This document shows, piece after piece, positions 1-64,000 of a stretch of DNA of 64,000 nt. Made by a program: the position numbers and the translations under genes. The notes under the pieces were generated by a model that was not told the origin of the DNA, did no database searches, and saw only the letters and a list, made by a program, of their open reading frames with translations. Location: assembly GCA_944989445.1 (NCBI GenBank), contig CALYLW010000058.1, forward strand, positions 186,001-250,000, written 5' to 3'. The stretch comes from Ampullaceana balthica. Lineage: Eukaryota; Mollusca; Gastropoda; Lymnaeidae. Position 1 is the first letter of the stretch. Every line of letters starts with the position of its first letter.

Positions 1-2189
1 TGTGTTAGATGTTGAAAGAGATGTGTGTTATATGTTGATAGAGATGTGTGTTAGATGTTGATAGAGATGTGTGTTAGATGTTGATAGAGATGTGTGTTAG
101 ATGTTGATAGAGATGTGTGTTAGATGTTGATAGAGATGTGTGTTAGATGTTGATAGAGATGTGTGTTAGATGTTGATAGAGATGTTTGTTAGATATTGAT
201 AGAGATGTATGTTAGATGTTGATAGAGATGTGTGTTAGATGTTGATAGAGATGTGTAATAGATGTTGATAGAGATGTATGTTAGATGTTGATAGAAATGT
301 GTGTTAGATGTTGATAGATGTGTGTTAGATGTTGATAGAGATGTATGTTAGATGTTGATAGAGATGTGTGATAGACGTTGATAGAGATGTGTGTTAGACG
401 TTGATAGAGATGTGTGTTAGATGTTGATAGAGATGTGTGCTAGATGTTGATAGAGATGTGTGCTAGATGTTGATAGAGATGTGTGTTAGATGTTGATAGA
501 GATGTGTGTTAGATGCTGATAGAGATGTGTGTTAGATGTTGATAGAGATGTGTGTTAGATGTTGATAGAGATGTATGTTATATGTTGATAGAGATGTGTG
601 ATAGATGTTGATAGAGATGTGTGTAAAATGTTGATAGAGATGTGTGTTAGATGATAGAGATGTGTGCTAGATGTTGATAGAGATGTGTGTTAGATGTTGA
701 TATATGTGTGTTAGATGTTGATAGAGATGTGTGTTAGATGTTGATAGAGATGTGTGTTAGATGCTGATAGAGATGTGTGTTAGATGTTGATAGAGATGTG
801 TGTTAGATGTTGATAGAGATGTGTGTTAGATGTTGATAGAGATGTGTGTTAGATGTTGATAGAGATGTGTGTTAGATGCTGATAGAGATGTGTGTTAGAT
901 GTTGATAGAGATGTGTGTTAGATGTTGATAGAGATGTATGTTATATGTTGATAGAGATGTGTGATAGATGTTGATAGAGATGTGTGTTAGATGTTGATAG
1001 AGATGTGTGTTAGATGATAGAGATGTGTGTTAGATGTTGATAGAGATGTGTGCTAGATGATAGAGATGTGTGCTAGATGTTGATAGAGATGTGTGTTAGA
1101 TGATAGAGATGTGTGTTAGATGTTGATAGAGATGTGTGCTAGATGATAGAGATGTGTGCTAGATGTTGATAGAGATGTGTGTTAGATGTTGACAGAGATG
1201 TGTTAGATGTTGACAGAGATGTGTGTTAGATGCTGATAGAGATGTGTGTTAGATGTTGATAGAGATGTGTGTTAGATGTTGATAGAGATGTGTGTTAGAT
1301 GTTGATAGAGATGTGTGTTAGATGTTGATAGAGATGTGTGCTAGATGATAGAGATGTGTGCTAGATGTTGATAGAGATGTGTGTTAGATGATAGAGATGT
1401 GTGTTAGATGTTGATAGAGATGTGTGCTAGATGATAGAGATGTGTGCTAGATGTTGATAGAGATGTGTGTTAGATGTTGACAGAGATGTGTTAGATGTTG
1501 ACAGAGATGTGTTAGATGTTGATAGAGATGTGTGTTAGATGTTGATAGAGATGTGTGTTAGATGTTGACAGAGATGTGTTAGATGTTGACAGAGATGTGT
1601 TAGATGTTGACAGAGATGTGTTAGATGTTGACAGAGATGTGTTAGATGTTGACAGAGATGTGTTAGATGTTGACAGAGATGTGTTAGATGTTGACAGAGA
1701 TGTGTTAGATGTTGATAGAGATGTGTGCTAGATGATAGAGATGTGTGCTAGATGTTGATAGAGATGTGTGTTAGATGATAGAGATGTGTTAGATGTTGAT
1801 AGAGATGTGTGCTAGATGATAGAGATGTGTGCTAGATGTTGATAGAGATGTGTGTTAGATGTTGACAGAGATGTGTTAGATGTTGACAGAGATGTGTTAG
1901 ATGTTGATAGAGATGTGTTAGATGTTGACAGAGATGTGTTAGATGTTGATAGAGATGTGTGTTAGATGTTGATATATGTGTGTTAGATGTTGACAGAGAT
2001 GTGTTAGATGTTGATAGAGATGTGTGTTAGATGTTGATAGAGATGTGTGTTAGATGTTGACAGAGATGTGTTAGATGTTGACAGAGATGTGTTAGATGTT
2101 GACAGAGATGTGTTAGATGTGGACAGAGATGTGTTAGATGTTGACAGAGATGTGTTAGATGTTGACAGAGATGTGTTAGATGTTGATGT
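1..2189. repeat. Minisatellite, 23-bp unit with 21- and 18-bp variants
   Basis: The tandem unit begins ATGTTGATAGAGATGTGTGT and is 23 bp. It is already running at the left edge, so the array is truncated by the window. Shorter units are interspersed: an 18-bp form lacking part of the TTGATAG core from about 650, and a 21-bp form containing GTTGACAGAGATGTG from about 1190. The 21-bp form dominates 1560-1700 and 2050-2180, where its length in threes opens a short frame reading HLTHLCQ repeatedly. I see no gene here. Confidence 0.97.
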
Positions 2190-2485
2190 ATCTCTATATT
2201 GATATAGATTAATGTTTGGTGTTGATACAATTATGTTAAATGTTGATAAAGTTGTTTTAAGTTAAATGTTGATAAAGTTGTTTTAAGTTAAATGTTTCAG
2301 TTTAAGACTAACACGTCTTACTTTGCCTTTAAGGTGTAAGTAAATTCAGTGCGTCCAACCAGGGAAAAGATCCCAACCTTCAACTTTTCAAGAACATACA
2401 ACTATATATAGCTGAAAATGCAGCCTTCTTATAAAATGGCAAATTTGCCGATTTGGCCCAATCACCCCACTCTTCCTACGAAAAT

Positions 2486-3607
2486 TACTGTCTTGTTTTA
2501 TACTGAATGTCTTGTTTTATATTGAACGAGCGACAAAGCCCGTCCAAAGACGTTCCGCTACCGTTCGGTGGCATGTTGTTGTAACTCCCCTCCAACAGCC
2601 GTCTCGACATGCATCATGTCAAAAATACTATTCATTATAGTTAAAATAAATAACTCGTCAAAACAGAGCTTTTTGCTATAAATCCCAACCCGCATAACTC
2701 AAAATAAAGTCTTGGAAGAAACACTGCACCAAAAAATAACTCTTTTTGAACGTCCGCGTAAACGTGTTCAATGTGATTGGCTGTATGAGTCATGCTATAG
2801 ATGACCGGACAGAACGGACAGAAACTTGCCTTTTATTATATAGGATGTCTTGTTTTATACCGAATGTCTTGTTTTATACTGAATGTCTTGTTTTATACTG
2901 AATGTCTTGTTTTATACTGAATGTCTTGTTTTATACTGATTGCCTAGTTTTATACTGATTGCCTTGTTTTAAACTGAATGACTTGTTTTAAACTGAATGT
3001 CTTGTTTTATACTGATTGCCTAGTTTTATACTGATTGCCTAGTTTTATACTGATTGCCTAGTTTTATACTGATTGCCTTGTTTTATACTGATTGCCTAGT
3101 TTTATACTGATTGCCTAGTTTTATACTGATTGCCTAGTTTTATACTGATTGTCTTGTTTTATTCTGATTGCCTAGTTTTATACTGATTGCCTTGTTTTAT
3201 ACTGATTGCCTAGTTTTATACTGATTGCCTAGTTTTATACTGATTGCCTTGTTTTATACTGATTGCCTAGTTTTATACTGATTGCCTAGTTTTATACTGA
3301 TTGCCTAGTTTTATACTGATTGCCTTGTTTTATTCTGATTGCCTAGTTTTATACTGATTGCCTAGTTTTATACTGATTGCCTAGTTTTATACTGATTGCC
3401 TAGTTTTATACTGATTGCCTAGTTTTATACTGATTGCCTAGTTTTATACTGATTGCCTTGTTTTATACTGATTGCCTAGTTTTATACTGATTGCCTAGTT
3501 TTATACTGATTGCCTTGTTTTATACTGATTGCCTATTTTTATACTGATTGCCTATTTTTATACTGATTGCCTAGTTTTATACTGATTGCCTAGTTTTATA
3601 CTGATTG
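2486..3607. repeat. Minisatellite, 19-bp unit, split by an insertion
   Basis: The unit is TTTTATACTGATTGCCTAG (19 bp), with an older variant TGTCTTGTTTTATACTGAA on the left. Two copies lie at 2486-2524. After an inserted element, about 40 copies run from 2845 to 3607. The GAATGTCTTG variant sits on the left and the GATTGCCTAG variant has spread through the rest. Confidence 0.95.
2525..2844 (+). mobile_element. Short dispersed element inserted in the 19-bp array
   Basis: About 320 bp of unrelated sequence separates two blocks of the same 19-bp minisatellite. It starts near GAGCGACAAAGCCCGTCC and ends with GGACAGAACGGACAGAAAC followed by TTTTATTATATAGGA. A related stretch (CTGCACCAAAAAATAACTC) occurs in reverse orientation near 52965-53010, so this is a dispersed family. 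No coding capacity is visible. The class is uncertain: it resembles short non-autonomous elements ending in GACAGA and an AT-rich tail. Confidence 0.6.
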
Positions 3608-4140
3608 AGATATATATTTTAACCACTTTTAAATGTATACGATGTAGAAGAGAATATTTACTCGAATGTATGGCCAATAGAAAACTGTTCAAAAGACAAG
3701 CTAATTTTAAATGAAACCATCGAACAAAAACACATTTCCATATTAAAATAATTATTACCAACCTACTGAACTGACAGCAGAATTGTTTCTTTAGCCAACA
3801 CTGGCCAACTTATACATAGCTTGTAAAAACATGCCACACACACACATCTTTGTCTTATATCTACGACTTGTGATAAACAATTTAAACAATTAAGATAGTA
3901 ATTTTCAGATCAGCAAAGCGCATAACAATTTCGTTCTTTAAACAAGTAGTTTCAGAATTCTATAAAATAAGCAACTTCTTTAGTTATTAAGGCAAGATAA
4001 ACCTAATGGTTCTATATAGTTTATTAAATATCTTTTTGGCTGGACAACTTCACAGGACTAGTTATTGGATGTTGCGGCAGTCAAGAGCGGAGAGATATGG
4101 GCGCCTGTTTGCTCATGCACTTGTAACGCAAACGCGTGTC
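3608..4140. other. Unique intergenic DNA
   Basis: This AT-rich stretch between arrays has no codon structure, splice-bounded exon or repeat that I can support. The short open frames lack family features. Confidence 0.6.
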
Positions 4141-4159
4141 ACGTGATTAATTGTGAACA

Positions 4160-4575
4160 ACCAGCAGTACACATTCCTCAGCTGTTGTACATATTCTTCA
4201 GCTGTTGTACACATCCCTCAGCTTTTGTACACATCCCTCAGCTGTTGCACACATCTCTCAGCTGCTGTACACATCCCTCAGCTGCTGTAAACATCTCTCA
4301 GCTGTTGTAAACATCGCTCAGATGTTGTACACATCCCTCAGCTGTTGTACACATCCATCAGCTGTTGTACACATCTCTCAGCTGCTGTACACATCACTCA
4401 GCTGCTGTAAACATCCCACAGTTGTACACATCCCTCAGCTGTTGTGCACATCTCTTAGCTGCTGTACACTTTTCCAAATTGTACACATCCCTCAGCTGTT
4501 GTACATATCCCTCAGCTGTTGTACATATCCCTCAGCTGTTGTACATATCCCTCAGCTTCGGTACACAGCCCCTAG
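4160..4575. repeat. Minisatellite, 20-bp unit, with flanking direct repeats
   Basis: About 20 copies of TCAGCTGTTGTACACATCCC, with TGC/TGT and CATC/TATC variants. The array sits between two 20-bp direct repeats at 4141-4160 and 4608-4627 (ACGTGATTAATTGTGAACAA, two mismatches between them). Overlapping frames on the plus strand (4065-4630) are products of the repeat. Confidence 0.94.
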
Positions 4576-4704
4576 TTGTACCTCGGCTGTTATGAAGACA
4601 CCAACATACGCGATCAATTGTGAACAATAGTTGTGCACACATTCGTTCTAAGAGACATTATAATACATGAGTTGGCTTGGAACATTTGTAGATGACCTGA
4701 TGTC

Positions 4705-5287
4705 CAGCAAATACAGCTTTAACATAGGCGACGCTATGGGTTGGTAGAGCAAATATTGCTTTAACATAGGCGACGCTATGGGTTGGTAGAGCAAATATTG
4801 CTTTAACATAGGTGACGCTATGGGTTGGTAGAGCAAATATTGCTTTAACATAGGTGACGCTATGGGTTGGTAGAGCAAATATTGCTTTAACATAGGCGAC
4901 GCTATGGGTTGGTAGAGCAAATATTGCTTTAACATAGGCGACGCTATGGGTTGGTAGAGCAAATATTGCTTTAACATAGGTGACGCTATGGGTTGGTAGA
5001 GCAAATATTGCTTTAACATAGGTGACGCTATGGGTTGGTAGAGCAAATATTGCTTTAACATAGGCGACGCTATGGGTTGGTAGAGCAAATATTGCTTTAA
5101 CATAGGTGACGCTATGGGTTGGTAGAGCAAATATTGCTTTAACATAGGCGACGCTATGGGTTGGTAGAGCAAATATTGCTTTAACATAGGCGACGCTATG
5201 GGTTGGTAGAGCAAATATTGCTTTAACATAGGTGACGCTATGGGTTGGTAGAGCAAATATTGCTTTAACATAGGTGACGCTATGGCT
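4705..5287. repeat. Minisatellite, 42-bp unit
   Basis: About 13.5 near-identical copies of a 42-bp unit containing GGTTGGTAGAGCAAATATTG. The only common difference is GGCGACGC against GGTGACGC. Because 42 is a multiple of three and the unit lacks a stop on the minus strand, a 207-codon frame of 14-residue repeats runs through it. I do not regard that frame as a gene. Confidence 0.95.
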
Positions 5288-6022
5288 GGTAAGATGGTTG
5301 TGTCAGAAGATGTGTGTGATGGTTGCGTCAGTAGAAGTGTGTGATGGTTGTGTCAGAAGATGTGCGTGATGGTTGTGTCAGAAGATGTGCGTGATGGTTG
5401 TGTCAGAAGATGTGTGTGATGGTTGTGTCAGAAGATGTGTGTGATGGTTGTGTCAGAAGATGTGTGTGATGGTTGTGTCAGAAGATGTGCGTGATGGTTG
5501 TGTCAGAAGATGTGTGTGATGGTTGTGTCAGAAGATGTGTGTGATGCACATGGTTGTGTCAGAAGATGTGTGTGATGGTTGTGTCAGAAGATGTGTGTGA
5601 TGGTTGTGTCAGAAGATGTGCGTGATGGTTGTGTCAGAAGATGTGCGTGATGGTTGTGTCAGAAGATGTGTGTGATGGTTGTGTCAGAAGATGTGCGTGA
5701 TGGTTGTGTCAGAAGATGTGCGTGATGGTTGTGTCAGAAGATGTGTGTGATGGTTGTGTCAGAAGATGTGCGTGATGGTTGTGTCAGAAGATGTGTGTGA
5801 TGGTTGTGTCAGAAGATGTGTGTGATGGTTGTGTCAGAAGATGTGCGTGATGGTTGTGTCAGAAGATGTGTGTGATGGTTGTGTCAGAAGATGTGTGTGA
5901 TGGTTGTGTCAGAAGATGTGTGTGATGGTTGTGTCAGAAGATGTGTGTGATGGTTCTGTCAGAAGAAGTGTGTGATGGTTCTGTCAGAAGATATGTGTGA
6001 TGGTTCTGTCAGAAGTGTGTGA
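5288..6022. repeat. Minisatellite, 25-bp unit
   Basis: About 29 copies of a 25-bp unit, GATGGTTGTGTCAGAAGATG plus TGTGT or TGCGT. The array directly abuts the preceding 42-bp array. The right-hand copies are degenerate (GGTTCTGTCAGAAG). Confidence 0.95.
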
Positions 6023-7266
6023 TGGTCACTTGTGTTGCGTAAGTTAAGTATGATAGTTGTGTGAGACCTGAGTTTTGTGTGTTTGTGTTTTAACTGATAG
6101 GTTATAATGGAATAAATCTAGAAGAAGAAAGTAACGATATAATGTGGAAGCAATAATTCTATATCTAAGCTTTCTAGAAATCGGATAAAATTGCATTGCT
6201 GGACAATCATGAATCATTGGTGTGCAAAGGGAGGCAATCGGTAAAAACAATTCTTTACAAACCTGGGAGAGTTATCGTTCTCGAAACCTTTAACTTAAAT
6301 GAAATTTACAATCGTTTCGTTTTAAATACGGTATGATTCAACAATGGGTTTAATTATGCGCGAAAACAAACAGTGATGAGGAAGTCTCATATTGAAAACG
6401 AACCTTCGTATTTATCTGTGCATGGCTCAACCCAACAGGTGTTTCCGGAGGCAAATAGCATTTTGTGTTGTGTTGACCAATTTACAGAAACCCCACATTG
6501 AAATTTGAAATTGAAGCTCTAGTTTCTCTCCTACGTTAAGCGCATAAATTTTTATGGACGAGACAATTCACTTCTGGAAAGGTGAGATTTCATGGAATGT
6601 GAATTCTGACACACCTGAGGGGTAATGATAAATGGTCAACGACTATACGACTGCATTCGTATAAAGTCCTCGGTGACCACGGGAATAAATGTTTACGAAA
6701 GTTTTAATTTTATCATTTTAGCTGACATACGCGAGTCCATCAAGCATCGTGTCACCTGTGGTGTGTACTATTTAACGTGACACCATCAACTCGCCAGTAC
6801 AACATCATCAGACAGCTGGTGTCTGGATACAACACCTGACTCACCCACACCAATCTTCGACTTATACTGATGTGGGCAATGTAACAAAACTCTTCTGTAG
6901 AAGTCATGCTTCTCTTTTCCACGAATGTAGCACAAGTTCCTCTTCGCTTGAACTTGGACACATCACAACACTACTTCCCTAACACAACTTTCCTTTCCCA
7001 CGGATGTTGCACATTATTTCCTTCCTTTGGGCACAGCACAACTCTATCGCAATTTTTTTTTACATTTTTCCTTGGACTACCTCATTCTTCTTTGTAAATG
7101 TGAAGCCCATGGTTTTCTACATTATTTTTCTTTGTGATCTCTATCAGAAAAGTTCTCACGCTGGAGCCAGTTCGTTCTGAACATCTGATAATATAGAAAA
7201 TTAATGTTCACATTATCACATTCTTTGTGTCACAATCGTATTGACAAAAGTCTCAGAACTAGGAGC
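6023..7266. other. Unique intergenic DNA
   Basis: About 1.2 kb without a recognisable gene or repeat. The open frames at 6044-6250, 6752-6961 and 6906-7097 have no family features and no supporting splice context. Confidence 0.6.
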
Positions 7267-9232
7267 CTGACAGAGTCTCATTCCATTTAGTCTAAAGTAC
7301 AGTCACATTTCTGGGAGGAGTCTGACAGAGTCTCATTCCATTTAGTCTAAAGTACAGTCACATTTCTGGGAGGAGTCTGACAGAGTCTCATTCCATTTAG
7401 TCTAAAGTACAGTCACATTTCTGGGAGGAGTCTGACAGAGTCTCATTCCATTTAGTCTAAAGTACAGTCACATTTCTGGGAGGAGTCTGACAGAGTCTCA
7501 TTCCATTTAGTCTAAAGTACAGTCACATTTCTGGGAGGAGTCTGACAGAGTCTCATTCCATTTAGTCTAAAGTACAGTCACATTTCTGGGAGGAGTCTGA
7601 CAGAGTCTCATTCCGTTTAGTCTAAAGTACAGTCACATTTCTGGGAGGAGTCTGACAGAGTCTCATTCCGTTTAGTCTAAAGTACAGTCACATTTCTGGG
7701 AGGAGTCTGACAGAGTCTCATTCCATTTAGTCTAAAGTACAGTCACATTTCTGGGAGGAGTCTGACAGAGTCTCATTCCATTTAGTCTAAAGTACAGTCA
7801 CATTTCTGGGAGGAGTCTGACAGAGTCTCATTCCATTTAGTCTAAAGTACAGTCACATTTCTGGGAGGAGTCTGACAGAGTCTCATTCCATTTAGTCTAA
7901 AGTACAGTCACATTTCTGGGAGGAGTCTGACAGAGTCTCATTCCATTTAGTCTAAAGTACAGTCACATTTCTGGGAGGAGTCTGACAGAGTCTCATTCCA
8001 TTTAGTCTAAAGTACAGTCACATTTCTGGGAGGAATCTGACAGAGTCTCATTCCATTTAGTCTAAAGTACAGTCACATTTCTGGGAGGAGTCTGACAGAG
8101 TCTCATTCCATTTAGTCTAAAGTACAGTCACATGTCTGGGAGGAGTCTGACATAGTCACATTCTATTTAGTCTAAGGCCTAAGGTACAGTCACATTTCTG
8201 GGAGGAGTCTGACATAGTCTCATTCCATTTAGTCTAAAGTACAGTCACATTTCTGGGAGGAGTCTGACATAGTCACATTCTATTTAGTCTAAGGCCTAAG
8301 GTACAGTCACATTTCTGGGAGGAGTCTGACAGAGTCTCATTCCATTTAGTCTAAAGTACAGTCACATTTCTGGGAGGAGCCTGACAGAGTCACATTCTAT
8401 TTAGTCTAAGACCTAAGGTACAGTCACATTTCTGGGAGGAGTCTGAAAGAGTCTCATTCCATTTAGTCTAAAGTACAGTCACATTTCTGGGAGGAGTCTG
8501 ACATAGTCACATTCTATTTAGTCTAAGGCCTAAGGTACAGTCACATTTCTGGGAGGAGTCTGACAGAGTCTCATTCCATTTAGTCTAAGTCACATTTCTG
8601 GGAGGAGCCTGACAGAGTCACATTCTATTTAGTCTAAGGCCTAATGTACAGTCACATTTCTGGGAGGAGTCTGACAGAGTCTCATTCCATTTAGTCTAAA
8701 GTACAGTCACATTTCTGGGAGGAGTCTGACATAGTCACATTCTATTTAGTCTAAGGCCTAAGGTACAGTCACATTTCTGGGAGGAGTCTGACAGAGTCTC
8801 ATTCCATTTAGTCTAAAGTACAGTCACATTTCTGGGAGGAGTCTGACAGAGTCTCATTCCATTTAGTCTAAAGTACAGTCACATTTCTGGGAGGAGTCTG
8901 ACATAGTCACATTCTATTTAGTCTAAGGCCTAAGGTACAGTCACATTTCTGGGAGGAGTCTGACAGAGTCTCATTTCATTTAGTCTAAAGTACAGTCACA
9001 TTTCTGGGAGGAGTCTGACATAGTCTCATTCCATTTAGTCTAAAGTACAGTCACATTTCTGGGAGGAGTCTGACATAGTCACATTCTATTTAGTCTAAAG
9101 AACAGACACATTTCTTTTAGGAGTCTGACATAGTCACATTCCATTTAGTCTAAAGTACAGTCACATTTCTGGGAGGAGTCTGACATAGTCACATTCTATT
9201 TAGTCTAAAGAACAGACACATTTTAGGAGGCT
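7267..9232. repeat. Minisatellite, 55-bp unit with a longer variant
   Basis: About 16 almost identical 55-bp units occupy 7267-8150; each contains GTCTCATTCCATTTAGTCTA and CAGTCACATTTCTGGGAGGA. From about 8150 to 9232 this unit mixes with a longer form that has GACATAGTCACATTCTATTT and an extra GGCCTAAG, in a loose higher-order pattern. The extreme uniformity on the left suggests recent expansion. Confidence 0.95.
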
Positions 9233-9344
9233 CAGAAAAAAAATCACAATCCTATTCTCATACCCTGTAGGCATGTTATCCATCTAATAGTTACGTTCTA
9301 TTTAGTCTAAGGCACAGACACATTTCTAGGAGCCTCAGAAATCG

Positions 9345-9628
9345 GCACATTCTTCAGTCTCAGATATGTCACATTACTAGAAGTCGCAGATAATGTCACA
9401 TTACTAGAAGTCGCAGATAAAGTCATATTCATGGGAGTCTCAGATGTCAAATTCTTGGGAGTCTCAAATAGTGTCACATTCTTGGGAGTCTCAGATAGTG
9501 TCACATTCTTGGGAGTCTCAGATAATGTCACATTCTTGGGAGTCTCAGATAATGTCACATTCTTGGGAGTCTCAGATAATGTCACATTCCTGGGAGTCTC
9601 AGATAACGTCACATTCTTGGGAGTCTGA
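9345..9628. repeat. Minisatellite, 27-bp unit
   Basis: About 9 copies of a 27-bp unit, TCACATTCTTGGGAGTCTCA plus GATAATG; the first copies are diverged. The unit resembles part of the neighbouring 55-bp unit (TCACATTTCTGGGAGGAGTC). Its length in threes gives open frames on both strands. Confidence 0.92.
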
Positions 9629-10102
9629 CTGCCCCAATAATAAAATGAGTTATGGTTCTTAGCTTACAAAAATCTGTCGTGTGTGGGTGGAGGTGCGGGG
9701 GAAAAATGTGTCGGGGGAAAAATGTGTCGCGTGAAGACAGGGGAAACAACGTTATTGAAAGTCTGGGAGAAAATGTGTCGTGTTTGTAGGAAAGAAAGAG
9801 GCGTGAGAAGAATTGGCTGGATGGAAAATTTGAGTTTTGACATTTAAAAAATAAAACAAAAAACAAATAGGTCGAGGAGACATATTATACATGTATGTAT
9901 ATAAGATTACAAGAAAAAAAAAGAATGACATTCCATTACATGAAGACATTAAATGAAATTAAAAGAAATTGCATCTCATATTTTTTAATACATGACATTT
10001 TACAGCAGATGAGTTTCAGATAACTTTTCCGCAAAATGTTCCACTACAGAAGTTAGCCCGGATACTAAAAGACAATCGTACATTGTCTTGTCTAATCTAT
10101 AA
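9629..10102. other. Unique intergenic DNA
   Basis: No gene or repeat array is visible. Purine-rich stretches such as GGGGGAAAAATGTGTCG occur twice near 9700-9730. Confidence 0.6.
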
Positions 10103-10990
10103 GATGTCTTGATGACTTTACACATCTGCCTTGATGACTGTACACATCTGACTTGATGACTGCACACCTCTGACTTGATGACTGCACACCTCTGCCTTGA
10201 TGACTGCACACCTCTGACTTGATGACTGCACACCTCTGCCTTGATGACTGCACACCTCTGCCTTGATGACTGCACACCTCTGCCTTGATGACTGCACACC
10301 TCTGACTTGATGACTGCACACCTCTGCCTTGATGACTGCACACCTCTCCCTTGATGACTGCACACCTCTCCCTTGATGACTGCACACCTCTGCCTTGATG
10401 ACTGCACACCTCTGACTTGATGACGGCACACCTCTCCCTTGATGACTGCACACCTCTGCCTTGATGACTGCACACCTCTGCCTTGATGACAGCACACCTC
10501 TGACTTGATGACTGCACACCTCTGACTTGATGACTGTACACCTCTGACTTGATGACAGCACACCTCTGACTTGATGACTGCACAATTCTGACTTGATGAC
10601 TGTACACCTCTGACTTGATGACTGCATACCTCTGACTTGATGACTGCACACCTCTGACTTGATGAATGTACACCTCTGACTTGATGACTGCACAACTCTG
10701 ACTTGATGACTGCACAACTCTGACTTGATGACTGTACACCCCTACCTTGATGACTGTTCACCTCTGACTTGATGACTGCACACCTCTGACTTGATGACTG
10801 TACACCTCTGCCTTGATGACTGTACACCTCTGCCTTGATGACTGTACACCTCTGACTTGATGACTGCACACCTCTGACTTGATGACTGCACAACTCTGAC
10901 TTGATGACTGCACACCTCTGCCTTAATGACTGCACACCTCTGCCTTGATGACTGTACAGCTCTGACTTGATGACTGCACACCTCTGCCTG
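10103..10990. repeat. Minisatellite, 22-bp unit open in all three minus frames
   Basis: About 40 copies of GACTTGATGACTGCACACCT plus CT (22 bp), with GACTTG/GCCTTG/CCCTTG variants. The unit is not a multiple of three, so each reverse frame cycles through the same 66-bp super-period. None contains a stop, which gives overlapping frames of 311, 215 and 199 codons. These are not genes. Confidence 0.95.
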
Positions 10991-11397
10991 TTTAAAGCAC
11001 ATGTTCACATTCAGACAAATGCTCTCGGCCGATATGCTGTAACCACTGACCCAGCTATCGACTCATCGATCACCAAACTAACAACTCATTAACTGATTGA
11101 GGTGACGCGGTGATGGCCCTTTATTGGCGGGACAATAACTCTTGCTCTCACCACACACGGCAGTATCAATGTGTGCCCCACTTGCACAACCGTACTTGTG
11201 TGTATGCATGTGTTTTAAGACTTTATGTGTGAGTCGCGTGAATGTGTGTTGAATATTTTGTGTGCATGTTGTCTGTAGATGTATTTAGTTTTTTTTATTG
11301 TTTTTTTTTAAATTTGAGTCGTGTATTTGAAAGTGTTTACTTTTTGGTGTTTTTGTGTGTGGTTGTGTAGGAGTGTTTTGTCCTTTGGCGTGAGTAT
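10991..11397. other. Unique intergenic DNA
   Basis: T-rich and GT-rich sequence (TGTGTGT stretches near 11200-11360). No gene is recognised. Confidence 0.55.
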
Positions 11398-11800
11398 GGG
11401 GCCGTCCATAAATGACGTCACGCGATTTATTTGGTCGATTTTTCACTCCCCCTTGTCCCTCTTCAGAAAAACTTATACCCCCCCCCCGGGCTCTAATCTG
11501 ACGTCACAAAACCTTGCGCAAAGCCGTATTTTCTATTTGAAAATTAGCATGTTTCAAATCACTTTTTTTTTATTTTAAGTATGAATTTAGTGATTAGTGT
11601 AAGGATGCTCTCTATTATCGTAAGTCGTAACACACGTGAAGCCATGTTAAACGTCATTAATTAAATTGTAAACAATCAAGTATTTAAGTGGAGCTCTTAT
11701 TTTAAAGTTTCGCGTTTTGATGTGACGTCATATTTCTTATAAACACCCCCTCTCCCTCGACACACATCGTCACAAAAGTGTGACCAAAGGGGACCGTCAT
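11398..11800 (+). mobile_element. Copy of a non-autonomous element starting GGGGCCGTCCATAAATGACG
   Basis: It starts GGGGCCGTCCATAAATGACG and shares inner blocks with the element at 38731-40241, including TATTTGAAAATTAGCATG and a CGTGAAGC block, in the same order. The right end is degenerate, so the boundary near 11800 is approximate. There is no transposase. Terminal inverted repeats are clear only in the other copy, so classification as a DNA-transposon derivative rests on that comparison. Confidence 0.7.
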
Positions 11801-11847
11801 TGCGAATTGTGTAGAATTGTTTAGCTTTTTTTGGTTGCGAATGTGTG

Positions 11848-11988
11848 TGTGTGTTTAGTGAGTGGTAGGTCAAATTAGGCAATCTTGTTTAGTGAGTGGT
11901 AGGTCAAATTAGGCAAGCTTGTTTAGTGAGTGGTAGGTCAAATTAGGCAAGCTTGTTTAGTGAGTGGTAGGTCAAATTAGGCAAGCTT
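11848..11988. repeat. Four-copy 34-bp tandem repeat
   Basis: Four consecutive copies of a 34-bp unit starting GTTTAGTGAGTGGTAGGTCA; the last three are nearly identical. Confidence 0.93.
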
Positions 11989-12111
11989 AAGGTTTAAGGA
12001 CGATAGATCTCCATTTCAAGTCTACAGTTTACTGGGAACAACTGAGAAATCTGACGCTGCATGATGAAAACACGAAAGTGCTGTAGACATTCAGTTCGAG
12101 AGTGTGCTAAT

Positions 12112-12225
12112 CAACGTTAACCCAAACCTAATACTGTTAACGTTAACCCAAACCCAATACTGTTAACGTTAAACCAAACCTAATACTGTTAGTCTTAACA
12201 CAACTTTAAACCTGTCAAAGTAAAC
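12112..12225. repeat. Short tandem repeat, about 27 bp
   Basis: Roughly four diverged copies containing TAATACTGTTAACGTTAACC. The GTTAACGTTAAC core is palindromic. Confidence 0.75.
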
Positions 12226-12384
12226 CCAACCCTATTTCAGTCACGTTAGTGTCAGCGCCAATGGATGAAGTTGTAGGCTATTGTGTGTTTAGTGTTGAAT
12301 AATATATTCACGTGAGTCACCTTCATAGGATTGATTGTCATTGTAAGCAAGGTTCATTAACACAAGAGGTCCATTAAAGTCATG

Positions 12385-12780
12385 ACTAAATAACTATAGT
12401 TCCAATACAACAATGACTAAATCCCTATAGTTCTATTTACTAAATCCCTATAGTTCTATATACTAAATCCCTATAGTTCTATATACTAAATCCCTATAGT
12501 TCTATATACTAAATCACTATAGTTCTATATACTAAATCACTATAGTTCTATATACTAAATCCCTATAGTTCTATATACTAAATCCCTATAGTTCTATATA
12601 CTAAATCCCTATAGTTCTATATACTAAATCCCTATAGTTCTATATACTAAATCCCTATAGTTCTAGTACAACAATGACTAAATCGCTATAGTTCTAGTAC
12701 AACAATGACTAAATCCCTATAGTTCTAGTAAAACAATGACTAATTCCCTATAGTTCTAGTACAACCATGACTATATCCCT
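12385..12780. repeat. Minisatellite, 23-bp unit
   Basis: About 11 copies of TATAGTTCTATATACTAAAT plus CCC, flanked on both sides by a longer related form containing ACAACAATGACTAAATC. The short unit probably arose inside the longer one. Confidence 0.92.
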
Positions 12781-13317
12781 GTCTTTGGTCTTTTTAATTA
12801 TGACCAAATCAATGCAGTTCTACAACCATGTCTAAAATCACTCTAACATCTCATGCTTCCCATGGCGACTTGCCTCGCTGGCACTTGTAGTACTTGTAAA
12901 TAACAAGTTAACATATCCATCAGATGATTCACTCAAATAACGTCACATAATCCCAGTAGGACCATCTTAAATATACAACTCAAGATACTACACTATAAAA
13001 AACAACTCTGTCGGATTGAAAAAACACAATATATAGTCCAAAACATTCTAATAGCCACGTCAAAAAATAAGGAGATCTCACTAGGATAAGGATTCATGGG
13101 TTCTAAGAAAATTCTATTAACTGTATCAACTACTATATCATCAGTAGGGTAACACATACTCCTGCATGATATACCACTGTCGAAAGCCAGACATACCCTA
13201 TCAGATATCATGCACGCTCTTGCAAAGGTCACACATACCAATACGAATCAATTAGTTATTCCAGACTTGGAGATACTCATCTTGAAATGAATATAATCCA
13301 GATATTAACATACCCTG
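12781..13317. other. Unique intergenic DNA
   Basis: No gene recognised. The minus-strand frame at 12993-13241 has no family features. Confidence 0.55.
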
Positions 13318-15740
13318 CCAGACAACAATATACTCCTCCCCACAACGATATACTCATCCCCACAACGATATACTCCTCTACACAACGATATACTCCACAC
13401 AACGATATACTCCTCCCCACAACGATATACTCCTCCACACAACGATATACTCCTCTACACAACGATATACTCCTCTACACAACGATATACTCCTCCACAC
13501 AACGATATACTCCTCCTCACAACGATATACTCCTCCCCACAACGATATACTCCTCCCCACAACGATATACTCCTCGACACAACGATATACTCCTCTACAC
13601 AACGATATACTCCTCCCCACAACGATATACTCCTCCCCACAACGATATACTCCTCCCCACAACGATATACTCCTCCACACAACGATATACTCCTCCACAC
13701 AACGATATACTCCTCTACACAACGATATACTCCTCCACACAACGATATACTCCTCCACACAACGATATACTCCTCCACACAACGATATACTCATCTACAC
13801 AACGATATACTCCTCCACACAACGATATACTCCTCCCCACAACGATATACTCCTCCCCACAACGATATACTCCTCCACACAACGATATACTCCTCTACAC
13901 AACGATATACTCCTCCACACAACGATATACTCCCCACAACGATATACTCCTCCACACAACGATATACTCCTCCACACAACGATATACTCCTCCACACAAC
14001 GATATACTCCTCCCCAAAACGATATACTCCTCTCCACAACGATATACTCCTCCACACAACGATGTACTCCCCCCCCACAACGATATACTCCTCTAAACAA
14101 CAATATACTCCTCCCCACAACGATATACTCCTCCCCACAACGATATACTCCTCCCCACAACGATATACTCCTCCACAACGATATACTCCTCCCAAAAACG
14201 ATATACTCCTCCCAAAAACGATATACTCCTCCACACAACGATATACTCCTCCCCACAAAGATATACTCCTCATCACAACGAAATTCTCCTCCCCACAACG
14301 ATATAATCCTCCCACAACGATATACTCCTCCCCACAAAGATATACTCCTCCACACAACTATATACTCCTCCCCACAAAGATATACTCCTCCACACAACGA
14401 AATTCTCCTCCCCACAACGATATAATCCTCCCACAACGATATACTCCTCCCCACAACTATATACTCCTCCACACAACGATATACTCCTCTACACAACGAT
14501 ATACTCCTCCCCACAACGATATACTCCTCCCCACAACGATATACTCCTCCACACAACGATATACTCCTCCACACAACGATATACTCCTCCACACAACGAT
14601 ATACTCCTCCCCACAACGATATACTCCTCCCCACAACGATATACTCCTCCCCACAACGATATACTCCTCCCCACAACGATATACTCCTCCCCACAACGAT
14701 ATACTCCTCCCCACAACGATATACTCCTCCACACAACGATATACTCCTCCACACAACGATATACTCCTCCACACAACAATATACTCCTTCACACAACGAT
14801 ATACTCCTCTACACAACGATATACTCCTCTACACAACGATATACTCCTCCCCACAACGATATACTCCTCCCCACAACGATATACTCCTCCCCACAACGAT
14901 ATACTCCTCCACACAACGATATACTCCTCCACACAACGATATACTCCACACAACGATATACTCCTCCCCACAACGATATACTCCTCCCCACAACGATATA
15001 CTCCTCCACACAACGATATACTCCTCCACACAACGATATACTCCTCCACACAACGATATACTCCTCCACACAACGATATACTCCTCCACACAACGATATA
15101 CTCCTCCACACAACGATATACTTCTCCACACAACGATATACTCCTCCACACAACGATATACTCCTCTACACAACGATATACTCCTCCCCACAACGATATA
15201 CTCCTCCACACAACGATATACTCCTCCACACAACGATATACTCCTCACCACAACGATATACTCCTCCCCACAACGATATACTCCTCCCCACAACGATATA
15301 CTCCTCCCCACAACGATGTAATCCCCACAACGATATACTCCTCCACACAACGATATACTCCTCCACACAACGATATACTCCTCTACACAACGATATACTC
15401 CTCCCCACAACGATATACTCCTCCCCACAACGATATACTCCTCCCCACAACGATGTAATCCCCACAACGATATACTCCTCCCCACAACGATATACTCCTC
15501 CCCACAACGATGTAATCCCCACAACGATATACTCCACACAACGATATACTCCACACAACGATATACTCCACACAACGATATACTCCACACAACGATATAC
15601 TCCACACAACGATATACTCCACACAACGATATACTCCACACAACGATATACTCCACACAACGATATACTCCACACAACGATATACTCCACACAACGATAT
15701 ACTCCACACAACGATATACTCCACACAACGATATACTCCG
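13318..15740. repeat. Large minisatellite, 20-bp unit changing to 17 bp
   Basis: About 120 copies of CAACGATATACTCCTCCCCA, with the last four positions varying (CACA, TACA, CCCA). From about 15535 to 15740 the unit is the 17-bp AACGATATACTCCACAC, in about 12 nearly perfect copies. A GATGTAATCC variant occurs three times at 15315-15515. Open frames of up to 419 codons (plus) and 333 codons (minus) result from the 60-bp super-period and are not genes. Confidence 0.97.
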
Positions 15741-17283
15741 AGTAAGCTGGGGGAGTGAGGAAGTTTTCTGTCTTGGGAGTTACCGGTATATTGTCCGAAA
15801 GTTTCATCATCGCCAATCGATAGTTTCCTATCAGTTGCTATGGAAACGAAGTTTCTTAGTGACAAGCCAATGAGATTAGACACACCGTTATTTCCTCTAT
15901 CTGATATGTCCATTAATAATGAATAGCGACAAGTCTACAAGTTCACAAACTCGCCAACTGTCCGACATTTTAAACACATTCGAAGACAGAAAGAAAACTC
16001 TTAAGTCTCCCGAGACGGTCCATCGACCAGCTGACCACCTGAACTGAAGAACTATCGATCTGACCAGTCGTCTGTCCCACACATTACCTCATCGGCGACA
16101 CTGTTGTGTGTCCAGCATTACTTCGATGTGGCTAGCAAAATTCTTTTTTTTATATCACTGCTCCTAAGCCGCAAGGAAACAAAACTTCAACTTACAGTTA
16201 ATCACAGATGAAGAATATCTTTCTGAGCCATGTACATAAGTGGAAAAAATTAATATATAATACTTTTTGCGTTTTTAAAAAATCGAATTAGCCAATGGTT
16301 CCCAAAATATCGCCATCTTTTTACACTTGCCTATAAATTTCGTTAACACTGAAAACTTCTAGCTGCTAATTTCAATGTTATTTGCAGTGTGCAAGCGATT
16401 TAAGACGGAATAATATACAAATTGTCTCTATAAGATACACCCTGCGTCGTCTAAATTTAAAAATAGCAAATATTTTGTCTTTAACACGAGGGCCATCACG
16501 TTAAATAAATAGTATGAGAGTGTAAAAACTAGGACGCTCAAGTTGAACAGCATGGGATTGCTAACTTATGACCCTCAAGCTGAACAGCATTGGTTTACTT
16601 TCATAGGGACACAGCTTGGGATTGTTTGAACAAGGGTTCATGAAAATAAGTTCAAATTAAATACCATGCTGAATTGAGTGAGTCATGGCTGAGTTGCCAA
16701 CCGTTGCCAGCTGATAGTGTGAGTACAGCCCCTTACTTACACGAGGTTGGGAGGTGGAGATGTTCTGTTATGGTAATGTCCGTGATGTGTGGGATGTTTA
16801 CGGACAAGTTGTTTTTATTAGTTTGTTTGTTGCAGTTTAGGTAAGCACGTTGTATAACGTGTTCACGTTCAACAGCAGAGTTGCTAAACGCCAAAGTCGA
16901 GACAAGGGGACACAAGGAAAGACGAGGCACAGTGAAAAAATGACACGAGTTATCATGACACCGGCGACACACTTGAGGTCACACCAACACACGCGAAATT
17001 GGTGGACACACACAAAAAACAAAGGGGACATGGGACAGAATATGACTTGGATGAAGCATTCAAATAAATTCAAATATACATAAATGATTTGTGTGATTAT
17101 AAACAATTAACAGGTAAGGTTTGTAATGGACCGGGAATGTGTGGACGCTTTGGGCAACACTTGATCAGTTTGGTGACACACACACACAATGAGATATTAA
17201 CATGCAAAGAAGAGATTTGTGACAAGCAACATAATAAGGATGACGGAATAACAAGGCAGACATCATACGGGTGAATAAGACAC
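15741..17283. other. Unique intergenic DNA
   Basis: About 1.5 kb with no recognisable gene, array or mobile element. A weak pair of related segments (AAGTTGAACAGCATGGGATTG and AAGCTGAACAGCATTGG) lies near 16540-16590. Confidence 0.55.
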
Positions 17284-17762
17284 ACAAAGTAACAGGTTGA
17301 TATACAAAGCGATATTGTGAAAGGTTGATATAAAAAGCGATATTGGGATATACAAAGATACACAAAGTGACATGTTGATATCAAAAGCGATATTGTAATA
17401 TACAAAGATACACAAAGTGACAGGTTGATATCAAAAGCGATATTGTAATATACAAATATACACAAAGTGACAGGTTGATATCAAAAGCGATATTGTAATA
17501 TACAAAGATACACAAAGTGACAGGTTGATATCAAAAGCGATATTGTAATATAAAAAGATACACAAAGTGACAGGTTGATATCAAAAGCGATATTGCAATA
17601 TACAAAGATACACAAAGTGACATGTTGATATCAAAAGCGATATTGTGATATAAAAAGATACACAAAGTGACAGGTTGATATCAAATGCGATATTGTGATA
17701 TACAAAGATACACAAAGTGACAGGTTGATATCAAAAGCGATATTGCAATATACAAAGACATA
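17284..17762. repeat. Minisatellite, 50-bp unit
   Basis: About 9 copies of a 50-bp unit containing CACAAAGTGACAGGTTGATA and TCAAAAGCGATATTG; the first two copies are shorter and more diverged. Confidence 0.93.
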
Positions 17763-18721
17763 GTTAACAAACAAGAATGACAGAGATATTTCCACACACA
17801 AAAACCATATCCATAACGGGAGTTTTCCCACAAGTAAGGTGATGAAACTTTGTCTGCTTGTATAATTAATGTCAGCTATTTCCGCCTCGCAGGGAGACAG
17901 ACCAGAATAACATTTTCATGTATCATATCAACAGCGGTGAAAACTGCTGGAAACAAATTTATTGCAATTATACTTTTCCTAGCTTTGGATGTACAATTTA
18001 ACAAGTATGTAGGAAAGTCTTTGTGTGGCATTAAAATAGATGTGAAGGACTAGAAAAGAAATAGCGAGGGAGTAAAAAAGTAGTAATTAAGGACTAGTAA
18101 ACTAGTGTGAAGGGCTAGCTAAGTGGGACTAAATAAAGTGTAGGTGTATAGGGTAGGAAGAACTCGTAAAGTAGGTGTGTAGAAGAAAAAGTAAAGTTGG
18201 TGTGTAGTAAGAACTAGTAAAGTAGGTGTGTAGTTCAAATGATCGTAAAAAAATGTGGATCTATTGTAAAAGAAGTTTAATATGATCCTAGATAAATATT
18301 AGTTTTCTGTGAAGTTGACAAACAATTTTTACGAATTCACAAGAGGCATTAAATGACATTAGTTAGACTGGTGCCGCAATGGAATGTACCACGGTCACAA
18401 TTGTCATAGCTTTCAATAGAGGAGATATAGCCGAGAACTAAGCTGGCCACGATAGATTTGGAAAATTCTAGAGAAAAGCTAACGATAGTTCATGATAAAA
18501 TATCTAGATACGACGTAGGAGTAAGTCAATAAATAGATCTAGAAGACTAATGAAGTTAGCATACCATAAATTCCTGGCAGAGCGCGACCTGCTCAGAAGG
18601 TCAAATTATCTTAAAATGTCAGAGATCGCCATCTAATTGTTTGAACAAATACAAGTTCAAGTCGTGTCGTTAGTGATCCTCTCGATACTTGGCGATTGGT
18701 GTAATGTCATATGCCAGATAG
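17763..18721. other. Unique intergenic DNA with a short degenerate repeat
   Basis: No gene recognised. At 18110-18240 a degenerate short motif (AGTAAAGTAGGTGTGTAG) recurs about four times. Confidence 0.5.
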
Positions 18722-19440
18722 CGAGGTGGGGTGGACTGTGTGCTTTAATTGTAAAGATGAGATGGACTGCGTGGTTTAATTGTAAAGATGAGATGGACTG
18801 CGTGGTTTAATTGTAAAGATGAGATGGACTGCGTGGTTTAATTGTAAAGATGAGATGGACTGTGTGGTTTAATTGTAAAGATGAGATGGACTGTGTGGTT
18901 TAATTGTGAAGATGAGATGGACTGTGTGGTTTAATTGTAAAGATGAGATGGACTGTGTGGTTTAATTGTAAAGATGAGATGGACTGTGTGGTTTAATTGT
19001 GAAGATGAGATGGACTGTGTGGTTTAATTGTAAAGATGAGATGGACTGTGTGGTTTAATTGTAAAGATGAGATGGACTGTGTGGTTTAATTGTGAAGATG
19101 AGATGGACTGTGTGGTTTAATTGTGAAGATGAGATGGACTGTGTGGTTTAATTGTAAAGATGAGATGGACTGTGTGGTTTAATTGTGAAGATGAGATGGA
19201 CTGTGTGGTTTAATTGTAAAGATGAGATGGACTGTGTGGTTTAATTGTGAAGATGAGATGGACTGTGTGGTTTAATTGTAAAGATGAGATGGACTGTGTG
19301 GTTTAATTGTGAAGATGAGATGGACTGTGTGGTTTAATTGTAAAGATGAGATGGACTGTGATTCAACTGTAAAGATGAGATGGACTGTGATTCAACAGTA
19401 AAGATGAGATTGACTGTGATTCAACTGTAAATATGGGTTG
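18722..19440. repeat. Minisatellite, 31-bp unit
   Basis: About 20 copies of a 31-bp unit containing GATGAGATGGACTGTGTGGT. The GTAAAG and GTGAAG forms partly alternate, suggesting a two-unit higher-order period at 19080-19340. The right end shortens to a GACTGTGATTCAACTG form. Confidence 0.94.
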
Positions 19441-20370
19441 GACTGTGATTCAATTGTAAATATGGGATGTGTTACGTTGTGTTCTGGTGCTTGTGTGACC
19501 TTTAGGACAGGCTAAAACTCAACTCAACTCAACACCATGAGAACATTGTATAAGTTTAATATCATCCAAGTCTTCAACAATGTGATGCCACACACAACGA
19601 CATCAATCCTCCAACTCAGCATCGACTCCCAACCGTCACTACGTCACGTTCACTATATCGCGTCATATCAACTCATGTTACGTCATAACTAAAAAATGTT
19701 TTCAATATAATGCGCACCGCGCAACAGACTAGCATAAAAATTCACAGATGGGAAAACCCAATTAACCTATAATATTGCCCTCGACAGGATGAACTGTGAT
19801 CTTCACTTGTCGGGAAGATGGTCTTTCAATAAGTTACTGAGTAGCCATTGGATGATGGTCTTCAAGAAAGTTACTTACTAGCCATAGGAAGATTGGTCTA
19901 CAGAGTAGCCATTGAATGATGGTCTTCAAATAAGTTAGTTAGTAGCCATAGGAGGAAGGTCTTCCCATAAGTTACTGAGTAGCCAAAGAATGATATTCCA
20001 ATAAGTTATAGCCATTCCACTGGGTGACCCAAAGAATATCGACGACCAATATTGATTAAATTATAATCAAACAAGCGATTTTTTGCATTGCCTACCAGAT
20101 CGTTTATACGTCAATACTTGCAGAAAATAGAGCTTTGTTGAGCAGTAAAACAAATTACAGCCATTCTATAACATTGTGGTTACATTATTATCCCATATGT
20201 GTTGTGACATTATCCCATCCATCAAGGCATTACCATACTTTCACCTGTTTATCCCAAAAGTTTCTCTATGTCATTTTCAGTATTCACCATGTCATTATAC
20301 CATAGTCATATTGACGGATTATTTCCGAAAGTTTTGATTAATAATATCTGGTGGTTTATGGATTACTGAA
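19441..20370. other. Intergenic DNA with a degenerate repeat
   Basis: At about 19800-20015 a diverged unit of about 45 bp recurs four to five times (GAGTAGCCATTGGATGATGG, AATAAGTTACTGAGTAGCC). The rest is AT-rich unique sequence with no gene. Confidence 0.55.
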
Positions 20371-20993
20371 GGTAGTTTGATGGGATACTGGCGGTGGTAT
20401 GATGGGATACTGGCGGTGGTATGATGGGATACTGGCGGTGGTATGATGGGATACTGGCGGTGGTATGATTGGTATACTGGCGGTGGTATGATTGGTATAC
20501 TGGCGGTGGTATGATTGGTATACTGGCGGTGGTATGATTGGTATACTGGCGGTGGTATGATTGGTATACTGGCGGTGGTATGATTGGTATACTGGCGGTG
20601 GTATGATGGGATACTGGCGGTGGTATGATGGGATACTGGCGGTGGTATGATGGGATACTGGCGATGGTATGATGGGATACTGGCGATGGTATGATGGGAT
20701 ACTGGCGGTGGTATGATGGGATACTGGCGGTGGTATGATGGGATACTGGAGGTGGTATGATGGGATACTGGAGGTGGTATGATTGGTATACTGGCGGTGG
20801 TATGATGGGATACTGGCGGTGGTATGATTGGTATACTGGCGGTGGTATGATGGGATACTGGCGGTGGTATGATGGGATACTGGCGGTGGTATGATGGGAT
20901 ACTGGCGGTGGTATGATGGGATACTGGCGATGGTATGATGGGATACTGGCGGTGGTATGATGGGATACTGGCGGTGGTATGATGGGATACTGG
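20371..20993. repeat. Minisatellite, 22/23-bp unit
   Basis: About 28 copies of ACTGGCGGTGGTATGATGGG plus AT (22 bp). A block of 23-bp copies with GATTGGTAT lies at 20460-20590. The 236-codon minus-strand frame (20319-21029) is periodicity, not a gene. Confidence 0.94.
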
Positions 20994-21002
20994 CTCAGTT
21001 TT

Positions 21003-21478
21003 GAGGGAGATGGAGATCACGCTATACACTCGTTTGTGGGCAGCAGATTACGCTGTTATATGGATAGGGAGATGGAGATCACGCTATACACTCGTTTGTG
21101 GGCAGCAGATTACGCTGTTATATGGATAGGGAGATGGAGATCACGCTATACAATAGTTTGTGGGCAGCACATTACGCTGTTATAGGGATAGGGAGATGGA
21201 GATCACGCTATACAATAGTTTGTGAGCAGCAGATTACGCTGTTATATGGATAGGGAGATGGAGATCACGCTATACAATAGTTTGTGTGCAGCAGATTACG
21301 CTGTTATATGGATAGGGAGATGGAGATCACGCTATACAATAGTTTGTGGGCAGCACATTACGCTGTTATAGGGATAGGGAGATGGAGATCACGCTATACA
21401 ATAGTTTGTGGGCAGCAGATCACGCTGTTATATGGATAGGGAGATGGAGATCACGCTATACAATAGTTTGTGGCTAGC
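21003..21478. repeat. Tandem repeat, about 62-bp unit
   Basis: About 8 copies of a unit containing GGGAGATGGAGATCACGCTA and GGGCAGCAGATTACGCTG. It merges at the right into a shorter-unit array that shares the core GCAGATCACGCTATA. Confidence 0.92.
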
Positions 21479-22945
21479 AGATCACGCTATAGAATGGTTC
21501 GTGGTTAGCAGATCAGGCTATAGGTTTGTGGCTAGCAGATCACGCTATAGAATGGTTTGTGGCTAGCAGATCACGCTATAGAATGGTTTGTGGCTAGCAG
21601 ATCAGGCTATAGGTTTGTGGCTAGCAGATCACGCTATAGGTTTGTGGCTAGCAGATCACGCTATAGAATGGTTTGTGGCTAGCAGATCAGGCTATAGGTT
21701 TTTGGCTAGCAGATCACGCTATAAAATGGTTTGTGGCTAGCAGATCACGCTATAGAATGGTTTGTGGCTAGCAGATCAGGCTATAGGTTTGTGTCTAGCA
21801 GATCACGCTATAGAATGGTTTGTGGCTAGCAGATCACGCTATAGAATGGTTTGTGGCTAGCAGATCAGGCTATAGGTTTGTGGCTAGCAGATCACGCTAT
21901 AGGTTTGTGGCTAGCAGATCACGCTATAGAATGGTTTGTGGCTAGCAGATCAGGCTATAGGTTTTTGGCTAGCAGATCACGCTATAGAATGGTTTGTGGC
22001 TAGCAGATCACGCTATAGAATGGTTTGTGGCTAGCAGATCAAGCTATAGGTTTGTGTCTAGAAGATCAGGCTATAGGTTTGTGTCTAGCAGATCAGGCTA
22101 TAGGTTTGTGGCTAGCAGATCAGGCTATAGGTTTGTGTCTAGCAGATCAGGCTATAGGTTTGTGTCTAGCAGATCAGGCTATAGGTATATGGCTAGCAGA
22201 TCAGGCTATAGGTTTGTGTCTAGCAGATCAGGCTATACGTATGTGGCTAGCAGATCAGGCTATAGGTTTGTGGCTAACAGATCAGGCTATAGGTTTGTGT
22301 CTAGCAGATCAGGCTATAGGTATGTGGCTAGCAGATCACGCTATAGGTATGTGGCTAGCAGATCAGGCTATAGGTTTGTGTCTAGCAGATCAGACTATAG
22401 GTTTGTGTCTAGCAGATCAGGCTATAGGTATGTGGCTAGCAGATCACGCTATAAGTATGTGGCTAGCAGATCAGGCTATAGGTTTGTGTCTAGCAGATCA
22501 GGCTATAGGTATGTGGCTAGCAGATCAGGCTATAGGTTTGTGTCTAGCAGATCAGGCTATAGGTTTGTGTCTAGCAGATCAGGCTATAGGTATGTGGCTA
22601 GCAGATCAGGCTATAGGTTTGTGTCTAGCAGATCAGGCTATAGGTATGTGGCTAGCAGATCAGGCTATAGGTATGTGGCAAGCAGATCAGGCTATAGGTA
22701 TGTGTCTAGCAGATCAGGCTATAGGTATGTGGCTAGCAGATCAGGCTATAGGTTTGCGGCTAGCAGATCACGCTATAGGTTTAGGTCTAGCAGATCAGGC
22801 TACAGGTTTGTGGCTAGCAGATCACGCTATAGAATAGTTTGTGGCTAGCAGATCAGGCTATAGGTTTGTGGCTAGCAGATCAGGCTATAGGTTTGTGGCT
22901 AGCAGATCACGCTATAGAATAGTTTTTGGCTAGCAGATCACGCCA
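21470..22945. repeat. Minisatellite, 27-bp unit and longer variants
   Basis: About 50 copies of a unit starting GCTAGCAGATCAGGCTATAG. The left part (21470-22030) mixes 27-bp units with longer ones containing ATAGAATGGTTTGTGG. From 22030 to 22800 the pure 27-bp form dominates and reads RFVSSRSGY in one frame. The plus-strand frames of 284 and 270 codons are products of the 27-bp period. Confidence 0.95.
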
Positions 22946-23084
22946 CGTCCCCGCTAGAATTGAGACAGTATCGATCACCCACAGCAAATAACAGAAATCA
23001 ATTTAACCGGCCGTGTTAGCGCCACGTCTGACGTCCACGGCGGGGGGTGGGGGGGGATAGATAGAACAAGACAGACAACAAGAC

Positions 23085-24390
23085 AAAGTCTCACATGTCC
23101 CATATAAACAAAACACAGTCTCACATGTCCCATATATACAAGACACAGTCTTAGATGACCATATAAACAAGACACAGTCTCACATGACCATATAAACAAG
23201 ACAAAGTCTCACATAACCATATAAACAAGACACAGTCTCACATGTCCCATAGTTACAAGACATTCTCACATTTCCCATATATACAAGACACTCTCACATG
23301 TCCCATGTAAACAAGAAACAGTCTCAAATGTCCTATATAAACAAGACATTCTCACATTTCCCATATATACAAGACACTCTCACATGTCCCATGTAAACAA
23401 GACACAGTCTCAAATGTCGCATAGTTACAAGACATTCTCACATTTCCCATATATACAAGACACTCTCAAATGTCCTATATATACAAGACACTCTCAAATG
23501 TCCTATATAAACAAGACAGTCTGACATGCCCCATATAAACAAGACACAGTCACACATGTCCCATATAAACAAGACACAGTCACACATGTCCCATATCCTA
23601 CATGTGGAGGAAAATCAGCAGCCCCGAGCCTAGTGCTCTTCATGGGCCATTCTGGAAACCCCCATCAGCTATCTCACCCCCTAAGGGACCTAACAGCTGA
23701 GAGATCCCCCCCCCCACACACGAACTGTCGCTTCTGAAGCGCCCCCCTGGGCATCCAAGAAATAAAGTCGAAAATGCCTTTCACTAAAGTTACCTCACAA
23801 GGAGGGGTGGAATTTTTCCTACTTCGACACGCCACCACTTCGGCGCCACCCCGGCAAAGCACACGAGTCTCGATGGTTAGGACCGCCGCATATAATCAAG
23901 ACAGTAACACATGTCCATATAAACAAGAAACAGTCTCAAATGTCCCATGTAGACAAGACATGGTCTCAAATGTCCCATATAGACAAGACACAGTTTCAAA
24001 TGTCCCATTTAGACAAGACACGGTCTCAAATGTCCCATACAGACAAGACGCGGTCTCAAATGTCCCATATAAACAAGACACAGTCTCACATGTCCCGTAT
24101 ATACAAGACAGTCTCAAATGTTCCATATATACAAGTCAGTCTCAAATATCCCATATAAAAAAGACACAGTCTCGCATGTCCCATATAAATGAGACTCAGT
24201 CTGATATGTCCCATATAAACAAGACACAGTATAAAATGTACCATGATATAAACAACAGTCTTATGTATCCAATATAAACAAGACACAGTCTTACATGCCC
24301 CTTATAAACAAGAAATAGTCTAAAATGTAACATGATATAAATGAGACAGTCTCACATGCCCCATAGAAACAAGACACAGTCTCTGATAAT
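23085..24390. repeat. Minisatellite, about 30-bp unit, interrupted
   Basis: Diverged copies of a 30-bp unit containing CACATGTCCCATATAAACAA and GACACAGTCT, on both sides of an inserted segment at 23604-23897. Divergence is much higher than in the other arrays, so this is probably an older one. Confidence 0.9.
23604..23897. mobile_element. GC-rich insertion in the 30-bp array
   Basis: About 290 bp of unrelated, GC-richer sequence interrupts the array. It includes a C-tract near 23707-23716 and ends with TCGATGGTTAGGACCGCCGC. That end carries a weak resemblance to a tRNA A-box (TGGTTAGGAC), but no B-box follows. It is probably a short inserted element; I cannot classify it. Confidence 0.45.
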
Positions 24391-24470
24391 GAGTATATAT
24401 ATTAATTAGGTACATTGTGGATATATGAACTAGATACAAAGTGAATATACATATGTAAAATATATATAAT

Positions 24471-27400
24471 ACTAGCAGACCCGTCGTGCGTTGCAACGAT
24501 CTCAGTAAAAATGAATAAATTTAAAGAAACCAATGAGTGGTATGTTTAAAAACAATTCTGAAGAAACCTTCGTGGAAGTGTGAAAAAAATTTCCAAGTTT
24601 CATAGCAAACGGATAAATAAATTAATAATTAAATAGCGTACAAAAGAAGAAACGATATTAAGGCCCCGGCCCCGAAAATGAGTGATAATATAGTTTTTAT
24701 TGCCATTGTACTCAAGCTATATTCCTCAATATCGTGTAAAATTGAATAGGGAATACAATGATTAAAGTTCAGTAAAAAGACTTTGGGGCCCCCAGCTCCG
24801 AAGGAATGGAAATTAAGAGTTCAGTGCCCTATAGTAATATAGGGCTCTTAAGTTTTTATATTCTAAGTTTGGTCAAAATCCAGTTATTTACTCATTATCT
24901 AACGCTTAAACTACTTTTTATATACCTAAAATAGGGGTGAAAATAACATTAAGGTGCCCCCGGCCCATTCGGTGCAAGAGGTCAATTTCAAAAACCTGTT
25001 CATTTTAGTTCATTTTTATTGTGGCTATATTTCTCAAGATCTTTAAAAAGTAAATAGGAAAAATATCTTAAACATATATGAAAAAAGACATTTGGGGCCC
25101 CCGTCCCCGAAGATATTGGCATTAGAAGTTCAGTGTCTATAGTATTTTAATATAGGCTACCAAGTTTTTGTATGCAAAGTTTGGTGAAGATCTATTCATT
25201 TACTAAGTAGCTAACGTAGAAACTAATTTTTATATAGCTCATTTAAGCAAAACATGACATTATGGGCCCCGGCGCCCCATGAGTGTTAAATTTCGAAAAA
25301 AGTTGCCAGTTATCATCCCGAGAGCATACTAAACAGTCTCAAAAAGGTTCATGACGATCGGGTCAATGGTTTAGTCAGCTATAAAGGACATGCACACACA
25401 CACACACACAGAGACATATTTTGATTTTTATAAATATAGATATAGTGAAATAAAACGACATAAAGGGGGCCCGGGCCTATTCGGTGTGAGATGTCAATTT
25501 CAAAAACCTTTTCATTTTAATTCAATTTCATCAGGGATATATTTATTAAGATCGTTAAAATATGAATGGAAAAATATCTTAAACATATATGAAAAAAGAA
25601 ATTGGGGCCCCCGGCCCCGAAGAAATCGACATAAAAAGTTCAGAAACTTTAAGTATTTTAATATGGGCTACCAAGTTTTTGTATACAAAGTTTGGTTAAG
25701 ATCCAATCATTTACTCTGTAGCTAACGCATAAACTATTTTTTATAAAGCTCGTATAAGCAAAAAACGACATTAAGGGCCCCAGGGCCCAATTATTGCAAG
25801 AAATAAAGTGCGAAACATCTGTTCATTTAAATAAATTTCAAAATACATACATTTATTTATATTTCTCAATATTGTTAAAAATTTGAATGGACGATAAAAT
25901 ATTAAACATTTACTAAAATAGACAGTTTGGGCCCCCTGCCTCGTGGGAATGAAAATTAGGAGTTCAGTGCCCTATCGTAATAAAATATAGACCCTTGATT
26001 TTTTATATACTAAAATGGGTCAAGATACATTAATTTTCTCAGTATTTTAATCTAATACTAATTTTTATACAGCTAATATAAGAGAGAAAAAACGACATTT
26101 AGGGGCCCTGGGCCCATTCGGTGAAAGAAGTAAATTTCAAAAACTTTTTCATTTTAATTAAGTTTCCTCATAGATATATTCCTCAAGGTCGTGAAAAATT
26201 GAATGGGGGGAAAATACATTAAACATATACGAAGAAAAGACATTTGGGCCCCTGGCCCCGTAGGAGTGGACATTTGAAGTTATGTGCTATAGTATTTTAA
26301 TATGGGCTACCAAGTTTTTGTATTCAAATTTTGGTTAAGATCCATTCATTTACTCAGTAGCTAACGCATAAACTAATTTTTATATATCATATATAACCCC
26401 AAAAAAAGACATTAAGGGCCCCGGGGCCCATTCTGTGCAAGATATAAAGTTCAAAACACCTGTTCATTTCAATTTGTATAATAATTGATACATGTGTCAT
26501 AATTTGTCAAGATTGTTAATGACTGAATGGTGAATAAAATCTTAAACGTTTAAGAAATGTGAATTTTTGGGCCCCCAGCACCAAAGGAATGACTATTAGC
26601 AGTTTAGTGCCCTATAGTATTTTAATATTGGCTATCAAGTTGTCATATACACAGTTTGGTTAAGATCCAACAATTTACACAGTAGCTAGCGCTTAAACTA
26701 ATTTTTATATAGCTTATATAAACAACAAATGACATTATGGGCCCCCGGTGCCCCATGAGTGTTAAATTTAGAAAAAAAAGTTGCCAGTTACCATCCCAGG
26801 TGGGTACTCAACAGTCTCCAAAAATTTCATGACGATAGAATGAATAGTTTAGTCAGCTATAAAGGACATGCACACACACACACAGACATACTTTGATTTA
26901 TATATAATAGAAATAAGAGAAAAAAAACGACATTTAGGGGCCAATGGGCCCATTCGGTGATAGATGTAAATTTCAAAAAACCTTTTCATTTTAATTAAGT
27001 TTCCTCATAGATATATTCCTCAAGATCGTGAAAAATTGAATGGGGGAAAATACAATAAACATATAGGAAGAGAAGACATTTGGGGCCCCTGGCCCCGAAG
27101 GAATGGACATTTGAAGTTATGTGCCCTATAGTATTTTAATATGGGCTACCAAGTTTTTGTATTCAAATTTTGGTTAAGATCCATTCATTTACTCAGTAGC
27201 TAACGCATAAACTAATTTTTATGTATCTTATATAAGCAAAAAAAGACATTAAGGGCCCCAGGGCCCATTCAGTGCAAGATATAGAGTTCAAAACACCTCT
27301 TCATTTCAATTTGTATAATAATGGTTACATGTGTCATTATTTGTCAAGATTGTTAATGACTGAATGGTGAATAAAATCTTAAACGTTTAAGAAATGTGAA

Positions 27401-27757
27401 TTTTTGGGCCCCCAGCACCAAAGTAATGACTATTTGCAGTTCAGTGCCCTATAGTATTTTAATATTGGCTATCAAGTTGTCAATAGTTTGGTTAAGATTC
27501 GTTAAGATCCAACAATTTACACAGTAGCTAGCGCTTAAACTAATTTTTATATAGCTCATATAAGTAACAAATGACATTATGGGCCCCCGGTGCCCCATGA
27601 GTGTTAAATTTTGAAAAAAAAGTTGTCAGTTACCATCCCAGGTGGGTACTCAACAGTCTCCAAAAATTTCATGATGATAGAATGAATAGTTTAGTCAGCT
27701 ATAAAGGACATGCACACACACACACAGACATACTTTGATTTTTATATATATAGATAA
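24471..27757 (+). mobile_element. Composite GGGCCC-rich repeat beginning CTAGCAGACCCGTCG
   Basis: The element starts ACTAGCAGACCCGTCGTGCG and ends with (CA)n, GACATACTTTGATTT and a TATATATAGATA tail. Inside, modules of about 400-480 bp recur. Each has a pair of GGGCCC-containing palindromic segments and shared blocks (GTTTGGTTAAGATCC, CAGTAGCTAACGCATAAACT). The (CA)n-GACATA tail occurs three times (about 25391-25435, 26868-26912, 27710-27757), and 26066-26912 is duplicated in tandem at 26913-27757. A truncated relative lies at 39831-40188. No reverse transcriptase or transposase is visible. Confidence 0.75.
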
Positions 27758-27944
27758 AGCATAAGGCCTAGAAAAAACAACTCCACATTTTGGATTCCTG
27801 GGAGAGATACAATAGGATAAATGAAACCAATGTTGCCATCTGGAAAATGTATGGGCCAAAGTAGTGTAAATGAAATGTACTTATCTGAGGGAATGGTTCG
27901 ATAAAACAATACATGGAGCTTACCTAATGAAAGAATCCAGTTAA

Positions 27945-30900
27945 CTATGCTGATGATGAATCCTGTGAATCTAACAACAAGAACAAGTCACTAAGTCCAG
28001 CAGCTTGGCCAGTGGTACCAGCAGAAATGTTGGGAGGCTGCAATCCTAAGCCAAATGGGTCCAAAACTTGATCACCAAAACCAGATTCAAATGGGTTGGT
28101 GCTTGGTGGCCGGGGCGGTAGGGGTGGCGGAACTCTGTCAGATGACTCGAGCCTAGTTTCAAGTGGATTTGAACTGGGTGACCTTTGGGGGATTGGAGGA
28201 GGAATGTTTGTGGCTGACCTTTCTTCAAACAAATGGCCGCTTGCTGGTCGCTTGGGTAAGGGTGGAGGGTTCCTGTCCTGAACTTGAAATTTACCTTCGG
28301 ATGGGTTTGTACTTGGGGCAGTTTGTTGCAAAACTAGGAGAACTGGATCACAAGATTGTGGTGCTTCTTCACAGATATTAGTGCTAGGTTTAGGAACAGG
28401 TGGGGGAACTTGCTCAAAAGGTTTTAATGTTTCCTCACAGGTATTAGTGCTAGGAGGGCGTTCAGGAACAGGTGGGGGAACTTGCTCAAAAGGTTTTAAT
28501 GTTTCCTCACAGGTATTAGTGCTAGGAGGGCGTTCAGGAACAGGTGGGGGAACTTGCTCAAAAGGTTTTAATGTTTCCTCACAGATATTAGTGCTAGGAG
28601 GGCGTTCGGGAACAGGTGGGGGAATTTTTTCTAATACCTGAAGGTTATCCTCAAACAAATTTGTGCTTGGTGGACGCTCTGGGACTGGAGGGGGGACCCT
28701 TTGTGTGGACTGAAATTTGTCTTCACAAAGGTTTGAAATAGGGGGACGTTGAGGCAAGGGGGGTATTAGTTTTTCAAAAAGATGTATGCTCAATGGTCTT
28801 TCTGGTAACAGGGGAGGAACTTCTTCCTGCAGCACTTTGCTAACAGGCACAATCCTTGTAGCCAAAGAGTCTGATTTATTATTGAAGGAAAGATGACCAT
28901 ACACAACTTCCTGACCTTTGTGTTGTGGACCAGTTGGCAGGCTTTGAGCCAAACTTGATGATATTGAGGTAAGAGGCTGAGAGTCAGTTGTATGGGACAA
29001 AGGGTGACACTTGCTGGTATCAGGAAGAGGCTCTTCTATATACAGATCTGTTGTTTCATCATACAGAGCAAGGTCATTTTCTTCTTCATGTGAACTACCT
29101 GAGTCTTTTATGTCCTGAGGTCCAAGGGTTAAGGGGGAGGTCTGATTGTTGACATGTGTTGTCTTTGAATGAGAACTCAAATCAGCTTTAGAAACGCCTA
29201 ATGTTAATGGTTTTCCAGACACACCCAGTGACTCCACATCAGCTGGAGAAAGACTGCCACTTGGTTTAATATCTATTTCAATATGTTTCTCACAACCTTT
29301 TTCCAAAAGATTTATTTCCACTGTAAGAATCTCATCAGATTCAAGTATCACAAGCCCAGTGCTATGGGAATTTTCCTCAGTTTCTACATTATATACATTA
29401 GCACACAGATGATCCGAACCCCTGGGTTTATCAGTTAAATCTTGAGTAGTTTTAGAACCGGTGACAGGACCAAGCTCTAAGTTTTCAGCAACATGTGATT
29501 GGGACTGAAGTTGCTCATCTGTCAACTCTGTTCCATCCTGATCTAATGTTGTGTTTGAATCACAGATAAGTGGATCACTTTCGTCGATTTTATTGTCTGC
29601 ACAAGGTGATTCACTCCTGCACACAGATGCTGAACTGTCTGGGAAACTGGCCCAATTTTCTTCTTCAGCCTCATCTACCGTTTCACCAAAGAAGCTGTGA
29701 GGAGTTTCATTTTGTTGTATATAAAGAAGCTTAGGGGCATTAGAATATTCTTCATAGGGTGAACTGGCAGACAGTCTAGGAGCTGCTGAAAGCTTGGGTG
29801 AAGTTGTTGGGGTAATAGTTGGTGGGATCAGGACCCTACGAGGTGACACTGGAATTTGTCCATCCTCATTGACAACCAATGCTGATTTGGTGCGGCTAAA
29901 GAGAATGTCTTCAGCAAATTCAAAACAAGTTTCATCAGAGTCTTTACGTCGCGCACTTTGTAACTTTGGAGTTTTTGGTTTAAGTGTAAACTCATCACAT
30001 GGAAGTGTTATTTTGAGTTTGTCAGGAATGGCAGAAGGTGGAGCCGGTGAGGCCTCAGGGGAACTAATTGTTGCATATTCATCAAGTGTGACAACACTGA
30101 TGGGTGTGTGGCTACGAGGGCGGGCGATAGGTGATGTAGTTACTCTCAGTCGTTCAATTCGGCGCTCATAAGCTTTGCGCTTTGAGGGTGATAATATTTG
30201 ACTTGGATCAATGTTGTCAGGCACAAGATTGGACTGACAGTCTCTTTCGCTGCCGAGGTCACACAAGTTACCATCCAAGTCTGAGGAATCCAAGTGTCCC
30301 ACAGATGGACGTGCTACGTGGAATGTTGGAGTGTTTTCATGACAGGACCCTGAACTGGAAGATGAATCAGAGTCCTGTTTTTTAATTGGAATAGAGACTC
30401 TGCCAATGGTCCCCTGGCGACTCAAAGGTTGAACTGTTGAAGTTTTCTGATGATCTTCTTCTGTCTCTCCAGATCTGACAGCTGGTGTAAAATCCTGCTT
30501 TAACTGATTAGTCTCAGGTGGATTAACAACGCATTTGCCAGCTTCAACTAATGTGGAATCCGTGGGAGCGAAACTGTTTTCATTTCTGTCTCTTGTGCTT
30601 TCCTCCTCTCCACCACCTTTGGATTTGTCCCTAGCAACCTCTGCATCTTTTCCTCCTTTGTCTTCCCCGCCTGCCAGGGACAGGGACTTTTTAGAATTGT
30701 TTCCCCCTATGGTTTCAGATTTTAAGCTCCCATCTGAACAAAATACTTTTGTAGCGTTAAAGTTTAAGACCTGTTGAATGGCTGCACTATCCCCTGAGCA
30801 ATGTGTAGACTGGCCACAGCTTGTGTTAGCATCCTCATCACCAAGATCAATAGTATCAAATGTTGCAAGGGGGGCTTTTCCAATGTCCACTCGTCTAACT

Positions 30901-30955
30901 ATTCTATGTTTGATGTTTAAGGCCCTGTGCATAGCCAAACTTTTGGTTCCACCCC
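27945..30955 (-). CDS. Large terminal exon of a proline-rich NPF-motif protein
   Basis: A continuous frame of about 1000 codons runs on the minus strand from a splice acceptor (TTTTCCAG, ending at 30956) to a stop at 27945. No ATG opens it at the 5' edge and the frame continues to the acceptor, so this is a 3' exon. Residues 1-45 include a conserved-looking basic segment (GTKSLAMHRALNIKHRIVRR). A long Ser/Thr/acidic low-complexity region follows. The C-terminal third has repeated SH3-ligand-like motifs (PPPVPERPPSTN), four of them in near-identical 24-residue tandem repeats. It then has PPLPPRPPSTNPFE with a true NPF motif, and a DPFG motif. In known families NPF binds EH domains and DPF/DPW binds AP-2, so an endocytic or scaffold adaptor role is plausible. 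I do not recognise the orthologue. Confidence 0.85.
28381..28700 (-). repeat. Coding 72-bp tandem repeat in the proline-rich exon
   Basis: Three nearly identical 72-bp units plus diverged flanking copies encode PPPVPERPPSTN followed by an acidic CEETLKPFEQV segment (24 residues). Units further out carry LF, PS or PL where the last unit has PF, so only the final copy keeps the NPF motif. The near identity at the DNA level shows recent expansion inside an exon. Confidence 0.93.
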
Positions 30956-32920
30956 CTGGAAAATTAGAATTTTATATGATTTGGTCAATTAAAATAAGAA
31001 ATAATTCATGTTATCAAGTCACTCCTAAAGTTATTAAAGCACATCATCAAAAATGTGCTTATGACTTTTTACATTGATGAGGCCTTTAAATGAAATCATC
31101 ATAGGAAAAATTTCAAATTATATACATAATAAGACATATAGCCATGGATAAGACTAATGATCAAAATTCAGCAGCTTTTGTGTTTACAATTAGACCAAGT
31201 TTAATTTTAATGCTGTCAATGATATGAGTGAAATTTCACGACCTATAGAAATTTTAAAAAATGGCAATGAAGATGAAAATAGGGTTAAATCAAATGTGAT
31301 TAACAGAGGGTTGTTTAAATAGTTTCTTTTACAATAAACATTGTTTATGTTATAAGTTTAAATTTTGCATAATTATATTCTTAAATCATAGTTTTCTGAT
31401 GTGTAATCCCTCTAAATCTTTCAGTAAAAATAATAGACAAAGGTCTTAAAAAATTTAAAGGTTCATATATTGTGGATAAAGATGTAGTAATCTCAACAAC
31501 TATTATAAAAAAGGTTAAAACATACTGCTTTAATTTTCGGGTATCTCTATAAAAATAAATGTTAACATCTGAACTAGCATTAAAATTAAGAAGATTCAGT
31601 TTTACTACTTTTGATCTAATAGTTAATATAACAGTTAAATATAATGATTGAACTTTTCTACAGAGAGCCTTGGATTTAGGTAAAATTAAAATAAGTCAAT
31701 GTCATCAGAGAATTTTAAATGATGTGTTTAATTTTTTGTCTTATACATAACAAAATACATGCAGAGCATTTTTAACAACACTATTCACTATATGAATTTC
31801 TAATTCAATTTAAGTCAAATGTTTTGATTTAAAATTATGGGGAACAAAATAAAAAGCAAAACTAGGATTAGTTAAAGTCACTGCATCTGACATGCAATCA
31901 CATTAGAAGAGTGAAAAGGTGTAGAGAGATATATCCTTCCAAGTTGACACATAAATTCAAAAAGATGGGCAGCATTTGCAAAAATAAACTAAATTACACA
32001 TGGAATAAACAAACAGTTGAGGTCCATCTACATAATTTTGATTATCCATATGAGGCATGTGATGCTATTTTCCACACACAGGATGTTGAACATATATTGG
32101 ATGCACACAGAACACAAACTGATTTATGGTAAACTGAATTAATATAGGTTAAAGATGTTATATTTTACTTTGAGGAGAAAAATGTGCAATGCCATTACAT
32201 AAACTCAAACTCTGTAAAACATAAAATTGGTATAAATTTTCCTGTTTTAAAGTTTTCTCCTGAACTTGAATTATTTTCATTTCTAGACTTACATATAAAG
32301 AAATGATATGACATGTCCTAGTTAAAAACTATTTGGCTCAGTTTCAACTCTCAAAGCATTCCTGGCTGGAAAAAAATATTTGAATAGCCCATGTCGAAAT
32401 CGAAGATAGTAATAATATTAATAGAAAGTAGAAAACCTACTACTATTTCATATGCCTTTGACTGCAGTTACACTTTCTTTAAAAAATTATTTAAGCAACA
32501 ACCGGGGAAAATAAATAAAATAAAATAATAATGAATGTATGATTTAACTATCTTTTTTCTTAAGACTATCTTTACTAACTATAGTGTCATTAGTCTATAA
32601 TAACTATAAGCCTAAACTAAATGGACTGAGTCAAATTAAAAAGATATCCAATAAACAGATTTCAATACTGTCAACACACTTCACAAAACACCCACCACAA
32701 AATACAATCCACAGATTTTTAATATAGGCATAGGGCCTAACCCTACTACAAAGTTACTAACTACTGACTAACACTTAAGTTGTCAATAACAGTTTCAAAT
32801 GCCCAAAGTAAAATTTAGAAAAATTAATGAATAAAAGATAATTTTTACAGTTATTTATACATTATTAGGTCTTTCAGTATTACTTATTTAAACATTAATC
32901 AAATATTGAATAATGCTTAC
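30956..32920 (-). other. Presumed intron of the proline-rich gene
   Basis: AT-rich sequence upstream of the acceptor at 30956. The candidate first coding exon (ending 32921) finishes in a phase that does not match the exon at 30955, so a further small exon may be hidden here. I could not identify it. A 73-codon plus-strand frame at 31911-32132 has no family features. Confidence 0.45.
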
Positions 32921-32955
32921 TCCAAGAATAAAACTCTTCTCCCCTCAGCATCCAT
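32921..32955 (-). CDS. Candidate first coding exon of the proline-rich gene
   Basis: On the minus strand an ATG in good context (G at -3, G at +4) opens the short frame MDAEGRRVLFL, which ends at a strong donor (GA then GTAAGC). Orientation and position fit a first exon of the gene at 27945-30955. The phases do not join directly, because this exon leaves two bases and the next needs one. Either an intermediate exon exists or the exon is not used. A second donor (GTCTGTG then GTAAGT) lies at 33034. Confidence 0.35.
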
Positions 32956-33320
32956 GTCGCTCTCACTCTCCAGGAGAGTCAAGACGACCGCAACATTGAT
33001 TTATCGACCTAGTTCTCGCAGACCAAAACTTACCACAGACACAGCAGCACACGAGACAATCCTAGCCCTAGAATGCACTAAGACACTGTGAGAAAGAGAC
33101 TCCGCACACAGTTGGAATCGGTATTGATCGTGAATCTAGGAAGCAGTTTTCGCAGCATCGTCGCCATTGATGTTTACGGAAGTAACGAAAACTACAAACT
33201 TGATGACGTAGTATGTAAAGCACATAGAGACCACCGTGACCAATGTAAACTAATGGCCGCCTATCTCAGATATATACTTTTTTCGTTACTCTGTCTCTGG
33301 TGTTTTCAAAATCTTTAAAC
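32956..33320. promoter_or_regulatory. Candidate divergent promoter region
   Basis: This CpG-richer stretch lies between the 5' side of the minus-strand proline-rich gene and the plus-strand coiled-coil/death-domain gene. It holds an ETS-like CGGAAGT at 33177-33183, GCCATTG and GGCCGCC motifs, and candidate 5' exon ends on the minus strand. A 29-codon minus-strand frame (33078-33167, starting MATMLRKLLPRF) could be an upstream ORF. Promoter activity is inferred from position and composition only. Confidence 0.35.
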
Positions 33321-33737
33321 ATTTGAATACAGCTTATTTTAAAATAACCTTAGAAATTCACGCAATTTTTATTTTAATTTAAACACTAAATTGTATTATT
33401 TCTCATTACCACGTCTGCTGTCGATTTCTCACATTGCAGCCTTAGGCCTTAGTCTACTTGACTTAGTCTTAGTACTCTTACTCTTAGTCTTGGTTTAAGT
33501 TTGGATTTTAATTTTAAGATTTGTCACAATTTGTGAGTGTGAGTAAACTCACCAGTACCTTGTAACTGTAATAACATAGCCACAACTTGAACGTCTCCTT
33601 TATATAAATTTTCATTTTAAAAATTAATCAAAGTTAAATAATTAATGAATGGCTGTAAGACGCGATTTGTTTATGACTAAATTTATTTGTAATAATTAGA
33701 ATACTAACAACTAATAGTAGTCATAATTATAATAATT
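33321..33737. other. Unique AT-rich DNA upstream of the death-domain gene
   Basis: No coding exon recognised. It probably belongs to the 5' intron or upstream region of the gene starting at 34646. Confidence 0.45.
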
Positions 33738-34385
33738 GAGAAACTATCATGGAATCCCCATGTCAATGAAGTTATTAAAAAATCAAACAAAACCCTAGGC
33801 TTTATAAAAGAAACTTTAACAAATGTAATAGAGATATAAAACTAAAATGCTACCTCACTTTGGTGAGACCTGTACTAGAATATGCATCTTCTGTATGGGA
33901 CCCATCCACAAAAGAAAGCATTGATAAACTATAACAAATTCAAAAAGAGCTGCCAGATTCATTACTGGAGAATATTAAAAACTGACAAGAATAACACCAT
34001 TAGTTAAATCATTAAACCTTGAAACACTAGAGGATAAAAGAACCAAGAGCAAAGTAGTAATCATACATAAAGCAATTAATTCTAATTTAAAAATACAACA
34101 CAAAGATAACTTAATACAACCCTCAGATAGACATATGGATAAAAAAAACCTTTCTTATTCCGTATGCAAGAACAAACACATACAAATTTTCGTTTTTCCC
34201 GCCGGAATTTGGACGTGGAATGGGTTGCCTGAAGAAACCAGGAAAACCAACACTTTATCAACATTTAAATCTCTAATAAAAATGCAGGACTAAACACAAA
34301 CCATAGATAAGTGTAGAACGCAATAATCTTCTGTATAGAAGGAGTGTCTGTAAACAGATAATATAAGATAAGATATCGAAAGTTT
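33738..34385 (+). mobile_element. 5'-truncated LINE fragment (CR1/L2-like 3' end)
   Basis: Degenerate translation gives the C-terminal part of a non-LTR reverse transcriptase, including LVRPVLEYASSVWDP and, after frameshifts and stops, a region equivalent to that at 51245-51478. The 3' end reads CTGTATAGAAGGAG and finishes with an AGATAAGATA-type tail, as in the LINE at 50096-51720. It lies in the sense orientation upstream of the coiled-coil/death-domain gene. Confidence 0.85.
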
Positions 34386-34619
34386 TATTGTCAGCCATAT
34401 TATAGCAATACGATTTTGAGATGAATCTTTAAATGTAAAAAAAAATATTGAAATATAATACCATGGGCCAAAACATTTTAATTTTATAATTTATAAATGC
34501 TTCAGAAAGCAGTAATTTGATTTTGTTTGAATATATTCTCATTAAGTAGAGAATGCTGAAATGTGCAATTATTGAATTTATAGATATTTAACCTGGTGTA
34601 AATTTTTTATTATTTACAG

Positions 34620-36567
34620 CTAACTTTTCGTAAATATCTTGAGAAATGTCTGCAAAGAAAGGGGCCCCAAAAAGCAAGAGACCAACATCAGGGAAGAAGG
34701 GAAAGAAAGAAGAGATAGAAGATCCTATAATTGCATTTCTTAAAAGAACAACAGATGAACTGAGAGAGGAGAACACTTCTCTTAAAGAATCAGTTTCTAA
34801 TTACCAAGAAAAACTACAAGATGTTATTCAACAATTATTGGCTGTAAATGTTGACAACTACCAGCTACCAGAAGGATGCAACCTTGTAGACATTCCAGTG
34901 GCAGACATTGCAACTATTCTATCAAACCTAACTGTATCTGGAAGCAGCCTACGTTCTTATGAAATTCGACTAGAAGAACTGGAAACAAGAATAACACAGC
35001 TGAATAATGAATTGGCAAAATTACTAAAGCTGAAGTTAAAAATTGAAAATGAACTGAAAGACATGGAGAGATTGTACTCTGTGGATGATTTAAAAGTTCA
35101 AGCTAAAAGAATGTGGTATGATTGCTGTAAGTGGGTAACTCAATGTTATTATTTGTATTAGTAGGCCTTTATTTTTTAAATTATTTGTAATATAGCTTAA
35201 CTATTTTTATATTAATAGTTATATTTAACACTTCAGAATGAAGCAGAGTGTTCGTAAATAATTTTCTGAAATAAATTTTTATATTAAAATGATTATTTAG
35301 GGGATTTAATAATTATTTTCAGGTACCACTCAAATATTTGTATCATTACCAGAGCAGAAAATTCATAATGTTTCCTCAAATGGACAGAAAATACAAAATC
35401 CAAATCTTAGTGAATCACACTCAAGAAGCCATTCAGCAATGAGTACATGTTTTACAGACAACCCAGCAATAAATCAAGAATTGGAAATTCCACCAATTTA
35501 TCTCAGTGTATTGAAACCAAAAGCCAGAAGCATTTCTTTAACACCCAGAGGTCCAGAGAAAGAGGATCTAACTCCTGTAGGTTAACTTTAAATATTTGAT
35601 TTTACACTTTTTATATCAATAAATATTTTATGTAATATTGGAAGTCATGAAAATATAAGTTAATGTAATAACAATTTCTTTTTATTAAAATCTTGATTAT
35701 TATGATATCAAAGCTGATAAGAGAATAATTTTTCTCAACAAGAGGTTTCAATATCAATGTAGGAAAATAGAATTGTTAAGTGGCAATCAATCTGAAAAAC
35801 TTGGAAAGGTTAACTTAATTGGCTGTAATTCCAAAAATAAATTCCACATCTTGTGTCTATTTAACTACAGCCTGAGCTAAAGCTTCCGGGTGAGACTCAC
35901 ATATTTGACATGCATGATGGGTTGAGAAGTCAGATTATCAGAAGCCTCAGCAAACGTAAAGGAAATGGTAAATAAATCAGTTTTGTTTTTAGTACCATCA
36001 ATATTTTTAGACCCAAAGTTGTGAGACTTAAAACAGATTTATTATTCATTCATTGTATGGTATTTGGAAATTAAAAAGATATGTTATTATCATATGATTT
36101 AGAAGCCTTAGAAATGATTGAAACTTTTAAATTGTTACAGTAATAAACTTTAACAATTTCTTAATAAAAGTTTGAAGTTCAAATAAAAAGTAAATACTTT
36201 TGAGGAAAAAAAAGTACATCAAAATTTGTTATAACATAAGCCAAAAAGCAAAGTGTAATTTGTTTGAATGTTTTCAGATTATAGTTTCAAACAGTAACAA
36301 TTACATTAATTTAAGTGCTGGAATCATTTTGTTATTTTGCTTTTAGGAAATGACTGGCGTTTGATAGCAGCAAGAGTGGGTCTTCCTGATGACCTGATTG
36401 AACACTGGCAGAGAATGAAAGCCCCCAATGCCATGGCTTTGGTCATGAAGGTGTGGGGGGACAGTGCAGGAGCTACAGTACGCATGTTACACAGGCATCT
36501 TGTGTCACCTCAGATGAAAGAAGTCATGCTTGCAAAAATGATTTCAGACTTTTATGAAGTTGATTAA
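34620..36567 (+). CDS. Coiled-coil protein with C-terminal death domain, four exons
   Basis: Coding exons are 34646-35126, 35323-35576, 35871-35967 and 36347-36567. All have GT-AG junctions in matching phase and give 350 residues. A 5' UTR splice acceptor (TTATTTACAG) precedes 34620. Residues 1-25 are Lys/Gly-rich (SAKKGAPKSKRPTSGKKGKK). Residues about 30-70 and 105-150 form heptad-like coiled coils, and 161-245 are a polar linker. Residues about 255-345 resemble a death domain, with NDWRLIAARVGL, IEHW and the helix-4 to 6 pattern ALVMKVWGDSAGATVRMLHRHL. Death domains mediate homotypic assembly in apoptosis and innate signalling, so the coiled coil would provide oligomerisation. The basic start and coiled coils also resemble ciliary proteins. 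I cannot name an orthologue. Confidence 0.85.
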
Positions 36568-36821
36568 CTAAGCTATCCAAGTACTTTGCAGAAACCTTAG
36601 CACAGACAGATATATTTTAATTTTAAAATTTTGTATTACAATTTTTAATGATAAGGAGCTGTAACAGCAGCAATAAGGTATGGTTCTTAATATTGTTTAA
36701 CAAACATTTTATTGAACTAAATAATGTGGTTTTCATTTTTGAAATCCTCTGCCAATATATACACAATTTATGTTCTAATTTAAAAAAATACAAACTCCCC
36801 TTGAAGCAGGGTAATATGACA

Positions 36822-36827
36822 AATAAA
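36822..36827 (+). terminator. Candidate poly(A) signal of the death-domain gene
   Basis: AATAAA lies 255 bp after the stop codon, within AT-rich 3' sequence. Further AATAAA motifs occur downstream (for example near 37088), so the choice is uncertain. Confidence 0.4.
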
Positions 36828-38553
36828 TATGTCAAAAGGTGGACAATAGTTTTTAAAATAATATTTTGTTTTGTGTGGCATTTTTTATTCTTATATTATT
36901 AATTATAAATATTCAGGGAATTTATTATTTTTTTAAATCTGCAGTAATTAACCACAATGTCAGACTTTTTGTAATTTATTTATAAAAAAAATTAACAGCA
37001 TTATTGTATTTTCTCAATTTCTAATATACATTTATGTTATATACTTATTGGAACTTCCTAAAAACTCTTTGAATTGATTTTATATAATAAAGAAAAGTAT
37101 ACTTTGTTTTTAGATGTAAATTAAAATTTGTAAAAACCTTACCCATTGTTTCAACAAGGAATTATAGTCTTATTACTCAACTTTTTAACCAGGAAAACAA
37201 ATCTGGTACTCTTAGGCATGCAATCTAGAGTGATATTTAACACTAATGATATTTAACACTAATGATATTTAACACTAAAGTATGTTTTCAAATCATTTTG
37301 TAGTTTATTTTGCACTAAATTATTACATTTTAAAATATAGCAATATGAAAAATTTTGCATTAGTACATTGTGTAATCAACATTGCTGTCACTGCATCAAT
37401 CATTCATGCTTACTTAATAAGTTGTTTAATTTGAAATATCATTACAGTTAAAATATTTTAAAGGAAATGATTACTATAAATTAAGTATAATTTTCATACT
37501 TTCTAATGCAGAATAAAACTTCTTTCAGGCATTTAAATAAAAGCATTCAATTGAAAATTATAATTTATTCTGCACCAATTGAATAGTGGTTGATGAGATT
37601 TAAATATTCTAGAATACTAAGGAAGAACTATGTACACACATGAAAAATTCTTCATAATGAATTTTTTGGCCCATAAAATTCCATATTTTTGGGACCTAAT
37701 TCTTTTTGCATTAACTTTTCCATTAGACAATATACGCATCAAACATTCACACTTACATTAAAAAAAAACAAATAAATGCTTAGCCTCCAATGACTAGATT
37801 TTAACTTTAGGGAAATTATATTTATCTGATACCTTGTTTCAGGGATAAGTTAATAGCCAAAGAAAAGTGGGTCAAAGCATAATCCAAAGAAATTGTTTAA
37901 ATTTTAATTGATTTTGGCATTTAGGTTGAACAATGTTTGATGAATTCTGGTTTAAAATTTTTTTTCATAGTTAGAATAAAAAAAATAAATTTAAAATAAA
38001 ATTGGGGCAGTTAAAAGCTAATACTGAAAATGCAGTTATTTATGTAGAATAGCTGTGAAAAACATGGGAATCCATTTTAAGTTCTTATACTTTCTCTCAC
38101 AGGAAGAAACTAAATGTTTGAACACAATAGATAATTTTAAAAATTCTTCATCTCATTTTTATATTTTTTAAATCATAAGTGTACAATTTAAATATTTTAG
38201 TAACCTGTACATTTAAATGTTACTTTTGAAATTAAAAGTTTTACAAAATCTCCATTTCTAATTAACTATTTTTTAAAATACAAATGTGTGTAGAGAAATG
38301 TTACATTTTATCCACAAAATGCAATAATAAATGCAGTATTCTTATAATAAGTCGACTTTCAAAATAAAACCATGCAACTGTAAAACAACAAATAACTGAG
38401 TGTTTAGGAAAAAAAAAGAATTACATTTTTAAATTAAAAGGCTGTCCTACAATAATACATGCCAATATCAAATAATTCCAGGCCATATATTGAAATAACC
38501 ATTTTAAAGCATCAACAATTGTTGTTTTTTGTTGAAGCAGGGGAAATGTAACT
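36828..38553. other. AT-rich region between convergent genes
   Basis: This contains the 3' flanks of the plus-strand death-domain gene and the minus-strand DHTKD1 gene. A three-copy TAATGATATTTAACAC repeat lies at 37230-37278. Nothing coding is visible. Confidence 0.6.
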
Positions 38554-38655
38554 TTATGAGAAAGTTTTGTTCATTAATTCAACAATCTCCTGCTTGTGAA
38601 GTTCACTAATGCCAACAGCTGGTGTTCCAAGAACTTGCCTACCCACATATTTTAG
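38554..38655 (-). CDS. DHTKD1: DHTKD1 terminal exon
   Basis: 33 residues from LKYVGRQ through PAVGIS to NKTFS, then TAA. Acceptor CTTTCCAG at 38656. The ending matches the family C-terminus. Confidence 0.95.
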   Translation of the reverse strand, partial: LKYVGRQVLGTPAVGISELHKQEIVELMNKTFS

Positions 38656-41600
38656 CTGGAAAGAAAGAAAATACAAATTATAAAGTATAATAAAAATTAT
38701 AAATATAAAATTAATTTATATTTGTCTTAGGGGCCGGGCCGTCCATAAATGACGTCACGCAATTTTGACCGATTTTTCACCCCCTCCCCCCCCTCGTCAT
38801 GCGTTGTCACAAAAAGTTAGACCCCCCCTCCAAAAATACGTCACAAAGCTTTGACAAAGAAAACAACTTATTTTCTATTTGAAAATGAGTATGTTTCAAA
38901 TAATTTTTTGTCATTTAATTATTTATTTAGTGTATGTCTACATTGTAATATCTTAATACGCGTGAAGCTATGTAAAACGGCATTAAATAAATAGTAAGCC
39001 AGTGCTTCTCAAACTTGTTCGTATTAGACGACTGGCAGGTATTTTTTTAATGCATTTCACCAGGTACCGGTGCATTCTTTTCCCGTTTTGACGTGATTTT
39101 CCCTGTACTCACGTGATAGCAAAATGAGCCCCTACATGGCTTAAAGCCCTATAACATTAAGTGTGATTTTCGGCTTGTTTTATATAATATATATTGATTT
39201 TTTAAAAAATTTGTCTAGTTGCCAAGGCATAGCAAGACAGCTAACGAACATTGCAGCTGTAATTTCAAAAACCATTTGATGTGATTAACCTTCGCGATTA
39301 AGCTCGCGAATAATAATAATAATAATAAATTGATAATTTATATAGCGCTGTATCCCAGTAAGGAACTGACTATGTGACTATTGATATTACAAGGATCATT
39401 TCATTGTTGATAAACCAAGAATATATAGATACAAGACGATTCCTCAAATTGATTTCGATCTTATAATGACAGTTTTCCTGCTATGTATATGCACATCAAA
39501 GGCATTTGATCTAAAATTACCACATTGATATCAAATCTCATGTTTTCTAAAAATTATTTGGTATGCGCTGGAAGAGGAATATGGCGAGTACTGTACAAAC
39601 CCCACATTTGTGCAGGAAAGTAGGGTGTCATCTTGTGCGTCGCAAAATACAGTAATACTGCAAGTTGAAGATTGAAAAATACTATGACATTAATAAAATA
39701 TCCAATGTTATCATAACTTTTTACTCCGAAGCTCACGAGTTTTTCTTTTTCTTTTTTTTCTTTTTTTTTGGTTGTATGGACGAGGAGGCGTGTTTAAATT
39801 CTTGCATTCTCTTGTGGAATTTATAAACTAACTAGCAGACCCGTCGTGCATTGCAACGATCTCAGTAAAAAGGAATACATATACGTAGATAAAAAAAAGG
39901 AATTACATTAAGGGTCAACGGGCCTATCAGTTTAACATATGAAGTTAAAAATCTGTTCATTTCAATCAATTTCATAACAAATATATTTATCTATATTTAT
40001 CAATATCGTGTAAAATTGAATGGGGAATACAATATTAAAATTTAGTAAAAAACACATTTAGGGCCCCCAGTCCCGAGGAAATGGAAATTAGCAGTTCAGT
40101 GCCCTTTAGTAATTTAATTTAGGCTCTTAACTTTTTATATACCGAGTTTGGTCAAAATCCAGTTATTTTCTCATTATCTAACACTTAAAAGTGTGACACC
40201 CCCCCCCCGGTGTGTGACCTCATTTATGGACGGCCCCTTATCTTTTAATTTTGTAATTAACTGCAAATTACATGTACTTCACACCCTCATATGACAAAAC
40301 ATTCACTATTTTAAAACCAGTTTTCATCATAAGGCTTTAGAATAAGGCAAAATGTTATCTTAAAATTTAAAGATACAGTTCTGCAAGAATCTGATTTCTG
40401 AGCTTCTTAAGAAAGTTACAGGTACTCACCACCTCACTAGCTTTTATGTTTGGTTACAAAAAAGTTTTAAAATCTACATGTAGTATGTAGACCTTTTTTG
40501 ATTGACAGAAAGTCTTTTAAAAGTTATTAAAAAATTACATTTTCCCAACAAACCAAGTTTTACCCTGCACAAAACTGTGTTACAAGACAGACTTACGTTG
40601 CAGCCAACAAGATTGTGAAACCGAGATGAAACGAATGTCCAAGCTCCCATATTTCTGTGCTCTTCTTGACTCCAGATAAACTCCTTAGCTTTAGGGTACA
40701 GATTCAGGACACCTTGTAATTCACTGGTTGGAAATGGGCAAAGACTCTGGGAATTTACAAAACATTTTTTTAAAAATTCAATGATAGAAGGTGATTTACA
40801 ATTTCAAAGTCGTTAATATTTAAAGCAAATTACCCTATTTTCAATTAGAGAATACATGTCTAATACAAAGTTTTACATATCCTGCACACAATGTCCTTAA
40901 TATGGGTGCATCTTATGTAAAATAATTTTTATACAGTTGCATATTATAATTAGGTGCGTCTTATTTGATTGAAAATATAGTGATAAAAAATAACCAATAG
41001 ATTTGTTATTTATCATAGATGAATTATCTTTTTTTAAAAAATATACTTTCATTTGCATAAATGAACTAGCTTATATACCCCATAAAAAAATGGCTAGAAA
41101 TAAATTATGAAAGTTGCATTGCATGAACGTCCTTTCTTCTATAGTTGCTTGATAAAATATATAGTATAATCAGCATCCTTCCGTCTCGCGACATGATGTT
41201 ACATCACCATGGGGTTGGGTTGCATTTCCTCGTGTGGCTGTGTAGTCCTATCCTAGAGTGAGTCTACCACAGCTTTTGCACACATGTTCTGTGCTTCACA
41301 ATGTTTTGGCCTTTCTCCTAGCTATTCTGTATGTAGCCCCCTCCATCCTTCACTCCTCTGCTAGTATAATGCCCTCTTTTGCAACTGTGCGCCACGTAGA
41401 TCGATTTTCTGCCTTACAATCCCAATTCCTTGTGCTTATTCTGGCTGCTTTCATGTCTCTCTGGCAGACATCTTAAAATCAGAGACATGGGCGATCTGTC
41501 TTCCTCTTTCCCGATGCCAGTTCTCCATATAGGAGGTCCTTGGGGATACGACCCGGCTCATTCTTTTAACATGTCCTAGCCATCTCAGGCGTTTTTCACA

Positions 41601-44600
41601 AAGGATTGAGAACATGCTTTGGGTATTGGCACGCATCAAAACCTCACTATTTGGCCATTTAATGCCAAGGATGTGACGCAGGCATCTCAAGTGGAAGCTA
41701 TTAAGCTTGCGGTCATGTGTAAGTGGTCCATGTCTAGCTCCTGTATAGCAGCATACTGATGATGCATGCTCGATAGACACACAGTTTGGTTTTCTCCGTT
41801 AGCTTGGTGTTTTTCCAAAGCTGTTTATTTAGTTTAGCCATTGTAGCAGCTGCCTTGCCAATTCTACTGTTAATTTATTCCTTGATGGACAGTGAATTGG
41901 AGACCTTGGACCCCAAGTAGGTGAAGCGGTCCACAACCTACAAGTTTTCATTGTCGATATTGATGGTAGGAGGAGAACATGTGTCTTGGGTCATGATGTT
42001 TGTCTTTTTTAAGCTGGTTTGCGGACGAAATTATTTGCAGGCAATGGAGAAGCTTGACACGAGTTGTTGCAAACCAGTTTCTGTGTGTGCTATCAGTGCA
42101 GCAGCATCCGCAAAAAGTAGCTCGTGAATTAGGACATCTGTCGTTTTGGTTTTTGGCTCGGAGGCCAGCAGTGTTGAAAATTCCTCCATCAGCTCTGGTG
42201 TATAACCAGATTCCATCTCTGCTATCCTTGAATGCGTTGACAAATAAGCAATCCAGTAATTCAAAAGAATTTATTTCAATTATTGCTAATACTATTTTTT
42301 ATCTATGTTTCTGTTACTATGTTTTACCCACAAATGTTTCTCTCTCCTTGATCTAAATTAATATTTCAATGTTCCACCCCTATTAGTCCACAGATTTGCT
42401 ACATCAACAATATATTCAAATTCCCATAAAACAACATAAAATATAATGCACTAAGAGAACTCAAGTTATTTATTGTATTACTCTCTAAATGTGCTTGGGT
42501 TGTTTATATAGCTTCAGTCAGTCAGTAATGAGGGTAATAATATAATAGATTGCCAAAAATTGTCTAAACTCTGGCTGATTTTAAAGAAAATAATGAGGGT
42601 GAGACTGCAACCAGGCTTTTAAATTAGTAAATGTATAACCTATAACATATAAACAGGGTATGAAATGGACTCTACTGGACTCATTGGATTTCACCGCAGC
42701 TAAGTTTTTTTATTCTTTCGTTATTTTCGTTTTATTTGTGTACTATTTGTTTGTTGAGGAATGCTCTTTACCGAAATGTTCGCTATTTTGTTACGTCCTG
42801 TCAGGCTAACTCATACCCTATTTAAATGTTATACTTTGGCTGATTTTAAGCAGTTCATGCTTATAAAATGAAATTTTAAGCAGTATGAATTCATCGATTT
42901 TGTGTGCAAGGGTATAATATAGAAAAAGTCATTTTGCCAAACGATAATCGCAAGACAATGATTTTGAGTGTTTAAATTTACTCTTAAGGAAAATAATTGA
43001 GCTTCATCATAAAATATACATATATAAATAATGTAAAAAAATCCAAGCAACGTCTTCGTATAAATACTTTTTTCTTACCTCTAATCTAATAAAAGCTATA
43101 TTCTTAACTCCCCTACTTTCTCTTTCATTGCAAAGAGAATAGTAATGTTTGCCAGAACAGAAAACAAGTTTTGTAACATCTGAAGGAGATACATCAGGAT
43201 CAAGCAACACAGGCTGAAAGTGAGTGCCTGGTTCCATGTCAGACAGAGATGAGGTAGCAGCAGGCAATCGTAGAATAAGCTTTGGAGCAGCAACAACCAT
43301 TGGTTTGCGAAAGTTACGAACCATCTGAAGGAATAATTTGAATTTCATGAAAAAAAGAAACATTTTGTTATCAACCCTATTTTCTAATGGCTTCCATTAT
43401 ATTGATTTTTAATAAGAAAATAATCATTGATTAAATTTTGAATGAGAGGAAGAAGAAGTAATTCTAAAGAATTTAAATTTTGATTCGTTGATAGTTCAAC
43501 CCATATTTGATGCTAATCATATACTGTGTACCAAGCACTAGACTTTACCTGTCTTCTAAGCAGATGAAAATACTGGGCTGGGGTGGTGGGATTGACAATT
43601 TGAATGTTTACATCATCACCATCTACTTCATCTTCCCGGCTGTCACATTGCTACAATAAAAGACAATTTGAATGTTTACATCATCACCATCTACTTCATC
43701 TTCCAGGCTGTCACATTACTACAATAAAAGACAATTTTAAAACTATTTTTTTAAACATTACAGACGCTCACTCCCATTCTGTGCAGAAGATTCTGGCGTC
43801 CTTCTTTCTAATTAGAATGCACAGACCACAGCTATAAGGGGATTGTGTGGCACAATTCCCAGTCACCATTGTTTCCCAAACAAGTGTAAGGTACCCATTC
43901 GGAGCTGGGTGGACTCGGGGGCACCCTTAGCCATGGGAACAAGCCCCTTCCTTCAAAGATATTAGAACCCAGAACTTTGGTATGCCAGGCAAGCGCTGCT
44001 ATCATTAATTAATTTAGAAAGATAACCAGCATTGTTCTGTAGAGCACTAAATTCATTTAAAAAAGGAAATCTCCATTATCACAAAGTCCCTCACTACAGT
44101 CTAACTTTTATGGTACATTTTTAATAACGCAATAAATGAAAAATTGATGTATTGAAATTGAACTCCCAGAATTCCTTTATTTATTAGTATTTAAGCCCTA
44201 TTCGGGATTAAAAGAAAACAAATCTTCTTGAATTATTAATAACAGGGTTTGACCCTATATGCTCATATGGTCATCTTGCAAAATACCTGTAAAATGCCTT
44301 ACCTGTAAAATGCCTTGCCTGTAAAATGCCTTACCTGTAAAATGTTTTACCTGTAAAATGCTTACCTTTAAAATGCCTTACCTGTAAAATGTTTTACCTG
44401 TAAAATGCCTTACCTGTAAAATGCCTTACCTGTAAAATGCCTTACCTGTAAAATGTCTTAACTGTAAAATGCCTTACCTGTAAAATGTCTTACCTGTAAA
44501 ATGTCTTACCTGTAAAATGCCTTACCTGTAAAATGTCTTACCTGTAAAATGACTTACCTGTAAAAATGTCTTACCTGTAAAATGTCTTACCTGTAAAATG

Positions 44601-47600
44601 TCTTACCTGTAAAATGCCTTACCTGTAAAATGCCTTACCTGTAAAATGTCTTACCTGTAAAATGCCTTACCTGTAAAATGTCTTACCTGTAAAATGCCTT
44701 ACCTGTAAAATGCCTTACCTTTAAAATGCCTTACCTGTAAAATGTTTTACCTGTAAAAAGCGTTCAATCCTACAAGAAGAATGCTCAGGACCAGCTCCAT
44801 CCATGCCATGAGGTAACAACATCACCAAGCCTGACTGAAGGAGCCATTTTACTGAAGGGGAGAGAACAGTTCAGACAACTCAACATTATTTTATTTTAAA
44901 TTGCACAAGAAATGTTTAAAAATTGTTTAAATACAATGAAAGTAATAATTACAACATAGGCCAACTGGTCATTGATTTAAAAATCCTATCTTGAATAAAA
45001 TCTTAATTCAGGTTTATTTGTGTCAGAAATTTAAAAAACTATTTTCTAAAGAAATTTTCTTTTCAATAGTGATAAACCTAAATCAGCAGGGGACAAAGTG
45101 TCTGTGATGGTCTTTATTAGGGGACAGCCAGATATCCGGAATGCCGAATATTCGGACCGGATATCGCGATTTTTGCCACTATTCGGATTCGGCAAATACT
45201 TATGGCAGATCCGGATATTAATGGAGTAAAGAATTTTTGAATTCAAATTAAAGTAATATTAAGAAGTTTATATACAAATATATAAAAAGTAAAAAACAAT
45301 AACCAGTAATCAGTACATTTAACAAGAATGGATAGTGAGAGCGCATTCAGCACAGCAGGGAAGATAAATGATGATAAGCGTTCTCGCTTGTCACTGAACA
45401 AACTTGGGATGTTATTGTTCGTGAAAAAGAATTTGGGTATGACAAACACTTAATTTTTCATAACTTAAAAATTGAAGAAACAAACTACAAACTTAAAGGT
45501 AACAAGTACTGCTGAGTACTATGTTACAAATTACTAGTAACTAGTAACTACTAATTAGTAACTATTTTATTTACTCATGTCATTAAATTATATAGCTGAT
45601 ATATTAATTTAATATTTTAAAAATAATAATTTTATGTTAAAAAATAATAATTTTAAGTTTAATTTGTAATTATTAGTTTAAACTATAAACTTAAAAGTTA
45701 AACAGGAGCCTTGGAAACTGGGACAGGCTGAGTGTTGGCTTTTGTTTTTAACTTCTTTGTCAGTGACTAGTACGCTTACAGCAGTCAATTATTCTTCATT
45801 ATCTTATCTATACAGACGCTCCTTCTATACAGAAGATTAATGCGTCCACAGACCATTCCGGTCTGTTGGCAAGTGATGCAGCATTCACAGGCCTCTGCTA
45901 TAAGGGTTCCACGCATTACCCAGCCGCTTTTGTTAGGTACCCATTCGGAGCTGGATGGACTCAGGGACGCCCTAGGCCACGGGAACAAATCTTTGCCTTC
46001 ACAAGGATTTGAACCCGCGACCATCGGTACACCAGCCGAGCGCGCATGCCACTCGACCACCGTGCCCCTAATTACTGTGTACTTATATGATATAAGTTAT
46101 ATCATTGTAATAATTTTATATTCTTTGTTGTTTTTTTCAGTTGAACTTTAAATGACAGCTGCAATTGTGATTTTATTTGTGAACTTAAAAATAAAAATGT
46201 TGCTTGTCTCTTTAACACATGTTATATCTTATTCAGTCTTATAATTTTAAAACTCTACTCTATTGTGAATATTATAATTATACAAAATAAGTTAAATAAA
46301 AAATTAAGTTATACATTAAATTATTAATATAGAACAAAATAAACAAATTAACAAGCGTTGATTATGAAATCATTCAAAGCCATGTAAAATATAGTAAAAC
46401 AATTTGAATACGAGAAAAAAATATTAAGTTAAAAATATTACTCTACTACGTAAGATAATAAACTAAGTTAACTGACAGCATTTTAAATGTGAATCGTCTG
46501 AATAAAAGGACAGTTTTTATCATGGCTCTAGATCACGACTTCTTGTACACCACACTACACACTCAGTACAACAATATTCGCTTGGTACACACTACAAAGT
46601 TCGCTGAACTTCGTTCACGTTCGTTCATTCAATTCATTGTAAAATGTTCATCGTTGACGTTGACAGTGTCACAAAGTGTCATTTTAGATGGCAGCTACTA
46701 TTCATTTGTTGGATAATAAATAATTTAATAAATAGTATTAAATTCTAGATATAAAATAGAAAAGTACACCCTCTTAGCTCTTACACTTAAATGTGGAGAT
46801 ATCAATTCCGAATTCAGCAAATATTAGGGCCAAACTATCCGGATCCAGCAAATAGTAAAAAACCCTATCCGGCTGTTCCCTAGTCTTTATATTATTATTA
46901 GATCAATGTCTTACATTCTCCGGCAGTGACATACGTGTCTATGATGGTCTGTGCTGCATTGAAGAAATCCCCAAACTGTGCTTCCCATATAAACAATGTG
47001 TTGGGGTCGTCAACACTCATGCCATACTCAAAGCCCAAAACACCTTCTTCTGACAGGACACTGTTGGCAACCTGAGGGAAAATTGAGGTTTTTATATGGG
47101 AACAAAGAATGAAATTTCCAAGTTAACATAGAATAACTGGTTATAGTTATAGGTATCTGCAAGTTTGTTGTTGATCTAAGCTAAAGCTACAATTTGTGTT
47201 TGAGGTGGATATATGATCATATTAATATTAATGGGGATTTAGGCTCAAGTTTGATGTTGATCTAGGATCAAGTTTGATGTTGATGGAGGATCAAGTTTGT
47301 TGAGGATCAAGGATCAAGTTTGATGTTGATCTAGGATCAAGTTTGATGTTGATCTAGGATCAAGTTTGTTGAGGATCTAGGATCAAGTTTGTTGAGGATC
47401 TAGGATCAAGTTTGTTGAGGATCTAGGATCAAGTTTGTTGTTGATCTAGGATCACGTTTGTTGAGGATCTAGGATTAATAATGTAAGAAAGAACATTTTC
47501 TCTAAACATTACTTTGTGAATGGGCAAGCATGAACACACTATGTCCCAAATATATTCACCTTAAAAAAATATCAAAACAGAGACCTAACAAAATCAACAA

Positions 47601-50600
47601 TCACAGTTGTTCAGATCTGCTGGTTCTCATAAGTTGAGACCCGCTGACTCACACCCTTTACTGGTCCCCTCGTTCTAGTAAAATGACAGGAATCTTGACA
47701 CATAGTGGACCAAGTGGACCAATAATGAGACAATAGAACATTAACTTTAGTTTCCCCTAGCTCAGCCTATAAAATAATGCACTGGACATGATTTGTCCTC
47801 TTTTAAACAAAAGTCGCTTGATTAGAGCCTGGCTAGCTATGTTAGTTTTGAAGTTTGCCCTGAATTAGCTAGCCAGTAAAGTAAAGTCAGCTGGTGTCAG
47901 AGTATCAGTAAGTCAAAGAGCTCAGTATTGTTTAGTGAGCAGATAGCGGTCAGTTGACTTGACTGACTCTAGCAAAGATAGGGGCAGATAGCGGTCAGTT
48001 GAGTTGACTGACCCTAGCAAAGATAGGGGCTGATAGCGGTCAGTTGACTTAACTGACCCTAGCAAAGATAGGGGCTGATAGGGGGGGGGGCTGATGGGGG
48101 GACTGATGTGTTACCAGACCAATGTACATCAGTACAACCTGAATCATTTGTGAGAGTGGGGTGGGAGTCACTCTTGTCTTCTAGACCCAATACGAGGACA
48201 CACAGGAGATCACGTGACCAGAGAAGACAACCCCATGGTTGTAATCAGTAGTATTCTTTATATTTACAGTTGAAACATGTTAGATTGTTGTTATTAGTTA
48301 TCTATAGCTACATTAAATAGTCGTTGATAGAGGAAATATTTTTTTATATACAAGGTGTTTATTAAATGTTATTTTCTGACTGGTGACAGAAGGGTTGGTA
48401 ACTTTTGTTTAAGAACTACACTAACATAGGTCAAAATAGTGTAAGAACTATACTAACATAGGTCAAAATAGTGTGAGAACTATACTAACATAGGTCAAAA
48501 TAGTGTAAGAACTATACTAACATAGGTCAAAATAGTGTAAGAACTACACTAACATAGGTCAAAATAGTGTCAGAACTACACTAACATAGGTCAAAATAGT
48601 GTGAGAACTACACTAACATAGGTCAAAATAGTGTGAGAACTACACTAACATAGGTCAAAATAGTGTGAGAACTACACTAACATAGGTCAAAATAGTGTGA
48701 GAACTACACTAACATAGGTCAAAATAGTGTAAGAACTACACTAACATAGGTCAAAATAGTGTAAGAACTACACTAACATAGGTCAAAATAGTGTGAGAAC
48801 TACACTAACATAGGTCAAAATAGTGTGAGAACTACACTAACATAGGTCAAAATAGTGTGAGAACTACACTAACATAAGTCAAAATAGTGTAAGAACTACA
48901 CTAACATAGGTCAAAATAGTGTAAGAACTACACTAACATAAGTCAAAATAGTGTAAGAACTACACTAACATAGGTCAAAAAAGTGTAAGAACTACACTAA
49001 CATAGGTCAAAATAGTGTAAGAACTACACTAACATAGGTCAAAATAGTGTAAGAACTACACTAACATAGGTCAAAATAGTGTAAGAACTACACTAACATA
49101 GGTCAAAATAGTGTGAGAACTACACTAACATAGGTCAAAATAGTGTGAGAACTACACTAACATAGGTCAAAATAGTGTGAGAACTACATTAACATAGGTC
49201 AAAATAGTGTAAGAACTACACTAACATAAGTCAAAATAGTGTAAGAACTACACTAACGTAGGTCAAAATAGTGTAAGAACTACACTAACATAGGTCAAAA
49301 TAGTGTAAGAACTACACTAACATAGGTCAAAATAGTGTAAGAACTACACTAACATAGGTCAAAATAGTGTGAGAACTACACTAACATAGGTCAAAATAGT
49401 GTAAGAACTACACTAACATAGGTCAAAATAGTGTAAGAACTACACTAACATAGGTCAAAATAGTGTAAGAACTACACTAACATAGGTCAAAAAAGTGTAA
49501 GAACTACACTAACATAGGTCAAAATAGTGTAAGAACTACACTAACATAGGTCAAAATTATATAATTTCAAAGTGAATCATAAGTCATCCAGTGATGAGAC
49601 AAACGGCTTTTTAAAAATAATGGTCACTCCAACAATAATGGTTGGCATGTACCTCAAGGAAATTAGTCTGTGTTGCTGAGATGTCATTGAGTGGTATGTA
49701 GATATCAATAATGGATGTTGGATGAGATGTCATTGAGTGGTATGTAGATATCAATAATGGATGTTGGATGAGATGTCATTGAGTGCTATGTAGATATCAA
49801 TAATGGATGTTGGATGAGATGTCATTGAGTGGTATGTAGATATCAATAATGGATGTTGGATGAGATGTCATTGAGTGGTATGTAGATATCAATAATGGAT
49901 GTTGGATGAGATGTCATTGAGTGCTATGTAGATATCAATAATGGATGTTGGATGAGATGTCATTGAGTGCTATGTAGATATCAATAATGGATGTTGGATG
50001 AGATGTCATTGAGTGCTATGTAGATATCAATAATGGATGTTGGATGAGATGTCATTGAGTGGTATGTAGGCATCAATAATGGATGTTGGATGAGAAAGTT
50101 CCAACAAAACTAACATCAAATAAAATTAACAAATGCTGGTTCAATTCTAAATTTAAAAAAAAACTATGCAAACAAAAAGAAAACTTATTTAAGAAATTTA
50201 AGGCTACCAATTTAAAAAGGATACACAAAAAATACTTAAAGCTTAAACACTTGACACAAAAACTTAGTCGAAATCTCCACAATGAATATATAAACAATGT
50301 AATTTCTAAAGATAACAATAAAAAATTATGGTCCTTTATTAAATCTTTAAAAAAATGGAACCTACAGGAATGGCCACACTAAAAGACCCAAATAATAAAA
50401 CCTATAATGATAATGAAACCAAAGCTAATATCCTCAAAACATATTTTGCATCATAATTTTCGGCCTCAGCTGACAAGGAAGTTTTAATAAATTTAAATAA
50501 AATAGAAGAAATAGGTAACATAACTGTAGACGAGATAGGTATACATTCACTTCTAAAAAACTTAAAAATAAAAACATCTACTGGTCCAGATGAATTGCCT

Positions 50601-53600
50601 GCAAAGTTATTAAAAGAACTAAGCAATGAAATTAGCTAACATAACACCCCTCTTTAAAAAAAGTGATAAAACAGACCCTGGTAATTACAGACCTGTATCA
50701 CTTATTAGTGTCACATGTAAATTACTAGAGCACATAATATATAGCAGAATAGTTAACCACCTAGACAAATATAATGTCCTATACCCACATCAACACAGCT
50801 TTAAAAAAAACAGATCATGTGAAACACAATTAATAGGTTTAATAGATGATCTGTCAAAAGGCTTAGACAAGAATGACCAAATAGATACAATATGACTAGA
50901 CTTCTCAAAAGCATTTGACAAAGTTCACCACTTAAGTTTACTAAAAAAACACTTAACTTCTAAATCTCAGGTCCCTTATATCATTGGATCCAAGACTTCC
51001 TTTTGGGTAGAGAGCAAACTGTAATAATTAATGGATCTAACTCTGCACCAATAACAGTTAACTCAGGAGTTCCACAGGGAACTGTGCCAGGTCCTTTACT
51101 CTTTTTAATTTTTATAAATGATTTACCCAAACAACATCTCAACAGGAAAAAAAGTTAGGTTATTTGCTAATTATTGTATAATCTATAGAACAATTAAATC
51201 AGAACAAGATAGCCTAATCTTACCAAAGAAAAAACTTAGAAGAGTTGATAAAATGGGAAACTAACTGGAGTATGTCTTTCCACCCAGAAAAGTGTCAACA
51301 AATAGCTTCCAGATTCATTACTGGAGAATATTCAAAACTTACTAGAATAACACCATTAATTAAGTTGCTAAACCTTGAACCACTAGAGGATAGAAGAAAC
51401 AAGAGTAAAGTAGTAATAAGACATAAAGCAATTAATTCTAATTTAGAAACTAATTTAGATAAATTAATACAACCCTAAGATAGACATAAGGATAAAAACA
51501 CCTTTCTTATTCCATATGCAAGAACAAACACATACAAATTCTTGTTTTTCCCATCCGGAATTCTGGCGTGGAATGGGTTGCCTGAAGAAACCAGGAAAAC
51601 TAACACTTTATCAACATTTAAAACTCTAATAAGAATGCAGGACTAGGCACAAAGCATAGATAAGCGTAGGACGCAATAATATTCTGTATAGAAGGAGCGT
51701 CTGTAACAGATAAGATAAGATGAAAAAGTTAGCATGTACCTCAAGGAAATTAGTCTGTGTTGCTGAGATGCCATTGAGTGGTATGTAGATATCGTCAGTC
51801 TCCTGGTCCACTATCATACAGTGTCTATGGCTAAATGTGCCTCGTCCAACATCTTGGCCACTGATTCTCACACTGAAACCTGGTCATTTCTCAATAATTT
51901 AGGTCATTTCAAATCTAACAACATTTTAATCTAGAAATTGACACGTTTCATTTTAAAAAAGAATGGGATTGCAATAAATCTTTTAAATAAATTAAAAGAG
52001 ACAGATAATGTTATAAAACAAAATGTTATGTTTTAATAATAGACAGTAACCAGGTGTACATTTAATAATAGACAGTAACCAGGTGTACATTTAATAATAG
52101 ACAGTAACCAGGTGTACATTTAATAATAGACAGTAACCAGGTGTACATTTAATAATAGACAGTAACCAGGTGTACATTTTTCAGTAAATCCCTTCTTAAT
52201 TTATATTGTACATGAAATTTCCATGACATCTATTATAAACCCTAACATTGACATTGTGCTAGGCACACAATTCCTCGTATGCCATGGCTATAACAACTCG
52301 TGAACACTGCTTCACTTGCCCCATAGGCCAGCATGGTCTGTAAGGGGAACTTTACTTTTTTAAATCCTTTATATTAACTTGTGGTGTCTGAGCCCTTGCT
52401 TGTCGATAAAACTTTGGATCGACTTTTAACCCACTTCCTAGTAAGCTAGCGAGCTGAAATTTTGCAGGCAGTTTCATGCCAATGATAAAAATGATGTATC
52501 AAAATTTCAGATAAATCGAATGTACCGTTATTAAATAAATGAATTTTTTAGAGTATCTTTATTTATCTCTATGTAACATGTTAACTTTTTTTGCTATAGT
52601 GTCGTGGTGCGTATTATATTGAACAACCTTTCCTGTTGCGCAATAAGGTGTGTATTTTATTGACAAAACTTTTTATAAACATATTCCTGATCGGTGCGCA
52701 TTATATTAAACATATTTTACGACACATAACTACAATTTTGTATTTTTGGATGGTCTTGCGCTGCGTATTATAATGAACACTAGTGTATTACCCGTCAAAA
52801 ATGACGGAAGTTTTCAAAATAAATACATTTCAGCTGAAATCTATTTATTTAAAAAAAATACACATCAAAATAAAAAGTAATGTAATACTGAACTTTTAGT
52901 TATTTTATTTATTTATATTTTATTCATTTATATACAATTTGCACAATTTTATGTGGAACGTTGGAAAAGAGTTATTTTTGGTGCAGTTATTTGGTGCGCT
53001 GCGTTCTAAAATTAACGGACAGGCAGACGTGACACACATTGCAAATTATGTATGTTGATTCTTTTAGTTACGTCTTGTACATAAAGGATTTATAGTCAAA
53101 AATTTGTATTTTACGGGTTTTTTAATTACTACCCTAACATAAGAAATTTAATTTATCAAGTGGAGAAAATAGAAACAAAGCAACCTACCTTGATGCAGTA
53201 AAGACCCAAAGGCAAGGGCTTCGGCAGTAGCCCAGTCTATGTTTGATCCTTCTGTCAAACGCTGAATCCTCCTGTCAATATGTGTTTTTTGAATGGTTGG
53301 GTGAACTCTCTAAATGAAAAAAAATGTGGTATTCCAATTTTAGCTGCCATATTCTTAGAATCACAATTTAAAAGTCAAAATGTTTACATCTTCCACATTA
53401 TTTTAAAAAACATAAAATTCAAAGTGAACCATGAGGATAATTAAAATATTTGGTAACCTCATAGTGAAAAACAGTAAAATAGGAATACACAATGCAGTTA
53501 TTTTTCCTACATATTCTGAGTAGAAATGACAAGCCTATAGAGAACATTTAACAGCATTATTACATTCTTTAATTAGATACAAATACTTCACACATCTTCA

Positions 53601-56600
53601 ACAATACATTTTTATGCAAAGTCTTATGACTGTAAAGATCAAAATCCTCTATGACCTATAAAATGATTGGGTACACACATGACTGTAAAGATCAAATCCT
53701 GAAATGGCCTATCAAATGATTGAGTACACACATGACTGTAAAGATCAATTCCTTAAATGTCCTACCAAATGATTGGGTACACACATGACTGTAAAGATCT
53801 AAGTCCTTAAATGTCCTACCAAATGATTGGGTACACACATGACTATAAAGATCTAAGTCCTTAAATGTCCTACCAAATGATTGGGTACACACATGACTGT
53901 AAAGATCTAAGTCCTTAAATGTCCTACCAAATGATTGGGTACACACATGACTGTAAAGATCTAAGTCCTTAAATGTCCTACCAAATGATTGGGTACACAC
54001 ATGACTGTAAAGATCTAAGTCCTTAAATGTCCTACCAAATGATTGGGTACACACATGACTGTAAAGATCTAAGTCCTTAAATGTCCTACCAAATGACTCG
54101 GTACACACATGACTGTAAAGATCTAAGTCCTTAAATGTCCTACCAAATGACTCGGTACACACATGACTGTAAAGATCTAAGTCCTTAAATGTCCTACCAA
54201 ATGATTGGGTACACACATGACTGTAAAGATCTAAGTCCTTAAATGTCCTACCAAATGACTCGGTACACACATGACTGTAAAGATCTAAGTCCTTAAATGT
54301 CCTACCAAATGACTCGGTACACACATGACTGTAAAGATCTAAGTCCTTAAATGTCCTACCAAATGACTCGGTACACACATGACTGTAAAGATCTAAGTCC
54401 TTAAATGTCCTACCAAATGACTCGGTACACACATGACTGTAAAGATCTAAGTCCTTAAATGTCCTACCAAATGATTGGGTACACACATGACTGTAAAGAT
54501 CTAAGTCCTTAAATGTCCTACCAAATGACTCGGTACACACATGACTGTAAAGATCTAAGTCCTTAAATGTCCTACCAAATGACTCGGTACACACATGACT
54601 GTAAAGATCTAAGTCCTTAAATGTCCTACCAAATGATTGGGTACACACATGACTGTAAAGATCTAAGTCCTTAAATGTCCTACCAAATGACTCGGTACAC
54701 ACATGACTGTAAAGATCTAAGTCCTTAAATGTCCTACCAAATGACTCGGTACACACATGACTGTAAAGATCTAAGTCCTTAAATGTCCTACCAAATGACT
54801 CGGTACACACACAGACTTGGCTCCAACAAACTTGAGGACATCTTGAGGCACACCAGTATCCCAAGTGGTCAAATGATCTCCTGCTTGGACCAATGTTGAC
54901 CACTGACCATTCAGGTGAAAAGGCTAAACAAAGTGATAATGTATAAGTCTCATACAAATCATAATATCTAGCCATGTCTTTCATGAATTTGAAGGAAGCG
55001 AGCACATTAACTAAAAAATAGAGTAAGTGAGAGAAGTGAATGACTACATATAGAGCAGATATGAATTGGGAGTAATTAGTAGACCTTGCATTAAAAAATG
55101 TACATTGGCTACAGTATATAAAGCACAGAATTAAGGACATTTTTTCATTTGACGTACTTAAAAATGGACCAAATAATTTTTATGATTTATTATTTAGTCC
55201 TCATTGATAATATCTTCCAGAGTAAAGACTCAAAACTCCCTTTTCAAACACACTTTTCTTTCATTCCAACACAACTGAAACAAACCCTATATTAAATGAA
55301 AAAAACAACAACGAAACAATAAGCAATTAATAAACACTAAAGTAGAATGATAACATCTTACAAGCCTAGCATCAGATTAAGAGATGAGTTCTATCTCACC
55401 TTTGTTTCATGGGTAGCCATCTGTATCAGATGATCATCTAAGTAACTGGTCCAGGATGTTACACATTCTTTGAAAGTTTCTGCATCACAAACTCCAGATT
55501 TCTGGGACATTGTTGTGTAATTTTAAAATTAGTTTGTTCTTTTTTAAAATCCCTGCATAATCCAGTAAATAAAAACAGAATATTTCATAGTTAAGTAACC
55601 CATGAATCAATTGGCAGTAAGGACATTAAATAAGAAGTAAGGGCACGCAGAGGGACACTAGGTCACTCACAACAAGAGACTGTGAATAAAGATCTGGAAT
55701 ACTTTTCCTGCTGTTGATAACTTGATACATTTTTGGCTGAGTAAAAGCTGGCTCATCTATTTCATTGTGTCCCCACTTGCGATAACAAATGTAGTCAATG
55801 ATGACATCTCTTCTAAATCTTTGACGGTATTCTAAAGCAATTGCGGTTCCTCTTATAACATCCTACAATAAAATATCATATCATGAGGAAACAGTCAGTG
55901 ATAAATATATGAAGTAAACAGTAATTTACTAGTGGAGTTTGAGCAGCATTACACGGAAATATCTTTTAAGTTCACTCCTTGCAAATAAATATCCAGCTAA
56001 CAAAGCTTTAGTTGACAGTAGGTAAAAGCATTTGTAAACTTACTAATACAATGCTAGTCTAGTAATCTGATTGCTAGTGAATCTTTGTTGAAATTAATTA
56101 ATAAAAAGACAATTGAAAGACTCTCATAACAAAAAAGTTCAAGATGAAAAATTTCATAACTTAATGGCCAGTAGGTGCCCGAGCCAACTATCTATTTTAT
56201 TTTTATATGTAGGTACATAAATATGTTAAATATATATATATTTTCAGTTTTATTTCAATGAATGTTTTTTGTTTTGTGCTTAAAAAGGTATTAAATTTTA
56301 ATTTATATTTTTTGTTTTACAGAAATTGTCTGTGTCTTAGTAAACAATAAAGCAGATGTGTAAAAAACTTACTTCAGGATAATCTCCATTGACATGTATC
56401 ACAGGGTAGCCATTTATTTTAGCTAAATCACTGCAGTAGCGTGATGACCTGAAGTTAAACATAGAAAATTATATTCTTTTCCCGTGTAAAATAACATTTC
56501 ATTAAATCAATTTAATTGCCTGGAACTTTAAATATTTTTTTTAATTACTTTTATAGATAATTTCTGATCAAATTTAAGTGTAAATTTTACAATTAGAATA

Positions 56601-59600
56601 ACTTTTATTGGTTAACAGTTACATTAAATAACTATATGAAATTATAGATTACATAATACTGAATATATCAGTTTGGAAAGTGTTGAGATCAGCTGGTGTC
56701 ATATGTTGAGACCCACTGACTCGTATCCTTAGCCCCATTGTACCCCCAGGGCCCAAACAATGACAGGGTCCTTAACCCATGGTGGACCATTTATAAGTCA
56801 AGGCTTGAAGCGTCCCTTTAGTTGCTCATCCTATAAAATGAAGAATTGGATGCAATTTGTCCTCTTTTTCTCATAGCGGTTCTTGGTGAGAGCCTGGCTA
56901 GCTACTTTAGTGTCGAAGTTTGCTTGCCCTGAATTGGCTCGGTTGGTTTGTAGTAATAATTCCACAGTGTTATTTGTATTATATAATTTGAGTGTATTTT
57001 ATAACAGAAGATATGATTAACTATAGAATTAAGTTAGTGTAGGAACTGGATGTTGCATATCTTGTATTTGTGTACTTTATAATTTCTATCGCAGGAAAGA
57101 TCCTTGCCAGAATCCTTCTCAACTGCCTCATGGTCCACCTTGACCAAGGACTCCTGCCTGAAAGTCAGTGTGGATTCCGAAAAGAGCGAGGAACCATCGA
57201 CATGGTGTTCGCTGCCAGGCAGCTGCAAGAGAAATGTCAGGAGCAGAACTTCAACCTGTTCTCCACCTTTGACACTGTTGGCAGAGAGGGTCTGTGGAAG
57301 ATCATGGCCAAGTACGGTTGCCCAAGGAAATTCATCGTCTTGGTGAAACAATTCCACGAGGGCATGCAGGCCAGAGTCCAGGACAGTGGAGAGTCTTCTG
57401 ATCCTTTCCCAGTCACAAACGGGGTCAAGCAGGGCTGCGTCCTGGCACCAACACTGTTTAGCCTCATGTTTTCCGCCATGCTGACAGAGGCCTTCAGAGA
57501 CGAGGATGTTGGTGTCAACCTGAGGTACCGCACAGATTGCAAACTGTTCAACCTTCGGGGGCTCCATGCAAAAACCAAGGTTATGACAGACATCATCAGA
57601 GACCTGCTGTTTGCTGATGACTGTGCCCTCAACACTGTCTCAGAAGCCGACATGCAACGCAGCGTTAACCTGTTCTCCAGCGCCTGCACAAACTTTGGTC
57701 TGACGATCAACACCAAGAAGACTGAAGTCCTGAATCTGCCTGCGCCTGGTAGGCCCTATGTTGAGCCCAACATCACTGTCAATGGCCAGAGACTCAACAC
57801 AGTGCACCGGTTCACATACCTAGGCAGCAGACTGTCGCAAAATGTCATCATCGATGACAAAGTGAACGTCAGAATTGCCAGAGCCAGCTCCACTTTTGGC
57901 AGGTTGTATCCAAATGTCTGGAACAGAAGAGGCATTACCATCCAGACCAAGCTGACAGTATACAGGGCAGTGGTGCTCCCCACACTGCTATATGCGTGTG
58001 AAACATGGACTGTGTATCAGCGCCATGCTAAGAAGCTTAACCACTTTCATACAAGCCTCAGGAAGATCCTCGGCATAAAGTGGCAGGATAAAATTCCAGA
58101 CACAGTGGTACTGACCAAGGCAGGTCTCCCCAGCATCTTCACCCTCCTGATGCAGTCCCAGCTTCGCTGGGCAGAGCATGTGGTCCGACTGCCAGATGAG
58201 AGACTGCCAAAGAGACTCTTCTATGGCGAGCTCCAGCATGGCCAGCGGTCCCACGGTGGGCAAAAGAAACGCTTCAAAGACACACTGAAAGCGTCACTGA
58301 AAGCGTTTGCCATCAACCCAGACACGTGGGAATGTGCTGCAATGGACTGATCCACCTGGCGTTCTTCCATCTATGAAGGTGCCAAGTCATGCGAGGCAAA
58401 CCGGATCACCGCCACAGAAAAGAAGAGGGAAGCCCGAAAGGCCCATGCTGTCAACCCTCCTGGAGATGTCCCATTCGTCCCTTGTCCCTTCTGTTCCCGA
58501 ACCTTCCGTGCAAGGATCGGCCTCATCAGCCATCTGCGCACGCACAAATACAGCCAGTCCCAGCAACCCTCGGCGTACTAGAGTGGTCTTCGTCGAATCG
58601 ACGGACGAACAACACTTTATAATTATTATTTCTAGCCAGTAAGCCCGGAAATGTTCAGTGAGCTGGTTCGAGTCAGATAGTACTAGTAAGCTTAGCTTGA
58701 CTGATACAGGGCGTCTACTGGGGCTGACCAGTGGAGTGCAGTACTACCCTGATTGTATGTGAAAGTAAGAGGTGCTCTAACTACGAGGACACCTAGGGGA
58801 CCATGCTGCTGGATTAAAGAGAAAGCTGTGGTCATTTTTCGTAGTAGCTTTATAAAATCTTGGATCATTATATATATACTGTTATTTATAGTTACAAGAG
58901 ATTGTTGTTGATTGTTCTCAGTAATGTCAAGAGGTAAAATTTCTTAAATGTTATATCTGTTGGCTGACAGAGGTGTTGGATTCTTTATGCTAGTGTGAGA
59001 AGTAGATCAATGATAAACGCAGAATTGATCAAACAATAACATTGAAATATAATATAAACATATAAGTTTTGTGATAGTTATGTTACCTTCCCCTTTCAGA
59101 TTCTGTAGTGAAGCCAACTTGGTTATTGACAATCAGATGAACACTTCCACCAATTTCAAAATGAGGCGTGTTTGCAAAACAGAATGTTTCAGCCACAACA
59201 CCCTGTCGAGTTGGTAAATAAATTAAACCCAAAATGTTTACTTTTATCAACTCTTGTTTTAAAGAAACTCTTGTGAAATATTGTAAAACCTTAATATGTA
59301 ATAAAAATGTCTATATCCTGATAAATGTGAGTGTAGAATTTGACATTTGAAAAAGATCCAATTACTCATGGAATTTACCTGGCCTTGAATATTTAAGGAA
59401 AAAATCAAATACCTGGCCAACAAAGCTTGCATCACCATGCACTTGCAAACATAGCACATCATTGCCAGGAAGAGCACTGTCATTGTTGCTGTAGTCACCA
59501 GATTTCCTGGACTGAAGTTTGGATCGAGCTTTTCCAACTGCAACTGGGTTATTAGCCTACAGTAAATGTAAACTATAATTATCAAAACGTCTGGAAGATG

Positions 59601-62600
59601 CACCAGTACATATTTTAACAGCATATATCATTATTGTACATTAGAAACATTTTCGTGTTGCTTTTTGTTTGACTTAATTCTGTCTTCTAAGATGAATAAT
59701 AAGTTTTGGTTGACTATGAAATAATTTCTCAATTTTCCATTAAGTTAAGATAAACACAGCTTTAATACCTCTAAATGAGATGGATTGGGAATTAGTGAAA
59801 CATGGACTTGCTTGCCCTCATAAGGCAGATCAACAGAGGTATCTGTCAAATATAACATATCATTAGTAATATTACAATATTTATTTTTAAGATAAAATGC
59901 AGAATTAACACAATTAAAAGTATTTTAAGTTTTAAGCCTTAAAATCAGTTCAGTATTAAATTGCTAAAATCTCAAGTTACAAATAAACAAATGTCCCAAT
60001 TTTAACAAATTTAAAAAAAGCGTAAGCCTTTTATTTATTTCACTAGTAAATAAAATTTCATGCGATAATATTTTTCTTAATCATATTATGAACTTACATA
60101 GATGAGAAAGAACATCACCAATGCTTCTAGCACCAGCAGGAATTTCAGAGAGTCCCTTCATCTAATTTAAAATATTGCATTAATTAATTAATTGTTATAT
60201 AAAATAATCTTTTCCTGTATTGTTTTTAAAAATTTCAGTTATGTGTAGTTTTATAAGTTTTAAAAAAAGAAGTAAATTCTCTAAAATAATGCAATTAAAG
60301 TCATATCTATTTAAAATGAAGTCCTTAATTTTTTTATGTCAATAACCAACATATACTTTTATTGACATAAAAAGATTTTAGGCCCACTTTGATTTGATAT
60401 CTTGAGTTAACTTCACTTTGTAAAATGAGTTTTTCTTTAAAAGTGTAACTTTCAAATTGACAGTCACTGGCTCACTTTTCTGAACATGATCACTGGGGGA
60501 AAGTTGAGCAGGCAGGTCATGAAGTTCAGGCGACCTCTGTGTGGCATACAAATGACAACATCCTTTACATCATCTGTGGAATTTAGGTAGAGATTATTTC
60601 TATACTTTTAAAGTAATTTTATTACAATTAAAATGTAACATTTTAAGACACATTTACAGTTTGGTATTACCCAGAAAACCAAAAGCTTACTGTCATGTTA
60701 GCTTTTTTATTTAATTGCTCATTAAAATTAATTCACTGTATTTTTTTTAATGTTTTTTTTCAAATTTAAAATCTGATTTAATCAACACCAATTGAAACCA
60801 AGAGTAACATACTCACGTTCTGCACATTTTCTAAAAACTTCATCAAAACATGCCATCATACTTTCACCACCTTCACCACCATAACGCTTAACATTTGAAA
60901 ATTTTGTTCCAACAAAGTGATCAAAGGCCTGAAATAATATAGAAGTTTATAGATAATTTAACCCACATATCAAATCCTGATTTTTTATTTACTTATTTAT
61001 AAATAATTTTACATAATACCAGTGCTTTTTAATTTTAATCTTTCATTAAATTATAAAATCTATCTTTCCTCAACAAGTGGAAAATATTTGTGAATTTTAT
61101 TCTTTTAACTTTTTCTTCAATGGTTTTCAATTAAATAAAGAACTAATTTTTTTAGTTGGGGCACACATTTAATTGAATTTTATTAGGCTCAATTTCAGGT
61201 GACCATCGGAAAATTTCAATATAGTGAGAAATTCTTTAGCTCAATAAATGTTGTTATTGTTGCATGTATGAAAATAAAGATGTCCCGCAATACATTTTTA
61301 CAATAAAAATTAAATCTTGTTGAAATATAATGTAGTTGACAATATTACATGTTAAAGAAATTATTGGCTATATTAGCTTCATGCAGAATATTGTAATGTA
61401 ATAGAGCTATTCTTATATATAGAAAGTACTTTAAACGATTTACAAAAATTACCAATCTTTTTTTTCTACTCCAGAGGCAGCAATGGAATGTTCATTTTTA
61501 CTTCTAGTCTCTTCATTAAGAACTTAATTTCTTCTGGTAAAGAAATGTAAAACTCTCTTATTTCTTTTCAAGATGTGAAGTTGAAAAATAACCATGAAAA
61601 ATGAATTTACTTTTTAGATGTTATTAGCAATGACCAACCTCACATCTTAGTAAAAGTTTTGCCAATTCTGTCTTCTTTAAATCAGATATCTGCGTCTGAT
61701 TTCTAGTCTCAAATTTTTCTGCAAACCATAGACGTTCCTCAAGTGTCTGAAATAGAAAGACATTGTAATCAATCATCCATGGTTTTGTATACATTTTTGG
61801 ATTTAACACCAGTTGGTAAAACAATGTTTAAAAGTTATAGTACCAGAGGATATAAATTAACTAGTAAAATTACCGGTAAATGCTGAAACTCTGCTGCAAG
61901 AGAGCCACAGTAAAGTTGCTCTAATCTCAGAATTAAGTCAGAGATAGAGATCTTTTCCTTAGCTCCAGAGAGTAGACCCAATGTTTTGACTTCAAGATTG
62001 CTAGTTTTCTCAACACCAAATAAGCTCAAATCAAGCTCTGGTACAGAACTGAAGTTAGAAGAATAAGTATTTAATTTGTATGTAAACAACAGCTATCTTT
62101 CGATAAAAATAGTTCAATGGTTTTTAGAGCATTCCAGAGTGACTGAATGAACGAATGAATCAGTGAATAGGGATGCAAAATAGGATGGATTTATCTTCTT
62201 AGTTTGCACTCTTGGTGTGACTGGACTTCCTTAGTTTGCACTCTTGGTGTGACTGGACTTTCTTAGTTTGCACTCTTGGTGTGACTGGACTTTCTTAGTT
62301 TGCACTCTTGGTGTGACTGGACTTTCTTAGTTTGCACTCTTGGTGTGACTGGACTTTCTTAGTTTGCACTCTTGGTGTGACTGGACTTTCTTAGTTTGCA
62401 CTCTTGGTGTGACTGGACTTTCTTAGTTTGCACTCTTGGTGTGACTGGACTTTCTTAGTTTGCACTCTTGGTGTGACTGGACTTTCTTAGTTTGCACTCT
62501 TGGTGTGACTGGACTTTCTTAGTTTGCACTCTTGGTGTGACTGGAGAGACCAATCCTAGAGTGGTAATCTCTGTTACATGTCCCACATATGAATGCGGTG

Positions 62601-63007
62601 GATCAGTATTGCCTGGCCTTCCTTTTCCCTTGTTTTTTCAGCTGTAGCCGCCCTACTTCGCTCATCACCTCCTATTGACCCTTCCTTCATGATGTCAGGG
62701 TTAATAAATAATGGATTAAAATCTCTGTATAATTTTTATTATCTGTTTTCAATAGTGGAAACTACAATGATGATCTTAGCAAATAATTCATTATAAAATG
62801 TTGCTAAGATAATTTATTAATAATTGGTTGATAATATTTGTCATTTATGCAAATATTATTTTTATAAAATACAAAATATTTGTAACCTTTGCTTTTGAAG
62901 TCCTAGAGGATCTAGTGCTGCCTTTAAATGTCCATTCCTTCTATAAGCGTCAACAAGCTCAACAACATTTGTATACTTGAGTCGATTTTCAAGTTCTTCA
63001 GGTGTGT
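38554..63007 (-). CDS. DHTKD1: DHTKD1, 2-oxoadipate dehydrogenase E1 (3' 21 exons)
   Basis: This is the thiamine-diphosphate-dependent E1 that decarboxylates 2-oxoadipate and, with the DLST and DLD subunits, yields glutaryl-CoA in mitochondrial lysine, hydroxylysine and tryptophan breakdown. Twenty-one exons were found by translating the minus strand. All have GT-AG junctions and compatible phases, and they sum to 2633 bases (876 residues plus stop; human DHTKD1 has 919). Diagnostic blocks in order: [111 protein letters not shown] and PAVGIS near the C-terminus. The length and lack of the OGDH-type N-terminal segment favour DHTKD1 over OGDH. The first exon, with the mitochondrial presequence, is not visible. 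The introns are loaded with repeats, several made from exon edges. Confidence 0.95.
38731..40241. mobile_element. Terminal-inverted-repeat element in the last DHTKD1 intron
   Basis: The left end reads GGCCGTCCATAAATGACGTC, and the right end (40221-40237) is its inverse, CATTTATGGACGGCCCC. Inside are blocks shared with the copy at 11398-11800. There is foreign sequence at about 39000-40195, including an (AAT)n stretch at 39305-39328 and a truncated CTAGCAGACCCGTCG element from 39831. No transposase is visible. Confidence 0.75.
39831..40188 (+). mobile_element. Truncated CTAGCAGACCCGTCG element nested in the TIR element
   Basis: Starts ACTAGCAGACCCGTCGTGCA and contains AGGGCCCCCAG, GCAGTTCAGTGCCC and TTTGGTCAAAATCCAG blocks, as in 24471-25000. 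It stops abruptly at AACACTTAAA, where the host element resumes. Confidence 0.75.
40597..40746 (-). CDS. DHTKD1: DHTKD1 exon 20
   Basis: 50 residues with SLCPFP and [13 protein letters not shown], conserved in the C-terminal domain of the family; donor AAC/GTAAGT. Confidence 0.96.
41190..42265 (-). mobile_element. Degenerate LINE reverse transcriptase fragment
   Basis: Minus-strand pieces encode [16 protein letters not shown] (reverse transcriptase motif C, with the usual second Asp of FADD replaced by Ala) and then [18 protein letters not shown] with [12 protein letters not shown]. Near 41215-41290 lie traces of a C-terminal CxxC zinc finger. Frameshifts separate the pieces. It belongs to the same broad LINE type as 57070-58581. 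Confidence 0.85.
43079..43324 (-). CDS. DHTKD1: DHTKD1 exon 19
   Basis: 82 residues from [15 protein letters not shown] through [12 protein letters not shown] to IRLE, in phase 0 at both ends. Start of the conserved C-terminal E1 domain. Confidence 0.96.
43549..43650 (-). CDS. DHTKD1: DHTKD1 exon 18
   Basis: 34 residues ending [15 protein letters not shown]; donor CAG/GTAAAG. Its acceptor half is duplicated in the next 68 bp. Confidence 0.96.
43594..43729 (-). repeat. 68-bp tandem duplication of the exon 18 acceptor end
   Basis: Two 68-bp copies (43594-43661 and 43662-43729). Each contains the 5' half of DHTKD1 exon 18 with its acceptor TTATTGTAG. In the outer copy the first codon CAA is TAA, so it cannot substitute for the exon in the same frame. 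Confidence 0.93.
43759..44004 (-). mobile_element. Degenerate tRNA-derived SINE
   Basis: Shares with the SINE at 45800-46069 the blocks GGTACCCATTCGGAGCTGG, a tail resembling TACAGACGCTC, and the region corresponding to the tRNA head. It is clearly older, with many differences. Confidence 0.8.
44281..44750 (-). repeat. 16-bp minisatellite made of DHTKD1 splice donors
   Basis: About 29 units of CATTTTACAGGTAAGG (minus strand) lie directly after exon 17, whose own end reads TTTTTACAG/GTAAAA. About 27 units keep a GT in donor context (CAG/GTAAGG, GTAAGA or similar); one has CAGGC and one CAGTT. The array thus places many donors stronger than the real one next to it. Confidence 0.95.
44751..44851 (-). 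CDS. DHTKD1: DHTKD1 exon 17
   Basis: Contains [20 protein letters not shown] then FLQ. The donor TTTTTACAG/GTAAAA is the first unit of a 16-bp array made of repeated donor sequences. Confidence 0.95.
45118..46882 (+). mobile_element. hAT transposon remnant with 8-bp target duplication
   Basis: The terminal inverted repeats are TAGGGGACAGCC (45118-45129) and, inverted, TAGGGAACAGCC (46871-46882). They are flanked by an exact 8-bp duplication GTCTTTAT (45110-45117 and 46883-46890). On the plus strand, about 45330-45452 encodes [20 protein letters not shown] followed by [10 protein letters not shown], which matches the C-terminal dimerisation region of hAT transposases. The rest of the transposase is gone, and a SINE is nested inside. 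It sits in the intron between exons 16 and 17. Confidence 0.9.
45800..46069 (-). mobile_element. tRNA-derived SINE with a LINE-like tail
   Basis: Reading the minus strand from 46069, a tRNA-like head has A-box TGGTCGAGTGGC (46048-46059) and B-box GGTTCAAATCC (46005-46015). A central body containing CCAGCTCCGAATGGGTACC follows. The tail reads CTGTATAGAAGGAGCGTCTG and AGATAAGATA, almost identical to the 3' end of the LINE at 50096-51720. A polymerase III promoter is inferred from the boxes. Confidence 0.9.
46915..47071 (-). CDS. DHTKD1: DHTKD1 exon 16
   Basis: 52 residues with VLGFEYGMS and [13 protein letters not shown]; donor AAT/GTAAGA. It lies just beyond the right end of the hAT element. 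Confidence 0.95.
47225..47476. repeat. Minisatellite, about 22-bp unit
   Basis: About 11 copies of GATCTAGGATCAAGTTTGTT plus GA, with GATGTTGAT variants, just 5' of DHTKD1 exon 16 in the gene's orientation. Confidence 0.9.
47613..48405 (+). mobile_element. Dispersed LTR-like element, copy 1
   Basis: Shares order and sequence with 56684-56950 plus 58637-58985: the start (TGTT.AGATC.GCTGGT), the block GAGCCTGGCTAGCTA, a TATA-like CCTATAAAAT, and an end in CTGACTGGTGACAG. A three-copy repeat of about 46 bp (GATAGCGGTCAGTTGACTTG) lies at 47940-48085, next to a G-tract. A solo LTR is one reading, but no target duplication was found. Confidence 0.6.
48406..49557. repeat. Minisatellite, 32-bp unit
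   Basis: About 36 copies of a 32-bp unit starting AAGAACTACACTAACATAGG, with GTAAG/GTGAG variants in runs. It lies in the intron between exons 15 and 16. Confidence 0.96.
49645..50098 (-). repeat. 46-bp minisatellite and partial copy of DHTKD1 exon 15
   Basis: At 49645-49745 the minus strand repeats the 3' half of exon 15 with its donor (CTTGAG/GTACATGCC). Right of it, about 8 units of 46 bp join the exon segment ATATCTACATACCACTCAAT to CATCCAACATCCATTATT, which is probably the original downstream intron sequence. The exon segment has GACATC where the real exon has GGCATC. Confidence 0.93.
50096..51725 (+). mobile_element. CR1/L2-like LINE, internally deleted
   Basis: Pieces of a non-LTR reverse transcriptase lie in order. 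A lysine-rich region comes first (50083-50382), then [20 protein letters not shown] (from 50629). Next is [12 protein letters not shown] after a stop (50898), then [18 protein letters not shown] with frame breaks. At 51290 SFHPEKCQ jumps straight to [12 protein letters not shown], so several hundred bases are missing there. The element ends AGATAAGATAAGATGA. Imperfect flanking copies of GATGARAAAGTT suggest the target duplication. Confidence 0.88.
51740..51879 (-). CDS. DHTKD1: DHTKD1 exon 15
   Basis: Contains [14 protein letters not shown]. The acceptor ATGACCAG at 51880 restores phase with exon 14; the nearer TTTCAG would shift the frame. Its 3' half plus donor is duplicated at 49645-49745, beyond an inserted LINE. 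Confidence 0.95.
52025..52178. repeat. Five-copy 30-bp tandem repeat
   Basis: Five copies of a 30-bp unit containing AATAGACAGTAACCAGGTGT, in the intron 5' of exon 15 (gene orientation). Confidence 0.93.
52600..53070 (-). mobile_element. Degenerate dispersed repeat related to 2525-2844
   Basis: On the minus strand it contains GCACCAAATAACTGCACCAA and ATAACTC blocks like those in the element at 2720-2760; it also has an ACCCGTCAAAAATGACGG segment at 52791. The boundaries are uncertain. Confidence 0.45.
53189..53309 (-). CDS. DHTKD1: DHTKD1 exon 14
   Basis: Contains [17 protein letters not shown], the start of the transketolase-type pyrimidine-binding domain. Donor CAAG/GTAGGT. Confidence 0.96.
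53620..54811 (-). repeat. 54-bp minisatellite built from the end of DHTKD1 exon 13
   Basis: About 22 copies of a 54-bp unit. On the minus strand each contains TGTGTACC, then GAGTCATTTG (or CAATCATTTG), then GTAGGACATTTAAGGAC. The first part is the last 20 bases of exon 13 and the second its donor. Each unit also has TCTTTACAG 23 bases before the donor. Distal copies carry the CAATC form only; exon-proximal copies mostly carry the exon-like GAGTC form. The long open frame through it is in a different frame from DHTKD1. Confidence 0.95.
54792..54923 (-). CDS. DHTKD1: DHTKD1 exon 13
   Basis: 44 residues with [16 protein letters not shown] and ending VPSHL. The donor CATTTG/GTAGGA and the last 20 exon bases are the seed of the 54-bp array that follows immediately. 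Confidence 0.95.
55400..55501 (-). CDS. DHTKD1: DHTKD1 exon 12
   Basis: 34 residues ending [13 protein letters not shown], a variable linker between the two E1 halves. It is placed by phase and order. Confidence 0.9.
55671..55862 (-). CDS. DHTKD1: DHTKD1 exon 11
   Basis: 64 residues including [17 protein letters not shown], the GHNE.DEP substrate-region signature shared by the OGDH/DHTKD1 family. Confidence 0.96.
55863..56372 (-). other. DHTKD1 intron 10-11, unique AT-rich DNA
   Basis: No repeat array or mobile element recognised. Confidence 0.6.
56373..56448 (-). CDS. DHTKD1: DHTKD1 exon 10
   Basis: Encodes [20 protein letters not shown] then GDYPE. The large intron on its 5' side carries the LINE at 57.0-58.6 kb. 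Confidence 0.95.
56684..58985 (+). mobile_element. Dispersed LTR-like element, copy 2, split by a LINE
   Basis: The left part (56684-about 56950) and right part (58637-58985) match the element at 47613-48405. Shared features are GTTGAGA.CC.CTGACTC, the TATA-like CCTATAAAAT, GAGCCTGGCTAGCTA and an ending in GCTGACAGAGG. A LINE fragment separates the halves, so the LINE inserted later. Confidence 0.6.
56985..58640 (+). mobile_element. LINE reverse transcriptase with C-terminal zinc finger
   Basis: An open frame (57070-58350) encodes most of a non-LTR reverse transcriptase: [49 protein letters not shown] (motif C intact) and YLGSRLSQ. After an in-frame TGA at 58348 the same frame continues to 58581 and includes the C2H2 finger [21 protein letters not shown] cut short here as CPFC...HLRTH. 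In motif A the text runs [14 protein letters not shown], several residues shorter than usual, so the first catalytic Asp is apparently lost. It is 5'-truncated, inactive, and sits in the intron between exons 9 and 10 on the opposite strand to DHTKD1. Confidence 0.92.
59087..59202 (-). CDS. DHTKD1: DHTKD1 exon 9
   Basis: Encodes [15 protein letters not shown] then [20 protein letters not shown] is the conserved E1 motif in the cofactor-binding loop. Confidence 0.96.
59413..59556 (-). CDS. DHTKD1: DHTKD1 exon 8
   Basis: 48 residues from [13 protein letters not shown] to [14 protein letters not shown] belongs to the thiamine-diphosphate/Mg-binding region of E1 enzymes. Confidence 0.96.
59769..59842 (-). 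CDS. DHTKD1: DHTKD1 exon 7
   Basis: Encodes [20 protein letters not shown] then SHLE, the conserved PNPSHLE block. Confidence 0.95.
60098..60161 (-). CDS. DHTKD1: DHTKD1 exon 6
   Basis: 22 codons with [20 protein letters not shown]; strong donor T/GTAAGT. Confidence 0.93.
60476..60573 (-). CDS. DHTKD1: DHTKD1 exon 5
   Basis: Contains [26 protein letters not shown] is a signature of the 2-oxoacid dehydrogenase E1 active-site region. Confidence 0.96.
60817..60928 (-). CDS. DHTKD1: DHTKD1 exon 4
   Basis: Contains [20 protein letters not shown] followed by GESMM. This conserved E1 segment precedes the thiamine-diphosphate core. Confidence 0.95.
60929..61638 (-). other. DHTKD1 intron 3-4, unique AT-rich DNA
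   Basis: No array or element recognised. Confidence 0.6.
61639..61746 (-). CDS. DHTKD1: DHTKD1 exon 3
   Basis: 36 residues starting [13 protein letters not shown], in phase 0 at both ends. The donor is GAG/GTTGGT, a weak one. Confidence 0.93.
61874..62048 (-). CDS. DHTKD1: DHTKD1 exon 2
   Basis: 58 residues with [21 protein letters not shown], the QLYCG block of the family. Acceptor AACTTCAG, donor CCG/GTAATT. Confidence 0.93.
62190..62545 (-). repeat. 32-bp minisatellite derived from LINE zinc-finger codons
   Basis: About 11 nearly perfect copies. On the minus strand each contains CCAGTCACACCAAGAGTGCA. The same sequence forms the end of the adjacent LINE zinc-finger coding region (62546-62712), so the array was seeded there. 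Confidence 0.94.
62546..62712 (-). mobile_element. 3' end of a LINE ORF (C2H2 zinc finger)
   Basis: The minus strand encodes, with one frame change, [11 protein letters not shown] and then [20 protein letters not shown]. The SRIGLSSH core matches the finger at the end of the LINE at 58500-58545 (ARIGLISH). Everything upstream of it is missing. Confidence 0.8.
62887..63007 (-). CDS. DHTKD1: DHTKD1 exon 1 of those visible
   Basis: Contains [20 protein letters not shown], the family's N-terminal YRxxGH..A.LDP block. The acceptor is ATTGAAG and the donor AAAG/GTTACA. It starts with two bases of a split codon, so at least one coding exon lies further upstream. Confidence 0.9.
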
Positions 63008-63287
63008 CTTCAATAAAATTATATTTATAAATTTATTTAAATGAGATATGGATTGGTAGCAGTGTAAGAATAATAAACAAGTTTGATGAGAAAATTTAAA
63101 AATAATAATTTGCCTAAACAGAGATGAGCACTAAATGTAAACAAAGGGATATACATGAATACATGAAAGTAAAATATCCTTTATTTTAAACAATTTAAAT
63201 AAAAACTTATAATCTACTTTTCAGTTTTTAAATTTTATCAGTACATTTTGTAACATTAACTTTAACAGTTTTTCAAAAACATAAATC

Positions 63288-63412
63288 ATATCTTATACAT
63301 TACAGATGCTCCTTCTATGCAGATAACTATTGATTATTGCATCCTAGACTTATCCATGGTTTATGTCAATGAGTCTTGCATGTTATTAGAGTTTTGAATG
63401 TTGATAGTTATT
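63288..63412 (-). mobile_element. 3' tail of a CR1/L2-like LINE
   Basis: The reverse complement matches the last ~125 bp of the LINE at 50096-51725, including the ATCAACATT.AAAACTCTAATAA block, GGATAAGTCTAGGATGCAAT and GAAGGAGCATCTGTAATG. Confidence 0.85.
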
Positions 63413-63419
63413 AACCTTA

Positions 63420-64000
63420 CAAGTACACAAGCTGGGAAACCCTGGAAGACTAATTGTTTCCACCTGCTCTTGTCCTACTGAATTAATTTCAGATTTTTTG
63501 GATACTGTTTTTCAACCTATTGTTGCAAATTTACCATCATATATTAAGGACACTAGACATATGATAAAATCTAAGGATTACTTGGATTACCCAATGAAGA
63601 TCATTTACTATTTACAATGGACGTTTCTTCATTGTACACGTCAATTACTCACGCTGATGGCCTCTCTGCAATCTCATTTTTTCTAAATAAGAAGGCGAAT
63701 CTCAAGATCACTGCAAGTGCAGTACTACGAGTGACTGATCTGGTTCTAAATTTAAACTCGTTTGAGTTCAACTGAGAGTTTTTTGATCAAATTAGTGGAG
63801 TTGCTATGGGAACAAAGATGGGACCAAGTTACGCATGTATATTTATGGACCATTTAGAACACCTATGGAATGAAAATTACATAGGTATCTCTCCAGAGTA
63901 CTACAGGAGATACATTGACGATTGCATTGGAGTAACAAAAATGGACATGCAACAATTGCAAAGTTTTATTGACTACGTTGGTAACTTCCATTCTTATTCA
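63420..64000 (+). mobile_element. Penelope-like element reverse transcriptase, frameshifted and cut by the edge
   Basis: Plus-strand pieces read PGRLIVSTCSCPTELISDFL and NLPSYIKDTRHMIK, then after a frameshift near 63618 DVSSLYTSITHADGLSAI. An in-frame stop follows, then GVAMGTKMGPSYACIFMDHL and YYRRYIDDCIG. The DVSSLYTSI, MGTxMGPSYA and YRRYIDD motifs are typical of Penelope-like reverse transcriptases; YIDD holds the catalytic Asp pair. No GIY-YIG domain is visible because the window ends. Confidence 0.88.

What the first reader, a model, noticed from the sequence alone, without database searches (positions are those of the whole stretch)
44281..44851. A 16-bp array that repeats a splice donor about 29 times next to the real one
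Seen directly: DHTKD1 exon 17 ends TTTTTACAG/GTAAAA. The intron then continues as about 29 units of CATTTTACAGGTAAGG, of which about 27 keep CAG or AAG followed by GTAA. By 5' splice-site consensus, the copies (GTAAGG, GTAAGA) look better than the authentic donor (GTAAAA). Using the first copy adds 16 bases and shifts frame. Reading further meets TAA within a few units. The gene must either always choose the most upstream weak donor or produce many isoforms headed for decay. A minisatellite that is itself a ladder of donors could act as a U1 snRNP sink or a length-dependent splicing switch.
Basis: partly seen in the sequence, partly recalled or inferred. Interest (0 to 1): 0.82.

Follow-up and report, generated by a model that had tools for sequence, protein, structure and literature searches.

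The report
Snail gene with repeated splice sites
In a snail-like genome crowded with short tandem repeats, the gene DHTKD1 carries one of its own exon-intron junctions about 29 times over, next to the real one; such copied junctions are known from amphioxus, and here they recur in this gene and in others, which gives a natural test of how cells pick the right splice site.

Summary
On the minus strand a DHTKD1 exon (44851-44751) ends CGCTTTTTACAG|GTAAAA. The intron goes on with 29 units of CATTTTACAGGTAAGG; 27 of 29 keep [AC]AG|GT. By computed U1 pairing 24 of 29 beat the real donor, and all 27 alternative donors lead to a premature stop. A relative's protein fits the outermost donor joined to the outermost acceptor.

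It is not a one-off. Another DHTKD1 exon (54923-54792) is followed by 19 further copies of its junction in 54-bp units, this intron's acceptor is duplicated (68 bp), and a 46-bp array copies part of a third exon. Of 14 other donor arrays examined (13 with their upstream edge in view), 3 start at an exon end. About 28% of 324 kb here is tandem repeat.

This is the kind called 'mirage' in amphioxus (Adh3, globins, PGBD5), here in what looks like a lymnaeid snail. Best explanation: random minisatellite expansion seeded at exon junctions, tolerated because exon definition picks the exon-nearest site. A U1-sink or switch role is untested. Donor arrays are not consistently commoner than a reversed-motif control, and the long RNA hairpin is no more than tandem repetition gives.

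The parts
44751..44851 (-).
   Evidence: tblastn and PDB comparison; acceptor CCCCTTCAG|TAAAATGG
44745..44750 (-). authentic 5' splice site GTAAAA, U1 duplex -8.3 kcal/mol
   Evidence: junction FLQ|QC in the Lymnaea stagnalis protein P0001
44284..44744 (-). 29-unit, 16-bp array of donor copies (mirage minisatellite)
   Evidence: TRF, unit list, U1 duplexes
43651..44750 (-). host intron, 1,100 nt; the array is about 42% of it
43549..43650 (-). next DHTKD1 exon, [34 protein letters not shown]
43594..43737 (-). 68-bp tandem duplication of the acceptor plus 57 nt of that exon (copies 66/68 identical); the upstream copy of the exon begins TAA
   Evidence: TRF
54792..54923 (-). DHTKD1 exon ending ...KSVCVPSHL with donor TTG|GTAGGACA at 54791
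53626..54811 (-). second donor mirage: 54-bp units (TRF 22.0 copies, 97%) that include the exon end; 19 further copies of TTG|GTAGGACA
   Evidence: TRF
49653..50095 (-). 46-bp array (9.1 copies) carrying 30 nt of the interior of exon 51880-51740, ending in a partial copy of that exon with its donor GAG|GTACATGC
   Evidence: TRF
51740..51880 (-). intact DHTKD1 exon ...[18 protein letters not shown], which shares its sequence with the 46-bp array

Best explanation
The array is a 'mirage' minisatellite: a tandem expansion that began at the exon-intron junction and copied the last bases of the exon with the first bases of the intron into the intron, unit by unit, in a genome that is very rich in minisatellites. 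It is tolerated, not selected as a ladder. The exon is short (101 nt) and lies between long introns (about 2.06 and 1.1 kb), so it should be recognised by exon definition, and the site nearest the exon body is taken although its U1 pairing is weaker. The same rule fits the acceptor side, where the outermost (downstream) of two near-identical acceptors must be used because the inner copy starts with TAA. Shown: anatomy, computed strengths, frames, fit to a relative's protein, recurrence. Inferred: seeding from the exon end, exon-nearest choice, neutrality.
For: Exon end and unit share TTTTACAG and 12 of 16 aligned bases. The exon end is protein-conserved: FLQ at this place in nearly all of the 76 relatives, out of 120 fetched, in which the motif SSCR[ILV]ER was found (71 with FLQ, 2 WLQ, 2 FLL, 1 FLV), so the likely direction is exon to array. 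In the second array 5 of the first 7 copies keep 20 nt of exon exactly. The Lymnaea protein has FLQ|QC, the outermost pair. Of 14 further donor arrays, 3 start at an exon end: ABCA-like, both exons found; MYCBP2-like B-box, both exons found; EGF-like, upstream exon only, on weak Pfam matches. 28% of 324 kb is array. With two identical CAG/GUAAGU donors in exon-defined minigenes only the upstream one was used (PMC9225289 section 8). Amphioxus RT-PCR suggests that mirages do not disturb splicing (PMC3087553 passages). In the 26 units of exactly 16 nt the first seven columns never vary while change falls in or beside the donor, the reverse of selection for donors.
Against: No RNA evidence of any kind. 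In the published minigenes the two donors were equal; here most copies are stronger than the real site. The same paper reports that in its first genome-wide tally most events in all four intron-length classes preferred the downstream donor; [quoted passage not shown] In PAH a strengthened site at +18 was used in 8/30 or 26/30 clones (PMC5933811 section 9). The exon-unit match is modest in DHTKD1 (9 of 13 outside CAG), and the ABCA-like array starts exactly at CAG|GT with no more exon in it by TRF.
Confidence: 0.74

Rival explanations
1. The ladder is a U1 landing pad that helps the weak real donor: U1 bound at the downstream copies strengthens exon definition while cleavage stays at the exon edge.
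For: In PAH intron 11 a U1 site at +18 is needed for efficient exon inclusion yet scarcely used as a splice site (PMC5933811 abstract and section 9). Exon-specific U1s bound downstream rescue exon skipping (PMC4822034 abstract). The first array GT lies at +17, almost the same place, and the real donor is weaker than 24 of 29 copies.
Against: A few copies would do; 29 are not explained. Arrays with donors are not consistently commoner than the reversed control. In the EGF-like array (29 of 29 sites) and the ABCA-like array (23 of 28) the copies are just as strong as the real donor, and the second DHTKD1 array repeats the same TTG|GTAGGACA. No functional data.
Confidence: 0.14
2. Length-dependent switch: some transcripts use array donors and are sent to nonsense-mediated decay, so array length sets DHTKD1 level.
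For: All 27 alternative donors lead to a premature stop; most pair better with U1.
Against: No RNA data. In the ABCA-like gene 23 of 28 alternative sites, and in the MYCBP2-like gene 4 of 4, add whole codons without a stop, so decay is not a shared design. Amphioxus mirages appeared to leave splicing normal.
Confidence: 0.06
3. RNA structure hides the copies: the units pair with each other (UUUUAC with GUAAGG), burying the donors in one long hairpin.
For: Folding energy -118.8 kcal/mol, z -16.4 against dinucleotide shuffles.
Against: With shuffled units that keep the tandem repetition, 191 of 2000 fold as well, so it is a by-product of repetition. In a local-fold model the real donor looks no more open than 45 motif matches in the array region (0.002 v. 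mean 0.014).
Confidence: 0.04
4. Assembly or annotation artefact, or a dead gene copy.
For: Tandem arrays are prone to copy-number error in assemblies (general knowledge).
Against: No N in the 324 kb; the two exons that flank the array are open and match relatives; the exon gives one match in the genome search; the same pattern recurs at other exons and genes.
Confidence: 0.02

Closest known systems
Mirage minisatellites of amphioxus (Adh3 of Branchiostoma floridae and B. lanceolatum; globins BflGb6 and BflGb9; PGBD5; troponin C)
   Same: Tandem repeats that span an exon-intron boundary; copied AG/GT signals in many but not all units; both donors and acceptors affected; Adh3 units of 10-72 bp include the sizes here (passages of PMC3087553 and PMC3902484).
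   Different: Another phylum (nearest protein relative Lymnaea stagnalis, 92.3% over 285 residues). Here 29 and 19 copies, several arrays in one gene, and most copies of the first array stronger than the real donor; the amphioxus globin cases have between one duplicate and 6 units. The copy number in Adh3 was not in the passages seen.
PAH intron 11 U1-bound site at +18
   Same: A good donor-like site just downstream of the real donor.
   Different: One site, shown by experiment; here 29 repeats, function untested.
Recursive (ratchet) splice sites with AG|GT (recalled; only a search listing seen)
   Same: Each copy has AG directly followed by GT, so each retained stretch is GT...AG (27 of 27).
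   Different: A 1.1-kb intron, no long pyrimidine tract, no evidence of use.
Intron gain by tandem duplication of AG|GT proto-splice sites
   Same: Duplicated AG|GT gives segments with intron-like ends (model discussed in PMC3087553).
   Different: Here the copies lie inside an existing intron; no new intron is shown.

Membership tests
Mirage minisatellite | tandem repeat spans an exon-intron boundary | tested here: met
   TRF 44284-44758 takes in 8 nt of the exon end; the second array repeats up to 20 nt of its exon
Mirage minisatellite | many but not all units carry the splice signal | tested here: met
   [AC]AG|GT in 27 of 29
Mirage minisatellite | donor or acceptor side may be copied | tested here: met
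   donors, acceptor 68-bp copy
Mirage minisatellite | array edges escape homogenisation | tested here: inconclusive
   the first (exon) and last unit differ from the consensus, but units 2, 12, 18, 22, 24, 25 and 27 also do
Mirage minisatellite | normal mRNA splicing | not testable with these tools
   no RNA; only a relative's protein junction
Mirage minisatellite | length polymorphism, also somatic | not testable with these tools
   one assembly; one match to the exon
Recursive splice site | AG|GT juxtaposed | tested here: met
   27 of 27 donors
Recursive splice site | pyrimidine tract and very long intron (recalled definition) | tested here: not met
   only TTTT before ACAG; intron 1,100 nt
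U1-bound intronic enhancer | U1-complementary site shortly downstream of the donor | tested here: met
   first copy GT at +17, -11.5 kcal/mol
U1-bound intronic enhancer | its loss causes exon skipping | not testable with these tools
   needs minigenes

The most novel reading that the evidence does not exclude
Junction mirages are a genome-wide and self-forgiving feature of this snail lineage. Each unit is a GT...AG cassette, so a transcript spliced at any copy keeps an intron-like remainder between the real GT and that copy's AG, which a second splice could remove to restore the exact junction (27 of 27 retained stretches are GT...AG, 24 of them 60 nt or longer). The ladder would then be a buffered reserve of donors and U1 sites that shields a weak exon from skipping and lets arrays grow without cost, and in genes with in-frame units (ABCA-like 27 bp, MYCBP2-like 18 bp) a source of variable insertions.
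Probability: 0.08. Interest if true: 0.85.

Novelty: new member of a known kind. Interest (0 to 1): 0.55.

Why it matters
Copied junctions let nature test splice-site choice: dozens of competing donors, equal to or stronger than the real one, at a regular spacing. If only the outermost is used, exon definition overrides U1 strength by a wide margin; if not, array length would tune gene output. Such arrays in a second phylum and in several genes suggest that minisatellite-rich genomes may make them routinely, a possible raw material for new introns, exons and isoforms. I do not claim that no earlier report outside amphioxus exists: the paper searches cover open-licence papers only, and I saw none in their listings.

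Tried and rejected
RNA hairpin as a mask: striking z-score but gone with tandem-keeping unit shuffles (191 of 2000). Of 76 arrays (10-60 bp, 5 or more copies) in 324 kb, units are on average no more self-complementary than shuffles (mean z -0.08).

Donor motif as a cause of expansion: in 324 kb only 1 of 162 arrays has it in its consensus unit, shuffles give 0.69 on average. Genome pattern counts against the reversed motif went both ways; they count overlapping triples, so a few long arrays can dominate them.

Donor energies against the rest of the gene: one search lists candidate donors near each exon end, but several boundaries are only approximate, so no ranking is claimed. COX1 for species identity: no match. 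Original Adh paper: not held, cited only through later papers. L041 and L043, whose arrays also start at their first CAG|GT or within 3 nt of it, gave no Pfam hit for the frames I tried and stay open. L037's array fills the whole fetched piece, so its edge was not seen. The remaining 8 were judged by reading frames and by eye. L033's exon has only Pfam matches below cut-off (EB E 0.0072); the L042 exon likewise (B-box E 0.001), with no significant PDB match; L042 rests.

In one search the computed stop positions are spoiled by a TAG that I left at the start of the exon piece; the stop quoted for the 54-bp array is read from the sequence (GTA GGA CAT TTA AGG ACT TAG) and from the ORF ending VGHLRT. 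In one search the loose motif matched 46 places, not only the 29 units.
Full report
What is there. The window's minus strand carries DHTKD1 (2-oxoadipate dehydrogenase E1). An exon at 44851-44751 encodes [33 protein letters not shown] and matches human DHTKD1 (PDB sequences: E 2.9e-10 for 27 residues of the exon alone, 2.8e-67 for 149 residues joined with the following exons). It ends CGC TTT TTA CAG | GTAAAA. From there a 16-bp tandem array runs into the intron: TRF 44284-44758, 29.7 copies. Listed one by one there are 29 intronic units; 27 have [AC]AG|GT, 26 have GTAA after it, unit 12 has CAG|GTAAGT. The intron is 1,100 nt and the next exon is 43650-43549.

Strength and consequence. RNA duplex energies with the U1 5' end (sequence recalled) give -8.3 kcal/mol for the real donor; of 29 copies 24 are stronger (down to -12.1), 2 equal, 3 weaker. 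All 27 copies with [AC]AG|GT, if used, give a premature stop; for the first it comes after the frameshift in the next exon, for the other 26 inside the array, after nine codons past the exon end.

Which site is used. No RNA data were available. A relative's protein gives indirect evidence: Lymnaea stagnalis P0001 reads ...[20 protein letters not shown]..., exactly the outermost donor joined to the downstream acceptor. The acceptor is itself duplicated: 68-bp copies, 66 of 68 identical, and the exon part of the upstream copy starts with TAA. So for this protein the site nearest the exon must be used at both ends. In PMC9225289 (passages and section 8 seen) minigenes with two identical strong donors and flanking introns of 365 nt used the upstream donor exclusively, while intron-defined cases favour the downstream one; the paper's first genome-wide tally, however, showed a downstream preference in all four intron-length classes. 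This exon is 101 nt between introns of about 2.06 kb (donor 46914) and 1.1 kb, so exon definition is the likely mode (inference). A further warning comes from PAH: a U1 site at +18 is hardly used (4/30 and 1/30 minigene clones, none seen in vivo), but when strengthened it was used in 8/30 or 26/30 clones (PMC5933811, abstract and sections 6 and 9).

It is not alone. Mapping the gene with the Lymnaea protein and comparing exons with the window showed that exon 54923-54792 (...[17 protein letters not shown]) is followed by a 54-bp array, TRF 53626-54811, 22.0 copies, in which 19 further copies of TTG|GTAGGACA lie at multiples of 54; 5 of the first 7 copies keep 20 nt of exon exactly, the other 2 keep 7. 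Read in the exon's frame the first unit meets TAG after six codons (ORF ending VGHLRT). A 46-bp array at 49677-50095 repeats 30 nt of the interior of exon 51880-51740 and ends in a partial copy of that exon with its donor. So four tandem arrays in this one gene carry sequence of a neighbouring exon.

The genome. The nearest protein found is from Lymnaea stagnalis (263 of 285 residues, 92.3%), then Physella acuta (82.5%), so the source is probably a lymnaeid snail (inference); the assembly is 1.097 Gb and a COX1 search gave no match. In 324 kb around the window 28% lies in arrays with period 7 or more. The pattern of three [AC]AGGTAAG at 14-34 bp spacing has 4,125 matches genome-wide against 2,651 for the reversed motif; with 14-18 bp spacing 261 against 671. 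I looked at 14 arrays: the 8 distinct ones among the places listed (a capped list, contigs C1 and part of C2), and the 6 CAG-type ones, five-base repeats and the window's own left out, among the places listed (also capped). In 13 of 14 the upstream edge is in view; L037's array fills its piece. Three begin at an exon end. ABCA-like...LSGGQKRKLSVACAFIGNAQ|GTAAGATC, human ABCA1 E 4.6e-8, 28 downstream donor-like sites, next exon TVFLDEPSSGLDP. MYCBP2-like (name recalled) B-box exon...GHQRQ|GTAAGCC with 18-bp units; both exons located by a recalled human-like query at C63:682077-682214 and 681552-681674. EGF-like: the unit holds about 21 nt of the exon end, 29 donor-like copies, downstream exon not recognised in the 4.6 kb fetched. 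Two more (L041, L043) start at or within 3 nt of their first CAG|GT but gave no Pfam match and stay open; in the other 8 I saw no exon by reading frames. In the ABCA-like array 23 of 28 sites, and in the MYCBP2-like array 4 of 4, would add whole codons without a stop; the first DHTKD1 array does not, and the second meets a stop in its first unit.

What it is. Tandem repeats over exon-intron boundaries are called mirages in amphioxus: Adh3 with units of 10-72 bp, globin genes, PGBD5, troponin C; many but not all units carry AG/GT, and RT-PCR suggests normal splicing (passages of PMC3087553 and PMC3902484; the 2002 Adh paper was not held and not read). The array here meets the anatomical features of that kind; splicing and polymorphism could not be tested. 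What is new is the phylum, the copy number beside the globin cases, copies stronger than the real site, and the clustering in one gene.

How it most likely works. A junction was duplicated and expanded by ordinary minisatellite growth; copies on the intron side do no harm as long as exon definition takes the exon-nearest site. Per column, the first seven positions never vary in the 26 units of exactly 16 nt while variation sits in or beside the donor, which gives no sign of selection to keep donors. A U1-pad role is attractive because the first copy sits at +17 next to a weak donor, but it would not need 29 units, and in the EGF-like and ABCA-like arrays the real donor is as strong as 29 of 29 and 23 of 28 copies.

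Negative results. The array folds into a long regular hairpin (z -16.4), but units shuffled and tiled do as well in 191 of 2000 cases, and arrays in the region are not generally self-complementary (76 arrays, mean z -0.08). Only 1 of 162 local arrays has the strict donor motif in its unit, against 0.69 expected.

Noticed in passing
window 53626-54811: Second donor mirage in the same gene: 54-bp units that include the exon end, 19 further copies of TTG|GTAGGACA.
   Followed up: yes
window 49653-50095: 46-bp array sharing 30 nt with the interior of the exon at 51880-51740, ending in a partial exon copy with its donor, about 2 kb downstream in the next intron.
   Followed up: partly
L032 with L038 (C1:3709900-3716000): ABCA-like gene with a 27-bp donor array; 23 of 28 alternative sites add whole codons without a stop (9 residues per unit).
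   Followed up: partly
L042 (C63:682000-682560): MYCBP2-like B-box exon followed by 18-bp donor copies that read VSHQRQ in frame.
   Followed up: partly
L033 (C1:2868500-2869900): EGF-like exon whose last 21 nt or so recur in a 29-bp donor array of about 29 copies.
   Followed up: partly
window and L004-L029 (C58:156001-480000): About 28% of 324 kb is tandem repeat of period 7 or more, made of many different minisatellites.
   Followed up: partly
window 27945-30971: 1008-aa open frame without Pfam match, with an in-frame 72-bp coding repeat (28388-28653) giving repeated proline-rich PPPVPERPPSTN units.
   Followed up: no
window 57043-58350: Reverse transcriptase fragment of a retrotransposon (RVT_1, E 1.6e-22) in an intron of DHTKD1.
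   Followed up: no
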